From Muribaculaceae bacterium (GTDB lineage Bacteria > Bacteroidota > Bacteroidia > Bacteroidales > Muribaculaceae), in assembly GCA_017621055.1 (NCBI GenBank), contig JAGATX010000014.1, positions 1-51,057 of the forward strand: a stretch of DNA of 51,057 nucleotides, in the 5' to 3' direction. Below, piece after piece: positions 1 through 51,057 of the stretch. The notes beneath the pieces are model-generated. The model was not told where the DNA came from, did no database searches, and saw only the letters and a list, made by a program, of their open reading frames with translations. The translations under genes and the position numbers were made by a program. Each line of letters starts with the position of its first letter. Position 1 is the first letter of the stretch.

Positions 1-133
1 CGAATTGACAGAGCCGAACATCAGTGACCCCTAAGGTCACTTCCGTTACTCTACTCTTGTACTACTCATCGTATCTTGATGTCAATGTGTCAAAGTTCTC
101 GTTGCTCGCGGGCATTCAGCCCGAACAGCTCGG
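1..133 (-). other. Probable rRNA operon leader (5' part only)
   Basis: Read on the minus strand, this stretch follows two tandem promoters and contains no ORF. It holds a perfect 7-bp hairpin (23-29 with 35-41) and a TTGACACATTGACATC-like segment near 75-95. That segment resembles the TTTGACATATTG leader known upstream of 16S genes in Bacteroidales. The 16S gene itself would lie beyond base 1 and is not in the window. The assignment is inference from the promoter pair and leader. Confidence 0.5.
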
Positions 134-165
134 CAAAGTTATCGCTTAAAACCGACGCGACCAAA
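134..165 (-). promoter_or_regulatory. Bacteroidales-type promoter P2 (rrn-like)
   Basis: On the minus strand, TTTG (162-165) is followed by exactly 20 bases and then TAACTTTG (134-141). This is a full match to the Bacteroidales -33/-7 consensus TTTG-N19-21-TAnnTTTG. It sits 112 bases downstream of a second perfect promoter with the same spacing. Tandem strong promoters without an ORF behind them fit a stable-RNA operon. Confidence 0.75.
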
Positions 166-245
166 TTTTGTTCAAATTTTTAACGTCTTTTAGCTTTTGG
201 CGCCGCTTGCGCCCTGCCGCGGGAGCTCGTTCCCGAAAGCGAGTG

Positions 246-277
246 CAAAATTACTGCCTAAAATCGAAAACACCAAA
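246..277 (-). promoter_or_regulatory. Bacteroidales-type promoter P1 (rrn-like)
   Basis: On the minus strand, TTTG (274-277), 20 bases, then TAATTTTG (246-253): another perfect match to the Bacteroidales consensus. The bases that follow (GCACTCGCTTTCGGGAACG, read leftward) resemble sequences often seen after stable-RNA promoters in this order. It is the upstream member of the tandem pair that fires toward base 1. Confidence 0.75.
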
Positions 278-299
278 TTTTTTGACCGAAAAATATGCT

Positions 300-640
300 G
301 CAAAGCATATATTTAACGTTTGTTGACGGTCGGAGGCCGAAATCCCTGCCCGCGACCGGGGGCGGGGAGCCCGAAGGAGAGGTTGCGCCTGTGGTCACGC
401 AACAGCCTCAACCCCAGGGGAACATCTACGATGTTCGTTGTTTGGGTGGAGTGGTTCTGCCCCCAGGTGGCGCTGCGCTTACCCGGGGTTGGACACAGGG
501 ACACCTCATTCGAGGTGTTCACTTGCGCCATGCGGGGCGCCCAGGCGCGATGCTGACCTCGGATGCTCCGGGTAGCATCCCTACGGGGCACACGGGGTGC
601 GCCGGGCGCGCTTGTGGAGTTCCGCGCCGGTGGAGATACG
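300..640. repeat. Dispersed palindrome-rich intergenic repeat, left copy
   Basis: This GC-rich segment without a credible gene is full of short inverted repeats: 420-426 with 430-436 (loop TAC), and 501-507 with 512-518 (loop ATTC). Another hairpin, 293-298 with 305-310, lies at its edge. The block 478-520 is closely similar, in the same orientation, to 50627-50665 at the other end of the window. In the two copies the hairpin stem is kept while its loop changes. I do not recognise a named family; it looks like a REP- or MITE-like non-coding element. The small ORFs across it have no recognisable protein features. Confidence 0.6.
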
Positions 641-670
641 AAAAAAGGGCTACCCGAGGGCAGCCCTTTT
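641..670 (-). terminator. Intrinsic terminator after the large secreted protein gene
   Basis: AAAAGGGCT (643-651) pairs with AGCCCTTTT (662-670), and the minus-strand copy ends in a run of six T (641-646). It lies 20 bases beyond the stop codon at 690. It separates that gene from the rrn-type promoters, which fire in the same direction. Confidence 0.85.
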
Positions 671-689
671 ATTGAAGGATTAGAAATTA

Positions 690-3600
690 TTATCGAACGA
701 TAACTTTGGCAACTTTGTCGCCGGCTTTCACGAGATAAACACCGGAAGCAACAGCTACGCGTGTGGTAGCGGCGCCCTGACCGGCAAATATTGTGCGACC
801 GTCGACGGCGTTGACAATGATCTGCTGGCCTTCGGCACCTTTGACAACGATAGCCTGATGAGCTGTCGAGATGGTGATACCGGCAGCGCCGATGTTTTCA
901 AGGCCGCTGTACTGAACAGTAACGGCGTTGGAGCCTGCGGATGTACCCTTGTTGTAGTTGACGGTTACGCGATATTCAGCGTTCTCGAGGGGGTTGGCAT
1001 CGATGAACTCGGTTTCGCCGACGGGCTCGGCAGTGATCTTCTCGCCGTTGCGGTAAACATCGTAACCGACAATGCTGAGGCTTGCGGTAGCGCCGGCGGC
1101 CTCGAAGGTAACGTCATCGAGCATGAGCATGAACGAACCGGTAGCGTGGCTGCGGATAGCGAAGTACTTGGCACCTTCGGGGAGCTGGGCTTCATAGAGG
1201 GTGTAAGCACGTTCACTGCCACCGTCGGGAACTACCATGTTGGCTTTGCCTTCTACAGCGATGAAGTCCTCGGTGTTTGTGCTACCGGTGCTGTAGAGAA
1301 TGCTGATAGTTTCCTTGAAGTCGCCGGAGTAGCTGCGAGCGTAGAAGCTGATGGTCTGAGCATTGCCGGTGAGTTCGGGCGAGATGGCCCAGTCGTCGAC
1401 CTGGCTGTCGTCATAGTTGAAGAGGCAAGCGAGATACTTGTTTCCGCTGTGAGCAGCAAAAGTGAGGTTGAACTGAGGATAGGCGTCGCTCTGTTCGAAT
1501 ACGAAGAAGGAGCTGGTAGTTTGACCGGGGGTGATTCCGGGAACGTCAGTATTCTGGAAACCACCGACCTTACCGCCGTCGATGTCGACGAATGTCCAGC
1601 CTTCGAATTCATGAGCAAAGGCGGTAGCCTCTTCGAAGCCTTCGGTCTTCACTTCGGGCACGCTTTCGAGGTTGGGTTCGCTCCAAGTGAGTTTCACGCC
1701 TTCTGCCACTTCACTGCCGGCGAGGTCGGCCACGCGGGGCAGATTGGAGAGCTTGGGAGTTACGGTAACAGGAGCTACGGTGTTGTCGGCGGGATTCTCG
1801 TCGCCTTCGTATACAACTACAGCATGGTATGCGATAGCTTCTTCGGCGAGGGGATGCATGGAGAGCATGAAGTTGTGGGCCTTGGAGCTTCCGGAAGCGA
1901 GGTTGGCACCCTGCTTGCTGGAGAGGAGCTCGCCGTCGGCGTAGAGTTCAACGGTGTATGCAGCTGCATCGAGCGCGCCTTCGTTGGAGACTTTGACCTG
2001 GACGGCATAGTCGGCACCGGCGGCCACGGTAGCGGGAGCAATGATGCTCTGGAGTTTGAGGTCGTTGCCGAGCTGCGAACCAATCTTGAGATTGTCGAGG
2101 ACGGTGGTTGTGAAGCCCTTGATGGTGGTTATCACACGAAGCTCGACAACCTTGTTCTCGTAGCCGACAAGGCTAACGGTAGCCTTAGCCCAGCCTTCGG
2201 CGGAGCCGCCGATTTCAGCAACAGATTTGCTGAACAGAGGAGTATATTCCTCAGTTCCGAACTCGCGAACCTCCACTTCGATGAGGTTTTCGTCGGCCTG
2301 GCCTTCCTCACCTACGAGATTGTAGGTATAGAACGTGAATGCGGGATTAACCGTGCCAGCGAGGCTGACTTTCGGGAAGATCAGAGCGCTGCTTTCTTCG
2401 AGATATTTGCCTTGCGAACCGATGAAGCCATTGTCGCCGTCCTGAGAGGAGATACCGGATTCATCGTCGAACAGGCCCCACTGAATTGTGCTGCCGTTAA
2501 GACGACGCATTGCGAAGGGATGGCTGAGAGTCTTGTTGGGGAAGGATTCTGCCATGCCGGGATAGGGAGTACCAACGGGAGCCATGTCGGTGATGGCGCC
2601 TTCGCCTTCACCGCGGGAGGTAACGGCGAATACGAGATACTGCTTGAAGTCCTGTTCGCCTTCGGGCAGACCGGCGTCGAAGGTATGGGAGGTACCTGTG
2701 AGGTTGTCGGCGATGAGAGTGCGCTGTGAGCCGTCGAAATCATACACGCTGTAGGTGATGAGCGAAGCGTCGAGGGGAGCACCGTTGGAAGTGGTGGTTA
2801 CGGGAGTCCAGGTTACGGTAACAGTACCGTCGGAGGGTTCGGTGAAGGAAGCAGCTTCGGGAGCGGCGGGATAGTCGACACCCACGAAGACAGTGGCAGA
2901 TGCCACAGGACCGGCGCCGTCGGCGTTGGCGGCCATGAACATATAGGTAACGTTGCCGCTTTCGGTCATGTCGGAGATTTCGTCGGTGACATTGATGTCA
3001 GCGCCAGCAGCCACGGAACCATCATATACGAGGGTTTCGCCGCGCATGATAACCATATCGACATTACCGGTGAGAGCAGTGCCGTTGATGCTGAGAGCGG
3101 GAGCCTTGCAGCTTACGGTGGTCTTGTAAGTGCCCAAAGCGTCGGGAGTAACCACGATGTCGGTGGGAGCAGCGGGAGTAAGACCGCTCATGCCGTCGCC
3201 GATAACAACATCGTCGAGGTAGAGGTTGTACTGGTCGGCAGGCGAGATGACGTGGAAACCGACAGCGAGCTTGCCGCTTGCGGGAGCCACGAGCAGGCAT
3301 TCAAGGGTTTGATATTCCTTGTCGGCTATTACAGTAGGCTCGAGCACGGTGGTGGTCATAGCCTCTACCGACGAAGCGTCGCCGCTGAGCACTTCGATAG
3401 TCTCGGGGTAGCTGATGCTATTGGCGCGGACACGGAACGACAGAGGATAAACCTTGCCGGGTTCAACAGTGAGAACGGGAGTGATGAGCCAGTCGTCGGC
3501 GTCGTTCGTGTTGCTGTAAGTGTACTTGGCTAAACCTGCGCCATCGAACTTCCAAGTCTTGCCGTCGTTGTTGACGTCGATGACGTTCATTTCGTTGAAG

Positions 3601-5222
3601 CGTTCTTCGGTGGCGAAGTCGTTGGAGTACGGAGCGGTGAGAACGCCGAGAGCCACGGCGTTGGAGGTGCCGGTAGCGGACTTGCCGTCGAATTTGGCGG
3701 TAACCTCATAGCTGTAGCGGACCTGTTCGGTGGGGGTGGGGATTTCCTCGGTGAAGGAAGTCACGGCCAGATCGGTGGCAACGGTAACATTGTCGGGAAG
3801 ACGAACAACGTCGTAGCGAACGGCAGCGGGATCGATGTAACCGCCGTCGGCAGTGGTGACAACAGCTGTCCAGCTGACTGTCATCATACCGTCAGCCCAG
3901 GCTGCCGTAACAGTGGGAGCTACGGGCACGCCATTGCCGATGAAGAGTTCAACCTTTGCGGCTTTGCCGGTGAGAGTGCCGTTGGCGAGCTTAACACTGA
4001 TAGTGTGCATACCTGCGGCGGTAACGGTAACGGCGGCTTCGGCATGAGCTCCGGGAGCTACTGTGCCGTTAGCAGCTTCTGCGCCGTCTACATATACGGT
4101 GTAGTCAAGGGTTGTAACGTCCTCGAGAGCGGGAGCGTCGAAAGCCACGGTACCGCTGAGCGAGCCTTCGCTGAAGGTAGCGGTGAGGTTCTCGGGTTTG
4201 CCGGGGGTGCCGGGAGCAACCACGGGAGCGAGCTGGAGGCCGGCAACTTCTTCGCCGTCGGCAAAGTCGCATACCAGAGCTGCGGCAGCGGTAGTGAGAT
4301 CTACGGAGTAGAGCGAACCGCCGTTGTCGTTGCTGGCATGGTAGTAGAACTTGTTGGTAGCGGCATCGATGCAACCACCGGAGAGATAAGTGGAAATGAT
4401 ACCGGTGGCTCCAACGACTTCAACAGCGCCTGTGGCCTTGTCGATCTTGGCGAGGTATGTGTCGGTTTCCTGAGGTAGCATTGCGTACATCTGACCTTCG
4501 GCATCGAAGCTGATGCAGCGAACTGCATAGTCAAAAGTCGAGATGACATTGATAGCGGGAGCCTCGTTACCGAGACCGAGGGTGACGAGCTGGAAGCCGG
4601 AGGCATCTTCATTATAACCGATGGCATAGATCAAGCCGCTGGCGGGATCCTTGGCCATACCCATGAAAATGACGTCGGGAGTCTCGGAATTGTAGTTTGT
4701 AAGCTGCTCGCCGGTCTCGCCGTCGTACGAGCTGAAATAGAAGAGCTGGAACCAACCCATAACGTCGACATACTCCGAAGAGTAGAGGATGCCGTCCTCC
4801 ATGATTGCGGAGTAGACGGTGCCATTGTTGGCTGCGGGCATGGCGAAGATTTCGCTGAAAGCGCCACCGGCAGCAGTGGGCAATTGCGAATAGTTCGTGT
4901 GAGCTTCTCCAGCTTGTTGCCAAGAATCGGCAAAAATGACTACGCCGTTGATGTCAGGAATTGCCGTACCTTCGGCGCGCGCAATGGTGCGGTGGGGAGC
5001 GGCTGCCGTTGTGGCGGCAGTGCGGAAGCCTACTGCCTGATTAGCGGCGCGCTTTGTGGCGAAGGTCACACGCTGGGTCTGGTGGGCAGGCGCCGGCGTG
5101 GCAATCGTTGCGAATGCTGATGTGGCGTTGCTCACCTTGCGTGCGGGAGCTTGTGCCGATGCGGTGATTGTGCCGCTTACTACCAGCATTACAGAAAAAA
5201 TCCAGAATAGAATTTTCTTCAT
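690..5222 (-). CDS. Large secreted cleaved-adhesin / fibronectin-type III protein with sorting tail
   Basis: About 1510 residues. I start at the ATG at 5222, because MKKILFWIFSVMLVV begins a clear signal peptide; the frame extends 47 codons upstream without a good start. After the signal come a propeller-like N-terminal region (about 24-335), fibronectin-III-like segments, three choice-of-anchor-J / cleaved-adhesin-like domains (about 530-680, 890-1045 and 1195-1375) and a CARDB-like segment (about 1050-1155). The last 65 residues resemble a Bacteroidetes type IX sorting tail (GRTIFAG, then GVYLVKAGDKVAKVIVR). Family knowledge suggests an extracellular or surface adhesin or scaffold; no catalytic motif is visible. 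It lies downstream of the M6 protease gene on the same strand, with about 195 bases between them and no clear terminator, so the two may be co-transcribed. A terminator follows at 641-670. Confidence 0.8.
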   Translation of the reverse strand: MKKILFWIFSVMLVVSGTITASAQAPARKVSNATSAFATIATPAPAHQTQRVTFATKRAANQAVGFRTAATTAAAPHRTIARAEGTAIPDINGVVIFADSWQQAGEAHTNYSQLPTAAGGAFSEIFAMPAANNGTVYSAIMEDGILYSSEYVDVMGWFQLFYFSSYDGETGEQLTNYNSETPDVIFMGMAKDPASGLIYAIGYNEDASGFQLVTLGLGNEAPAINVISTFDYAVRCISFDAEGQMYAMLPQETDTYLAKIDKATGAVEVVGATGIISTYLSGGCIDAATNKFYYHASNDNGGSLYSVDLTTAAAALVCDFADGEEVAGLQLAPVVAPGTPGKPENLTATFSEGSLSGTVAFDAPALEDVTTLDYTVYVDGAEAANGTVAPGAHAEAAVTVTAAGMHTISVKLANGTLTGKAAKVELFIGNGVPVAPTVTAAWADGMMTVSWTAVVTTADGGYIDPAAVRYDVVRLPDNVTVATDLAVTSFTEEIPTPTEQVRYSYEVTAKFDGKSATGTSNAVALGVLTAPYSNDFATEERFNEMNVIDVNNDGKTWKFDGAGLAKYTYSNTNDADDWLITPVLTVEPGKVYPLSFRVRANSISYPETIEVLSGDASSVEAMTTTVLEPTVIADKEYQTLECLLVAPASGKLAVGFHVISPADQYNLYLDDVVIGDGMSGLTPAAPTDIVVTPDALGTYKTTVSCKAPALSINGTALTGNVDMVIMRGETLVYDGSVAAGADINVTDEISDMTESGNVTYMFMAANADGAGPVASATVFVGVDYPAAPEAASFTEPSDGTVTVTWTPVTTTSNGAPLDASLITYSVYDFDGSQRTLIADNLTGTSHTFDAGLPEGEQDFKQYLVFAVTSRGEGEGAITDMAPVGTPYPGMAESFPNKTLSHPFAMRRLNGSTIQWGLFDDESGISSQDGDNGFIGSQGKYLEESSALIFPKVSLAGTVNPAFTFYTYNLVGEEGQADENLIEVEVREFGTEEYTPLFSKSVAEIGGSAEGWAKATVSLVGYENKVVELRVITTIKGFTTTVLDNLKIGSQLGNDLKLQSIIAPATVAAGADYAVQVKVSNEGALDAAAYTVELYADGELLSSKQGANLASGSSKAHNFMLSMHPLAEEAIAYHAVVVYEGDENPADNTVAPVTVTPKLSNLPRVADLAGSEVAEGVKLTWSEPNLESVPEVKTEGFEEATAFAHEFEGWTFVDIDGGKVGGFQNTDVPGITPGQTTSSFFVFEQSDAYPQFNLTFAAHSGNKYLACLFNYDDSQVDDWAISPELTGNAQTISFYARSYSGDFKETISILYSTGSTNTEDFIAVEGKANMVVPDGGSERAYTLYEAQLPEGAKYFAIRSHATGSFMLMLDDVTFEAAGATASLSIVGYDVYRNGEKITAEPVGETEFIDANPLENAEYRVTVNYNKGTSAGSNAVTVQYSGLENIGAAGITISTAHQAIVVKGAEGQQIIVNAVDGRTIFAGQGAATTRVAVASGVYLVKAGDKVAKVIVR

Positions 5223-5343
5223 AGCGATAATGATGGTTTCATTTAGTTTGAAATTGCCGGCTGTGAAACCTTTAACATACGGCAACCCTTCCGTTGGAAA
5301 TTGGAAATGAATAATGAAATTTGAAGTTTGTGCTTTGCAGGGA

Positions 5344-5403
5344 GGGGATGGCACCCTTGCCATCCCCCTTCAGGGGAAATGATCACGACAGGCATTTGCC
5401 TGT
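5344..5403. repeat. Two adjacent inverted repeats in the intergenic gap
   Basis: A perfect 10-bp hairpin (5344-5353 with 5358-5367, loop CCCT) is followed by a 7-bp hairpin (5388-5394 with 5397-5403). Neither carries a T run on the minus strand, where the flanking genes lie. They could be RNA stability or partial termination elements between the M6 protease gene and the large adhesin gene. Apart from these repeats, I see nothing else in the 195-base gap. Confidence 0.5.
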
Positions 5404-5417
5404 TTTAACGTATGGTC

Positions 5418-8243
5418 TCAGCGGACCACCACTTTACGGACGGTACCGCCGGCATTGACAATGAAAATGCCGGGATTACCGATGGCGGCGGAGCCGTCGG
5501 TGTGGAGAACGGCCACAGTGCGGCCGGCAATGTCGGTTACGGTGGCGCACTCGCCGGGTGCGAGGCCGCTGACAGTTATCTCGGACCCGTGGACACGGAT
5601 CTTCACTGAGTCGGGAGTTCCGATGGCGTCGATGGCGCTGCTCTGCTTGGTGGCGAGGGTAATCCGGTCGCTGGGAAGAGAACGCAGGTCGCCGTCGGTG
5701 CCGGCCACGGTGTAGGAGTATTCGGTTTCGGGCTTGAGGCCGGTGACCACGCAGAAGTCTGCGGCGCCGGCAGGATAGTCGGTATATTCCTCCACGGGAA
5801 CATAGCCGTAAGTGATGCCGTGCATGACTTCAATATCGTCGATAGCCACGCTGCCTTTGTCGACGCGCTGATATAGAACACGCATGGCTGAGGTACCGGC
5901 AGGAATTACATCCTCGCCGAAAGCCATCGTAGTGCCGCCCTTGGCTGTCACCACGGGCTGCTCGGCGACGGTGAGCCATGAGCCGTCGACGCGTGCCTGG
6001 ATTTTGAGGATGTCGCCCTCGGCGGTGGTGGAGCCGCGGTGCCAGAAGGAGATGCCGCGCACACCGTCGTCGTAGGAAGGAGTGGCTACATAATGGCCGC
6101 TCATGCCCATGCGCAACGAGGGAATGTTCTTGCCGGAGTATGCGGCGTTGAGGTACCCGGCGGTGGTGTTGCTGCTCCAGCCGTCGGGAAGGAGTTCTAC
6201 GCCATCGTCGAAGTTGAGGACGTCGCTGTGAGGAAGACCATAGACGGTCTCGTAGACATTAAGAATATACTCGGAGGCCTCTTCGAGGAGATTCCAGCGG
6301 GCGGTGAAGCCGTCGGCAAGGACATTTTCGGCGGGAAGGACCTCTACCTTGAGGCGGTCGAGGCCGGGACGGCCGGTAAAGCCCTCGATGGGTTCGGACA
6401 CGGTGCTGCTCTGCAGGCCGGCTGCGCTCCATGCCGTGATATAATAAGGAGTCATAGGCTGGAGACCTTCGATCGTAAATCTGCCGGTGTTCCCGGCGTT
6501 GACATTACGGTATATATATACGGGAACCGTTTGGTCAGGCAGCGGAGGCTCTATCTCGCCGAGAGTGTACACATCGATATGAATGTCGGGCGACACGCCG
6601 TCGGCTGCAAGAGCGGCGGCATCCCAGCCGATGGTGATGGTCTCGAAATCGCTCTCCAATACCGATACAGCTGGAGCGGCAAGATCGTCGCGTCCGCCGG
6701 CAACCTTAAATGTGATGATGCCGTTATTTTCGGCAATATCGGTGATGGGCAGATTAAGCGAGCGGCCGGACCATGTCTTCATGTTCGGATGGGTATTGTC
6801 GGTAAAACTCGTGACGTTATTGGTACCGGGGAATGCGTCGCCGTCGCGCGAGTAATCGCTTTGGCTTCCGTCGGCCTCCTCGATATCGACGTACTGGTGT
6901 GAGGCACTGTTGTTCACCTGATTGCGGCTCCATACGTATTCGTCATAGTCCACGTGCCATACGAGCATGCCGTGGCCGGGGAGATAGGCGTCCCAGCCCG
7001 TGCGCTGGCGGTTTTCAACGAGGAAAAACTCATTGGGGTCGCCGGTAGGTATAATGCCGCATACGTTGTTGCCGATAGTCGGCAAGGTTGCATTCATGGG
7101 GCCGTTGATGACGGCGGGTTCTATCCAGTCGAGGGCATAGCGCTCGTACGCGGAATACAGGGGAGGTGTGCATCCGCCGTTGTTGTAAGGACCGTAGTCC
7201 ATGGCGCTCCACTCGCCGGGAGTGAACGCCCCTGTATAGCTTGTGGCGTAAAGGTCGGGGAGGCCCATGACGTGCGAGAATTCATGCACGAAGGTGCCGA
7301 CACCGTCGGGACGTGTGCCTTCCCACTCGTTAGAACAGGCATAGCGGTTCACGCGTACGCCGTCGTGCACGCAGTTGGATTGACCGGCGCTCTGGAGGGT
7401 CCACGAGTGCGGCCACACGGTGTTTGCGCCGCCGCCGCTGGCTTCGCCGCGGCCGGCATAGAATACAAACACATTGTCTACTTCGCCGTCGCCGTCGCGG
7501 TCATATTGTGAAAAATCGATTTGGTCGTCGAGAAGCTGGCATGCGTGGACAACCATCATTTCGGGATTGCTGTCGTTGCCACCCCAGTCATTGCCGCCGT
7601 AATACGACATATTCTGCGGTAGGGTGACGGGGCCGAAGAGGTCGAATTGCGGTACGAACTGCCCCATCGACGATTCAATGAAGAAATCGCGTGCGCTGCC
7701 GGTGCCACCGTAGCTGCTGAAGCCTTCCTCGTTGAGGAGACGGCTGAAATAATCGTATGCATCGGGGGTGCTGAGCTTTACATCCTTGTATTCGACCAGA
7801 ATTACGAGCGCTTTCTGCTCGCCCATTGCCGGGAAACGGCTTTCGGGGAAAAGACCGATGCCGCGCTCGGGGCCGCTGAGGGTACGTGCGGCAGCTGCAG
7901 CGTCGAGAGCCACACAGGTGGCCTCGCGGTCAATGCGCGACAGAAAAGCTCGCGCGGCGGCGTCGCGGTTCGCGGCATCGCGCGCGGCTATGCCGCTGCT
8001 GGCAATATTGCCGCCGTCGGCAACGGTGGCATAGCAATAGTTCCCGTTGTCGAAAGTCAGCAGATAGCCGTCTTCGGTAAAATACTGGTGGTTGCGCTCG
8101 TCACCCACGAGCTTGGCCTGAATTTCTGTGCCGTCGGCCTGCACAAGCGTGAAAGCGCCCCGTTTTGCCGGAACGGCAAAAGCAGTGGCACCGGAAAGTG
8201 CGAGCAGCAGACCTGTGAGAACTATTCTCCCTGTTCTTTTCAT
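5418..8243 (-). CDS. Secreted M6-family metalloprotease with cleaved-adhesin domain and sorting tail
   Basis: 941 residues from the ATG at 8243, where the signal peptide MKRTGRIVLTGLLLALSG starts; an upstream in-frame ATG adds only charged residues. The zinc-protease motif HEFSHVMGLPD (HExxHxxGxxD) lies at 320-330. The Met-turn-like SAMDYG follows, as in immune-inhibitor-A-like M6 peptidases. The region at about 20-75 (ADGTEIQAKLVGDERNHQYF) is the short N-terminal domain usual in Bacteroidetes M6 proteins. A cleaved-adhesin-like domain occupies about 676-807. The C-terminal 60 residues (AGRTVAVLH, ending TVRKVVVR) look like a type IX sorting tail. The likely role is extracellular proteolysis; the substrate is unknown. 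A candidate promoter lies at 8277-8308, and the adhesin gene follows downstream. Confidence 0.9.
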   Translation of the reverse strand: MKRTGRIVLTGLLLALSGATAFAVPAKRGAFTLVQADGTEIQAKLVGDERNHQYFTEDGYLLTFDNGNYCYATVADGGNIASSGIAARDAANRDAAARAFLSRIDREATCVALDAAAAARTLSGPERGIGLFPESRFPAMGEQKALVILVEYKDVKLSTPDAYDYFSRLLNEEGFSSYGGTGSARDFFIESSMGQFVPQFDLFGPVTLPQNMSYYGGNDWGGNDSNPEMMVVHACQLLDDQIDFSQYDRDGDGEVDNVFVFYAGRGEASGGGANTVWPHSWTLQSAGQSNCVHDGVRVNRYACSNEWEGTRPDGVGTFVHEFSHVMGLPDLYATSYTGAFTPGEWSAMDYGPYNNGGCTPPLYSAYERYALDWIEPAVINGPMNATLPTIGNNVCGIIPTGDPNEFFLVENRQRTGWDAYLPGHGMLVWHVDYDEYVWSRNQVNNSASHQYVDIEEADGSQSDYSRDGDAFPGTNNVTSFTDNTHPNMKTWSGRSLNLPITDIAENNGIITFKVAGGRDDLAAPAVSVLESDFETITIGWDAAALAADGVSPDIHIDVYTLGEIEPPLPDQTVPVYIYRNVNAGNTGRFTIEGLQPMTPYYITAWSAAGLQSSTVSEPIEGFTGRPGLDRLKVEVLPAENVLADGFTARWNLLEEASEYILNVYETVYGLPHSDVLNFDDGVELLPDGWSSNTTAGYLNAAYSGKNIPSLRMGMSGHYVATPSYDDGVRGISFWHRGSTTAEGDILKIQARVDGSWLTVAEQPVVTAKGGTTMAFGEDVIPAGTSAMRVLYQRVDKGSVAIDDIEVMHGITYGYVPVEEYTDYPAGAADFCVVTGLKPETEYSYTVAGTDGDLRSLPSDRITLATKQSSAIDAIGTPDSVKIRVHGSEITVSGLAPGECATVTDIAGRTVAVLHTDGSAAIGNPGIFIVNAGGTVRKVVVR

Positions 8244-8276
8244 CTTTAGAGTACCTTTTTTGGACTTTTTAGGCCA

Positions 8277-8308
8277 CAAATGTAGAGTTATTTTTTTACA
8301 TAGGCAAT
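8277..8308 (-). promoter_or_regulatory. Candidate promoter of the M6 protease gene
   Basis: On the minus strand TACATTTG (8277-8284) is a perfect -7 box. Twenty bases upstream is ATTG (8305-8308), three of four matches to the -33 TTTG. The start codon is about 33 bases downstream of the -7 box. The surrounding 8,245-8,400 is strikingly A/T rich compared with the genes. Confidence 0.6.
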
Positions 8309-8405
8309 ATTTTTTAGGATTTTTTCGCCGCAGTGGCTGATTTTATCTAAAAAAAATGGAATTTTGTTGGATTTTATCCTTTTTTTGATAAAATTTCAGA
8401 ATGAA

Positions 8406-8454
8406 AAAGAGCACCGGCGCGGCCGAGCTGTGAAGCATCGTGCCTGCGCCGGTG
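8406..8454 (-). terminator. Intrinsic terminator after the small lipoprotein gene
   Basis: A 9-bp stem, 8412-8420 with 8446-8454, is followed on the minus strand by CTCTTTTTC. It is placed 27 bases beyond the stop codon at 8481. The loop is long (25 bases), so efficiency is uncertain. Confidence 0.6.
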
Positions 8455-8480
8455 TTTGGCTGTGAATGCTGTCGTGACTG

Positions 8481-8915
8481 TCAGTTCATGCGGTCTGCCA
8501 GCCGCGAAAAACGGGTGTTGTACTCGTCGAGAGCGGCGTAGTGGCGGCGGTTGCTCTCGTCGAGAAGTCCGTGGGTGTCGGCCTGATAAAGCGCCGAACC
8601 GAGGGTGAAGAAATATCCGAAGCGCTCCATATACTCGGGGCTTGCCCTCAGCTGGCGCAATTCGTCAAGGCGGCAGTCCTCCGGGAGGTCGCCGATAGCG
8701 TCGTTCTTTTCCACGAGATAGCGGAGGATCTGTTCGCTCTGGTTTATCATCTCGGAGTAGTCGTTCTGAGTGAGCGAGTCATGACGTTCTATTGCAATGC
8801 TGAGGCGCTCGCATTCGGCACTGTCGTAGCCGCCGCCGAAAAGCGAGCCGGCGCCGCCCGAGCACGAAGACATCAGGGCGGCGGTGGCAAGGAGTATGTA
8901 ATGATAGAGTTTCAT
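8481..8915 (-). CDS. Small lipoprotein of unknown function
   Basis: 144 residues. The N-terminus MKLYHYILLATAALMSSC is a lipoprotein signal with the lipidated cysteine at position 18, followed by a short Gly/Ser-rich stretch. The rest is charged and predicted mostly helical, with no domain I recognise. It begins 36 bases after the stop of the GHL10 glycosidase gene and is followed by a terminator, so the two are probably one transcript. The function may be tied to envelope glycan processing by that neighbour; that is only inference from position. Confidence 0.75.
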   Translation of the reverse strand: MKLYHYILLATAALMSSCSGGAGSLFGGGYDSAECERLSIAIERHDSLTQNDYSEMINQSEQILRYLVEKNDAIGDLPEDCRLDELRQLRASPEYMERFGYFFTLGSALYQADTHGLLDESNRRHYAALDEYNTRFSRLADRMN

Positions 8916-8951
8916 AAACAGGTTTGCGCCGAGCGGCGCAGATAAGGGGTC

Positions 8952-11570
8952 TTATCTTTTAACCCATTTCAGTGCCAAGTTGTTTGGTCCGGCAATGCGG
9001 ATAATATAGCAACCTGGAGCGAGCGCGGCGAGGTCCACACGCTCGGCGGCGGCATATCGGGCCATGCATCGGCCGCTGAGATCGTAGACACCCACCGGGG
9101 CGGCAACGCTGAGCGTCAGCACATTGTCCGCATCGACATAGGCGTTGAAGGCTTCAGACTCGATATTGTGGACACCCGATAGCTGAGCGCTGTACACGAA
9201 ACTGCGCACGGGCGAATAGTCGGTGTAGCTCAGACCGTTGGATGTTGTCAGGGCATAGCTGCCGCGCGTGCGCGCATAGTAGGTGTTCCCGTCGACAAGG
9301 GCCTTGCCGCTGATGCGTATCTCGCCCAGGGGCCGCGTGGCCGTGGAGAAATCGGCAAGAGTGGCGTTGAATATAGAGCGCGGGGTGAAGGTTGTGGATG
9401 CCGATATTTCGACATATGCATTGACCATACCTTCCCACTGCTCCAGTTCCAGACCCTGGTCGGCATAGACGGTGGCGCCGTCGGCGGAGGGACGTGCGAA
9501 AACGGGGCTGCCGTAGTCGGTGCGGTTCACCGTCGCGAAGTGCACGGCGGGAGTGGTGACCGTCAGGCCGGCGGCAGCAGCTGTGACCGTAACGTAGTAG
9601 TCGCGGCCGGTGACGAGCGTATGTGCAGGCACTGTGGCGGCGAGTCCGTCGGCATCGAGGGTGCATATCACCTTGCTCATGTCGCTCTTTTCGGAAATGG
9701 CGACGGTGTATGCGGCGCCCGGGCCGGCCGAGTTCCATGTTATCTGCGGTTCTGTGGAGCAGCCCTCGGTGTCCGCGGCCGGCGAGGTGACAGTGAATGC
9801 ACCGACGGTGAAGGAGCCGCCATTGGCAACGGCACCTGTGAGCGAGGGAGCGAGAGTCCACACTCGCCAGAAATAAGTGGCGCCCTGCCGCATATCGGCC
9901 ACGTCACTGCCGGCTATACGCGGCTCAAAGGCTTCGGCACGACCGAGGACAGTGGCGAAATCGGCGGTTTCCGATACTTCCACCACATATTTTGCGCCGG
10001 GAGTACCGCTCCAGGTGAATTCCAGGAGAGCCGGCGGCTCGGCGCCGTCGGCGGGGGTGAGATTAGCGGCGGGGGCGCCGTCGGCGAGAGCTGAACCCTC
10101 GAAAACAGCGCTGTATTCGTTGCCATAGCGGTCGTAGACGGCCACGCCGTATGTCAAGGCCGTCTCGTTGCCCAAATCGTACTCGCCGCTATAAACGATA
10201 TTCTTCAGGTACGCCTTGTCGTAGGCGAAATCGGCAGTCGAAGTGCCTTCGGGCAGAGCGTAGACAATATAGCGGCGGTTGGCGGCGTCGGTCGGCTCAT
10301 CCCAGACGAGGCGGGAGCCTTCGCGCCGCAGATTTGCCACCTCTACGGGCTCGTAGGCCTTTTCCCAGTGGCGCATGGGCACGGGAACACGTGTGGGGAA
10401 CACTGTCATATTCAGAATCTCGCCGAAGCGTCGGTTCTTGCCCTCGTACACCTCGTAGTAGTTTGAGTAGGCACCGTAGTCGAAGAATACCACGCCGCTC
10501 TCGTTGGGGCGCAGGTGTGAGCGCATGAATTCAATCTGGCGGATGTACTCGGCGGCGTTGTTGCCCAGGCGCGAGCAGTCCACGCTGGTGTAGAGATGAC
10601 GGCCGAAATGGGGAACGACAACGGAGTACCATTCGGTGAGGCGGTCAAAGTAGGAATGCCAGTAAACCTGGGGCGAGAGGAAGTCGAGCCAGCCGTTTGC
10701 GAGCCACTTTATGGGGTCGGCAAAGAGACCGTCGTAGTTCATGTCGCCGTAGGGGCCGGGCTCGAGGCCGTAGTCGCGGATATCGTCGGGAGAGATACGT
10801 CCGGCCGGACCCATGGCGAACACGGCATATGGGCGGGCATTCCTCACGGCATTGCGGCAGGCCTCGACAACCATGTTGATATTCTCGCGGCGCCATGCCT
10901 TGTGCGTGAGTTCGCCGCCGGCAGTGCGGTATGCGTTGTAGAGGTCGTCGTCGGCGTCCAGCTCTATGCTGCTGTGATAGAAATAGTCATCGAAGAGCAT
11001 ACCGTCGATGTCGTAGTTGGCTGCCAGCTCGGCGCATATGGCGGCCACTCGTTCGCGCACCTCCGGGAGTGCCGGATTGAGGATAATCTGTTCGGAGGAA
11101 CTCATGAGCCACTCGGGGTGGCTGTTCTCGTAGTTGAGGTCGCCGGCGCCATAGTGGCCGCCCGACGAATAACGCAGCGGGTTAACCCAGGCATAGACCT
11201 CTATTCCGCGGGCATGGGCGCTCTCTATTACATAAGCAAAGGGGTCGAAAGCGGCCGTTCCGCCGCGACCACCGTCGGCCACGGCGCCCGACAGAGGTTC
11301 GAAACTCGAATAATAGAGGGCGTCGCAGTTCACGCGAGTGTGGAAATAAATGACGTTGATGCCCTGGCCGGCTATGCGGTCCAGACGCCGGTCAAGGTCG
11401 CGGCGCACGGCAGCGGCGTTGGAAGCTGTGATGGCACGTCCGGGCCATGTGCTGGACAGCGACGGGCTCATCCAGATGGCGCGGTGCTCGCGGTTGACCT
11501 CGGCCACGCCCGGCAGGGCAACTGCGGCGGCAACGGCAACGGCAAGGATTGTCTTCAAAAAAGCTTTCAT
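8952..11570 (-). CDS. GHL10 (DUF187) family glycosyl hydrolase-like secreted protein
   Basis: 872 residues with a signal peptide (MKAFLKTILAVAVAAAVALPG). Residues about 28-345 carry features of glycosyl-hydrolase-like family 10: an REHRAIWM start, FHTRVNCDALYYSS, a YAWVNPLRY strand and the acidic pair in MLFDDYFYHS near 191. E. coli DigH (YddW), of the same family, cleaves glycan strands of denuded peptidoglycan, so a cell-envelope glycan is a plausible substrate, though not shown here. Fibronectin-III-like segments follow. The final 65 residues (YDLSGRCMARY, then APGCYIIRIAG, ending KWVKR) resemble a type IX sorting tail. A strong terminator lies only about 33 bases upstream of its ATG, so its promoter is either very close or expression depends on read-through from the SusCD operon. 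Confidence 0.88.
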   Translation of the reverse strand: MKAFLKTILAVAVAAAVALPGVAEVNREHRAIWMSPSLSSTWPGRAITASNAAAVRRDLDRRLDRIAGQGINVIYFHTRVNCDALYYSSFEPLSGAVADGGRGGTAAFDPFAYVIESAHARGIEVYAWVNPLRYSSGGHYGAGDLNYENSHPEWLMSSSEQIILNPALPEVRERVAAICAELAANYDIDGMLFDDYFYHSSIELDADDDLYNAYRTAGGELTHKAWRRENINMVVEACRNAVRNARPYAVFAMGPAGRISPDDIRDYGLEPGPYGDMNYDGLFADPIKWLANGWLDFLSPQVYWHSYFDRLTEWYSVVVPHFGRHLYTSVDCSRLGNNAAEYIRQIEFMRSHLRPNESGVVFFDYGAYSNYYEVYEGKNRRFGEILNMTVFPTRVPVPMRHWEKAYEPVEVANLRREGSRLVWDEPTDAANRRYIVYALPEGTSTADFAYDKAYLKNIVYSGEYDLGNETALTYGVAVYDRYGNEYSAVFEGSALADGAPAANLTPADGAEPPALLEFTWSGTPGAKYVVEVSETADFATVLGRAEAFEPRIAGSDVADMRQGATYFWRVWTLAPSLTGAVANGGSFTVGAFTVTSPAADTEGCSTEPQITWNSAGPGAAYTVAISEKSDMSKVICTLDADGLAATVPAHTLVTGRDYYVTVTAAAAGLTVTTPAVHFATVNRTDYGSPVFARPSADGATVYADQGLELEQWEGMVNAYVEISASTTFTPRSIFNATLADFSTATRPLGEIRISGKALVDGNTYYARTRGSYALTTSNGLSYTDYSPVRSFVYSAQLSGVHNIESEAFNAYVDADNVLTLSVAAPVGVYDLSGRCMARYAAAERVDLAALAPGCYIIRIAGPNNLALKWVKR

Positions 11571-11602
11571 GGAAATTTTGAATATAAGTGGTCATATACA
11601 AT

Positions 11603-11629
11603 AAAAAGCGGGGAACGTCCCCGCTTTTT
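11603..11629 (-). terminator. Intrinsic terminator between the SusCD operon and the GHL10 gene
   Basis: A perfect 12-bp stem, 11603-11614 with 11618-11629, with a loop of three bases and A/T runs on both sides; it works in either direction. It lies 16 bases beyond the stop of the PKD lipoprotein gene. Because the GHL10 ATG is only about 33 bases further on, it could also act as an attenuator. Confidence 0.9.
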
Positions 11630-11645
11630 ATTATATTGAGCCGGA

Positions 11646-13382
11646 TTAGAACAGCTTGGTGTGGTTGGGGTTGATAACGATACCCGTACCGAGTTCCTCG
11701 GCGTCGCCGTAGTGGTGGACTTTCTGGTCGGCGGGGTCGTAGTAGTTGATGCCGGGCCGCACGCCGCTGGTATCGCCCGTATTGGGCCGATATGCGAAGT
11801 AGAGGCGACCGGTCTCCTTGTCGAGAGCGAACTGGGTGATGAACAGACCCTCCGACTCGGTGGTGTTCACCGGATCAGCATCCATGGGGATGTACTTCAC
11901 AGGTGTAGCTGTCATCGATACAGTCTCGGTGATGGACGGCAGGTTGTAAACTACCAGACCGGGACCGTCGGTGGTGCGGTAGATATAGAGGAACCCGCGG
12001 TCTTCATCGATTGCGAAAGCCGAGAAGGTTACATTGCTGAGCACCACGGGAGCGGGCAGGGCCGCACCTTCGGCTTCTTTCTGGGTGGGATAGATCTGAT
12101 TGTCGCGGAAGCGGTAGATACCCTTGCCGTTGTACTTCTTGCCCCACCACCAGTAGCCGGCCTTGTCGCGCTCAAGCGTGTTGGAGATGGCGCCGTAGCT
12201 GATACCGCGGCCATAGTAGGGAATTACGTTGTTCTGGAAAGCGTAGCTGTCGCGTTCGGTGCTGGACTTCTTGCCCTGGACAGCGCCGCGGGTGGTGAGG
12301 TCCACGAACGAGCAACCGGTGTTGCGGTCGGTGTAGTACAGACGGCCGTTGTGCACGCAGCCGATGAAGGGATCGAGGAATGCGGCGCCGCCTACGTTGG
12401 TAATCACTGTGTTCACACCCGTACCGTCGGTGCGCATGGCAGTGATCTGACCATCGCCGAGCACACCGGCCTCATCATTGATGTAGTAGTACTGCTTGCC
12501 GGCATCGAGAATGTAGACAAAGCCCTGGTCGACGGTCTCGCCTTCTTCATCGGGGGTGGGGACGTCGGCATACAGCAGGTTGAACACCGTAGCGCCGGAG
12601 TTCACGCCCAGATCGAAGGGGAGAACCTTGGTGCCGGCGGGGATGTCGCTCAGAAGCTTGAAAGCCTTGATGTTGCCGCCACGCTGTGCATAGTAGAGGG
12701 TTGGAGCCTCACCGGTGAGACCTACCTGAACGTTGAGGTAGGCATCCTCCAGACGGCGGTTGACGCCCTCGGTATCGAAGTACGTGCGGATATCCACACG
12801 CTGCGAGCCTATGTTGCGGAATTTGACGGGGGCCGGGTAGTTGATGGAGCCGTCCGGGTTGGTGGTGCCCACAAAAGTGGTTACCTCGGTGCCGTCCTCG
12901 TAGGTGGTGCCTTCGGGGAAGGTCCATTCATAGCGTACCGGCAGGTTCTCGGGGTTGGGGAGCTCCAGATTGAAGGTCACCGTGGTGTTGTTGAACTCTA
13001 TGACATCGGTAGAGGTCGATGCCACCGACAGAACGGGCACGATATCGTATACCAGCAGCGGATAAGTGCGGCTGCCCTTGGTGTCGTGGGTGAGGGTCAC
13101 GCGGTAGAGACCGGCGGCCTCGTACTTGTGCACGGGATTGGGTTCGTTGCTGGTGGTGCCGTCGCCGAAGTCCCAGGTGAAGTTGCCCGTGGCCGACGAG
13201 GTGTTGTTGAACTGTATGGGCGATACTACGTAGTAATCGTCGACATACTGGTCGCCACTTACATTATATGTGAAGTCGACATCGGGGTTGGGGAAGAACT
13301 GATCGTCGATTATCTTGTCGGTACAGCCGGCAAGGAGGAAAGCACCGCCGACGACCCCGGCTATGGTTTTGAGAAATTTCAT
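11646..13382 (-). CDS. PKD-domain surface lipoprotein (SusE/F position)
   Basis: 578 residues. The lipoprotein signal MKFLKTIAGVVGGAFLLAGC puts the lipid anchor at Cys20. A PKD domain with the typical WDFGDGTTSNEPNPVHKY core is at about 35-110, and a second PKD-like unit (RYEWTFPEGTT) follows. The remaining 350 residues look like a repeated-blade propeller, with segments such as GFVYILDAGKQYYY and GFLYIYRTTDGPGLVVY. The gene is last in a SusC-SusD operon, where surface glycan-binding lipoproteins normally sit, so a ligand-binding role at the cell surface is inferred. It starts 21 bases after its upstream neighbour and is followed by a strong terminator. Confidence 0.82.
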   Translation of the reverse strand: MKFLKTIAGVVGGAFLLAGCTDKIIDDQFFPNPDVDFTYNVSGDQYVDDYYVVSPIQFNNTSSATGNFTWDFGDGTTSNEPNPVHKYEAAGLYRVTLTHDTKGSRTYPLLVYDIVPVLSVASTSTDVIEFNNTTVTFNLELPNPENLPVRYEWTFPEGTTYEDGTEVTTFVGTTNPDGSINYPAPVKFRNIGSQRVDIRTYFDTEGVNRRLEDAYLNVQVGLTGEAPTLYYAQRGGNIKAFKLLSDIPAGTKVLPFDLGVNSGATVFNLLYADVPTPDEEGETVDQGFVYILDAGKQYYYINDEAGVLGDGQITAMRTDGTGVNTVITNVGGAAFLDPFIGCVHNGRLYYTDRNTGCSFVDLTTRGAVQGKKSSTERDSYAFQNNVIPYYGRGISYGAISNTLERDKAGYWWWGKKYNGKGIYRFRDNQIYPTQKEAEGAALPAPVVLSNVTFSAFAIDEDRGFLYIYRTTDGPGLVVYNLPSITETVSMTATPVKYIPMDADPVNTTESEGLFITQFALDKETGRLYFAYRPNTGDTSGVRPGINYYDPADQKVHHYGDAEELGTGIVINPNHTKLF

Positions 13383-13403
13383 AGTTCTGAGTTGATAAGG
13401 CGA

Positions 13404-14483
13404 TTAGTTAATATAGATGGTCTTGACCTCGGTGGGCGACACCACGCCTACGTATTCGCGGCCCGAAGCGTCGGAGTCCACGCTCTGGAAGCGGGCGTTG
13501 AGGCTGTATTTGCGGCCGAAGTCGATTTTATACACATTGTTTGCGCTGTCGAAGATCCAGTCCTGGAAGGGTATCACGCTGATAAGCTGGCGGAATTTGG
13601 GCAGCCATTCGGGACGTACGGTCGATACGATCGAACCGCTGTTGTCATCGTAGCGGCAGAACACCCACTCGCTCGATTTGTACACCGGATACAACACCTC
13701 GCCTTCGGCGGGAGTATAGTCCATGGGGCGCTCATTGTAGACGGCCTTGCCGTCGGCACCCACGGTGATGAAGTATACGCCCACCTGCTCTTCGGTGCTG
13801 AACCAGGTGTCGCTCTTGACGCCGGCGCCGCCGTCGTCGCCGGTGAGGTCGATTTCGGGCAGACCCACGGCAGCGAACTGCTCGTTGGTGAAGTTATAGT
13901 TGAGGTAAACGTTGCGCAGGGCATTGTAGTAGGAGTCGGCGCTGGCCTCGGAGGTGAGGTAATCGTAAACCTTGTTGAGGAATTCCTCTTTGAAGCCCTC
14001 GGGATAGTAGGTGTTGAAGCGGGCTTCATCCCATTCGGAGGGGTCTGCCCAGATCACCGGCGTGAGCGTGCGCGATACGGGCACGGTGCCGGAGAAGATG
14101 TTCTGATGGCCGTCCCAGTTTGCGGGGTTGTGGGGGAACACGGCGGCGCACTGATAGGAGCGCATGGTGTCGGTGCTGCTCACCGTCTGCGTGTAGTTGA
14201 GGCTGGCGCCTCCGAGCTTGGCGGTGACGGCGGCGTTGTCGTCGCGTACTACCTGATACCACACTTCGCTGCGCAGGGGTGTGCGCCCTGCCGGGTTGTG
14301 GTATTTGCCCTGGAAGGAGAACGATTCGCCGGCCTTGCAGACTGTGGAACCTACCTCCCAATATACGGTGGGCACTTCCTGGCCCACCTCCGCGATGTCG
14401 GGGATGAGGTCGTGGTTGTGGCACCCGGCGAAGAGCGTTACCATAACGCCGGCGGCAAGTGCCTTGGTGATATATTTTTTCAT
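13404..14483 (-). CDS. Lipoprotein of unknown fold in SusCD operon
   Basis: 359 residues from the ATG at 14483 (MKKYITKALAAGVM); an alternative ATG at 14492 would add three residues. A lipoprotein signal ends in LFAGC with Cys21. The next part contains a segment like the beta-sandwich domains of SusE-like or DUF1735-like proteins (EVWYQVVRDDNAAVTAKLGG). I cannot assign the rest, which is rich in Tyr, Asp and Asn. It is the third gene of the operon, between SusD and the PKD lipoprotein, with gaps of 39 and 21 bases. It is probably an accessory surface-binding lipoprotein of the uptake complex; the substrate is unknown. Confidence 0.75.
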   Translation of the reverse strand: MKKYITKALAAGVMVTLFAGCHNHDLIPDIAEVGQEVPTVYWEVGSTVCKAGESFSFQGKYHNPAGRTPLRSEVWYQVVRDDNAAVTAKLGGASLNYTQTVSSTDTMRSYQCAAVFPHNPANWDGHQNIFSGTVPVSRTLTPVIWADPSEWDEARFNTYYPEGFKEEFLNKVYDYLTSEASADSYYNALRNVYLNYNFTNEQFAAVGLPEIDLTGDDGGAGVKSDTWFSTEEQVGVYFITVGADGKAVYNERPMDYTPAEGEVLYPVYKSSEWVFCRYDDNSGSIVSTVRPEWLPKFRQLISVIPFQDWIFDSANNVYKIDFGRKYSLNARFQSVDSDASGREYVGVVSPTEVKTIYIN

Positions 14484-14522
14484 CGAATGCATTGTTGATA
14501 TGTTAAAGAGAATGAGGAAAGA

Positions 14523-16385
14523 TTATTCTTCGGTGAGGGAGTGGCGAACGCCGTAGTCCAGGGCCCAGATCATGGGTTTCTTCAGCCATTCGGGATTCTT
14601 GGAGGCACCGAGGCGTTCGAGTTCGGCAAGATTGTACTTCTCTTCGGTTTCGGGGTCATAGTTGAGGCGCTGTACCCAGCAATTTTCCTGCTGAGCCACG
14701 CTCATGCCGTCGATCCAGTAAGCGGCGTAGAGGTTGTAGGGACGGCGCAGGGTCGGGTAAATGATTTCCTGAGCGTCGCCGATGCCGTAGCCGTTGCGGT
14801 TGTTGGAGTAGTGGTAGCGGCGCATGTCGGTCCACTGCTCGGGCTGCATGTACATGGCTATATACTTCTGTATCATCAGGTCGGAAAGGGTATAGGTGGC
14901 CGGGTCGAAGAAGTAGTGCTTGTTGCCGATTTCAGAGGCGGGTTTGCAGCGCTTGACGCCCTCGTTTTCGAAGAAGGCGGTCATCTGGCGCTCGAAGCGC
15001 TCCTGGGTAGAGGTGCTCGTCGTCGGGCCGGGCAGGTTGCCGGCGGCGGGATAAGCGCCGTCGTTGTCGGCAAGGTAGCGGTCGAGGTGACGCTGCACAT
15101 TCCAGCGTGTGGCGGTCTTTGCCAGTTCGCAGGCTACCGTGCGGTTACCCATCCAGTACTGGGCCTCTGCTTTGATGAAGTAGAGCTCTTCCATGGTGAA
15201 CAAGGGGTTGTAGGCACCGGTGGAGGCGGCATAGGCGCCGCAGAACAGGTTGGGATAGTGAGCCTGTTTGAAAGTGGAGCCCGAACCGATATTGTTCTCC
15301 AGATAGCGGATCATGATCTTCTTGGTGTCGTTGCTGGGCGAGGTGGGACCTTCCTGCGGTTTGAACAGCAGCATCAGGCGCGGGTCGGAGCCGTAGCCGT
15401 TCTCGCGGTCCCAGTAGCCTTGCTTGTTCTCGTTGCCCGGATCGATGACGCCGAGGCAGTCCTGAACAAAGAATTTGGAGGGTACTGCCGAGGTGAGCAG
15501 GTTGGCGCGGCTCTCCCACGAGTTGATCACGGGCTGTGCTGCGCTCCAGGGGCAGGCGCTTTCGCCGACGGCATTCTCCTCCACATAGTAGTAGCGGGGT
15601 TCGTTGCCGAAGAATTCTCCGTAGAGGAGATCACCGCTCTGCCAGGTGTCGATGGCGTCCTGAGCGGCACGGTCGATGGCAGCCAGTGTGGCCGGGCTAC
15701 GGTCGATGTTTGGGATGTTGCGCAGCAGTATGCGAGCCTTGATGGCCTGGACGAGGCCTTTCCATTTCTTCATGTCGCCGCTGTATATGCGGTCCTGAGT
15801 CTCGGTGATGGCGCGGTTGTTGGGGTTGGCGCCGTAGGCGGGGTCGTCGAACAGAGGGATGAGCTCGTCGGCTTCCTGCAGCATCCATGCATAGATGCTG
15901 GCCTGGGTGTCGTAGCGCGGGGAGTTGCTCAGATAAGCCTCCGAACGCGGCATGTCGCCCCATGCGTCGGTGGTGAGCTGCGTGGCCATGAGTTTGACAG
16001 CGCGGGCTATAAGCTCGTAGTTGGGCGAACCCAGCTCCTGACTGTGGCGTATCAGCTCGTTGGCGTTGACGCCTATGTCGTAGAAGTGGCGGCGCCATTG
16101 CGGGTGACGGTTGGTGCTGAGGAATTCCCAGCCTTCCTTGTAGGGGTATGAGCCTTTGGTGGCCTTTCCCATGGTGGTGAGGCACTGGCTCAGATATATG
16201 TTGTACTCGGCGTGGTCGTAGTTGATCTGCGAAGCATAGAAGACCACCACCGGCAGACCTAACTCCGCCGTGTTGGTGTGGGCGGAGTCCGGATTGACGT
16301 TGTCGACGAGGACATCGTCGCACGAGGCTCCCGCTAAGCCCATCAGAGCTGCTACAGCCAAAGCTTTTATATGGTTTATTGTCAT
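14523..16385 (-). CDS. SusD/RagB-family nutrient-binding outer-membrane lipoprotein
   Basis: 620 residues. The signal MTINHIKALAVAALMGLAGASC places the lipidated cysteine at 22. The body has the helical TPR-like features of the SusD-like family: VGVNANELIRHSQ-like helices, TTDAWGDMPRSEAY (the common 'WGDxP' element), KWKGLVQAIKARILLR, and a C-terminal RRPYNLYAAYWIDGM region. SusD-like proteins form the lid over the SusC pore and capture the ligand, here of unknown identity. It begins 13 bases after the SusC stop codon, the usual tight SusC-SusD coupling. Confidence 0.95.
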   Translation of the reverse strand: MTINHIKALAVAALMGLAGASCDDVLVDNVNPDSAHTNTAELGLPVVVFYASQINYDHAEYNIYLSQCLTTMGKATKGSYPYKEGWEFLSTNRHPQWRRHFYDIGVNANELIRHSQELGSPNYELIARAVKLMATQLTTDAWGDMPRSEAYLSNSPRYDTQASIYAWMLQEADELIPLFDDPAYGANPNNRAITETQDRIYSGDMKKWKGLVQAIKARILLRNIPNIDRSPATLAAIDRAAQDAIDTWQSGDLLYGEFFGNEPRYYYVEENAVGESACPWSAAQPVINSWESRANLLTSAVPSKFFVQDCLGVIDPGNENKQGYWDRENGYGSDPRLMLLFKPQEGPTSPSNDTKKIMIRYLENNIGSGSTFKQAHYPNLFCGAYAASTGAYNPLFTMEELYFIKAEAQYWMGNRTVACELAKTATRWNVQRHLDRYLADNDGAYPAAGNLPGPTTSTSTQERFERQMTAFFENEGVKRCKPASEIGNKHYFFDPATYTLSDLMIQKYIAMYMQPEQWTDMRRYHYSNNRNGYGIGDAQEIIYPTLRRPYNLYAAYWIDGMSVAQQENCWVQRLNYDPETEEKYNLAELERLGASKNPEWLKKPMIWALDYGVRHSLTEE

Positions 16386-16398
16386 GGTTCGGAGATAA

Positions 16399-19300
16399 TT
16401 AGAAGGTTACGTTGAGGTTGATGTTGTAGGAACGCATCGAGGGCACGCTGTAGTTGTCGATACCCATTGCGCCTGTACCGCCGGTGGCTGCGGGCATAAC
16501 CTGAGGGTCGGCACCGCTATAGCGGGTGATCAGGAAGAGGTTGCGGCCGGTGAAGGAGAGCTTGAGACCCTTGACGGGGTTGCGGCTGCCCAGACGGCGC
16601 ATGAGGTTGCTGAAGTCATAGGCCAGGGTGACGTGGCTAAGACGCAGGTACGAACCGTCTTCGATGAAGTTGGACGATACGGTGTAGATGTAGTTGCTGA
16701 TGGTGCTCTGGTCGAGGATCACGGGCGTGGTGTTGGGGCTGTAGGTGCCGTCGCCGTTGTCGACAACGCCCTTGAACACCACTTTGTGGTTGCGGTAGCG
16801 GGCCAGACGGGCATCCATGCCGTTGGAGTACTGACCGCGGCCGGTGACGTTGGCCACATCGCCGCCCACGCGGCCGTCCAGCAGGAAGCTCAGCGAGAGG
16901 TCACGCCAGCTGACGGTGGAGCCCAGGCCTATGAGGCAGTCGGGTTCGCGGTTGCCGATGAAAGTGTCCTTTTTCGGGGAGATGATGGGATAGCCGCTGG
17001 CATCGATGAGCACGCTGCCGTCAGGAGTGCGCTGGTAGTCGATACCGGAGAGCGAGGTGGTGGCCTGCCCTACGTAGGCGGTGGGGAAGATATCGCCGTA
17101 CTGGCCGTTGGTAAGCTCGCTGACGCCCTCGGGAAGGCTCTTGAGGCGACCGCGGTTGTGCGAGAAGTTCAGGGTGGCCGTCCAGTTCCAGTCGCGGCCG
17201 GTGATGATATCCTGGTTGAAGGTCACCTCGATACCGGAGTTCTCGATGGTACCCTCGTTGCGGGTCTGGAGGATGGTGCCCGACGAAGGCGATACGCGGA
17301 CGGTGACGATCTGGTTGTCGACGGTGGTGTTGTAGTATGCAACGTCGAGGCGAGTGCGGTTGTTGAAGAAACGCAGGTCGGCGCCTACCTCCCACGAACC
17401 TGTCATCTCAGGTTCGAGCCATATGGCCTTGGAGAGCGTGGGGTTCACGCCGAAACCGCCGTCGGGGAAGTTAGTCCACTGCTTGTAGTTGTCGGAGAAT
17501 ACGCAGGCGGGAGCGTCCTTGCCGACCTTTGCCCAGTTACCGCGGATCTTACCGTAGTTGAACACCTTGGAGCGGATACCGAAGAGTTCTGTAAAGATAA
17601 TACCGCCGGTGAGCGAGGGGTACCAGTAGTGGCTCTTCACCTGCTTGAGGGTGGAGCTGCCGTCAATACGGCCGGTGGCCGACAGCTGGATGATTTTGTT
17701 GTAGTCAAAGCGGATTTCGCCGAAGTAACCGTACTTGTTGCGCTTGCTGTGGTTGAGGGTGAGCTGATAGTCGCCCGTACCTACGCCGAAGTACTGCTTG
17801 TCCAGGTTGTTGAACGAGTAATAGTCACCGTCAATGATAAAGTGCTTGCCGCCGAAGTTGCCGCTCAGTCCATTGCTCTCGGAGTATTCGCCGCCGAGGA
17901 AGAAGTTGAGGTTGAAGTCCTCGTTGATTTCCCAGTAGTAGTTGCCCAGGAGCTGTGCGGTGACGCGCTCGGCGCGTGAGGGCGAGTATACATACGTACC
18001 CATGCGCGAGTCGAAGTCTTCCTGCAGCGACGAGTCGAAGTTGCCGTCGGGGTCAAGGATGAGGTCTGTCTTCACATAGCGCGGGCGGGTGCTGCTCTCG
18101 TAGTGGCTGTTGCCAAGGTCATAGTTCACCTTGCCGGTGAAGGTAAGGTTCTTGATGGGTGTATAGCTGATGCTGCCGTTGATAATCACGCGGCTGCCCT
18201 TGCTGCTGGAGTGGTCCATGTATCGGCCGTAGTAGGGCGAGAGCGTGGCACCCAGACGCTGGGCGTTGGTGAGCTCGTCCCATGCGTCGTAGCGGTTGCT
18301 CCAGTTGGGGAGGCCGTTGGGCAGGGCGTAGTCGCTCATGTCGCGGTTGAAGCCCCAGCCGTAGACGGTGCTCATGGAGTTGCCGAAGCCGCGGCTGTCG
18401 TTGTTGATGAAGTTGGCGCTCAGCATGATCTTCACCTGCTCGGAGGGGTTGAATTCACCCTTGACGAACACGGTGAGCTTTTTCTTGAAGTCGCGGGGAA
18501 CAACGCCCTGGTTGTCCATGAACGATGCCGATGCGTAGGTCGAGAATTTCTCGTTGCCGCCCGAGAGGCTCAGGTCGTACTTCTGCATGAAGCCTGTGCC
18601 CAGGAAGTTGCCAAGGTTGTCGTAGTAAGGATCGTCGGCCTGACGGCGAGGGCCCCAGCCGCCCGATGCGTTGGTGGTGTAGAAACCGGCGGCGCCCGGC
18701 AGGAATTCGTCCTGCAGGCGGACGTTACGGAGAACGTTGGAGAACTCCCATCCGCCGTTGACGGTGACGGTCACTTTTCCGTCCTTGCCGCCCTTGGTGG
18801 TGATGAGGATGACGCCGTTGGCACCTTCCTGGCCATAGAGGGCCGAGGCGGCAGCGCCTTTAAGCACGCTCATCGACTCAATATCCGAGGGGTTGAGGTC
18901 GGCCATGGCCGAACCGCCGCCGCGGATAGGCATGCCGTCCACAACGAACAGAGGCTCGTTGCTCTGGCTGGGGTTCACCGACGAGATGGCGCGTATCACT
19001 ATCTGGCTGGCCGAGTTGGGCGAGCCGCCGGCAGTAGATACCTGCAGACCGGCGACCTTGCCTTGCAGTGAGTTCACGAAGTTGGAGCTCTGACCGGCGA
19101 TAACGTCGTCCGACCGCAGCTCCTGAACAGAGAAGTTAAGTTTTGATTTTTCCTGACTCTGGCCCATGGCGGTTACCACCACCTCGGAAAGAACCTCGGA
19201 GTTCTCTTCCATGGCCACGTCCACTACCGAACGACCGGCTATGCGGACTTCCATCGGACGCATGCCCACGAACGAGAACTGAAGGATGTCCTTGTCGTCG

Positions 19301-19485
19301 GGTACATTGATTGAATAATGACCGTCGATGTCGGTAACAGCACCTCCGGGAAGGCCTTTCACCACTACCGACGCTCCCGTGACCGGCTCTCCGTCGGACG
19401 CCTGCGTTACCGTGCCTGTGACGGTACGCCCGTAGCCCAGAAGCGCTATCAGGGAAAAGAACAGTAAAAATAGCTGTTTTTTCAT
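16399..19485 (-). CDS. SusC/RagA-family TonB-linked outer-membrane receptor
   Basis: 1028 residues from the ATG at 19485 (MKKQLFLLFFSLIALLGYG signal peptide); the frame is open 19 codons further upstream but those residues do not fit a signal. The carboxypeptidase-regulatory-like domain is at about 22-100 (VTGTVTQASDGEPVTGASV, ending SEVVVTAMG). It is followed by the TonB plug with the SusC signature (LFVVDGMPIRGG, SVLKGAAASALYGQEGANGVILITTKG), then a 22-strand-type barrel ending in aromatic Phe (LNVTF). It imports an oligosaccharide or peptide bound by its SusD lid, energised by TonB. No glycosidase, peptidase, sensor or sigma/anti-sigma gene lies in the operon, so the substrate cannot be deduced. 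The candidate promoter and operator-like repeat lie about 100 bases upstream. Confidence 0.96.
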   Translation of the reverse strand: MKKQLFLLFFSLIALLGYGRTVTGTVTQASDGEPVTGASVVVKGLPGGAVTDIDGHYSINVPDDKDILQFSFVGMRPMEVRIAGRSVVDVAMEENSEVLSEVVVTAMGQSQEKSKLNFSVQELRSDDVIAGQSSNFVNSLQGKVAGLQVSTAGGSPNSASQIVIRAISSVNPSQSNEPLFVVDGMPIRGGGSAMADLNPSDIESMSVLKGAAASALYGQEGANGVILITTKGGKDGKVTVTVNGGWEFSNVLRNVRLQDEFLPGAAGFYTTNASGGWGPRRQADDPYYDNLGNFLGTGFMQKYDLSLSGGNEKFSTYASASFMDNQGVVPRDFKKKLTVFVKGEFNPSEQVKIMLSANFINNDSRGFGNSMSTVYGWGFNRDMSDYALPNGLPNWSNRYDAWDELTNAQRLGATLSPYYGRYMDHSSSKGSRVIINGSISYTPIKNLTFTGKVNYDLGNSHYESSTRPRYVKTDLILDPDGNFDSSLQEDFDSRMGTYVYSPSRAERVTAQLLGNYYWEINEDFNLNFFLGGEYSESNGLSGNFGGKHFIIDGDYYSFNNLDKQYFGVGTGDYQLTLNHSKRNKYGYFGEIRFDYNKIIQLSATGRIDGSSTLKQVKSHYWYPSLTGGIIFTELFGIRSKVFNYGKIRGNWAKVGKDAPACVFSDNYKQWTNFPDGGFGVNPTLSKAIWLEPEMTGSWEVGADLRFFNNRTRLDVAYYNTTVDNQIVTVRVSPSSGTILQTRNEGTIENSGIEVTFNQDIITGRDWNWTATLNFSHNRGRLKSLPEGVSELTNGQYGDIFPTAYVGQATTSLSGIDYQRTPDGSVLIDASGYPIISPKKDTFIGNREPDCLIGLGSTVSWRDLSLSFLLDGRVGGDVANVTGRGQYSNGMDARLARYRNHKVVFKGVVDNGDGTYSPNTTPVILDQSTISNYIYTVSSNFIEDGSYLRLSHVTLAYDFSNLMRRLGSRNPVKGLKLSFTGRNLFLITRYSGADPQVMPAATGGTGAMGIDNYSVPSMRSYNINLNVTF

Positions 19486-19584
19486 AATTAACTGGTTTAT
19501 TTCATGGTTGTTTTCAGTTTCAGAGTAAGGACACCGCTCCAACCTTTTTATTTAAGGTATATAGCACGGCGTTTTATTCTTTTT

Positions 19585-19621
19585 TTGCAATAATGGCACA
19601 AACTTAATATAATTATTGCAA
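19585..19621 (-). promoter_or_regulatory. Candidate SusC operon promoter inside a 10-bp inverted repeat
   Basis: TTGCAATAAT (19585-19594) and ATTATTGCAA (19612-19621) form a perfect inverted repeat with a 17-base spacer. The minus-strand -7 box TAAGTTTG (19599-19606) lies in the spacer. I see no good -33 box at the expected distance, which suggests an activator-dependent or repressed promoter. The repeat could be a regulator site spanning the transcription start. Confidence 0.5.
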
Positions 19622-19741
19622 ATATTCATAAGGGTAACCATTCGTTTTTAGATTTTTTAATGATTGGGCATCGTTTTTAACAGCGTCGCACCCTCGTTTT
19701 TACATATCGTTCTGCACAATGCCGCTTCACCACGCCGGCTG

Positions 19742-19774
19742 TTGGCGCTGTTTGGGGAATTTTGCGTATCTTTG
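19742..19774 (+). promoter_or_regulatory. Candidate trmD promoter
   Basis: TATCTTTG (19767-19774) is a perfect Bacteroidales -7 box, 33 bases before the trmD start. A weak -33 (TTGG, 19742-19745) lies 21 bases upstream. Together with the SusC promoter it accounts for the otherwise gene-free 19486-19807. Confidence 0.6.
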
Positions 19775-19807
19775 CGGCCGTAATTCAACCCACTACCCTC
19801 CCACCGA

Positions 19808-20485
19808 ATGAGAATAGATATACTGACTGTCCTGCCCGAGATGCTCGAGTCGCCGCTCAACAATTCCATCGTTCAGCGAGCCCGCAACAAAGGCCTGGTG
19901 GACTTACACATACACAATCTGCGCGACTATACCACCAACCGCTACCGCAAGGTCGACGACTATCCCTTCGGCGGCGATGCCGGCATGGTGATACAGATCG
20001 AGCCCGTAGACCGCGCCATCTCCGCCCTCAAGGCCGAAAGGAACTACGACGAAGTGATTTTCACGGCTCCCGACGGCGAACTCCTCACCCAGCCTATGGT
20101 CAACAGCCTGTCGCTATGCGAGAACATAATCATACTGTGCGGGCACTACAAGGGCGTGGACTACCGAATTCGAGAGCACCTCATAACCCGCGAGATTTCT
20201 ATCGGCGACTATGTGCTCACAGGCGGCGAAATACCTGCGGCCATCATCACCGACGCAATTGTGCGCCTCCTCCCCGGCGCTATCGGCGACGAGCAGAGCG
20301 CTCTCTCCGACTCCTTCCAGGACAATCTGCTCGAGCCGCCAGTATACACCCGTCCCGCCGAATACAAGGGCTGGCGCGTGCCGGACATCCTCCTCTCCGG
20401 ACACCAGGCTAAAATCGAGGAATGGCGCCATCAGCAGAGCATCGAGCGTACACGCCGCCTGCGTCCGGACCTCCTCGCCGACTGA
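19808..20485 (+). CDS. trmD: tRNA (guanine-N1)-methyltransferase TrmD
   Basis: 225 residues, the usual length. TrmD transfers a methyl group from S-adenosylmethionine to N1 of G37 in tRNAs with G36, preventing +1 frameshifts. Family hallmarks are seen in order: the [12 protein letters not shown] start, [11 protein letters not shown] (about 51-61), [13 protein letters not shown], the SAM-binding trefoil-knot part [15 protein letters not shown], and the C-terminal [13 protein letters not shown]. The start ATG is 34 bases downstream of a good -7 box. It is transcribed divergently from the SusC operon and is followed by a hairpin with a T run. Confidence 0.97.
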
Positions 20486-20546
20486 CCCTCCCGACCACAG
20501 ATAACCGCCGTTTGTTGGTCAAAACATCGCGGATTGTAACCCATAT

Positions 20547-20577
20547 GGCCGATCGGTTTTGCCCGGCCGGCCTTTTT
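20547..20577 (+). terminator. Intrinsic terminator after trmD
   Basis: GGCCGATCGG (20547-20556) pairs with CCGGCCGGCC (20563-20572), apart from an A-C mismatch and a T-G wobble, and is followed by TTTTT. It is 61 bases past the trmD stop. The rest of the 213-base gap before the next gene shows no clear promoter. Confidence 0.7.
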
Positions 20578-20698
20578 AACGTATTTTGCGCCTCGATAAC
20601 TTCTCGCGGAGTCCGTTAAATAATCTCACGGCTGTCGGCCAAACGAGGAGCTCGATTGTTACAATACTACAACAAACACGTTTCAACTCATCGGCTAT

Positions 20699-21562
20699 AT
20701 GAAAAACCTGCTCAAATTCATCACTCTGCTCCTTGCCGCCGTCGCCACCGCGCCTGCCGCAAGCCCCGCCGAGATAGCCGTGTTCGAAACCACCGTCGAA
20801 CGTATCGACATAACCTTGCCAACTGTCGCGCAGGCCCGTATCGATACCTCAGCCTTCGCCGCGACCGACCTAAAGACAGCCAAAGGCACATTGCCCTCTG
20901 TTTATGCTCTCCCCTACTCCCTTACAACCAACGTTCCGGACTGGAAACACCTATGGATCAACTCGGCAATTTTCGCCGGCGCCTACGTAGGCACCCTCGC
21001 CGTGCTTGAATGCCTCCCCGAAGGCGCCACCAACTGGAACCGAACGACGATAGAGAACACTCCGTGGTACCGTCGGTGGTGGAAAAACGTGGTGCGCAAA
21101 GGTCCCGAATGGGACGGTGACGACGTGATTTTCAACTATGTGCTTCATCCCTATGCCGGTGCCGTATACTTCATGGCGGCGCGCTCAAACGGCTTCAACT
21201 TCTACCGGTCGCTGCTCTACAGCGCAATAGTGAGCACCATAGGCTGGGAATTCGGCATCGAGGGAACAATGGAGCGCCCTTCCATTCAGGACATATTCAT
21301 CACGCCGGTGGTAGGCAGCGCCGTGGGCGAACTCTTCTACATCCTCAAGCGCCACATCGCCGCCAACGACTACCATCTTTTCGGCAGCCCGGTGCTGGGC
21401 AACATCGTGGCCTTCCTCATCGACCCCGTAAACGAGCTCGTGGGCTACTTCGGCCACAATCCGGCGCGGCATCTGCACGCGGTGCCGGCCGGCCTCACCT
21501 CGTCGCTCACGCCCGTGGCCCTTCCCGGCGGTTTCGGCGTGGCCTTCAGCTGCACATTCTGA
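20699..21562 (+). CDS. DUF3943 domain-containing envelope protein
   Basis: 287 residues with a signal peptide (MKNLLKFITLLLAAVATAPA). The DUF3943 features follow: a membrane-associated AIFAGAYVGTLAVLE segment, WWKNVVRKGPEWDGDDVIFNYVLHPYAG, then YFMAARSNGFNFYRSLLYS, FGIEGTMERPSIQDIFITPVVGS and a glycine-rich end. This family is widespread in Bacteroidetes and of unknown function; predicted envelope location and repeated hydrophobic segments suggest a small membrane protein. Its last 17 bases overlap the 3' end of the convergent gene on the other strand. Confidence 0.88.
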   Translation: MKNLLKFITLLLAAVATAPAASPAEIAVFETTVERIDITLPTVAQARIDTSAFAATDLKTAKGTLPSVYALPYSLTTNVPDWKHLWINSAIFAGAYVGTLAVLECLPEGATNWNRTTIENTPWYRRWWKNVVRKGPEWDGDDVIFNYVLHPYAGAVYFMAARSNGFNFYRSLLYSAIVSTIGWEFGIEGTMERPSIQDIFITPVVGSAVGELFYILKRHIAANDYHLFGSPVLGNIVAFLIDPVNELVGYFGHNPARHLHAVPAGLTSSLTPVALPGGFGVAFSCTF

Positions 21563-22004
21563 CAATGTCGGCTGCTGCCGCGCCCTCCATGTCGGCGAGG
21601 GTCAGATGGCGGCCTCGCCCCCGGCGGCAGCGGCTCAATGCATGCTCGGCATAGCCGGCGTCGGCGTCGGCAACGAGTATATCTATGCCACCCCATGCCC
21701 TGAAGAGATTTTCCACGGATCTGTCGGCGTCGAGAGGGAGGGCCCGGGCGCCGTTGGCCTGCGCCAGCCGGTTGCCGGCAGCGGCATCGGCACAACGGAA
21801 GGCCACCCGGCAGCCCGCATCCACAAAAGCATCCACAAGAGCGGCCAGCGCGTCCGTCAGGGTGCCTCCGCCGTCCACCAGAACGCGCACACCGGCCAGC
21901 GGCAGCCCTTCGCCGGCACCGTGAAGACGCGGCGTGTGGTGCGCCGGGCGCGGTGTCTGTCGCCGGTACTCTTCCATTTTATTTTCGAGGTAATTGTCGG
22001 CCAT
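21546..22004 (-). CDS. Short SDR-like (Rossmann-fold) protein, probably degenerate
   Basis: 152 residues. The MADNYLENKMEEYRR start is the one commonly seen on Bacteroidales short-chain-dehydrogenase-like proteins. After a proline-rich linker comes a Rossmann-like unit: VRVLVDGGGTLTDALAALVDAF, then DAGCRVAFRCAD, a LPLDADRSVENL strand and GGIDILVADADAG. The usual TGxxxGIG is replaced by DGGGTLTDA, and the protein stops before any Ser-Tyr-Lys catalytic triad. It is therefore either a cofactor-binding remnant or a diverged non-enzymatic member. A Shine-Dalgarno-like AAGGAAG precedes the ATG, and a -7 box lies at 22042-22049. The 3' end overlaps the DUF3943 gene by 17 bases, convergent. Confidence 0.65.
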   Translation of the reverse strand: MADNYLENKMEEYRRQTPRPAHHTPRLHGAGEGLPLAGVRVLVDGGGTLTDALAALVDAFVDAGCRVAFRCADAAAGNRLAQANGARALPLDADRSVENLFRAWGGIDILVADADAGYAEHALSRCRRGRGRHLTLADMEGAAAADIVRMCS

Positions 22005-22041
22005 TTTCTCACTTCCTTAATAAATATGTGTATTTCGGCTG

Positions 22042-22049
22042 CAAAATTA
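22042..22049 (-). promoter_or_regulatory. Candidate -7 box for the SDR-like gene
   Basis: TAATTTTG on the minus strand is a perfect -7 box, 37 bases upstream of the ATG. No clear -33 match at 19-21 bases. It overlaps the region of the divergent transporter promoter. Confidence 0.5.
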
Positions 22050-22079
22050 GAAAATTAAGCGCAAAAATTCGTAACTTTG
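22047..22079 (+). promoter_or_regulatory. Candidate promoter of the AspT-like transporter gene
   Basis: TAACTTTG (22072-22079) is a perfect -7 box; TTAG (22047-22050), 21 bases upstream, is a weak -33. It lies back to back with the minus-strand -7 box at 22042-22049, making a compact divergent promoter pair. Confidence 0.55.
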
Positions 22080-22140
22080 CACCACGGTTTCCAAACTCCG
22101 GGTATAAACAGAAGAGAAAAGAGCGTTTAAAGCGTTTAAA

Positions 22141-23802
22141 ATGGATATACTTAATTTATTCTTACCGGGGAGCACCTCGCTGGCAAACACGCTGGTGCTC
22201 TACTCGTTCGTGATAGCCCTTGGTGTGTTCATCGGCAAGATAAAGGTGTTCGGCGTATCGCTCGGCGTCACCTTTGTGCTTTTTGTCGGCATTCTGATGG
22301 GGCATTTCGGATATGTTGTCGACGGCGATGTCCTTAAGTTCGTGCGCGAGTTCGGCCTTATCCTCTTTATCTTCTCCATCGGCCTGCAGGTAGGTCCCGG
22401 CTTCTTCTCGTCGTTCAAGGAGGGAGGCATCCGGCTCAACGCCCTGGCAGTATTGGCCATAGCCCTGAACGTAGGCATCGCCCTGACCATCTACGGCATG
22501 GGGTGGATCACCGATGTGGCTGCATTGGTGGGCGTGCTCAGCGGCGCTGTGACCAATACTCCCGGCCTCGCCGCCGCACAGCAGACCATCACCACGGCTC
22601 CGCAGGCAGCCGCCGACGCCGCCAACACAATGGCAAACGGCTATGCCGCAGCGTATCCCCTTGGCGTACTCGGCATTATCATGGCAATGTTCATAATCAA
22701 GGGCCTTTTCCGCATACGCACCGACGATGAAGTTGCGAAAATCACCGCCGAGCAGGAGGACAGCCACCTCAAGCCCTTCCTCCTCACCGTGAAAGTCACA
22801 AACTCGCTGGTCGACGGAAAAACGCTGCTCCAGCTCCATGATATCGTGCAGACCAACTTTGTGGTATCGCGCCTGATGGGCGGCGACGGACAGATAACCA
22901 TCCCCAAGTCGAGTACGGCAATCCATACCGGCGACCTGCTGCTTATAGTGTGCTCCGCCGCCGACGTAGACCGTTTCAAGGCCGTCATCGGACCCGAAGC
23001 CACTATGGACTGGCAGTCGGCACCCACGCCCGTGTATTCCCGCCGCATAGTGGTTACACGCAGCGAATACAACGGCGTGGCATTAGGCTCGCTGCGTCTC
23101 CATAACGGCTACCAGCTCAACTGCACGCGCGTGAACCGCGCCGGTGTGGATCTGCTGGCATCGCCGAGTCTGCGCCTGCAGATGGGCGACCGCATAACTG
23201 TCGTAGGCAACCTCGAGGACATCGACCGTCTGGCATCGCGGCTGGGAAACTCCATGAAACGCCTGGACCAGCCCAACCTCATCACCATATTCGTGGGCAT
23301 CATCCTGGGTATCGCCCTGGGCAGCATCGACATAGGCTATGGCATGAAACTTGGCCTGGCCGGCGGCCCCCTGGTTGTGGCCATCCTGCTCAGCCGGTTC
23401 GGCTACAAGGCCAAACTGGTGACCTACACCTCGTCGGCGGCGTCGCTGCTGCTGCGCGAGCTGGGCATATGTCTGTTCCTGGCATCTGTAGGCATCGCCG
23501 CCGGCGCTGAATTCGCACAGACGGTATTCACCGCCGAAGGCCTGCGCTGGGTGCTCTGCGGCTTCGCTATCACAATCATCCCTCTGCTTGTTATCGGCTT
23601 GATAGCCCGCGGGTGCTACAAAATCAACTATCTCTCCATCATGGGCCTCATGTCGGGCAGCTGCACCGATCCTCCCGCCCTCGCATTCGCCAACAACTCC
23701 ACGGCCAACGACGCCCCCGCCGTGGCATATTCCACGGTCTACCCTCTCACCATGTTCCTGCGTGTGGTCACCGCCCAGGCGCTGGTGCTCTGCCTGCTTT
23801 AG
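22141..23802 (+). CDS. AspT/YidE/YbjL-family putative transporter
   Basis: 553 residues. Two halves of about five membrane helices each (about 15-180 and 380-550) flank two RCK_C / TrkA-C-like cytoplasmic domains (about 205-370, for example TLLQLHDIVQTNFVVSRLMGG and LHNGYQLNCTRVNRAGVDLL). Each half carries the duplicated AspT motif: GVLSGAVTNTPGLAAAQ in the first and GLMSGSCTDPPALAFAN in the second. The family includes the aspartate:alanine antiporter of lactic acid bacteria, but most members have unknown substrates. The stop codon is TAG. The alkaline phosphatase gene starts 29 bases downstream. Confidence 0.92.
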   Translation: MDILNLFLPGSTSLANTLVLYSFVIALGVFIGKIKVFGVSLGVTFVLFVGILMGHFGYVVDGDVLKFVREFGLILFIFSIGLQVGPGFFSSFKEGGIRLNALAVLAIALNVGIALTIYGMGWITDVAALVGVLSGAVTNTPGLAAAQQTITTAPQAAADAANTMANGYAAAYPLGVLGIIMAMFIIKGLFRIRTDDEVAKITAEQEDSHLKPFLLTVKVTNSLVDGKTLLQLHDIVQTNFVVSRLMGGDGQITIPKSSTAIHTGDLLLIVCSAADVDRFKAVIGPEATMDWQSAPTPVYSRRIVVTRSEYNGVALGSLRLHNGYQLNCTRVNRAGVDLLASPSLRLQMGDRITVVGNLEDIDRLASRLGNSMKRLDQPNLITIFVGIILGIALGSIDIGYGMKLGLAGGPLVVAILLSRFGYKAKLVTYTSSAASLLLRELGICLFLASVGIAAGAEFAQTVFTAEGLRWVLCGFAITIIPLLVIGLIARGCYKINYLSIMGLMSGSCTDPPALAFANNSTANDAPAVAYSTVYPLTMFLRVVTAQALVLCLL

Positions 23803-23831
23803 CAACTGAAAAACAACTAAAATACAATGCC

Positions 23832-25214
23832 ATGAAACTGCGCAACATAGCAACAGCACTGGCGCTTGGCGCCGTCCTGGCCGCCTCCGCTCAATCGCCC
23901 AAATACATATTCCTCTACGTCGGCGACGGCATGGGCATGGGTCCCGTCAACGCCGCCGAGACTTATAACCGCATGGTGCTCCGCGGCAGCGAGCCCCTGC
24001 TGATGAACACCTTCCCCGTGGTGGGCTGGTGCCAGACTTATTCGGCGAGCGCTCCCGTCACCGACAGCGCCGCCGCCGGCACCGCCTTCAGCACTGGCGC
24101 AAAAACACGCAACGGCATGCTGGGCATGAATCCCGACACGGTGGCCGTCAACTCCGTTGCCGCCGACCTGTTCGCCGCCGGCTGGGGTGTGGGAATCGCC
24201 ACCTCAGTGGCCGCCGACGACGCCACCCCCGGTGCCTTCTATGCCCATGTGCCTTACCGCAAGATGTACGCCGCCATCGACAGCGCATTTGCCGCCAGCG
24301 GATACCAGTATCTTGCCGGCGCAGGTCTTCAGGGGCTTGCCGACGCCGACGGAAACCCGACGGCGGCGGCGCGCGCCTTCACCGCCGAGGGCATAACGGT
24401 GGTACGCGGTCCCGAGAACGCCATGACCCCCGTCGCCGGCCGAAAAGTGCTGCTCAACCCCGAAGGCTCGGCGCCATGGAACATCAGCTATACCATCGAC
24501 TCTGTCAGCGGCGTGCTCAGTCTGCCTCTCATAGCCGAGAGTTGCCTGGCCCACCTGCAGGCAACGTCGCCCGACCGTTTCTTCGTCATGATCGAAGGCG
24601 GCAACATAGACCATGCCCTCCATGCAAACGACGGAGGCGCCGCCGTAAAGGAAATCCTCAATTTCAACGACGCCATTGCCGTGGCCTTCGACTTCTACAA
24701 GGCACATCCCGACGAAACCCTCATCATAGTCACCGCCGACCATGATACCGGCGGCATGGCCCTGGGATGGAACGCCATCTCCGGCATCGGCAACATCGAC
24801 TATCAGCGAGTGTCCAAAGAACAGTTCTCCACCTATTGCAAATCGCTGCTGCGCGACCGCCGCATATACCGCTGGGACGACATGAAAGAGTACCTGCGCG
24901 AAAATCTGGGACTGTACGGCCCGATAGCCGTCGGCGAACAGCAGGACGAGCGCCTGCGCAACCTCTTCGACGCCACCTTCGAACTGCGCAACACCGCCGA
25001 CCAGGAGACTCTCTACGCCAATTTCAACGCCTTCGCCGTTGAGGTCTTCAAAATCTTCAACGACGCCGCCGGCTTTGCCTTCACCACCACAGGCCATTCC
25101 GGCAACCCCGTGCCTCTCTATGCCGTGGGCTGTGGCGCCGACCTTTTCAAAGGCTTCAACAACAATATCGACATCGCCGCGCGCATACGCGCCATCGCCG
25201 GCCTTTCCCGATAA
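23832..25214 (+). CDS. Alkaline phosphatase family protein
   Basis: 460 residues from the ATG at 23832 (signal peptide MKLRNIATALALGAVLAAS); the frame remains open upstream inside the transporter gene but only as a shadow. The PhoA-type core is complete: metal ligand in YVGDGMGMG (Asp32), nucleophile Ser79 in VTDSAAAGTAFSTG, VAADDATPGAFYAHV, MIEGGNIDHALHANDGG, TADHDTGG and TTGHSGNPVP. It releases phosphate from phosphomonoesters in the periplasm. It lies between the transporter (29-base gap) and rsmA (6-base gap), so it is probably co-transcribed with rsmA and mgtE. Confidence 0.94.
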   Translation: MKLRNIATALALGAVLAASAQSPKYIFLYVGDGMGMGPVNAAETYNRMVLRGSEPLLMNTFPVVGWCQTYSASAPVTDSAAAGTAFSTGAKTRNGMLGMNPDTVAVNSVAADLFAAGWGVGIATSVAADDATPGAFYAHVPYRKMYAAIDSAFAASGYQYLAGAGLQGLADADGNPTAAARAFTAEGITVVRGPENAMTPVAGRKVLLNPEGSAPWNISYTIDSVSGVLSLPLIAESCLAHLQATSPDRFFVMIEGGNIDHALHANDGGAAVKEILNFNDAIAVAFDFYKAHPDETLIIVTADHDTGGMALGWNAISGIGNIDYQRVSKEQFSTYCKSLLRDRRIYRWDDMKEYLRENLGLYGPIAVGEQQDERLRNLFDATFELRNTADQETLYANFNAFAVEVFKIFNDAAGFAFTTTGHSGNPVPLYAVGCGADLFKGFNNNIDIAARIRAIAGLSR

Positions 25215-25220
25215 TCTGCC

Positions 25221-26018
25221 GTGACAGCAGTACGCCCCAAAAAAGCCCTCGGCCAGCACTTTCTCAACGATCTGGGAATAGCGCGGCGCATAGCCTCCAC
25301 CCTCGACGACTACGCCGGCCTGCCGGTGCTGGAGATAGGTCCCGGCATGGGCGTGCTCACCCGTTTTCTGCTCGAGACTCACCCCGCAGACCGCCTCACC
25401 CTGGTGGAAATAGACAGCGAGAGCGTGGAATACCTGCGCCGCACGCTCCCCGAACCGCAGCCGCGTATTGTGGAGGGCGATTTCCTGCGCGAGAACCTTA
25501 CGGAGCTCATGCCCGGTGTCGATGGCCCCCTGTGCGTTATCGGCAACTACCCGTACAACATATCATCGCAGATTTTCTTCCGCGTGCTGGACTGGAAAGA
25601 CCGCGTGACCTGTTGCTCCGGGATGCTCCAGCGCGAAGTCGCCGAACGTCTGGCAGCGCCGCCCGGCACCAAGACGCGAGGTATACTCAGCGTGCTCCTT
25701 CAGGCTTGGTACGACGTGGAATATCTCTTCACCGTCAGCGAAAACGTGTTCACGCCGCCACCAAAGGTCAAGAGCGGAGTGATACGCATGCGCCGTAACG
25801 ACGTCACCGACCTGGGGTGCGACCCCGCCCTGTTCCGCACGGTGGTGAAAACCGTGTTCGGACAGCGCAGAAAGACAATACGCAACAGCGCGCGGGCGCT
25901 CGTGCCCTCCGGCGCCGACACCTCTGCCCTGCCATGGGCCGCCGAGCGCCCCGAGCAGCTCTCCGTGGCGCAGTTTATAGAGCTAACCTCTCACATTCAG
26001 GCACTTCGCAGCTCATGA
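25221..26018 (+). CDS. rsmA: 16S rRNA (adenine1518/1519-N6)-dimethyltransferase RsmA (KsgA)
   Basis: 265 residues, GTG start at 25221, 6 bases after the preceding stop; the next residues MTAVRPKKALGQHFL fit the family start. RsmA dimethylates two adjacent adenines in the 3' hairpin of 16S rRNA during late 30S assembly. Visible motifs: QHFLND, the SAM-binding LEIGPGMGVLT (about 37-47), and the catalytic GNYPYNIS (about 107-114). Its TGA stop overlaps the mgtE ATG in an ATGA junction, indicating translational coupling. Confidence 0.97.
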   Translation: MTAVRPKKALGQHFLNDLGIARRIASTLDDYAGLPVLEIGPGMGVLTRFLLETHPADRLTLVEIDSESVEYLRRTLPEPQPRIVEGDFLRENLTELMPGVDGPLCVIGNYPYNISSQIFFRVLDWKDRVTCCSGMLQREVAERLAAPPGTKTRGILSVLLQAWYDVEYLFTVSENVFTPPPKVKSGVIRMRRNDVTDLGCDPALFRTVVKTVFGQRRKTIRNSARALVPSGADTSALPWAAERPEQLSVAQFIELTSHIQALRSS

Positions 26019-27376
26019 AAGAATATACCGACGAATATCTGCAGCACATTGCCGACATCATTGCCGGCGATGACCGCGAGAACGCACGCGAGGAGCTCGC
26101 CAAGCTCCATCCGGCCGACATTGCCGAGCTTTACAGTCACCTCGACCTGCGCCAGAGCGAATATCTGTTCAATCTCCTGGACGAGGAGAAGGCTGCCGAC
26201 GTGCTCATGGAACTCGACGAGGACGACCGCCGCAAGCTCCTCTCCGACATGCCCGCCGAAGAGATTGCCAAGCAGATCGACCACCTCGACACCGACGACG
26301 CCGTAGACCTCATTCAGCAACTCGACGAGCACGAGCGCGACGAAATACTCTCGCACATCGACGATGTGGAGCAGGCCGGCGACATCATAGACCTCCTAAA
26401 ATACGACGAGGACACCGCCGGCGGCCTGATGGGCACCGAGATGATTGTGGTGAACGAGAACTGGAGCATGCCCGAGTGCATAAAGCAGATGCGCCTCCAG
26501 GCCGAGGACATGGACGAGATTTACTACGTCTACGTGGTGGACAACGACTACAAGCTGCGCGGCACATTCCCGCTCAAGAAGATGCTCACCCATCCCTCGG
26601 TAAGCAAAATCAAGCATGTCATGGAGCCGGACCCCGTGTGCGTCAAGGCCGACACGCCCATCGACGACGTGGCCCTCGACTTCGAGAAATACGACCTCGT
26701 GGCCATGCCCGTGGTAGACTCCATAGGCCGACTTCTGGGTCGCATCACCGTCGACGACGTAATGGACCAGGTGCGCGAGGCCTCCGAACGCGACTACCAG
26801 CTGGCATCCGGTCTGTCGTCCGATGTCGACGCCGACGATACCGTCATCGCCCAGACAAAGGCCCGGATACCGTGGCTGCTGGTGGGCATAGCCTCCGGGC
26901 TCCTCGCGTCAGTCATTCTCGGCACCTTCGAGAACCAGCTGCAGGCTGTCACCGCCCTCGCGCTGTTCATTCCCATCATCGGCGGTACCGGCGGCAACGT
27001 CGGCGTGCAGGCCTCAGCCATCGTGGTGCAGGGTCTGGCAAACGGAAGCCTCGATGTCAAGCGCTTTGCCGCCCAACTCGGCAAGGAGCTCGTCATAGGC
27101 CTGCTCAACGCCACAATAATCGCCGCCGTGGTGTTTGTCTACAACCTTATAACCATGCCTGAGGACTTCGCCGTGACCCTCTCGGTGGCACTGTCGCTCT
27201 TCGTGGTGGTGATGTTCGCATCGCTGTTGGGCACCGTCGTGCCCCTCACACTCGAAAAACTCCACATAAACCCGGCGCTGGCCACCGGTCCCTTCATCCA
27301 GATATCGAACGACATCGTCGGCCTGGTGATATATGTCAACATAGCGACCTTCTGCCTCGGCCTATTCGGAAAATAA
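26015..27376 (+). CDS. mgtE: Magnesium transporter MgtE
   Basis: 453 residues from the ATG at 26015, which overlaps the rsmA stop by four bases; the longer open frame upstream is inside rsmA. MgtE is a Mg2+-gated channel. Domains in order: acidic helical N domain (about 10-125, LHPADIAELYSHLD through EILSHIDDVEQA), paired CBS domains (about 130-255, TAGGLMGTEM, ITVDDVMDQV), and five membrane helices (about 275-453) containing the pore-type PIIGGTGGNVGVQAS. All regulatory acidic patches expected for Mg2+ sensing seem present. The rsmA-mgtE pairing is common in Bacteroidales. Confidence 0.96.
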   Translation: MKEYTDEYLQHIADIIAGDDRENAREELAKLHPADIAELYSHLDLRQSEYLFNLLDEEKAADVLMELDEDDRRKLLSDMPAEEIAKQIDHLDTDDAVDLIQQLDEHERDEILSHIDDVEQAGDIIDLLKYDEDTAGGLMGTEMIVVNENWSMPECIKQMRLQAEDMDEIYYVYVVDNDYKLRGTFPLKKMLTHPSVSKIKHVMEPDPVCVKADTPIDDVALDFEKYDLVAMPVVDSIGRLLGRITVDDVMDQVREASERDYQLASGLSSDVDADDTVIAQTKARIPWLLVGIASGLLASVILGTFENQLQAVTALALFIPIIGGTGGNVGVQASAIVVQGLANGSLDVKRFAAQLGKELVIGLLNATIIAAVVFVYNLITMPEDFAVTLSVALSLFVVVMFASLLGTVVPLTLEKLHINPALATGPFIQISNDIVGLVIYVNIATFCLGLFGK

Positions 27377-27380
27377 ACGC

Positions 27381-27417
27381 CGGGGTACCGATCCCCGCTA
27401 CCTAAAGGGCTTTTTTT
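27381..27417 (+). terminator. Possible terminator after mgtE
   Basis: A 5-bp stem (CGGGG 27381-27385 with CCCCG 27393-27397) is followed after 13 bases by seven T (27411-27417). The stem-to-T distance is longer than usual, so this is a weak call. Confidence 0.4.
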
Positions 27418-27459
27418 CACTTTTTAAGCCATAAAAAAGCGAATATAAAGTTTTTTTAG

Positions 27460-27467
27460 TATATTTG
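27460..27467 (+). promoter_or_regulatory. Candidate -7 box for the DUF349 gene
   Basis: TATATTTG, a perfect -7 box, 52 bases before the ATG in an A/T-rich gap. No matching -33 TTTG at 19-21 bases. Confidence 0.5.
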
Positions 27468-27518
27468 AAGCCCGAAACCGAAATCTCCTTGATATAAACC
27501 TTTAACAACCTCCTTCAC

Positions 27519-29474
27519 ATGGACATGCATGAACCCGCCACTCAGCCCCAGCCCCGGGCCGAGGAAACCCTCAACGAAGCGACGGCCACTGCCACCGCCG
27601 CAGGAATCAACGAGGCAGCCGACGCCACCGCCGGCGCCGCGACCGATGCCGACAGCCTTCTTGCCGAAGGCTCCGAGGCAGCTCTCGAAGCGGAGACCCT
27701 CGAGGCCGACGCCGAGAAAACCGAAGTGCACGACGAAGCGCTCACCCTCGAGAGCGTCATCGCCGCCGCCCAGGCCCTGATGGCCAAGGACCCCGCCGAC
27801 TACAACATGGACGACGTCCGCCGCCTTCGCCAGCAGTTCAGCATGCTCCATGGCCTCGCCCAGACCGACACTTCCACAGACGCCCCCGAGGCAGATGCCG
27901 CCACAGCCGACGCCGCCGGAGAACAAACGCTCGACATAGAGGTGCAGACCGTCGAGGAACCCTCGCTCGTGCGCGACTTCAATGCCGTTGTCGAGGAACT
28001 GCGCGCCCGAAAGACGGCATGGACCGCCGAGCAGGAGGCCATACGCGCCCGAAATCTCGAACTCAAAAACGCCATAATCGACAAGATCCTCGCACTGGCC
28101 GACGATACCGACAATGTGAACCGCACATTCCAGCAGTACCGCGACCTGCAGGACGAATTCAACGCCGTCGGCGAAGTGGACCCCGTCAACACCACCGAAG
28201 TGTGGAAACGCTTCCAGGACGCACGCGAAAAATACTCCGATAACCTCAAAGTCAACAAGGAACTGCGCGACTACGACTTCAAGAAGAACCTCACCGAAAA
28301 AGAAGCGCTCCTTGCCGAAGCCTCCACCCTTGCCGACGAAGAAGACGTCATCGCCGCTTACCGCCGTCTCCAGGACCTCCACAACCGCTGGCGCCGCATA
28401 GGCCCCGTGGCCAAGGAAATACGAGAGGAAATATGGAACCGATTCCGCGAGATATCGGCCGACGTCAACAAACGCTATCAGGCGTTCTTCGAAGCACGCA
28501 AGGCCCGCGAGGCCGAGAACGAGGCTGCCAAGACAGCACTGTGCGAACGCCTTGAAGCCCTCGATTTCACCGGATTGTCGTCGTTCGCCGCATGGGACAA
28601 GATGACCAAGTCCATCCTCGAACTTCAGGCTGAATGGAAAACCCTGGGCTTTGCCGCCAAGAAACTCAACCGCCAGCTCTTTGCCCGCTTCCGCAACCGT
28701 TGCGACGAATTCTTCGCCGCCAAAGCCGAATATTTCCGCACCACGCGCGACGAACTCAACCGCAACCTTGCCGCCAAACAGGCCCTCGCCGACGAGGCCG
28801 AAGCTCTCGCCACAAGCACCGAATGGCGCAAGGCCGGCGACCGCTTTGTGGAGATGCAGAAAGAATGGAAAGCCATCGGCGCAGTGCCAAAAAAATTCAG
28901 CGACGCCCTGTGGAAACGCTTCACGGCAGCATGCGACACCTTCTTCGACGCCCGCAAAAAAGCCGGCAGCGGCGCACGTGCCGCCGAGAATGCGGCGTTA
29001 AAAGCCAAACGTGAGATTATCGGCAAACTATCGGCCCTTGCTGCCGAAGACCTGCCGCGCGCCGAAGCCTTCGAGCGCCTCAAAGCCCTTCAGGACGAGT
29101 GGAGCGCTGCCGGTCACGTGCCCTTCCGCGAAAAAGACAAACTCTACGAGGCGTACCGCAGCGCCTGCGACGCCGTGCGTCAGCATTTCGAACTCGCCGA
29201 GCGCGGCGCACGCCGGCGCCGCTTCGAGGCTGCTGTGGCCGACATCGAGGGCGATGACAACAAGATGTACCGCGAGCGCGAACGTCTGGCGCGTGCCCTC
29301 GAAAACCGCCGTGCCGAACTGAGAACCTACGAGAACAATCTGGGCTTCCTCTCTTCAAAGAGCAAGAGCGGCGACAGCCTTCTGCACGACATGGAGCGCA
29401 GAATCGAGCGCCTCAAAGCCGATATCGCCGAGCTCGACGAGAAAATGCGTCTCCTCGACTCCAAACTTTCGTAA
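27519..29474 (+). CDS. DUF349 domain-containing coiled-coil protein
   Basis: 651 residues. The first 150 residues are Ala/Glu/Asp rich and low in complexity. From about 150 onward there are several DUF349 repeats, each a pair of long helices with a W-x3-G or WKxIG core: NRWRRIGPV, AEWKTLGFAAKKLNRQLFARFR, KEWKAIGAVPKKFSDALWKRF, DEWSAAGHVPFREKDKLYEAYR. The C-terminus is a coiled coil (YENNLGFLSS, then RRIERLKADIAELDEKM). The family is nearly universal in Bacteroidetes; the function is unknown, with cytosolic location inferred from the lack of a signal. The stop is followed by a 9-bp inverted repeat. Confidence 0.92.
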   Translation: MDMHEPATQPQPRAEETLNEATATATAAGINEAADATAGAATDADSLLAEGSEAALEAETLEADAEKTEVHDEALTLESVIAAAQALMAKDPADYNMDDVRRLRQQFSMLHGLAQTDTSTDAPEADAATADAAGEQTLDIEVQTVEEPSLVRDFNAVVEELRARKTAWTAEQEAIRARNLELKNAIIDKILALADDTDNVNRTFQQYRDLQDEFNAVGEVDPVNTTEVWKRFQDAREKYSDNLKVNKELRDYDFKKNLTEKEALLAEASTLADEEDVIAAYRRLQDLHNRWRRIGPVAKEIREEIWNRFREISADVNKRYQAFFEARKAREAENEAAKTALCERLEALDFTGLSSFAAWDKMTKSILELQAEWKTLGFAAKKLNRQLFARFRNRCDEFFAAKAEYFRTTRDELNRNLAAKQALADEAEALATSTEWRKAGDRFVEMQKEWKAIGAVPKKFSDALWKRFTAACDTFFDARKKAGSGARAAENAALKAKREIIGKLSALAAEDLPRAEAFERLKALQDEWSAAGHVPFREKDKLYEAYRSACDAVRQHFELAERGARRRRFEAAVADIEGDDNKMYRERERLARALENRRAELRTYENNLGFLSSKSKSGDSLLHDMERRIERLKADIAELDEKMRLLDSKLS

Positions 29475-29491
29475 ATATCAACACATCGAGA

Positions 29492-29525
29492 GCCGCTCCG
29501 CCACCGCCATGCGACACGGAGCGGC
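29492..29525 (+). terminator. Hairpin after the DUF349 gene
   Basis: GCCGCTCCG (29492-29500) pairs perfectly with CGGAGCGGC (29517-29525), but only CTTCT follows, so termination may be partial. The next gene has no obvious promoter of its own, consistent with read-through. Confidence 0.45.
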
Positions 29526-29561
29526 CTTCTACCCCTCATACCTGACAAGAACAGCGAGCCA

Positions 29562-30953
29562 ATGAACAGCCCCGTACGCCCTAACCGCGGACGATACATT
29601 CCGACGCTCTTCAACATCGGCGACATTGCAATTGTGAACCTCCTTTTCTGGTTTACGCTCTGTCTGTTCCCCGAAATGACCACCGATGCCTCGTCGCTGC
29701 GCGAACTGTGGCTGTCGGTCAATGTGGCCTACATACCCGCCATCATAATGGGCTACCTGCGGCCACACAACGTGCGCGTTATCCTCATGGAGGATGTGAT
29801 GCGCAAAACGTTTATAGCCGTCGGCCTCCACGCACTGGTATTTCTATCTCTGTCCGCTTTTCTTCACATCACCACAGTCCCCGCGCGCGCGTACATTACC
29901 TATTATAGCCTTCTGGTGGTGACGCTGATGGTGTTCCGCGTGGGCGGTTCGTACGCCCTGAAGGCCTACCGACGCCGCGGTTTCAACTACACCAAGGTTG
30001 CCATCGTCGGCACGGGTCCCACGGCCATGCGCCTCTTCGACGCCATGCGTGCCGACAGCGGTTTCGGCTACAACGTGATGGGATTTTTCGACGACACCCC
30101 CGAGCCGGGATTTTGCGGCCGCTATGTGGGCGACATCGACCGCCTAAGCTCTTTTGTGCGCGACAACGACGTGCGACAGATTTTCTTCACTCTCTCCGGC
30201 CACCACGAGGCCATGACCCGCGTTATCAAAATCGCCGACGACAACGTCGCCGATTTCTACTATGTGCCCCAGATACCGCGCACGTTCAGCCGTCGCTTCG
30301 AACTCAACAGCATAGGCTCCATGCCCGTGCTGACCATGCAGCGGAACCCTTTGAAAAACGTCATGGCACGAGCTCTCAAACGCACGTTCGACATCGTTTT
30401 TTCCGGTACTTTCCTGCTGTTCTATCCGCTGGTGTACATCCCCGTGGCAATTGCCATAAAATTAAGCTCTCCGGGGCCCGTCTACTTCCGGCAGGAGCGC
30501 ACCGGCTACCGGGGCCGCACGTTCAAATGCCTCAAATTCCGCACCATGCGCGTCAACGCCACCAGCGACAGCGCTCAGGCTACCGCCAACGACCCCCGCA
30601 AGACTGCCGTCGGCGATTTTCTTCGCCGCTCGTCCATCGACGAGCTCCCGCAGTTCATCAACGTGCTCAAAGGCGACATGTCGGTGGTAGGCCCCCGGCC
30701 TCACATGCTCAAACACACCGAGCAATACACCGCCCTTGTGGACCACTACATGGTGCGGCATGCCGTGAAGCCCGGCATAACGGGCTGGGCGCAGGTCAAC
30801 GGCTACCGTGGCATAACCGATGAACTGTGGAAGATGGAGCGCCGCGTGGAGTGCGACGTATGGTATATCGAAAACTGGTCGTTCCTCCTCGACATCAAGA
30901 TAATAGTCCGCACGGTGATAAACGCTGTGAGCGGCGAGAAAAACGCCTTCTGA
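29562..30953 (+). CDS. Undecaprenyl-phosphate sugar phosphotransferase (WcaJ/WbaP type)
   Basis: 463 residues. Four or five N-terminal membrane helices (about 15-125) and a Rossmann-like CoA-binding domain (about 140-255, KVAIVGTGPTAMRLFDAM) are followed by the bacterial sugar transferase domain (about 270-463). Its family motifs are visible: KRTFDIVFSGTFLL, SSPGPVYFRQERTGYRG, FKCLKFRTM, SSIDELPQFINVLKGDMSVVGPRP and KPGITGWAQVNGYRG. The enzyme places the first sugar-phosphate on the lipid carrier for surface polysaccharide synthesis at the inner membrane. No other polysaccharide genes are in the window, so it is an orphan initiating transferase here. Its TGA overlaps the next ATG by one base. 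Confidence 0.94.
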   Translation: MNSPVRPNRGRYIPTLFNIGDIAIVNLLFWFTLCLFPEMTTDASSLRELWLSVNVAYIPAIIMGYLRPHNVRVILMEDVMRKTFIAVGLHALVFLSLSAFLHITTVPARAYITYYSLLVVTLMVFRVGGSYALKAYRRRGFNYTKVAIVGTGPTAMRLFDAMRADSGFGYNVMGFFDDTPEPGFCGRYVGDIDRLSSFVRDNDVRQIFFTLSGHHEAMTRVIKIADDNVADFYYVPQIPRTFSRRFELNSIGSMPVLTMQRNPLKNVMARALKRTFDIVFSGTFLLFYPLVYIPVAIAIKLSSPGPVYFRQERTGYRGRTFKCLKFRTMRVNATSDSAQATANDPRKTAVGDFLRRSSIDELPQFINVLKGDMSVVGPRPHMLKHTEQYTALVDHYMVRHAVKPGITGWAQVNGYRGITDELWKMERRVECDVWYIENWSFLLDIKIIVRTVINAVSGEKNAF

Positions 30954-33900
30954 TGCTGACCATCTACAAGGCATCCGCAGGGTCGGGCAAAACCCACACC
31001 CTGGCATACGACTACATACGTACTGTCCTCACTCTCAAGCATCCCGACGGCCGCTATGTGCTCAACGGCAGCGGTGGGCGCCGTTACAGCCACCGTCACC
31101 GCGGCATCCTCGCAATCACCTTTACCAACGCGGCCACCGACGAGATGAAGGCGCGAATTACAGCGAGCCTCGACGCCCTCGCACACATGGATGACAACGG
31201 CCGGAACACCGCCGGCAAGCCCGTGGACTATGCCGGCGATATCATTGCCCTGACGGGCTGCTCGCCCGCGGCCCTGCGAGCCGCCGCCGCAAAGGCTCTG
31301 GCAGAACTGCTCACAGACTATTCCCACTTCAACGTCAGCACGATCGACTCCTTTTTTCAGAGCGTGCTGCGAACCTTCGCCCGCGAAATAGACCACCAGG
31401 GCGACTACGAGCTGGCTATCGACAGTTCCGAGGTAATCCGCCAGAGCCTCTCGCTCATGCTCGACGACGTGAACTATTCCGATACCGCCGGCGCAAACCG
31501 TATCAGCCAGTGGGTGAGCCGGTTCATATCCGAACGTCTGCTCGAAGGCGAGAAGTTCAACATTTTCGACCGCGGCGGAGCCCTTCTCAAAGACCTGGGC
31601 AGAAGCGTGGAAAAAGCTCTTAACGAGGATTTCTACAGATATTCCGACCGGGTGCGCCAATACCTCGACGATCCTTCGGCAGCCGATGCCTTCCGCCGGC
31701 GCATCGCCGCCGAGCGGAGGCGCCTCGACACCGACCTGCGCAACGCAGGCAAGCAATTCATATCGCTGATTTCCAGCCTTAAACCCGGAGAATACAACAG
31801 CAATTTCCGAACCATCGCCCTGGCGGCTGAGGGCGGTGTGGCAAAAAGCACTTCGGCGGCATGGTTCAAGGATGCCATGGACAGCGGCACCACCCCTCCG
31901 GCATCGACATTCCTCACGGCTTCCGCCACAAAAAAACTCACAAAGGCCAATCCGGCCTTATACGCCAGAATCATCGATGCCGGAGAAGCGCTGGCCGAAG
32001 CGCATGTGAACCACTCGGTGCTCTACCGTCTTTTCACCGGCATGCTTCATGCCGTGTCCCACCTCGAATTCACAGGTCATGCTTCAAAATACCTCGAGCG
32101 CTACCTCCGTGAGAACAACATGATGCTCATTGCCGACGCCGGCGAGCTCCTCAACCGCATTATCGGCGATGCCGAGATACCGTTCATCTACGAACGCACC
32201 GGAACACGACTGACCAACCTGATGATCGACGAGTTCCAGGACACCAGCGTGCTTCAATGGAGCAACCTCAAGCCGCTGGTCGACAATTCAGTAGCCTCCG
32301 GCAACGACAATCTCATAATCGGCGACGTCAAGCAGGCAATCTACCGTTTCCGCAACTCGGATCCCACTCTTCTCGGACACACCGTGCCGGACATCGACTT
32401 CCCCGGCAGACATCTTTCGCGCGGCGATGTTCCCGCCGACAATGTGAACCACCGGAGCGCCCCCGGCATTGTAATGTTCAACAACACGGTGTTTCATCGC
32501 ATCGGCAACACTCTCGGCGTGCCCGGTTACGACAATGTGCGCCAGGAAATATGGCCGGAAAAGGCCGCCGAGACTGCTTATATCCGCGTGGAAATCAGCA
32601 AAAAGGCCATAAACGACATATACGACGAGATTGCCGACGGCATGCGGCGCCAGCACCTCGCCGGATACCCTTGGAACGAGATTGTCGTGCTGGTGCGTTC
32701 CAACGCCGACGCCAAAGCGTTCATCACTTATTTTCTGTCAAACCATCCGGACATCAGGATGCTCTCCAACGAGGCCCTTCTGCTCGCCAATTCTCCGGCG
32801 GTGAGGCTTATCATGAGCATGCTCACCCTGGTGGAACGGATAATAGCCACATCCGGAACTGAGGACAAGCGCTTTGCCACAAACGACGACATCTCGCTGG
32901 TGATGAGCACCTTCGACTACAGCCTCGGCAACGGCGCCGACATAGAGACCGCTCTCACCGACGCCCTCTCAATCATCGGAGGCGACAACAACGCACTCCT
33001 CGAGGCCGCCAGAGACGTGAGGAACTGCAACTCATCCACTCTTGTGGCGCTGATAGAGAACATAATAGCCCGCAACGTGCCCGACGAGATGAAAACAAGC
33101 CAGCAGACATATATCGCCGCCCTCCAGGACCGCGCCATCGACCATGTCAACGGCCCGGACCCGTCGGTGCATGCTTTCATAGAAGCTTATCAGGCGAACA
33201 TACAGAGCTGGGCCGTGCAGGCACCCGCCACGGAGGATGCCGTACAAGTCATGACCATCCACAAAGCAAAAGGGCTTGGGAAACAGTGCGTATACATGCC
33301 TAAAGCACGCATGCCCCTCTATGGCACATCCACACCGAAGGCCACTTGGGTTCCCCTTGCCGAAATGCCTTGTTTCGACGGCGCACCCGACGTGCCGCCG
33401 GTACTGCTGCTGGAAATAACATCGTCGCAGATGGCTCATGTGTGCCCGCGCTCGCCAATAGCGCCTTTCCTGGCAAAAAAAGCCAGCGAAAACCGCGAGG
33501 ACACTATAAACAATGCTTACGTGGCGTTCACACGCGCAAAACGCGAGCTTATTGTCTATGCCGAGCCCGCCGACGACTCCTTTGCCAATATTCTCGAGCA
33601 GGTTCTTGCCGCTCCCGCCGACGATGAACCCAATCCTCTGGACCTTGACACCGCAAAATATCTGCGCCACGACAGCGGCGCCACCGTGTTCGAGTATGGC
33701 TCGTTCACCACTGCGGCCGGCGAAAAGGGCGTCGATGCCCACACCGTAACATCACCGCCTTATAAAGCAGTGAGCAACAGCGGAGCGCGCAGTCTTACAC
33801 GAGTGGACGACATCCTTGCCGACAATATCGACACCGGCGACGAGGCACGCGATGCCGACGAACCTTTCACCACCGGCGCCATGCGCGCCGCCGCACGCCG

Positions 33901-34324
33901 CGGCACGGCCATGCACGCCATCCTGGCGGAAATGCGCACTGCCGCCGACCTGCCGAGAGCAGCCGCCACAGTGGCAATGCGCCTGGCGCTTCAACCCGAC
34001 GAAGCCGCCGAGATGGAAACGGACCTGGCGCAGGCTTTCAGCACAGCCCCCGATATTGTAGGTTCCTGGTTCGCCCCGGATACGAAGACCTACTCCGAGC
34101 GCGATATCTTCGATGTCGACAATAACGAGATACTGCGCCCCGACCGTGCCATGGAGCTTGCCGACGGTACGCAGGTGGTGGTGGACTATAAGTTCACCAC
34201 GCGCACGCTGGCCGACCACCGACGCCGTGTGGCGCGGTATGCGCGCCTCATATCGCAGATCGAGGGTAAACCCGTGGAGGCATACCTCTGGTATCCACTG
34301 ATGCCTGAAATAATAAAAGTATAG
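30953..34324 (+). CDS. UvrD/AddA-like helicase-nuclease
   Basis: 1123 residues from the ATG at 30953, overlapping the upstream TGA by one base (TGATG). Superfamily 1A helicase motifs: Walker A SAGSGKT (8-14), ITFTNAATDEMKARI (motif Ia), Walker B LMIDEFQDTS (about 422-431), GDVKQAIYRFRNSD (motif III), VMTIHKAKGLGKQCV (motif V) and YVAFTRAKREL (motif VI). The C-terminus carries a PD-(D/E)xK nuclease core (LRPDRAMELADGTQVVVDYKF). This is the AddA architecture, used for end resection and recombinational repair. No AddB-like partner gene lies next to it in the window. The stop codon is TAG. Confidence 0.92.
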   Translation: MLTIYKASAGSGKTHTLAYDYIRTVLTLKHPDGRYVLNGSGGRRYSHRHRGILAITFTNAATDEMKARITASLDALAHMDDNGRNTAGKPVDYAGDIIALTGCSPAALRAAAAKALAELLTDYSHFNVSTIDSFFQSVLRTFAREIDHQGDYELAIDSSEVIRQSLSLMLDDVNYSDTAGANRISQWVSRFISERLLEGEKFNIFDRGGALLKDLGRSVEKALNEDFYRYSDRVRQYLDDPSAADAFRRRIAAERRRLDTDLRNAGKQFISLISSLKPGEYNSNFRTIALAAEGGVAKSTSAAWFKDAMDSGTTPPASTFLTASATKKLTKANPALYARIIDAGEALAEAHVNHSVLYRLFTGMLHAVSHLEFTGHASKYLERYLRENNMMLIADAGELLNRIIGDAEIPFIYERTGTRLTNLMIDEFQDTSVLQWSNLKPLVDNSVASGNDNLIIGDVKQAIYRFRNSDPTLLGHTVPDIDFPGRHLSRGDVPADNVNHRSAPGIVMFNNTVFHRIGNTLGVPGYDNVRQEIWPEKAAETAYIRVEISKKAINDIYDEIADGMRRQHLAGYPWNEIVVLVRSNADAKAFITYFLSNHPDIRMLSNEALLLANSPAVRLIMSMLTLVERIIATSGTEDKRFATNDDISLVMSTFDYSLGNGADIETALTDALSIIGGDNNALLEAARDVRNCNSSTLVALIENIIARNVPDEMKTSQQTYIAALQDRAIDHVNGPDPSVHAFIEAYQANIQSWAVQAPATEDAVQVMTIHKAKGLGKQCVYMPKARMPLYGTSTPKATWVPLAEMPCFDGAPDVPPVLLLEITSSQMAHVCPRSPIAPFLAKKASENREDTINNAYVAFTRAKRELIVYAEPADDSFANILEQVLAAPADDEPNPLDLDTAKYLRHDSGATVFEYGSFTTAAGEKGVDAHTVTSPPYKAVSNSGARSLTRVDDILADNIDTGDEARDADEPFTTGAMRAAARRGTAMHAILAEMRTAADLPRAAATVAMRLALQPDEAAEMETDLAQAFSTAPDIVGSWFAPDTKTYSERDIFDVDNNEILRPDRAMELADGTQVVVDYKFTTRTLADHRRRVARYARLISQIEGKPVEAYLWYPLMPEIIKV

Positions 34325-34375
34325 TTTTTTTCGTTAATCTATAAGGCGCACAATGCCTCTCTCCAACAAACGATA

Positions 34376-36034
34376 ATGAACAACACAGCACGACTGACAC
34401 TCACTCTGGCGCTCGCACTGGCGGCATATGCCGGTGCAGAGGCCTGCACAAGCCTGATAGCCACAGCGGGAGCCACCGCCGAAGGCTCAACCATGGTTAC
34501 TTATGCCGCCGACAGCCACACGCTCTACGGCGAACTCTACCGCCAGCCCGCCGCCGACCACGCCCCCGGCGCCATGCGCCACGTGGTGGAATGGGACACC
34601 GGCCGGCATCTCGGCGAAATCGCCGAGGTACCCCACACCTATGCCACAATAGGGAATATGAACGAGCACGGCCTCACTATTGCCGAAAGCACCTGGAGCA
34701 ACCGCCCCGAGCTTGCCGGCAGCGGTCTTATCGACTATGGCTCACTGATATACATCACCCTTCAGCGTGCACGCACGGCCCGCGAGGCCATCGACACCAT
34801 GACATCGCTGGTGGCACGCTACGGCTACGCCTCCGAGGGTGAGTCGTTCTCCGTGGCCGACCCCCACGAGGCCTGGATAATGGAAATGACCGGCAAAGGC
34901 GCCGCCGACCCCGGAGCCGTATGGGTTGCGCGGCGCGTGCCCGACGGCTATATATGCGGCCACGCCAACCACTCGCGCATCCACCGCTTTCCGCTCTCCG
35001 ACCCCGAAACGCTCTATTCGCCTGACGTCATCAGCTTTGCCCGCGACAAAGGATACTTCGACGGCCCCGACAGCGAGTTCAGCTTCTCGCGGGCATATGC
35101 CGTGACCGACGCCGGCGCCCTGCGCGGCTGCGACGCACGAGTATGGAGCTATTTCAACCGCCACGGCGCTGCCGACATGACGCCCTATCTCGACTGGATA
35201 CTGCGCGGCCGGGGCGAACCCCTGCCGCTGTGGGTGCCCGCGCGCACGCCCCTCACCGCGCGCGACCTCAAATGGATGATGCGCGACCACTTCGAGGGCA
35301 CACCCCTCGACATGACCGCCGACATAGGCGCCGGACCCTTCGACAGCCCGTACCGCTGGAGACCGATGGAATACACCGTCGATTCGGTGACTTACACCCA
35401 TGAGCGCGCCATCGCCACGCAGCAGACCGGCTTCTCGTTCGTGGCCGACATGAACGACGGCCGCCACGACGCCGCAAAGGGAATCCTGTGGTTCGGCGTC
35501 GACGACGCCAATACCTGCGTCTACGTGCCCGTATTCAGTTCTACCGACGTGGTACCCCCCTCGCTCAGCAGCGAGAATGCCGATCTCTACACCCTTTCGT
35601 GGGAGTCGATGTTCTGGGTAAACAACTATGTGGCAAATCAGGCGTACAACCGTTACAGCCAGATGATTCCGGATATACGCCGAGTGCAGGGCGCCCTCGA
35701 GGACGGCGCCGAGAGTGCCGTCGCCGACGCGCTCGCTGCAATTGCGGATATGCCGTACGACAGCGCCCAGACCGCTCTGCGCAACCTCACCACCGCCACG
35801 GCGGCCGATGTGACGGCACGGTACAAGAACCTCGGAGACTATCTCCTCGTTAAATATCTGGACGGCAATATCAAGAAAGAGGCCGACGGCCGCTTTGCCC
35901 GCAACGAAGAAGGCATGCCCGTGCAACCCGTCTTCGGCGGATACAACGACCGCTATTTCCGCTCAATCGTCGGCGACGCCGGCGAGCGTCTGCGCGTGGT
36001 CGAGCCCGAACTGGAGTCCAATTCTGAATATTGA
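34376..36034 (+). CDS. C69-family dipeptidase
   Basis: 552 residues. The signal peptide (MNNTARLTLTLALALAAYAGAEA) ends just before Cys24, which becomes the N-terminal nucleophile (ACTSLIAT). Further C69/PepD features: TYAADSHTLYGELYRQPAAD, GNMNEHGLTIAEST, LIYITLQRARTAREAI, SFSVADPHEAWIMEMTGKG and the NVADMND-like end region. The family hydrolyses dipeptides of broad range; the Bacteroidales members are secreted to the periplasm. It lies 51 bases after the helicase gene and 14 bases before the SlyD-like gene, within a long same-strand run. Confidence 0.93.
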   Translation: MNNTARLTLTLALALAAYAGAEACTSLIATAGATAEGSTMVTYAADSHTLYGELYRQPAADHAPGAMRHVVEWDTGRHLGEIAEVPHTYATIGNMNEHGLTIAESTWSNRPELAGSGLIDYGSLIYITLQRARTAREAIDTMTSLVARYGYASEGESFSVADPHEAWIMEMTGKGAADPGAVWVARRVPDGYICGHANHSRIHRFPLSDPETLYSPDVISFARDKGYFDGPDSEFSFSRAYAVTDAGALRGCDARVWSYFNRHGAADMTPYLDWILRGRGEPLPLWVPARTPLTARDLKWMMRDHFEGTPLDMTADIGAGPFDSPYRWRPMEYTVDSVTYTHERAIATQQTGFSFVADMNDGRHDAAKGILWFGVDDANTCVYVPVFSSTDVVPPSLSSENADLYTLSWESMFWVNNYVANQAYNRYSQMIPDIRRVQGALEDGAESAVADALAAIADMPYDSAQTALRNLTTATAADVTARYKNLGDYLLVKYLDGNIKKEADGRFARNEEGMPVQPVFGGYNDRYFRSIVGDAGERLRVVEPELESNSEY

Positions 36035-36048
36035 AAACTACATATCAT

Positions 36049-36654
36049 ATGGAAAAGATAAAACCCGGTAAATACTTTGAGCTGACTTACAAGCTCTTTC
36101 GCGTGAACCCCGACGGCAGCGAGACCCTCGTCCATGAAGTCGAGGCCGACGATCCCGACTGCGGTATCCTTGGCGTCACCCCCGGTTTCGTGCCCTCGCT
36201 CGAAGAGGCAGTCGACGGCCTCGCCGCCGGCGACACTTTCGATTTCACTGCAACACCCGAACGGGCATTCGGCCCCTACGACAAGGAAGAAATCATAGCC
36301 CTCCCGCGCGAGCGCTTCCTCATCGACGGCAAATTCGACGCCCGCATGTTCGCTCCCGGCAGCCTGGTGCCGCTGATGACCTCCGACGGCTACCGCATCG
36401 ACGGCACTGTCCTCGAACTCAGGCCCGACGAAGTGGTGCTCGACTTCAACCACCCCCTTGCAAAGGATACCGTGCACTACACCGGCACCGTCACCCTCGT
36501 CCGCGACCCCTCCGAAGAGGAACTCCGGCCGGCCGGCAGATGCGGATGCGGATGCCACTGCTCCGACGATGGCTGCGGATGTTCCGACGACAGCTGCGGA
36601 TGCTCCGGCAAGAACGACGACAACAATAGCTGCGGCTGCTCACAGTGTCACTGA
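36049..36654 (+). CDS. SlyD-like FKBP peptidyl-prolyl isomerase with cysteine-rich tail
   Basis: 201 residues from the ATG at 36049; an upstream TTG in frame would add six residues and overlap the previous stop. The split FKBP domain (about 1-70 and 125-155) contains the insert-in-flap chaperone part (about 70-125, [20 protein letters not shown]). Residues 164-201 form a tail with 11 cysteines and two histidines (for example [19 protein letters not shown]). E. coli SlyD has a His/Cys-rich tail that binds nickel; here the tail is almost purely cysteine, which favours Zn, Cu or Cd. The role is protein folding and probably metal handling in the cytoplasm. The last 10 bases overlap the ABC ATPase start. 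Confidence 0.92.
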
Positions 36655-37328
36655 TACGCGCGCGAGGCATACGCAAGAGTTTCGGCACCCTCGAGGTGCT
36701 CAAAGGCATCGATATCGACATCGAAGCCCGGCGCATCACAACCATCCTGGGCCCCAGCGGCGCCGGAAAAACCACCTTGCTGCAAATCCTCGGCACTCTG
36801 TCTGCACCCGACGCCGGCGGCAGTCTCCGCTACGGGGGCACCGACGTGGCCGCCATGCCCGACGGCAAGCTCTCGGCGTTCCGCAACGCAAACATAGGCT
36901 TCGTTTTCCAGTTCCACCGCCTCCTCGCCGAATTCAATCTGCGTGAGAACGTGGCCCTCCCGGCAATGATAGGTGGCGTCTCGCGTGCCGAGGCCTTCGC
37001 GCGTGCCGACAGTCTGCTCAAACGGCTGGGACTCAGCGCACGCGCCGACCACCGTCCCTCCGAACTCTCGGGCGGGGAATGCCAGCGTGCCGCCGTGGCG
37101 CGTGCTTTGGTGAACAAGCCCGTGGTTGTCCTGGCCGACGAACCCTCCGGAAGCCTCGACACCGCCAACCGCCGCTCGCTGCACCGGCTGTTCTTCGACC
37201 TGCGCGACGAATTCGGCCAGACATTTGTCATCGTCACCCACGACGAGAGCCTTGCCGCCGACGCCGACACCCTGGTGCGCATGGCCGACGGCCGCATTGC
37301 CGGCATTACTCATCGAAATTCATTGTAA
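36645..37328 (+). CDS. ABC transporter ATP-binding protein, LolD-like
   Basis: 227 residues with a GTG start at 36645, inside the 3' end of the SlyD-like gene. Walker [10 protein letters not shown] (about 36-44), Q-loop [17 protein letters not shown], signature [15 protein letters not shown], Walker [13 protein letters not shown] and the switch histidine in FVIVTHDE are all present. The sequence is closest to LolD-type ATPases, which power lipoprotein release from the inner membrane through LolCE. The permease is not adjacent, which is normal in Bacteroidales. Confidence 0.92.
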
Positions 37329-37351
37329 ACCAATCAATTCATTCAATTTTT

Positions 37352-38062
37352 ATGAAATCAGTCTTCAGCAAAATACTCATGTGTCTGGGCGCGTGCTGCA
37401 TGCTCGCCCTCACCGCCTGCAACAGCGACGACGACGGTCCAAATACCGGCGGCCAGCGCTATTTCATAGATATCGTAACCTATGAGGCCGGCTCCGAGCA
37501 GGGTACCACCTTCACCTTCCGTAAGGACGGCGACTCGCAGCTCATCACCCTCACCACAACCCAGCGCCTCGACCCCGCATTCAAGGTAGGCTCGCGTCTG
37601 GTCATCCAATACTGGCCCCACAGCAACGAGCGCTTTGTCAGCGGCCCGGTAAGCGTAATTCAGGTGCTCCATACCGCCGGCGACGGCGCCGAGCTCCCCG
37701 AAAAGACAGCAGAGCAGACCTCTAACTGGCGTTCAAACCCCATAAAGATGCAGTCGATAGGCCGTTCCGGCAACTACCTGAACTTTATCTTCACCGGAGC
37801 CATGGGTAACCGAAACATCAACCCGTCGGCCTGCGTCGATGCCGCTACCGTCGACAGCGATTATCCTGTGATACACATCATCTACGGTCCGGACGACTCC
37901 TTCACCGACAAGGAATATATGTTCTTCGGCTCGTACAGCATAGCCGCCCTCTGGGAACGCCCCTCATGCAAAGGTCTGATGGTGTACTTCAAGAACGAGA
38001 CCGGCACCGACGCACGCGTGCAGCTCGACAAAGTGGGCAGCTCAATCAAACCTGGCAACTAA
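37352..38062 (+). CDS. NigD-like lipoprotein
   Basis: 236 residues from the ATG at 37352; the frame is open upstream inside the ATPase gene but as a shadow. Lipoprotein signal MKSVFSKILMCLGACCMLALTAC, Cys23 lipidated, then an acidic N-terminus (NSDDDGPN). The body resembles the two-domain NigD family of Bacteroidales lipoproteins of unknown function (QRLDPAFKVGSRLVIQYWP, then GSYSIAALWERPSCKGLMVYFKN). It begins 23 bases after the LolD-like gene. Confidence 0.85.
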   Translation: MKSVFSKILMCLGACCMLALTACNSDDDGPNTGGQRYFIDIVTYEAGSEQGTTFTFRKDGDSQLITLTTTQRLDPAFKVGSRLVIQYWPHSNERFVSGPVSVIQVLHTAGDGAELPEKTAEQTSNWRSNPIKMQSIGRSGNYLNFIFTGAMGNRNINPSACVDAATVDSDYPVIHIIYGPDDSFTDKEYMFFGSYSIAALWERPSCKGLMVYFKNETGTDARVQLDKVGSSIKPGN

Positions 38063-38099
38063 ATTTAAACATCATAACGATTTAAATATAAAAAAAGAA

Positions 38100-38414
38100 A
38101 TGGCAAACAACGAAAATCAGAACCAGCTTAAAATAGAACTCACCCCCGAAGTGGCCGGCGGCCACTACTCCAACCTGGCAGTGATAGCCCATACCGGCAA
38201 CGAATTCTTCGTCGACTTCATCGCCGTTGCCCCCAACATGCCTCAGGCCAAGGTCGTCACCCGCGTGATCATGACCCCCGAAAACGCCAAGAACCTCCTC
38301 TTCGCCCTGCGCGACAACATCTCCAAGTACGAGGCCAACTTCGGCGAAATCACACGCAAACAGCCCAAGAACCCCGGCAACGCCGGCAATATCCCCAACC
38401 CCTTCGAAGCCTGA
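38100..38414 (+). CDS. DUF3467 domain-containing protein
   Basis: 104 residues, covering the whole DUF3467 domain: [41 protein letters not shown], and [23 protein letters not shown]. The Asn/Pro-rich tail is short. This small cytosolic beta-rich family occurs widely in bacteria and has no assigned role. It lies 37 bases after the NigD-like gene and 13 bases before cysS. Confidence 0.92.
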
Positions 38415-38427
38415 TACTGCCACGGCC

Positions 38428-39900
38428 ATGCTCACCATCTATAACTCGATGTCCCGCGAAAAGGAGACGTTCAAGCCCCTCCATGAGTCGATGGTGGGCA
38501 TGTACGTCTGCGGGCCTACCGTCTACGGCGACGGTCACCTCGGCCATGCCCGTCCCGCAATAACCTTCGATGTCCTGTTCCGATATCTCCGCCATCTGGG
38601 ATACAAAGTGCGCTATGTGCGCAACATTACCGATGTGGGGCACCTCGAGCACGATGCCGACGACGGCGAGGACAAAATAGCCAAGAAGGCCCGCCTCGAA
38701 CAGCTCGAACCCATGGAAGTGGTGCAGCACTATCTGCTGCGCTACCACCGCGCAATGGATGCGCTGAACGTGCTGCCCCCGTCGATAGAACCCCATGCCT
38801 CAGGCCACATCATCGAACAGATTGAGTACATCAAGAAAATCCTCGATGCCGGCTACGCCTACGTCAGCGACGGCTCCGTGTACTTCGACGTGCCCAAATT
38901 CAATCGCGACAAGGGCTACGGACGCCTGTCCGGACGCAACATCGAGGAACTCCTTGCCACCACGCGCGACCTCGACGGCCAGTCCGAGAAACACAATCCC
39001 GCCGACTTCGCCCTCTGGAAAAAGGCAGCGCCAGAGCACATCATGCACTGGCCGTCGCCATGGAGCGAGGGTTTCCCCGGCTGGCACCTTGAGTGCTCCA
39101 CTATGAGCGAGAAATATCTGGGCGAGACTTTCGACATCCACGGCGGGGGTATGGACCTCAAATTCCCCCATCATGAGTGCGAAATAGCGCAGAGCACCGC
39201 TCACAACGGACACCCCTCCGTGCGATACTGGATGCACAACAACATGATAACCATCAACGGCAAGAAGATGGGCAAGAGCCTGGGCAATTTCATCACCCTC
39301 GACGAGTTCTTCACCGGCAGCCACCCCCTGCTGGAGCAAGCATACTCGCCGATGACCATCCGTTTCTTCATCCTCCAGGCCCATTACCGGGGCACCGTGG
39401 ACTTCAGCAACGAAGCACTCAAGGGCGCCGAGAAGGCTCTGGACAGAATGATGGACGGGTACCGCCGCTTAGCCTCGCTGAAGCCCTCCGAAACCTCGAC
39501 AGTCGACGTCGCCGAACTGCGGCGCCGGGCAACAGAGGCTATCGACGACGACCTCAACACCCCCGTGGTCATCGCCGTGCTCTTCGATGCCGTCAAGCTC
39601 ATCAACCAGATCAACGACGGCACAGCCAAGGCTACCGCCGCCGACATCGACGCCCTGCGCGACCTCTTCGACACCTTCCTGGGCGAAATCCTGGGCATAC
39701 GCCTCGACGAAAGCGGCGCATCAGCAACCACCGACGACCTCAAGCCATATCGCGACGCCGTAGACCTCCTGCTCGACATCCGCGCAAAGGCCAAAGCCGC
39801 CAAAGACTGGGCCACATCCGACCTTATCCGAAACCGCCTCAACGAAATCGGCTTCGACGTCAAGGACACTAAGGACGGTATCGAGTGGAAAGTGCGCTGA
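38428..39900 (+). CDS. cysS: Cysteinyl-tRNA synthetase
   Basis: 490 residues, the standard class Ia length. The enzyme charges tRNA-Cys. Zinc-site Cys28 is in [18 protein letters not shown], where GHLGH (36-40) is the HIGH motif. The second zinc-site region is WHLECSTM and the HHECEIAQS element follows. The class signature is KMGKS (280-284), a KMSKS variant. The C-terminal DALR-like helical domain is complete. It is the last gene of the long run starting at 29562 and is followed by a perfect terminator. Confidence 0.97.
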
Positions 39901-39919
39901 CCCCCATACAATCCCCATC

Positions 39920-39947
39920 AAAAAAGGAGGCCCCGGCCTCCTTTTTT
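39920..39947 (+). terminator. Intrinsic terminator after cysS
   Basis: A perfect 13-bp stem (39920-39932 with 39935-39947) with A run before and T run after. It lies 20 bases past the stop and can work in either direction. Confidence 0.92.
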
Positions 39948-39983
39948 TGATAATCATTCCGCGGCTGGCGGTTGTGTTAAAAA

Positions 39984-40015
39984 TTTGGGCGGAAGGGAGA
40001 AATTTCGTACCTTTG
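39984..40015 (+). promoter_or_regulatory. metK promoter
   Basis: TTTG (39984-39987), exactly 20 bases, then TACCTTTG (40008-40015): a perfect Bacteroidales promoter. Transcription should begin near 40022, about 10 bases before the riboswitch-like element, leaving a leader of about 214 bases before metK. Confidence 0.85.
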
Positions 40016-40030
40016 CGGCAGAATACGGCA

Positions 40031-40082
40031 CAGTGGACAGATTTGGCTGCTTGCAACCACTCGAAAAAATGCTAAAATCGCC
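40031..40082 (+). promoter_or_regulatory. SAM-II-like riboswitch aptamer in the metK leader
   Basis: AGTGG (40032-40036) pairs with CCACT (40057-40061). The loop contains GATTTGGCTGCTTGCAA (40040-40056), and an A-rich stretch ending AATGCTAAAATCG follows (40068-40080). This is the layout and much of the conserved sequence of SAM-II (metA) RNAs as I recall it: P1 around GAUUUGGC...GCUUGCA, then GCUAAA that forms the pseudoknot with the loop (GGC in the loop can pair with GCC at 40080-40082). SAM-II RNAs bind S-adenosylmethionine and switch off methionine/SAM genes; here the gene makes SAM. A covariance search was not possible. Confidence 0.72.
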
Positions 40083-40205
40083 GCGCGGACGCGCCCCGGC
40101 AGGGGTTGGCGCCGCCGACGGCTGCCCGGAAGGCTCGATGGCCCCGGCAAAAAGGGTGTTTATTCGTGGCAAGCGCTCATTCGGGCCGCAAGCCGCGATT
40201 TTTTT
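40083..40205 (+). promoter_or_regulatory. GC-rich expression platform with possible attenuator
   Basis: This stretch between the aptamer and metK has several GC-rich hairpin arms. It ends in GCGATTTTTTT (40195-40205). AAAATCGC (40074-40081), at the 3' end of the aptamer, can pair with GCGATTTT (40195-40202). Ligand-dependent pseudoknot formation could therefore compete with a terminator-like fold. This is inference; no local simple hairpin directly before the T run is strong. Confidence 0.4.
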
Positions 40206-40235
40206 GTTTAACACCGAAATCAACAAGCTATATCA

Positions 40236-41534
40236 ATGAGCTATCTTTTCACATCTGAATCAGTATCGGAAGGTCACCCCGACAAAGTGGCCGATCAGAT
40301 ATCCGACGCCATCCTCGACGAATTTCTTGCACGCGACGCCGCATCGAAGGTTGCCTGCGAAACCCTTGTCACCACCGGTCAGGTAGTCGTTGCCGGCGAA
40401 GTCAGGAGCAACAGCTATATCGACATACCCGAAACGTGCCGGCGCGTTATCCGCCGCATAGGCTACGACCGCAGCGAGCTGCGCTTCGACGCCGACTCGT
40501 GCGGCATTCTGTCGGCCATCCACGAGCAGAGCCCCGACATCAACAGGGGCGTGGAGCGCGCCACCGCCGCCGAGCCGGGCGCCGGCGACTAGGGCATGAT
40601 GTTCGGATACGCCACCAACGAGACGCCGCTGTACATCCCCCTCACCCTCGCCCTCAGCCATGCCCTGCTGATGACCCTCGCCGACATACGCCGCGAGGGC
40701 GTCGACATGACCTACCTGCGCCCCGACGCCAAGAGCCAGGTGACGGTGGAATATGGCGACGACGGACGTCCCCGCCGTATCGACACCATAGTGATCTCCA
40801 CTCAGCACGACGATTTCATAGACCCCGCGACCGACGGAATCACCCGCGACGAGGCAGACCGCCGTATGCTCGACATCATAAAGCGCGATGTGGCAAACAT
40901 ACTGATACCGCGCACGCAGGCGGCTCTCCCCGAGGAGCTGCGGCCGCTACTCGACGCCGGCTTCATCCTTCACGTAAATCCCACCGGCAAATTCGTTATC
41001 GGCGGACCCCACGGCGATACAGGTCTGACCGGCCGCAAGATAATAGTGGACACTTACGGCGGCCACGGCGCTCATGGCGGCGGCGCTTTATCCGGCAAGG
41101 ACCCCAGCAAGGTGGACCGCTCGGCGGCATATGCAGCGCGGCACATGGCCAAGAACCTCGTCGCCGCCGGCATTGCCGATAAAGTTCTCATTCAGGTAGC
41201 CTATGCCATAGGCGTGGCCGAGCCCGTGAGCCTCTTTGTCGATACCTTCGGAACATCGAAAGTGGCAGTTCCCGACAGCGGGATCGCCGACCGTCTGCGC
41301 TCGCTCTTCGACATGACTCCCTACGGAATTGAGCAGCGCCTCAAGCTCCGCCAGCCCATCTACGAGGAAACGGCGGCATACGGTCACATGGGCCGCATGC
41401 CACGCACCGTGACAAAAACGTTCACCGACCATGGCTGCAAGCCCTTTGAGCGCACCGTCGAGCTCTTCACCTGGGAAAAACTCGACCGCGTGGACGATAT
41501 CCGCGCCGCTTTTGCCGACGTGGCCGCCCGCTGA
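40236..41534 (+). pseudogene. metK: S-adenosylmethionine synthetase interrupted by an in-frame TAG
   Basis: The reading frame spans 432 codons plus the final stop and covers the whole enzyme, which makes SAM from ATP and methionine. Normal features include [56 protein letters not shown] and [12 protein letters not shown]. At 40590-40592 a TAG stands where the conserved CAG (Gln) of GAGDQGMMFGY belongs, giving frames of 118 and 312 residues; the second could restart at ATG 40596. Two other signature positions deviate: the Gln before GAGD is Pro (EPGAGD), and GGGAFSGKD reads GGGALSGKD with a rare TTA codon. Nearby genes (transporter at 22141, helicase at 30953) use TAG as a real stop, so reassignment is unlikely. 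Either a decaying copy, a read-through gene, a split protein or a sequence error. Promoter, leader and terminator are intact. Confidence 0.85.
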
Positions 41535-41569
41535 CGCTCACCGGTGTCTTAACAAACCCTACATCATCG

Positions 41570-41616
41570 AAAAAACGCCGCTTTATGCTTTTTTTCAGCT
41601 CCCGAGCGGCGTTTTT
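41570..41616 (+). terminator. Intrinsic terminator after metK
   Basis: AAAAAACGCCGCT (41570-41582) pairs with AGCGGCGTTTTT (41605-41616), a long stem with a 22-base loop and T run. It lies 36 bases past the stop. Confidence 0.85.
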
Positions 41617-41626
41617 CGCTTTCTTT

Positions 41627-41658
41627 GTTGATGTATTGACTTTTTTTCGTTATCTTTG
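41627..41658 (+). promoter_or_regulatory. Promoter of the PpiD-like gene
   Basis: TATCTTTG (41651-41658) is a perfect -7 box; GTTG (41627-41630), 20 bases upstream, matches three of four -33 bases. The ATG is 53 bases downstream. Confidence 0.7.
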
Positions 41659-41710
41659 TGCGTTTTTTCAATCGCATCCAACGAAATAATAATAAACCAC
41701 CACAATATCA

Positions 41711-43807
41711 ATGGCAACCTTAGAGAAAATCAGATCGAAATCAGTGCTGCTTTTCGTAGTGATAATAGTAGCGCTGCTTGCCTTCATCCTCGGTGACTTC
41801 ATGACCTCGGGAAGCACCTATTTCAGTGACCCCACCACAGTAGCTAAAGTGGACGGCGTAAAGGTAGAATATCAAGACTACCAGAGACAGATATCGCAGC
41901 TCAACGACCAGCTGCAGAACACCGGACGCAGCGCCAGTGCCGACGCCATAGCCTCGCAGGCTCTTCAGAACGAACTCTCGCGCAAACTCATGGACCGCGA
42001 ATATGCCCGCCTCGGCATCCACGTCACCGACAATGAGCTTCGCGACGCCATGTTCGGCGCCAACGCCGTGCCTCAGGCTCAGCAGATGGTGGCATACCTG
42101 TCGCAGGCCATCGGTCTGAGCACCCCCGATGCCGCCGCTGTGGCCAACGCCATACAGAACCCCGCAACATACGGCATCACCGCCGACGACGCTGCCCAGA
42201 TGCGCACCCTCTGGCAGCAGATGGAGACCGGTATTGAAGAAGGCCTCAAGGACGCCAAGTTCCAGAGCCTGATGAGCGGTCTGTTCACTTATAACAACCT
42301 CGACGCCCGCGAAACTTACAACGACGTAGCCGCCACAGCCATGGTTAGCTACACCGTTCTCGATGCCGCCGGCCTGCCCAACGACAGCATAGAGTTCAGC
42401 GACGCCGACGTGCGCGCCCTCTACGCCAGCCGCCGCGAGGAATTCGCCATCAGCGAGCCCAAACGCCAGATCGACTACATCTACGTTCCTATCGAACCCT
42501 CGGTAGCCGACAAAGAGCTGGCCGACAACACCGTGGCCGAAGCCGTTACCGGCCTCGCCAACACCGAAGGCCTCTCCGCAGTAACCACAAACCCGCGCTT
42601 CATCACCAACACCGCCCGCACGTCGGCCTCCGACATCCGCATGCCTCAGCTGCGTGAGTTCGTCACCGGCGACAGCGTAGGCGCCGCTCGCCTGATCACC
42701 CGCACCGGAAACGACTACACCATTGCCAAAATCCTGGGTAAGGACACCGGCATCGACTCCATCGAAGTCACCGCCGTGCGCATGGCTCCCGGCATAAATG
42801 CACAAGCCATCGCCGACGCTCTCGCCGCCGGCACCTCCCTCGAGGAACTCAACAGCGACTCTGTTCAGGGCATGCAGCAGTGGGTAAGCCTCGAACTCCC
42901 CGACATCGACAGCCGTCTGCACGACGCCCTGGCCACTGCCGCAATCGGCACGCCCTTTGTCTACACCGACACCGTGCAGGGCACCGAATACTCCATGGTT
43001 TACCGCGTCGACAACCGTCACGCTCCCGTGCCCTTCTACGACTACGCGGTGATAACCTACACCGTCGATCCCTCCGCCGAGACCATCAGCGATCTCTCCG
43101 GCAAGCTCCGCGCCTATGTGAGCAACAACTCGTCGGCCGCCGATTTCCGCGCTAATGCTGCCGAAAACGGCTACTCCGTCCTTTCCGACGAAGTGGGCGC
43201 ATCGTCCGTGCAGATAGGTCGCGCCGAAGGCAGCCGCCCATTCATCAAATGGGCCATGGAGAACGGCGAAGGAAAAGTAAGCCCCGTTTTCCAGGACGAC
43301 CGTCAGAGCTACCTTCTCGCTCTCGCCGTTGCCGACATCTACGAGGACTATCGGCCCTACAACAGCCCGCTGATCTACACCGGCCTTCAGGAATATGCCC
43401 GCAACGCCAAGAAAGCCAAAACCCTGGCTGAGCGCTATGCTGGCGCCGCCAACGATCTCCAGGGCTACGCCGCCGCCTTCGGCAGCGAAGTGCGCAACGG
43501 CTCCGTGAACATCAGCAACCCCATGCTCCTCACCCTGGGCTATGCGCAGAGCGAACTCATGGGCGCCATGACCGCCGCAGCTCCCGGCACCCTCACAGGC
43601 CCCGTCGCCGGCCAGAACAACATCGTTGTCTTCCAGGTCGATGAGATAAACACCGAGAACCGTCCCTTCAGCGAAGAGCAGTACGGCATGCAGTTCCTCC
43701 GTTCCTACGGACCGCTGCGCTCGCCCAACCTCCTGCTGCCCCTCCTTATAGGCAAGAACAAGGTTGAAAACCGCTCGCTCAACTTCGTGTCGGCGCCTGC
43801 GGAATAA
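41711..43807 (+). CDS. PpiD/SurA-like periplasmic folding chaperone
   Basis: 698 residues. One N-terminal membrane helix (about 11-29, SVLLFVVIIVALLAFILGD) is followed by a SurA_N-like region (VAKVDGVKVEYQDYQRQISQLNDQL, ELSRKLMDREYARLGIHVTDNELRDAMFG). The middle part (about 230-450) occupies the position of parvulin-type PPIC domains, but the catalytic motifs are not obvious, so isomerase activity is doubtful. A long C-terminal part is typical of Bacteroidetes PpiD. It is anchored in the inner membrane and probably helps fold outer-membrane and secreted proteins. Own promoter upstream and a terminator downstream. Confidence 0.88.
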   Translation: MATLEKIRSKSVLLFVVIIVALLAFILGDFMTSGSTYFSDPTTVAKVDGVKVEYQDYQRQISQLNDQLQNTGRSASADAIASQALQNELSRKLMDREYARLGIHVTDNELRDAMFGANAVPQAQQMVAYLSQAIGLSTPDAAAVANAIQNPATYGITADDAAQMRTLWQQMETGIEEGLKDAKFQSLMSGLFTYNNLDARETYNDVAATAMVSYTVLDAAGLPNDSIEFSDADVRALYASRREEFAISEPKRQIDYIYVPIEPSVADKELADNTVAEAVTGLANTEGLSAVTTNPRFITNTARTSASDIRMPQLREFVTGDSVGAARLITRTGNDYTIAKILGKDTGIDSIEVTAVRMAPGINAQAIADALAAGTSLEELNSDSVQGMQQWVSLELPDIDSRLHDALATAAIGTPFVYTDTVQGTEYSMVYRVDNRHAPVPFYDYAVITYTVDPSAETISDLSGKLRAYVSNNSSAADFRANAAENGYSVLSDEVGASSVQIGRAEGSRPFIKWAMENGEGKVSPVFQDDRQSYLLALAVADIYEDYRPYNSPLIYTGLQEYARNAKKAKTLAERYAGAANDLQGYAAAFGSEVRNGSVNISNPMLLTLGYAQSELMGAMTAAAPGTLTGPVAGQNNIVVFQVDEINTENRPFSEEQYGMQFLRSYGPLRSPNLLLPLLIGKNKVENRSLNFVSAPAE

Positions 43808-43829
43808 TATAGATTACCCCACCCATACC

Positions 43830-43871
43830 CCGACGGGACGCCGACAACTGCGGCGCCCCGTCGGTTGTTTT
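43830..43871 (+). terminator. Intrinsic terminator after the PpiD-like gene
   Basis: CCGACGGG (43830-43837) pairs with CCCGTCGG (43857-43864), with an inner CGCCG/CGGCG arm, followed by TTGTTTT. The longest open frame of the next gene begins at the TTG in this T tract, which argues for the internal ATG at 43892 as its true start. Confidence 0.8.
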
Positions 43872-43891
43872 CAGAACCTGCACCTTACAGT

Positions 43892-44593
43892 ATGCTTATC
43901 AGCAGAATAGCCGACCTTCTCATGCCGTGCGAATGCCCGGTATGCGGCGCCCCCGCCGACGCCGGCGGCGCCTTGTGCGCCGGCTGTCTGCTGGAAATGC
44001 CGCGTCTTCCGCTGTACGACCGCGCCGAATCCGCCGAACTTGCAATCCTTGCAAATGCCGTGTGTCCGCCGTCGTTCATCGCCGCCTGGATGCTGTACGA
44101 TCCTTTCCGACCTCATGCCGAAATGATACGCACGTCAAAATACCGCGGGCGTCCCGGCCTTGCCCGACGACTGGGCGCCCTCTTCGCCGCCGAGTTCGCA
44201 GATACATATCCGGAGGCGGCGGCGCGCCCCGACGTGCTTATACCCGTGCCGATGTACTGGCGAAAGGAACTGACACGCGGCTACAACCAGGCCGTCTGCA
44301 TAGCGCATGGTATCGGCAATGTTCTGGGCGTACCCGTGGCCGACAATCTCGTTGCCGTGCGGCCACATGCCACGCAGACACGCCGCTCGGCACAGCAGCG
44401 CCGTGCAAATATCGAGGGTATTTTCAGCGTGCTCCATCCGTCGGATTTCGACGGCCTCGATGTAGTGATAGTCGACGATGTGATAACCACCGGTGCCACC
44501 ATCGGCGAAGTGGCCATCGCCCTGGGTCGCGCCGGCGCAAGACCCGCTTCCGTCGGAGCCATGGCATTAGGCATGGCCGGCGGCGAAAGGTAA
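43892..44593 (+). CDS. ComF-family phosphoribosyltransferase-like protein
   Basis: 233 residues from the ATG at 43892. The N-terminus has the ComF zinc-binding cysteines (CECPVC at 13-18, CAGC at 29-32). The type I phosphoribosyltransferase half contains KYRGRPGLARRLG, DVLIPVPMYWRKELTRGYNQA, QTRRSAQQRRANIEGIFSV and the PRPP-binding VVIVDDVITTGAT (191-203). ComF is needed for DNA uptake in competent species; in Bacteroidales its role is unknown, and no other competence gene is in the window. A 14-bp tandem repeat follows its stop. Confidence 0.93.
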   Translation: MLISRIADLLMPCECPVCGAPADAGGALCAGCLLEMPRLPLYDRAESAELAILANAVCPPSFIAAWMLYDPFRPHAEMIRTSKYRGRPGLARRLGALFAAEFADTYPEAAARPDVLIPVPMYWRKELTRGYNQAVCIAHGIGNVLGVPVADNLVAVRPHATQTRRSAQQRRANIEGIFSVLHPSDFDGLDVVIVDDVITTGATIGEVAIALGRAGARPASVGAMALGMAGGER

Positions 44594-44597
44594 ATCT

Positions 44598-44632
44598 TCA
44601 ATTTTACATTCTCAATTTTACATTCTCAATTC
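44598..44632. repeat. 14-bp tandem repeat in the gap
   Basis: The unit TCAATTTTACATTC is repeated about 2.4 times in the 41-base gap between the ComF gene and the next gene, in a strongly A/T-rich stretch. It resembles the short A/T-rich tandem repeats seen between Bacteroidales genes and may vary in copy number. It could affect the ribosome access of the TTG at 44635. Confidence 0.6.
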
Positions 44633-44634
44633 CC

Positions 44635-45114
44635 TTGTTCAGCAGTATAGAATTCTACGTCATCAGCGCCGTTGTGGCGGCTGCCATCATAGCTTATGCG
44701 GCATTGCCGCGCAGTCGCGGCGCCGTGCGCACGTTTTTCTTCACGGGCATTCTTCACGAAGCCACCTCCGGCGAGGCCGAAAGGATAGAAGCCGACCTTG
44801 GCGGCTCTCCCTCCATCCGCGCGCATGTCGACGACCACGGGCGTCTGGTGATGGAGCGCGCCGGTCTGCAGGGCATTTACACCGACGGCGCCTGCAACCT
44901 CGCCGTCAAGGTATCAGGATTCGACGTCACCATCGAGGAGCGCCTCACTCCCGGCCGCCGGGGCTGGCCGGCCTCGGCAGCAACAGCAACTATCGACTGT
45001 CTCGGCGCCGAACGCTTTCATTTTCTCTATAACTCCGAGGCCACCGGCCAAAAAGCCGCTTTTACTCTCAGAATAGCACCCGGCAATACCATAATTCGTC
45101 AGCTAACCCTATGA
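44635..45114 (+). CDS. Small membrane-anchored protein of unknown function
   Basis: 159 residues if it starts at the TTG at 44635 (MFSSIEFYVISAVVAAAIIAYAALPRSRG); no in-frame ATG near that point gives the membrane helix, so the TTG is my choice. One N-terminal membrane helix (about 6-24), then a beta-rich part (FFFTGILHEATSG, VMERAGLQGIYTDGACNLAVKVSGFDVTIEERL, and a C-terminal AAFTLRIAPGNTIIRQLTL). I do not recognise the family. It lies 41 bases after the ComF gene, and a separate promoter precedes the next gene. Confidence 0.7.
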   Translation: MFSSIEFYVISAVVAAAIIAYAALPRSRGAVRTFFFTGILHEATSGEAERIEADLGGSPSIRAHVDDHGRLVMERAGLQGIYTDGACNLAVKVSGFDVTIEERLTPGRRGWPASAATATIDCLGAERFHFLYNSEATGQKAAFTLRIAPGNTIIRQLTL

Positions 45115-45159
45115 GTTCGTCACAAAATCGCTTTGTTTCATCAAATTATAGCTAAAAAA

Positions 45160-45191
45160 TTTGCTGCAATTCTTAAATATTCGTAATTTTA
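45160..45191 (+). promoter_or_regulatory. Promoter of the receptor-kinase operon
   Basis: TTTG (45160-45163), 20 bases, then TAATTTTA (45184-45191), which matches the TAnnTTTG consensus at all but the last base. It lies 37 bases before the kinase ATG. Confidence 0.75.
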
Positions 45192-45228
45192 CCGCAAAAT
45201 CAAAAAAAACCACACACAGAGCAAGCAT

Positions 45229-48200
45229 ATGGAAAATAACAACAATGCGCTGCCGGCAGGCAAACTGCTGAAAAGTGCCGAACGCACTTACCGCATCGTC
45301 AAGACCCTCGGCGCCGGAGGCTTCGGTATCACATACCTCGTCGAAGCCCAGTCGGTGGAGAACGGCCAGGTATCGTCGTTCTTCTTCGCCATGAAGGAAC
45401 ATTTCATAACCCGATGCTGCGAGCGCAGCCAATCCGACAGTAAAATTGTATACTCCAACCCTGTGCGTGAGGAAGTTATTAACTCGCAGAAAGACTTTCT
45501 CGCTGAGGCAGCCCGCCTGCAGCAGGTAGGGCGCCGCCATCCCAATATCGTGGATGTTTGCGATATTTTCGAGGCCAACAATACGGCTTACTATGTCATG
45601 GACTATCTCCATGGCCAGTCGCTGCGCCAATATGTTAACTCGCGCGGCGCCCTCTCGCCACAGGAGGCCGTGGCTATGATAGCACCCATTATCGACGCCA
45701 TAGGTTTCCTCCACGCCAACCGCATGACCCACCTGGACATCAAGCCCGACAACATAATGCTGACGACGGCTCCCGAGGGCGGCCTCATGCCCGTGCTCAT
45801 CGACTTCGGCCTGAGCAAGCATTACGATGAAAGCGGCACACCCACGTCGACCATCAACACCCTGGCTTGCTCCGACGGTTACTCGCCCATCGAACAGTAC
45901 GGCGGTATCACCACATTCTCGCCCACGGCCGATATCTACGCGCTGGGCGCCACCCTGCTGTTCACCCTCACGGGCCGCGACCCCCGCAAGTCCACCGAGA
46001 TGACGCCTGCCGAGCTCAACGCCTCGCTGGCCATGCTGCCGCCGGCACTTGCCCAGCTCATTGCGGCAATGATGAACTCAAACCGCCTCAACCGCCCGCA
46101 GAACGCCGGCGAGGTGCTCGCTTATCTCCAGCAGTACAACATGATGCCGGCTCCGGGCGCCCCAGCTCCGGCAGCATCGGCAGCAGCATATGCAGCCCCC
46201 GCCGCACCGGCATATAACGCCCCGGCACCCGCTTACAACGCCCCCGCGCCCGCATATAACGCCCCTGACAACAACGCCACCGTACCTCTGGGCGGCGGTG
46301 CCGGCATGCCGCCCGCCGGCGGCAACCGACCCGCACAGCCCTATGCCGCCGCCGGACGTCCGGCACCCGCGCCCCGTCAGCCCAAGAAACAGAACAAAAC
46401 CGTGCTGTTCATAGCCCTGGGCGCCGCCGCCGTGGTGGTTCTCGGTATTATCGCCGCCGTGCTCATATGGCTCTTCGGCGGAAATATCCACGATTATGAC
46501 CGTGTGCCCAGCGCCGTAGACCGGTACGTCGACCTCACATCGGATCCCACCTCCGATCAGGGTGCGCAGAGCCTTGCAATGACAAACTCTCTGGAAACTC
46601 CCCTGCAGGTATTCCTCATGTGGTCGGGCGACCGTGACCTCGACCTCATCGTCCATGCCCCCAACGGCCAGGAAACTAACCGCAACAACACCGAAAGCGG
46701 CGAACTCGGCGCCTATTTCTCCGGCGACGCCTTCGGAGGCTCGCACGCAATGGAATACGTGTCGTTCGCCACTCCCGCAAGCGGCCAGTACGACGTCTTC
46801 GCAACTACAATGAGCGTAATTCCCGAAAACGGCACAGAAGTGCGCGTGGTTGTCATCGAAAATGGTAATCCTCGCACTTACAAGGCACGTCTGGTACCCA
46901 ACGACGAAGGGGTGAGCACTTATATGCTCGCTTCGTTCGACTATACCGCCGGTGAAGCCACGGTAGCCGAACAAGACGAGGAAAATGTTGACGTAGAAGA
47001 GGGTGTTGAAGAAGAAACTCGCCAAGAGCCCGCAGCTCCCGCACCGCGCAACGACGCACCGGCTCCCGCGCCCGTGCCCCAGAACCCCGGTGTGCCCGCA
47101 CCGTCGCCCTCGCCCGCTACCGGCAGCAACCGCTGGCAGGGTCCGTACCGCTACAGCTCCGGCGACAACGTAGAGAACTACTACACCCTCAGCGGCATGA
47201 CCTCCGGCAACGACGCCGCCGCACAGCGCCGCGCATCGGGTCTCACCGGCTCCGGTCCCATCAAGATAAGCCTGCTCTGGGACACCAACGCCGATATGGA
47301 CCTCTATGTCAACACTCCCGGCGGTACCGACGTATACTGGTTCTCTCGCGATGACAACACCACCGGCGGACATCACAGCGGCGACAACCTCGGCAACGGC
47401 TCCGGCAGCTTCGAGAGCATTTCGTTCAGCTCGCCAACAAACGGAACCTACGACGTCTTTGTACGCGTAGGCACCGGTGCCGTCGGCGACCGTTTCAAGG
47501 TCGTTGTCAAGAATGGCAGCAACGTCCGCACCTACGCCTGCACCGTGCCCTCCTTCACCGGCAACCAGCGATACATCAAGATCGCCGCCATGACGGCATC
47601 GGGCTACAGCGGCCGACAGCAGGGCACATCGCCTACCACAAACACCGGCGGCTGGGGTTATGTGGACTCCGGCACGACCTCCTACTCCCATGGCTCATTT
47701 ATCAGCCGCTATCGTCTGGCTCACCCCTACACCGGTCACGACGCCACGGCACAGCGCCGAGCTTCCAACGCCACCGGCAGCGGTCCACTCAAGATAACAC
47801 TCCTGTGGGACAGCAGCAACGACCTCGACCTCTGTGTCAACGATCCCGCAGGTACTGACATCTACTACGGCAACCGAACCAAGCAGAGCACCGGCGCAAA
47901 CCACACCGGCGACCAGATGGGTGGCAGCAACAGCTACGAGAGCATATCCTGGTCCAACCCCGGCAATGGTCTATACGACGTGTTCGTACGCTGCCGCGGC
48001 AGCGTGCCCTCCGGCGGCCTGCCCGTAAAAGTTGTGATCAAAGCCGGCACCTCCGTGACAACCTACGCAGTTAAGCTCCCCGAAGGCAACGGTACCGACT
48101 ACAAGATTGCCGGCTACAGCTACAGCGGCGGCGGCAGCCCCAACAATGACATCCCGTCCACCCACGGCAATGCATCGACATCCTCATACTCCAGCGGCAA

Positions 48201-48630
48201 CGCCGTGACGAGCTACATACGCGCCAACGTCAGCACCACCCACAACACCTCGCTGGAGCGCCGCGCACGCAACCTCAGCGGCAGCGCTACCCTCCGCGTA
48301 ACGGCATTCTGGGATTGCTCGGGCGACATCGACCTGATTGTAAACACCCACAACGGCACCGACGTCTACTTCGCCAATACCACCGACAGCACCACCGGCG
48401 CCCACTTCAGCGGCGACCAGTTCGGCGGCAACGGCTCCTATGAGAGCATACGCTTCACCAACCCGCGTTCGGGACTCTACGATGTCTTTGTCCGCGCTCG
48501 CTCCAGCTTCGAATCAGGCGGCAAGGTCACAGTTGTGATCAACGACGGTTCCAGCAACTACACCTACACCACCCGTATCTACCCCCACGGTGAAACCCGC
48601 GATTACAAGATCACCGGCTACAGTCGCTAA
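45229..48630 (+). CDS. Transmembrane Ser/Thr protein kinase with four DUF2135-like ectodomain repeats
   Basis: 1133 residues. The cytoplasmic kinase domain (about 20-300) has the glycine loop LGAGGFGITYL, catalytic Lys56 (FAMKEHF), HLDIKPDN (168-175) and DFG (192-194), then GYSPIEQYGG; it is a non-RD type because the HRD Arg is Leu. A Pro/Ala-rich linker with three PAYNAPA units (about 307-388) leads to one membrane helix (391-416). Outside are four beta-sandwich repeats, about 455-570, 676-790, 852-965 and 1020-1133. Each carries L-W-x(4-5)-D-[LIM]-DL-x-V, SGD/TGD-x-x-G, and GxYDVF. They resemble the YfaP/DUF2135 fold, a family assignment I infer. R1 and R2 are separated by an acidic then Pro-rich linker. 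This looks like a receptor kinase sensing an extracytoplasmic signal. The companion gene follows after 36 bases. Confidence 0.85.
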   Translation: MENNNNALPAGKLLKSAERTYRIVKTLGAGGFGITYLVEAQSVENGQVSSFFFAMKEHFITRCCERSQSDSKIVYSNPVREEVINSQKDFLAEAARLQQVGRRHPNIVDVCDIFEANNTAYYVMDYLHGQSLRQYVNSRGALSPQEAVAMIAPIIDAIGFLHANRMTHLDIKPDNIMLTTAPEGGLMPVLIDFGLSKHYDESGTPTSTINTLACSDGYSPIEQYGGITTFSPTADIYALGATLLFTLTGRDPRKSTEMTPAELNASLAMLPPALAQLIAAMMNSNRLNRPQNAGEVLAYLQQYNMMPAPGAPAPAASAAAYAAPAAPAYNAPAPAYNAPAPAYNAPDNNATVPLGGGAGMPPAGGNRPAQPYAAAGRPAPAPRQPKKQNKTVLFIALGAAAVVVLGIIAAVLIWLFGGNIHDYDRVPSAVDRYVDLTSDPTSDQGAQSLAMTNSLETPLQVFLMWSGDRDLDLIVHAPNGQETNRNNTESGELGAYFSGDAFGGSHAMEYVSFATPASGQYDVFATTMSVIPENGTEVRVVVIENGNPRTYKARLVPNDEGVSTYMLASFDYTAGEATVAEQDEENVDVEEGVEEETRQEPAAPAPRNDAPAPAPVPQNPGVPAPSPSPATGSNRWQGPYRYSSGDNVENYYTLSGMTSGNDAAAQRRASGLTGSGPIKISLLWDTNADMDLYVNTPGGTDVYWFSRDDNTTGGHHSGDNLGNGSGSFESISFSSPTNGTYDVFVRVGTGAVGDRFKVVVKNGSNVRTYACTVPSFTGNQRYIKIAAMTASGYSGRQQGTSPTTNTGGWGYVDSGTTSYSHGSFISRYRLAHPYTGHDATAQRRASNATGSGPLKITLLWDSSNDLDLCVNDPAGTDIYYGNRTKQSTGANHTGDQMGGSNSYESISWSNPGNGLYDVFVRCRGSVPSGGLPVKVVIKAGTSVTTYAVKLPEGNGTDYKIAGYSYSGGGSPNNDIPSTHGNASTSSYSSGNAVTSYIRANVSTTHNTSLERRARNLSGSATLRVTAFWDCSGDIDLIVNTHNGTDVYFANTTDSTTGAHFSGDQFGGNGSYESIRFTNPRSGLYDVFVRARSSFESGGKVTVVINDGSSNYTYTTRIYPHGETRDYKITGYSR

Positions 48631-48666
48631 GTTCAATAAACCAACCTGCTAAATCAATCGTTAACC

Positions 48667-50436
48667 ATGGCAGAAAATAACCAGAATCCGCCGGTACCGC
48701 CCGTGCCCCCCACGCCGCAGGCACCGCAGAACCCACAGATGCCCCAGAACCCGCCGACGCCACAGGCTCCCGGAAATTTCGCACCCCAGCAGCCGGCCCC
48801 CAATTTCGGCTACCCCATGAACGGCGCTCCCGGCGCCCCCGTGCCTCCGGCACCAAAAGGCGGCACACCGGCTGACTTCGTCAAGAACCATCCGCTGCTC
48901 ATAGGCGGTATCGCCGCCGGCGCCGTGGTATTCCTCTTCGCCTTTGCCGCTGTGATTTACTTTGTGTTCTTCTCCAGCAACATCAAGGAGTATGACCGTA
49001 TCCCCAGCGCCATAAACACATATTATGACTATGACGCCTCCAAGAGCCACAACGCCTCGGCCGAAGAATATGCCCGCGTACACGGCCACGAAAATCCTCT
49101 GCAGATTTCTCTGATGTGGAACGGCACTAATGATTACGATCTGATTGTTCACCAGCCTAACGGCACCGAACTTTACTTCGGCAACCCCACCGACCGCGAA
49201 ACCTACGCCCATTTCAGCGGCGACGCCATGGGCGACGCCCCCTCCGGTGAGTTCAACATCGAGACTGTCGAAATAGAGAACCCCATGAACGGCGACTACG
49301 ACGTCTTTGTCCGCGCTCGTGGCCTCCATTCCGACTATGAGTCGCGCCTTATGGTCGTGGTGATAGAGAACGGCCGGGCACGCACATATGAGGCACGCCT
49401 CAAAGCCAACAAAGAGGGCATCAACGATTTCCTCATCGCCGACTTCGACTGCGACGACTTCAATTACGACCCGGCCTACGTGCCCCGCAACGCCTGGGAA
49501 GGCCCCGAAAGCTTCTCCTCCGGCGACCGCGTGAGTGAATACTGGACTCTCACCGGCACATCAACAGTCTCCGACAATGCCGCCGTGCAGAAGGCCATGA
49601 GCCTCAGCGGCAGCGACCAGCTCAAAATTGCCCTCCTCTGGAACGGCACGCCCGACCTCGACCTCTATGTCAACGCCCCCAACAGCAAAGATATCTACTA
49701 TGGCCACCGCGAGGACCGCAACAGCACGGGCCGCCACAGCGGCGACGATGTAGGCGGCGGCGAAAGCTCCGAATGTGTATCGTTCGCCGCTCCGCTCAAC
49801 GGCATTTACGATGTGTTTGTGCGCGTAGGTACGTCGGCCATCGACCAGTCTTTCAAGGTCGTGGTTCTCAACAACGGCGCTTCGCAGGTATATGAATGCA
49901 CTGTGCCGGCTTTCGACGGCAGTCAGCGCTTTGTCAAGGTCACCCAGCTCGACGTAAACTACGACACCGTGACCGACGCTCCCCGCACGCGTGCTGGCTC
50001 CGGCACTTACTACTCGCCCGGCTACGCCATCTCACGCTACACCGAAGCAAACGTATCGACAACGGCAAGTCCTTACCATCAGATGCGTGCCGAGGGTGTC
50101 AACGGCGGCAACGGACTCCGCATTACCCTCTTTTGGGACAACAGCGTAGACCTCGATCTCATTGTCAACGGTGCCAGCGGCAGCGATGTGTATTATGGTA
50201 ACCGCAACGCCGGCGGTGGTCACCATGGAGGCGACAACATGGGCTCCGGCCTCGGCAATTTCGAGACTGTTTACTTCAACAACCCCTCCAGCGGCCTGTA
50301 CGACGTCTTTGTCCGCGCTCGCGGCGAGGCTGAAGTTACCGTCGTGATCGAAGACCGCGGCAACTTCCGATGCTATACCGGCACCCTCGTGCCCTCCGGC
50401 AACAGCGACTTCCGCATAGCCAGCTTCAACCGCTAA
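48667..50436 (+). CDS. Kinase-less membrane companion with three DUF2135-like repeats
   Basis: 589 residues. The N-terminus is a Pro/Gln/Asn-rich cytoplasmic stretch (about 1-70), followed by one membrane helix (about 78-102). Right outside is NIKEYDRIPSAINTYYDY, which matches NIHDYDRVPSAVDRYVDL of the kinase. Three repeats follow (about 145-260, 318-430 and 483-589), each with the W-x(4-5)-D-DL-x-V and YDVFVR signatures. They correspond best to kinase repeats 1, 2 and 4. No enzymatic motif is visible. The gene is the second of the operon and is followed by a very strong terminator. It probably arose by duplication of the kinase ectodomain and may be a co-receptor or a regulator that pairs with it; this role is inference. 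Confidence 0.82.
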   Translation: MAENNQNPPVPPVPPTPQAPQNPQMPQNPPTPQAPGNFAPQQPAPNFGYPMNGAPGAPVPPAPKGGTPADFVKNHPLLIGGIAAGAVVFLFAFAAVIYFVFFSSNIKEYDRIPSAINTYYDYDASKSHNASAEEYARVHGHENPLQISLMWNGTNDYDLIVHQPNGTELYFGNPTDRETYAHFSGDAMGDAPSGEFNIETVEIENPMNGDYDVFVRARGLHSDYESRLMVVVIENGRARTYEARLKANKEGINDFLIADFDCDDFNYDPAYVPRNAWEGPESFSSGDRVSEYWTLTGTSTVSDNAAVQKAMSLSGSDQLKIALLWNGTPDLDLYVNAPNSKDIYYGHREDRNSTGRHSGDDVGGGESSECVSFAAPLNGIYDVFVRVGTSAIDQSFKVVVLNNGASQVYECTVPAFDGSQRFVKVTQLDVNYDTVTDAPRTRAGSGTYYSPGYAISRYTEANVSTTASPYHQMRAEGVNGGNGLRITLFWDNSVDLDLIVNGASGSDVYYGNRNAGGGHHGGDNMGSGLGNFETVYFNNPSSGLYDVFVRARGEAEVTVVIEDRGNFRCYTGTLVPSGNSDFRIASFNR

Positions 50437-50448
50437 TACCCTATCCTC

Positions 50449-50484
50449 CACAAAAAAGCACCTCTCCGGAGGTGCTTTTTTGTG
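50449..50484 (+). terminator. Strong intrinsic terminator of the kinase operon
   Basis: A perfect 16-bp stem (50449-50464 with 50469-50484), loop TCCG, with A run before and T run after. It lies 12 bases past the stop. Confidence 0.95.
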
Positions 50485-51057
50485 TCCATGAGGGGGCGCA
50501 CGGTAGGGACGTGCCATGGCACGTCCGCGCCGCAAGTGAGGGCTGTACGGCAGAAGCCAACAAACAGCATAGATAAAATAAACTTCGAAAAAGTTTTCCA
50601 ATGACAAACTCCTGATAAGCGAAGCGTCACCTGGGGTTGGACATTGGGACACCTCCGAGGTGTTCGCTGCCGGCGAGGTGATAGGAGGGGAGGTTGCCAA
50701 CCCCCCACTGGCAGGGCGCCCTGAGCAGGCAGGAGCCCGCAGAGCGATATCTCTACAACCCGCTGCGGAGCGTCAGCGGAGCTGCGGGACATCGCACTCC
50801 CACTCCCACCGATGCCGAGCCCGTCAGGGCGACGACTCGGAACCGGCGTGAGCCAATCGGAGGGGAGGTTGACAACTTCCCCACGCCCAGGCTGACCGCG
50901 AAGGTGCTGTCGACGCTGCGAGGCATCGCCCTGCGGGCTCGCCTCGCTGATTTTTTGGAGAGGCGCGCTATCCCATGGCTCCGCACATGGGTTGTAGAGA
51001 TATCGCCCTCCGGGCTCTCTCAGCAGTACTCCCTCCGACGTGTTCGACATCGGCGAG
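50485..51057. repeat. Dispersed palindrome-rich repeat region, right copy; no gene
   Basis: About 570 bases without a credible gene. The block 50627-50665 matches the left-end block 478-520, with the hairpin stem 50649-50655/50657-50663 retained. GCGATATCTCTACAACCC (50744-50761) recurs inverted at 50989-51006, a perfect 18-bp inverted repeat 227 bases apart. A GGAGGGGAGGTTG motif appears twice in direct orientation (about 50684 and 50861). Several other short palindromes are present. I see no promoter or ORF with real protein character. The window may end because the assembly broke in this repeat. Confidence 0.6.

Follow-up and report, generated by a model that had tools for sequence, protein, structure and literature searches.

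An in-frame TAG in the only metK found in a Muribaculaceae draft genome: probable consensus error or recent strain-level mutation

The metK gene analysed here, from a Muribaculaceae draft genome, carries a single in-frame TAG, which probably reflects either an error in the consensus or a nonsense mutation that arose very recently, at strain level, in a normal gene. This reading, which an earlier note on the same DNA had listed as the case against its own interpretation, is the likeliest of those that we weighed; the likelihood given in words to every reading below is a judgement, not a computed value. Of the note's interpretation, the view that recoding is unlikely stood, sustained relaxed selection did not, and the second metK that it had suggested was not found in the incomplete assembly. 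We propose that the gene would be an ordinary metK, native to a Bacteroidales-type bacterium and preceded by a riboswitch, and that the TAG would be present in the draft consensus but absent from the gene of the living population, through a base or consensus error or a mixture of strains. Alternatively, the TAG may have arisen so recently that little else in metK has decayed. The remainder of the gene and the riboswitch look to be in good condition, which makes a sequencing fault or a very recent strain-level fault most likely, rather than a new kind of gene; we infer that the TAG stems from an error or from a transient mutation at strain level.

Counted in favour of this reading were the lack of a significant rate excess, a dN below dS, the retention of 117 of 120 otherwise invariant columns, of the ligand residues and of the riboswitch, the occurrence of the TAG in this copy only among those compared, the position of the gene as the sole metK of its assembly in a genus whose good genomes all have a match, the RsmA gene in the window, an isolated TAG in gyrB of another genus genome (G012), and the failure of any of 15 other stop candidates outside the window to show a family running across the stop. 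Counted against it were the clustering of departures in metK, with cysS and groEL clean and gyrB changed at 3 of 375 columns; the change of three near-invariant sites, which amounts to more than one mutation; the lack of a GG-ending 3-mer; and a number of unique changes that exceeds that of the sister gene with 8 of 9 outgroups, a non-significant difference.

The metK frame and its surroundings

The window, meaning the whole stretch of DNA that was analysed, is an entire contig (C22) of 51057 bases, and its relevant features are collected in Table 1. By direct reading, metK runs in one frame throughout, from an ATG at 40236 to a TGA closing at 41534. The coordinates and residues given in the earlier note proved correct: the TAG is codon 119, while codon 114 encodes Pro and codon 285 Leu. 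Both pieces match the TIGR01034 metK profile and together reach position 360 of 377. Across the TAG, the profile match scores 482.7 bits with "1 TAG" inside, above the curated cut-off of 309.4 bits; the single pieces each score below it (160.9 bits for the N-terminal and 306.4 bits for the C-terminal part). The ATG that opens the C-terminal part lies one codon past the TAG, and the frame from there is open to the end. Compared with MetK as described by TIGR01034, PF00438 and PF02773, the gene is alike in profile coverage across the stop, in its single copy and in the named ligand residues, but it differs from the TIGR01034 family in the TAG, the Pro and the Leu, and its reading frame is not uninterrupted. 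The TTA codon that encodes the Leu is rare, as had been noted, yet in use: in the ORFs of the sampled genome stretches it accounts for 257 of 9280 codons for Leu.

Table 1. Features of the metK locus in the window (positions are those of the whole stretch)
Feature	Position	Strand	Details
SAM-II riboswitch aptamer (predicted)	40027..40085	+	RF01726, 56.6 bits, gathering score 44; 150 nt upstream of metK start
metK N-terminal part	40236..40589	+	118 codons ahead of TAG; TIGR01034 E 4.2e-47, profile 1-115; PF00438 149.3 bits
metK codon 114	40575..40577	+	CCG = Pro; Gln in 109/109 relatives
In-frame TAG	40590..40592	+	codon 119 of metK; the frame's only interruption
metK C-terminal part	40596..41534	+	312 codons + TGA; TIGR01034 E 2.6e-91, profile 118-360; PF02773 207.3 bits
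metK codon 285	41088..41090	+	TTA = Leu; Phe in 109/109 relatives

The RF01726 match upstream of metK is full length (model positions 1-60 of 60). A SAM-II element was found upstream of metK in 20 of the 20 relatives searched, drawn from the 29 genus loci, at 53.9-62.9 bits; the score in the window falls inside this range, and no difference from the riboswitches of these relatives was noted. Judged by the match, the aptamer is a predicted SAM-II riboswitch that may bind SAM and control metK. In one relative (G045), the SAM-II riboswitch of metK has a tRNA gene (L006:1209-1282) just ahead of it.

The downstream neighbour of metK (41711-43807) also has a match next to metK at 9 of 109 loci, of which 7 belong to the genus, most loci being represented by short flanks; cysS gave no match in the short flanks of those metK loci. 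The proposal of a displaced gene was rejected on this shared neighbour. The window further encodes RsmA, a user of SAM (238.5 bits).

Conserved sites and the condition of the gene

All 109 relatives (29 of 29 genus loci, and 80 of 80 loci from named genomes, nearly all of which carry Bacteroidota group titles) encode Gln at codons 114 and 119 and Phe at codon 285. The TAG therefore stands at a Gln position, as the earlier note had claimed. Its claim of three departures at very conserved sites was likewise upheld by a leave-one-out comparison of 108 full-length proteins (2 of 110, L017 and L028, were left out as shorter than 400 aa), in which the window metK differs from all others at 3 of the 120 columns that are otherwise invariant, the joint highest count; 89 sequences have no departure, 11 have one, 6 have two and 2 have three. 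The other protein with three, L061, is the MetK of a Bacteroidales draft genome; it carries A32R, G90A and Y365F, and has no stop. Within the genus set (44 copies, some partial), the window metK departs at 4 of 171 columns, second to L026 with 5. The three departures are extreme, not unique, and the stop itself is unique in the sets compared. The window gene is the sole stop-bearing copy among the 44 genus copies, some of them partial, and the sole metK match with an internal stop among 80 re-examined family genomes, in which several matches are partial; these 80 were picked from 397, the window's own included, to cover genomes outside the genus with two matches or weak matches. In the search of the 397 family genomes, no stop inside metK occurred among the matches listed, the window's own standing outside that list. 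The nearest metK found has 77% DNA identity, and the top-ranked named relative, a Muribaculaceae draft genome, has 70% protein identity.

Relative-rate tests against the sister copy L005 with nine outgroups, counted without the stop column, gave chi-squared values of 0.02-1.92 that were never significant, with 18-31 unique changes in the window metK and 20-28 in the sister. A gene long relaxed would carry more changes, and the rate result thus speaks against long relaxation. Comparison of the window gene with copies L003-L009 gave a dN of 0.145-0.190, well under a dS of 0.87-1.26, a pattern that indicates purifying selection on metK. Given the lack of a significant rate excess, the low dN and the intact riboswitch, sustained relaxed selection, one of the explanations in the earlier note, is not supported, and a long-term pseudogene was rejected on the same three grounds.

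The E. coli MetK ligand residues named in the parts of PMC3853416 and PMC1282579 that we drew on (His14, Glu55, Gln98, Ser99, Phe230, Asp238 and Lys269) are retained in the window metK. Residues 14, 55, 98 and 99 were read from an alignment of the N-terminal part (3-118) on 1fug_A (3-118), whereas Phe230, Asp238 and Lys269 were located by spacing, at window residues 253, 261 and 292; the check covers the residues so placed, with Asp163 left unplaced. The equivalent of Arg229, a carbonyl contact, is Lys in the window metK and in 103 of 109 relatives. The adenine-stacking residue is given as Phe230 in E. coli in a passage of PMC3853416 and as F250 in human MAT-alpha-2 in a passage of PMC4107924. 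The equivalent of Phe230 is residue 253 of the window metK, within a GKFVIGGP stretch, and it is intact there and in all 109 relatives. By counting, codon 285 corresponds to E. coli position 262, 24 residues past the Asp238 equivalent, and an identification of the changed Phe with the adenine-stacking residue of PMC3853416 was rejected. These features suggest an enzyme that has been functional up to the present.

Copy number of metK and decoding of the stop

The draft genome comprises 2,030,685 bases in 34 contigs, is 93.5% complete and has 0.18% contamination, and this fairly good quality was counted against error. Searches with PF00438, PF02773 and TIGR01034 gave a single metK match; the second functional copy that the earlier note had suggested was not found in the 93.5%-complete assembly. 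An archaeal-type SAM synthetase, considered as a substitute, was rejected since none was found in the assembly. The assembly also lacks a match to rpoB, as do other good genus genomes (7 of 33, the window's own included), and rpoB was therefore unusable as a control; the missing rpoB and the missing Trp (CCA) and Ile (GAT) tRNAs are probably an assembly gap.

The metK gene is essential in E. coli. A metK match was present in 33 of 33 good genus genomes, the window's own included, and in 374 of 397 genomes of the family search. It was absent from 2 of 222 good family genomes, and the gene is thus not strictly universal in these assemblies; one family genome without a metK match (G279) is given as 99% complete. 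Two matches were found in 10 of the 397 genomes, and re-examination of 8 of these left 3 family members with two full-length copies each (G083, G347 and G389). One of the two copies in G083, and likewise in G347, aligns to profile positions 1-376, unlike most copies, and may represent a second metK type in the family. The two copies in G389 score equally, and that genome has 6% contamination.

These counts bear on the possibility that the lesion is real and tolerated through a second metK, or through SAM uptake, encoded in the unassembled part, with this copy just starting to decay. We consider this fairly unlikely. The incomplete assembly without rpoB, the family genomes with two full-length copies and the two good ones without a match are consistent with it, and the three departures clustered in one gene would fit the onset of decay. 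However, the two Pfam halves and TIGR01034 agree on a single match, no archaeal-type synthetase is present in the assembly, two matches are confined to just 10 of 397 genomes (with two full-length copies in 3 of the 8 re-examined, the contaminated G389 among them), and the gene has no significant rate excess.

The decoding of TAG was assessed in a 440 kb sample consisting of the window and 20 further stretches of the genome. Its 210 long ORFs terminate in TAG (25), TGA (108) or TAA (77). From 839 candidates for a same-frame stop, the best 25 were taken, of which 7 lie inside the window and 18 outside, and 15 of these 18 were followed up in a pairwise family scan; the scan covered candidates outside the window and left out the six other window candidates. 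None of the 15, which look coding-like on both sides, has a family that continues across the stop. Eight pairs have a Pfam match on both sides with no continuation, one of them being two near-complete members of one family; in the other seven, at least one side lacks a family match, and what chiefly points to a new gene is a possible start at most 8 codons from the stop. As far as the candidates were followed, the 440 kb sample has one clear interior TAG, that of metK, and the code consequently looks standard. The RF1 gene prfA (G000:C21:19196-20293) scores 443.7 bits, above its cut-off of 423.25, and has no stop. Of 43 tRNA matches in the genome, one is cut by a contig end. Typing of the stretches that hold them revealed a tRNA-Gln (CTG) and no tRNA with a CTA anticodon, in a set that has gaps, as neither Trp (CCA) nor Ile (GAT) was found.

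Leaky decoding is distinctly unlikely. Here, a near-cognate tRNA-Gln would read through UAG, and low SAM would relieve the SAM-II riboswitch until enough full-length enzyme was made. The TAG does occupy a Gln position in a genome with tRNA-Gln (CTG), the predicted riboswitch would in principle allow derepression, and a passage of PMC5289835 reports that E. coli tRNA-Gln misreads UAG. The same passage, however, ranks UAG below UGA for read-through (PMC5289835); RF1 is intact by its model, no CTA tRNA is among those found in the gapped set, and this reading would not account for the changes at codons 114 and 285.

In a wider form of this idea, the amber would be fixed in the sole metK, the SAM-II riboswitch would drive expression at SAM shortage until read-through, or reinitiation at 40596, sufficed, and the leaky or split enzyme would have been adjusted by the changes at codons 114 and 285; we judge this quite improbable.

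Very improbable, too, is a split SAM synthetase in which pieces of 118 and 312 aa, the second restarted at the ATG at 40596 by termination-reinitiation, would assemble into a working enzyme. The nearness of that start, the open frame beyond it, the loss of just two residues and the retention of the invariant columns save 114, 119 and 285 would suit such an arrangement, but the break cuts through a conserved domain within its first signature motif, and no stop-broken copy occurs in the other 43 genus copies (some partial) or in 79 other family genomes.

Reassignment of the stop codon TAG to Gln is NCBI code 15. The window gene resembles it in having TAG at a Gln site, but the genome-wide form was rejected and is close to refuted, much as the earlier note had expected, because RF1 is kept and intact by its model, TAG serves as an ordinary stop in long ORFs, no CTA tRNA was found in the gapped set and the candidates followed in the 440 kb sample include no other clear interior TAG.

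Control genes and isolated stops in draft genomes

Control genes of the same genome showed few changes at genus-invariant columns, with 0 of 269 in cysS, 0 of 351 in groEL and 3 of 375 in gyrB (alignments of 30 of 47 cysS rows, 30 of 46 groEL rows and 31 gyrB rows, the last being 30 loci and the window's own). These counts indicate no general noise in the genome, and the clean controls count against a simple error. No stops in rpoB, cysS, groEL or prfA were present among the matches listed.

Sequencing errors are described, in the relevant part of PMC4787001, as biased to sites after GG-ending 3-mers, with GGC sequences and inverted repeats also cited there as error-prone. No GG-ending 3-mer precedes any of the three metK sites on either strand, and a sequencing-motif cause of the three is thus unsupported by the GG-ending motifs of that part of the source. 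The stretch of codons 114-119 is GC-rich and folds strongly, which, set beside the same part of PMC4787001, supports error weakly at most. Literature searches on premature stops in metK, the GAGDQG signature, metK essentiality in Bacteroides, stop errors in draft genomes and a SAM transporter returned nothing on point, and we make no claim that none is in print; the premature stops in the part of PMC9251427 that came up are in other genes, not metK.

A real, fixed TAG would mean that synthesis of a core enzyme proceeds across or around a stop under riboswitch control, a testable case of natural nonsense tolerance. If, as is likelier, the TAG is an error or a strain variant, the case advises caution, in that neither recoding nor gene loss can be concluded from single stops in draft genomes. 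A second case from the same genus supports this caution. The gyrB of the draft genome G012 (L264; G012:C19:7686-9581) is 95% identical to L253 and has a lone TAG at residue 418, a position occupied by Ser in 29 of 30 further copies and by Thr in the remaining one. The two cases are alike in having one TAG in an otherwise well-conserved gene, but differ in the residue replaced, Gln in metK and Ser or Thr in gyrB. Isolated TAGs in key genes thus do occur in this genome set, with no common amino acid at the sites.
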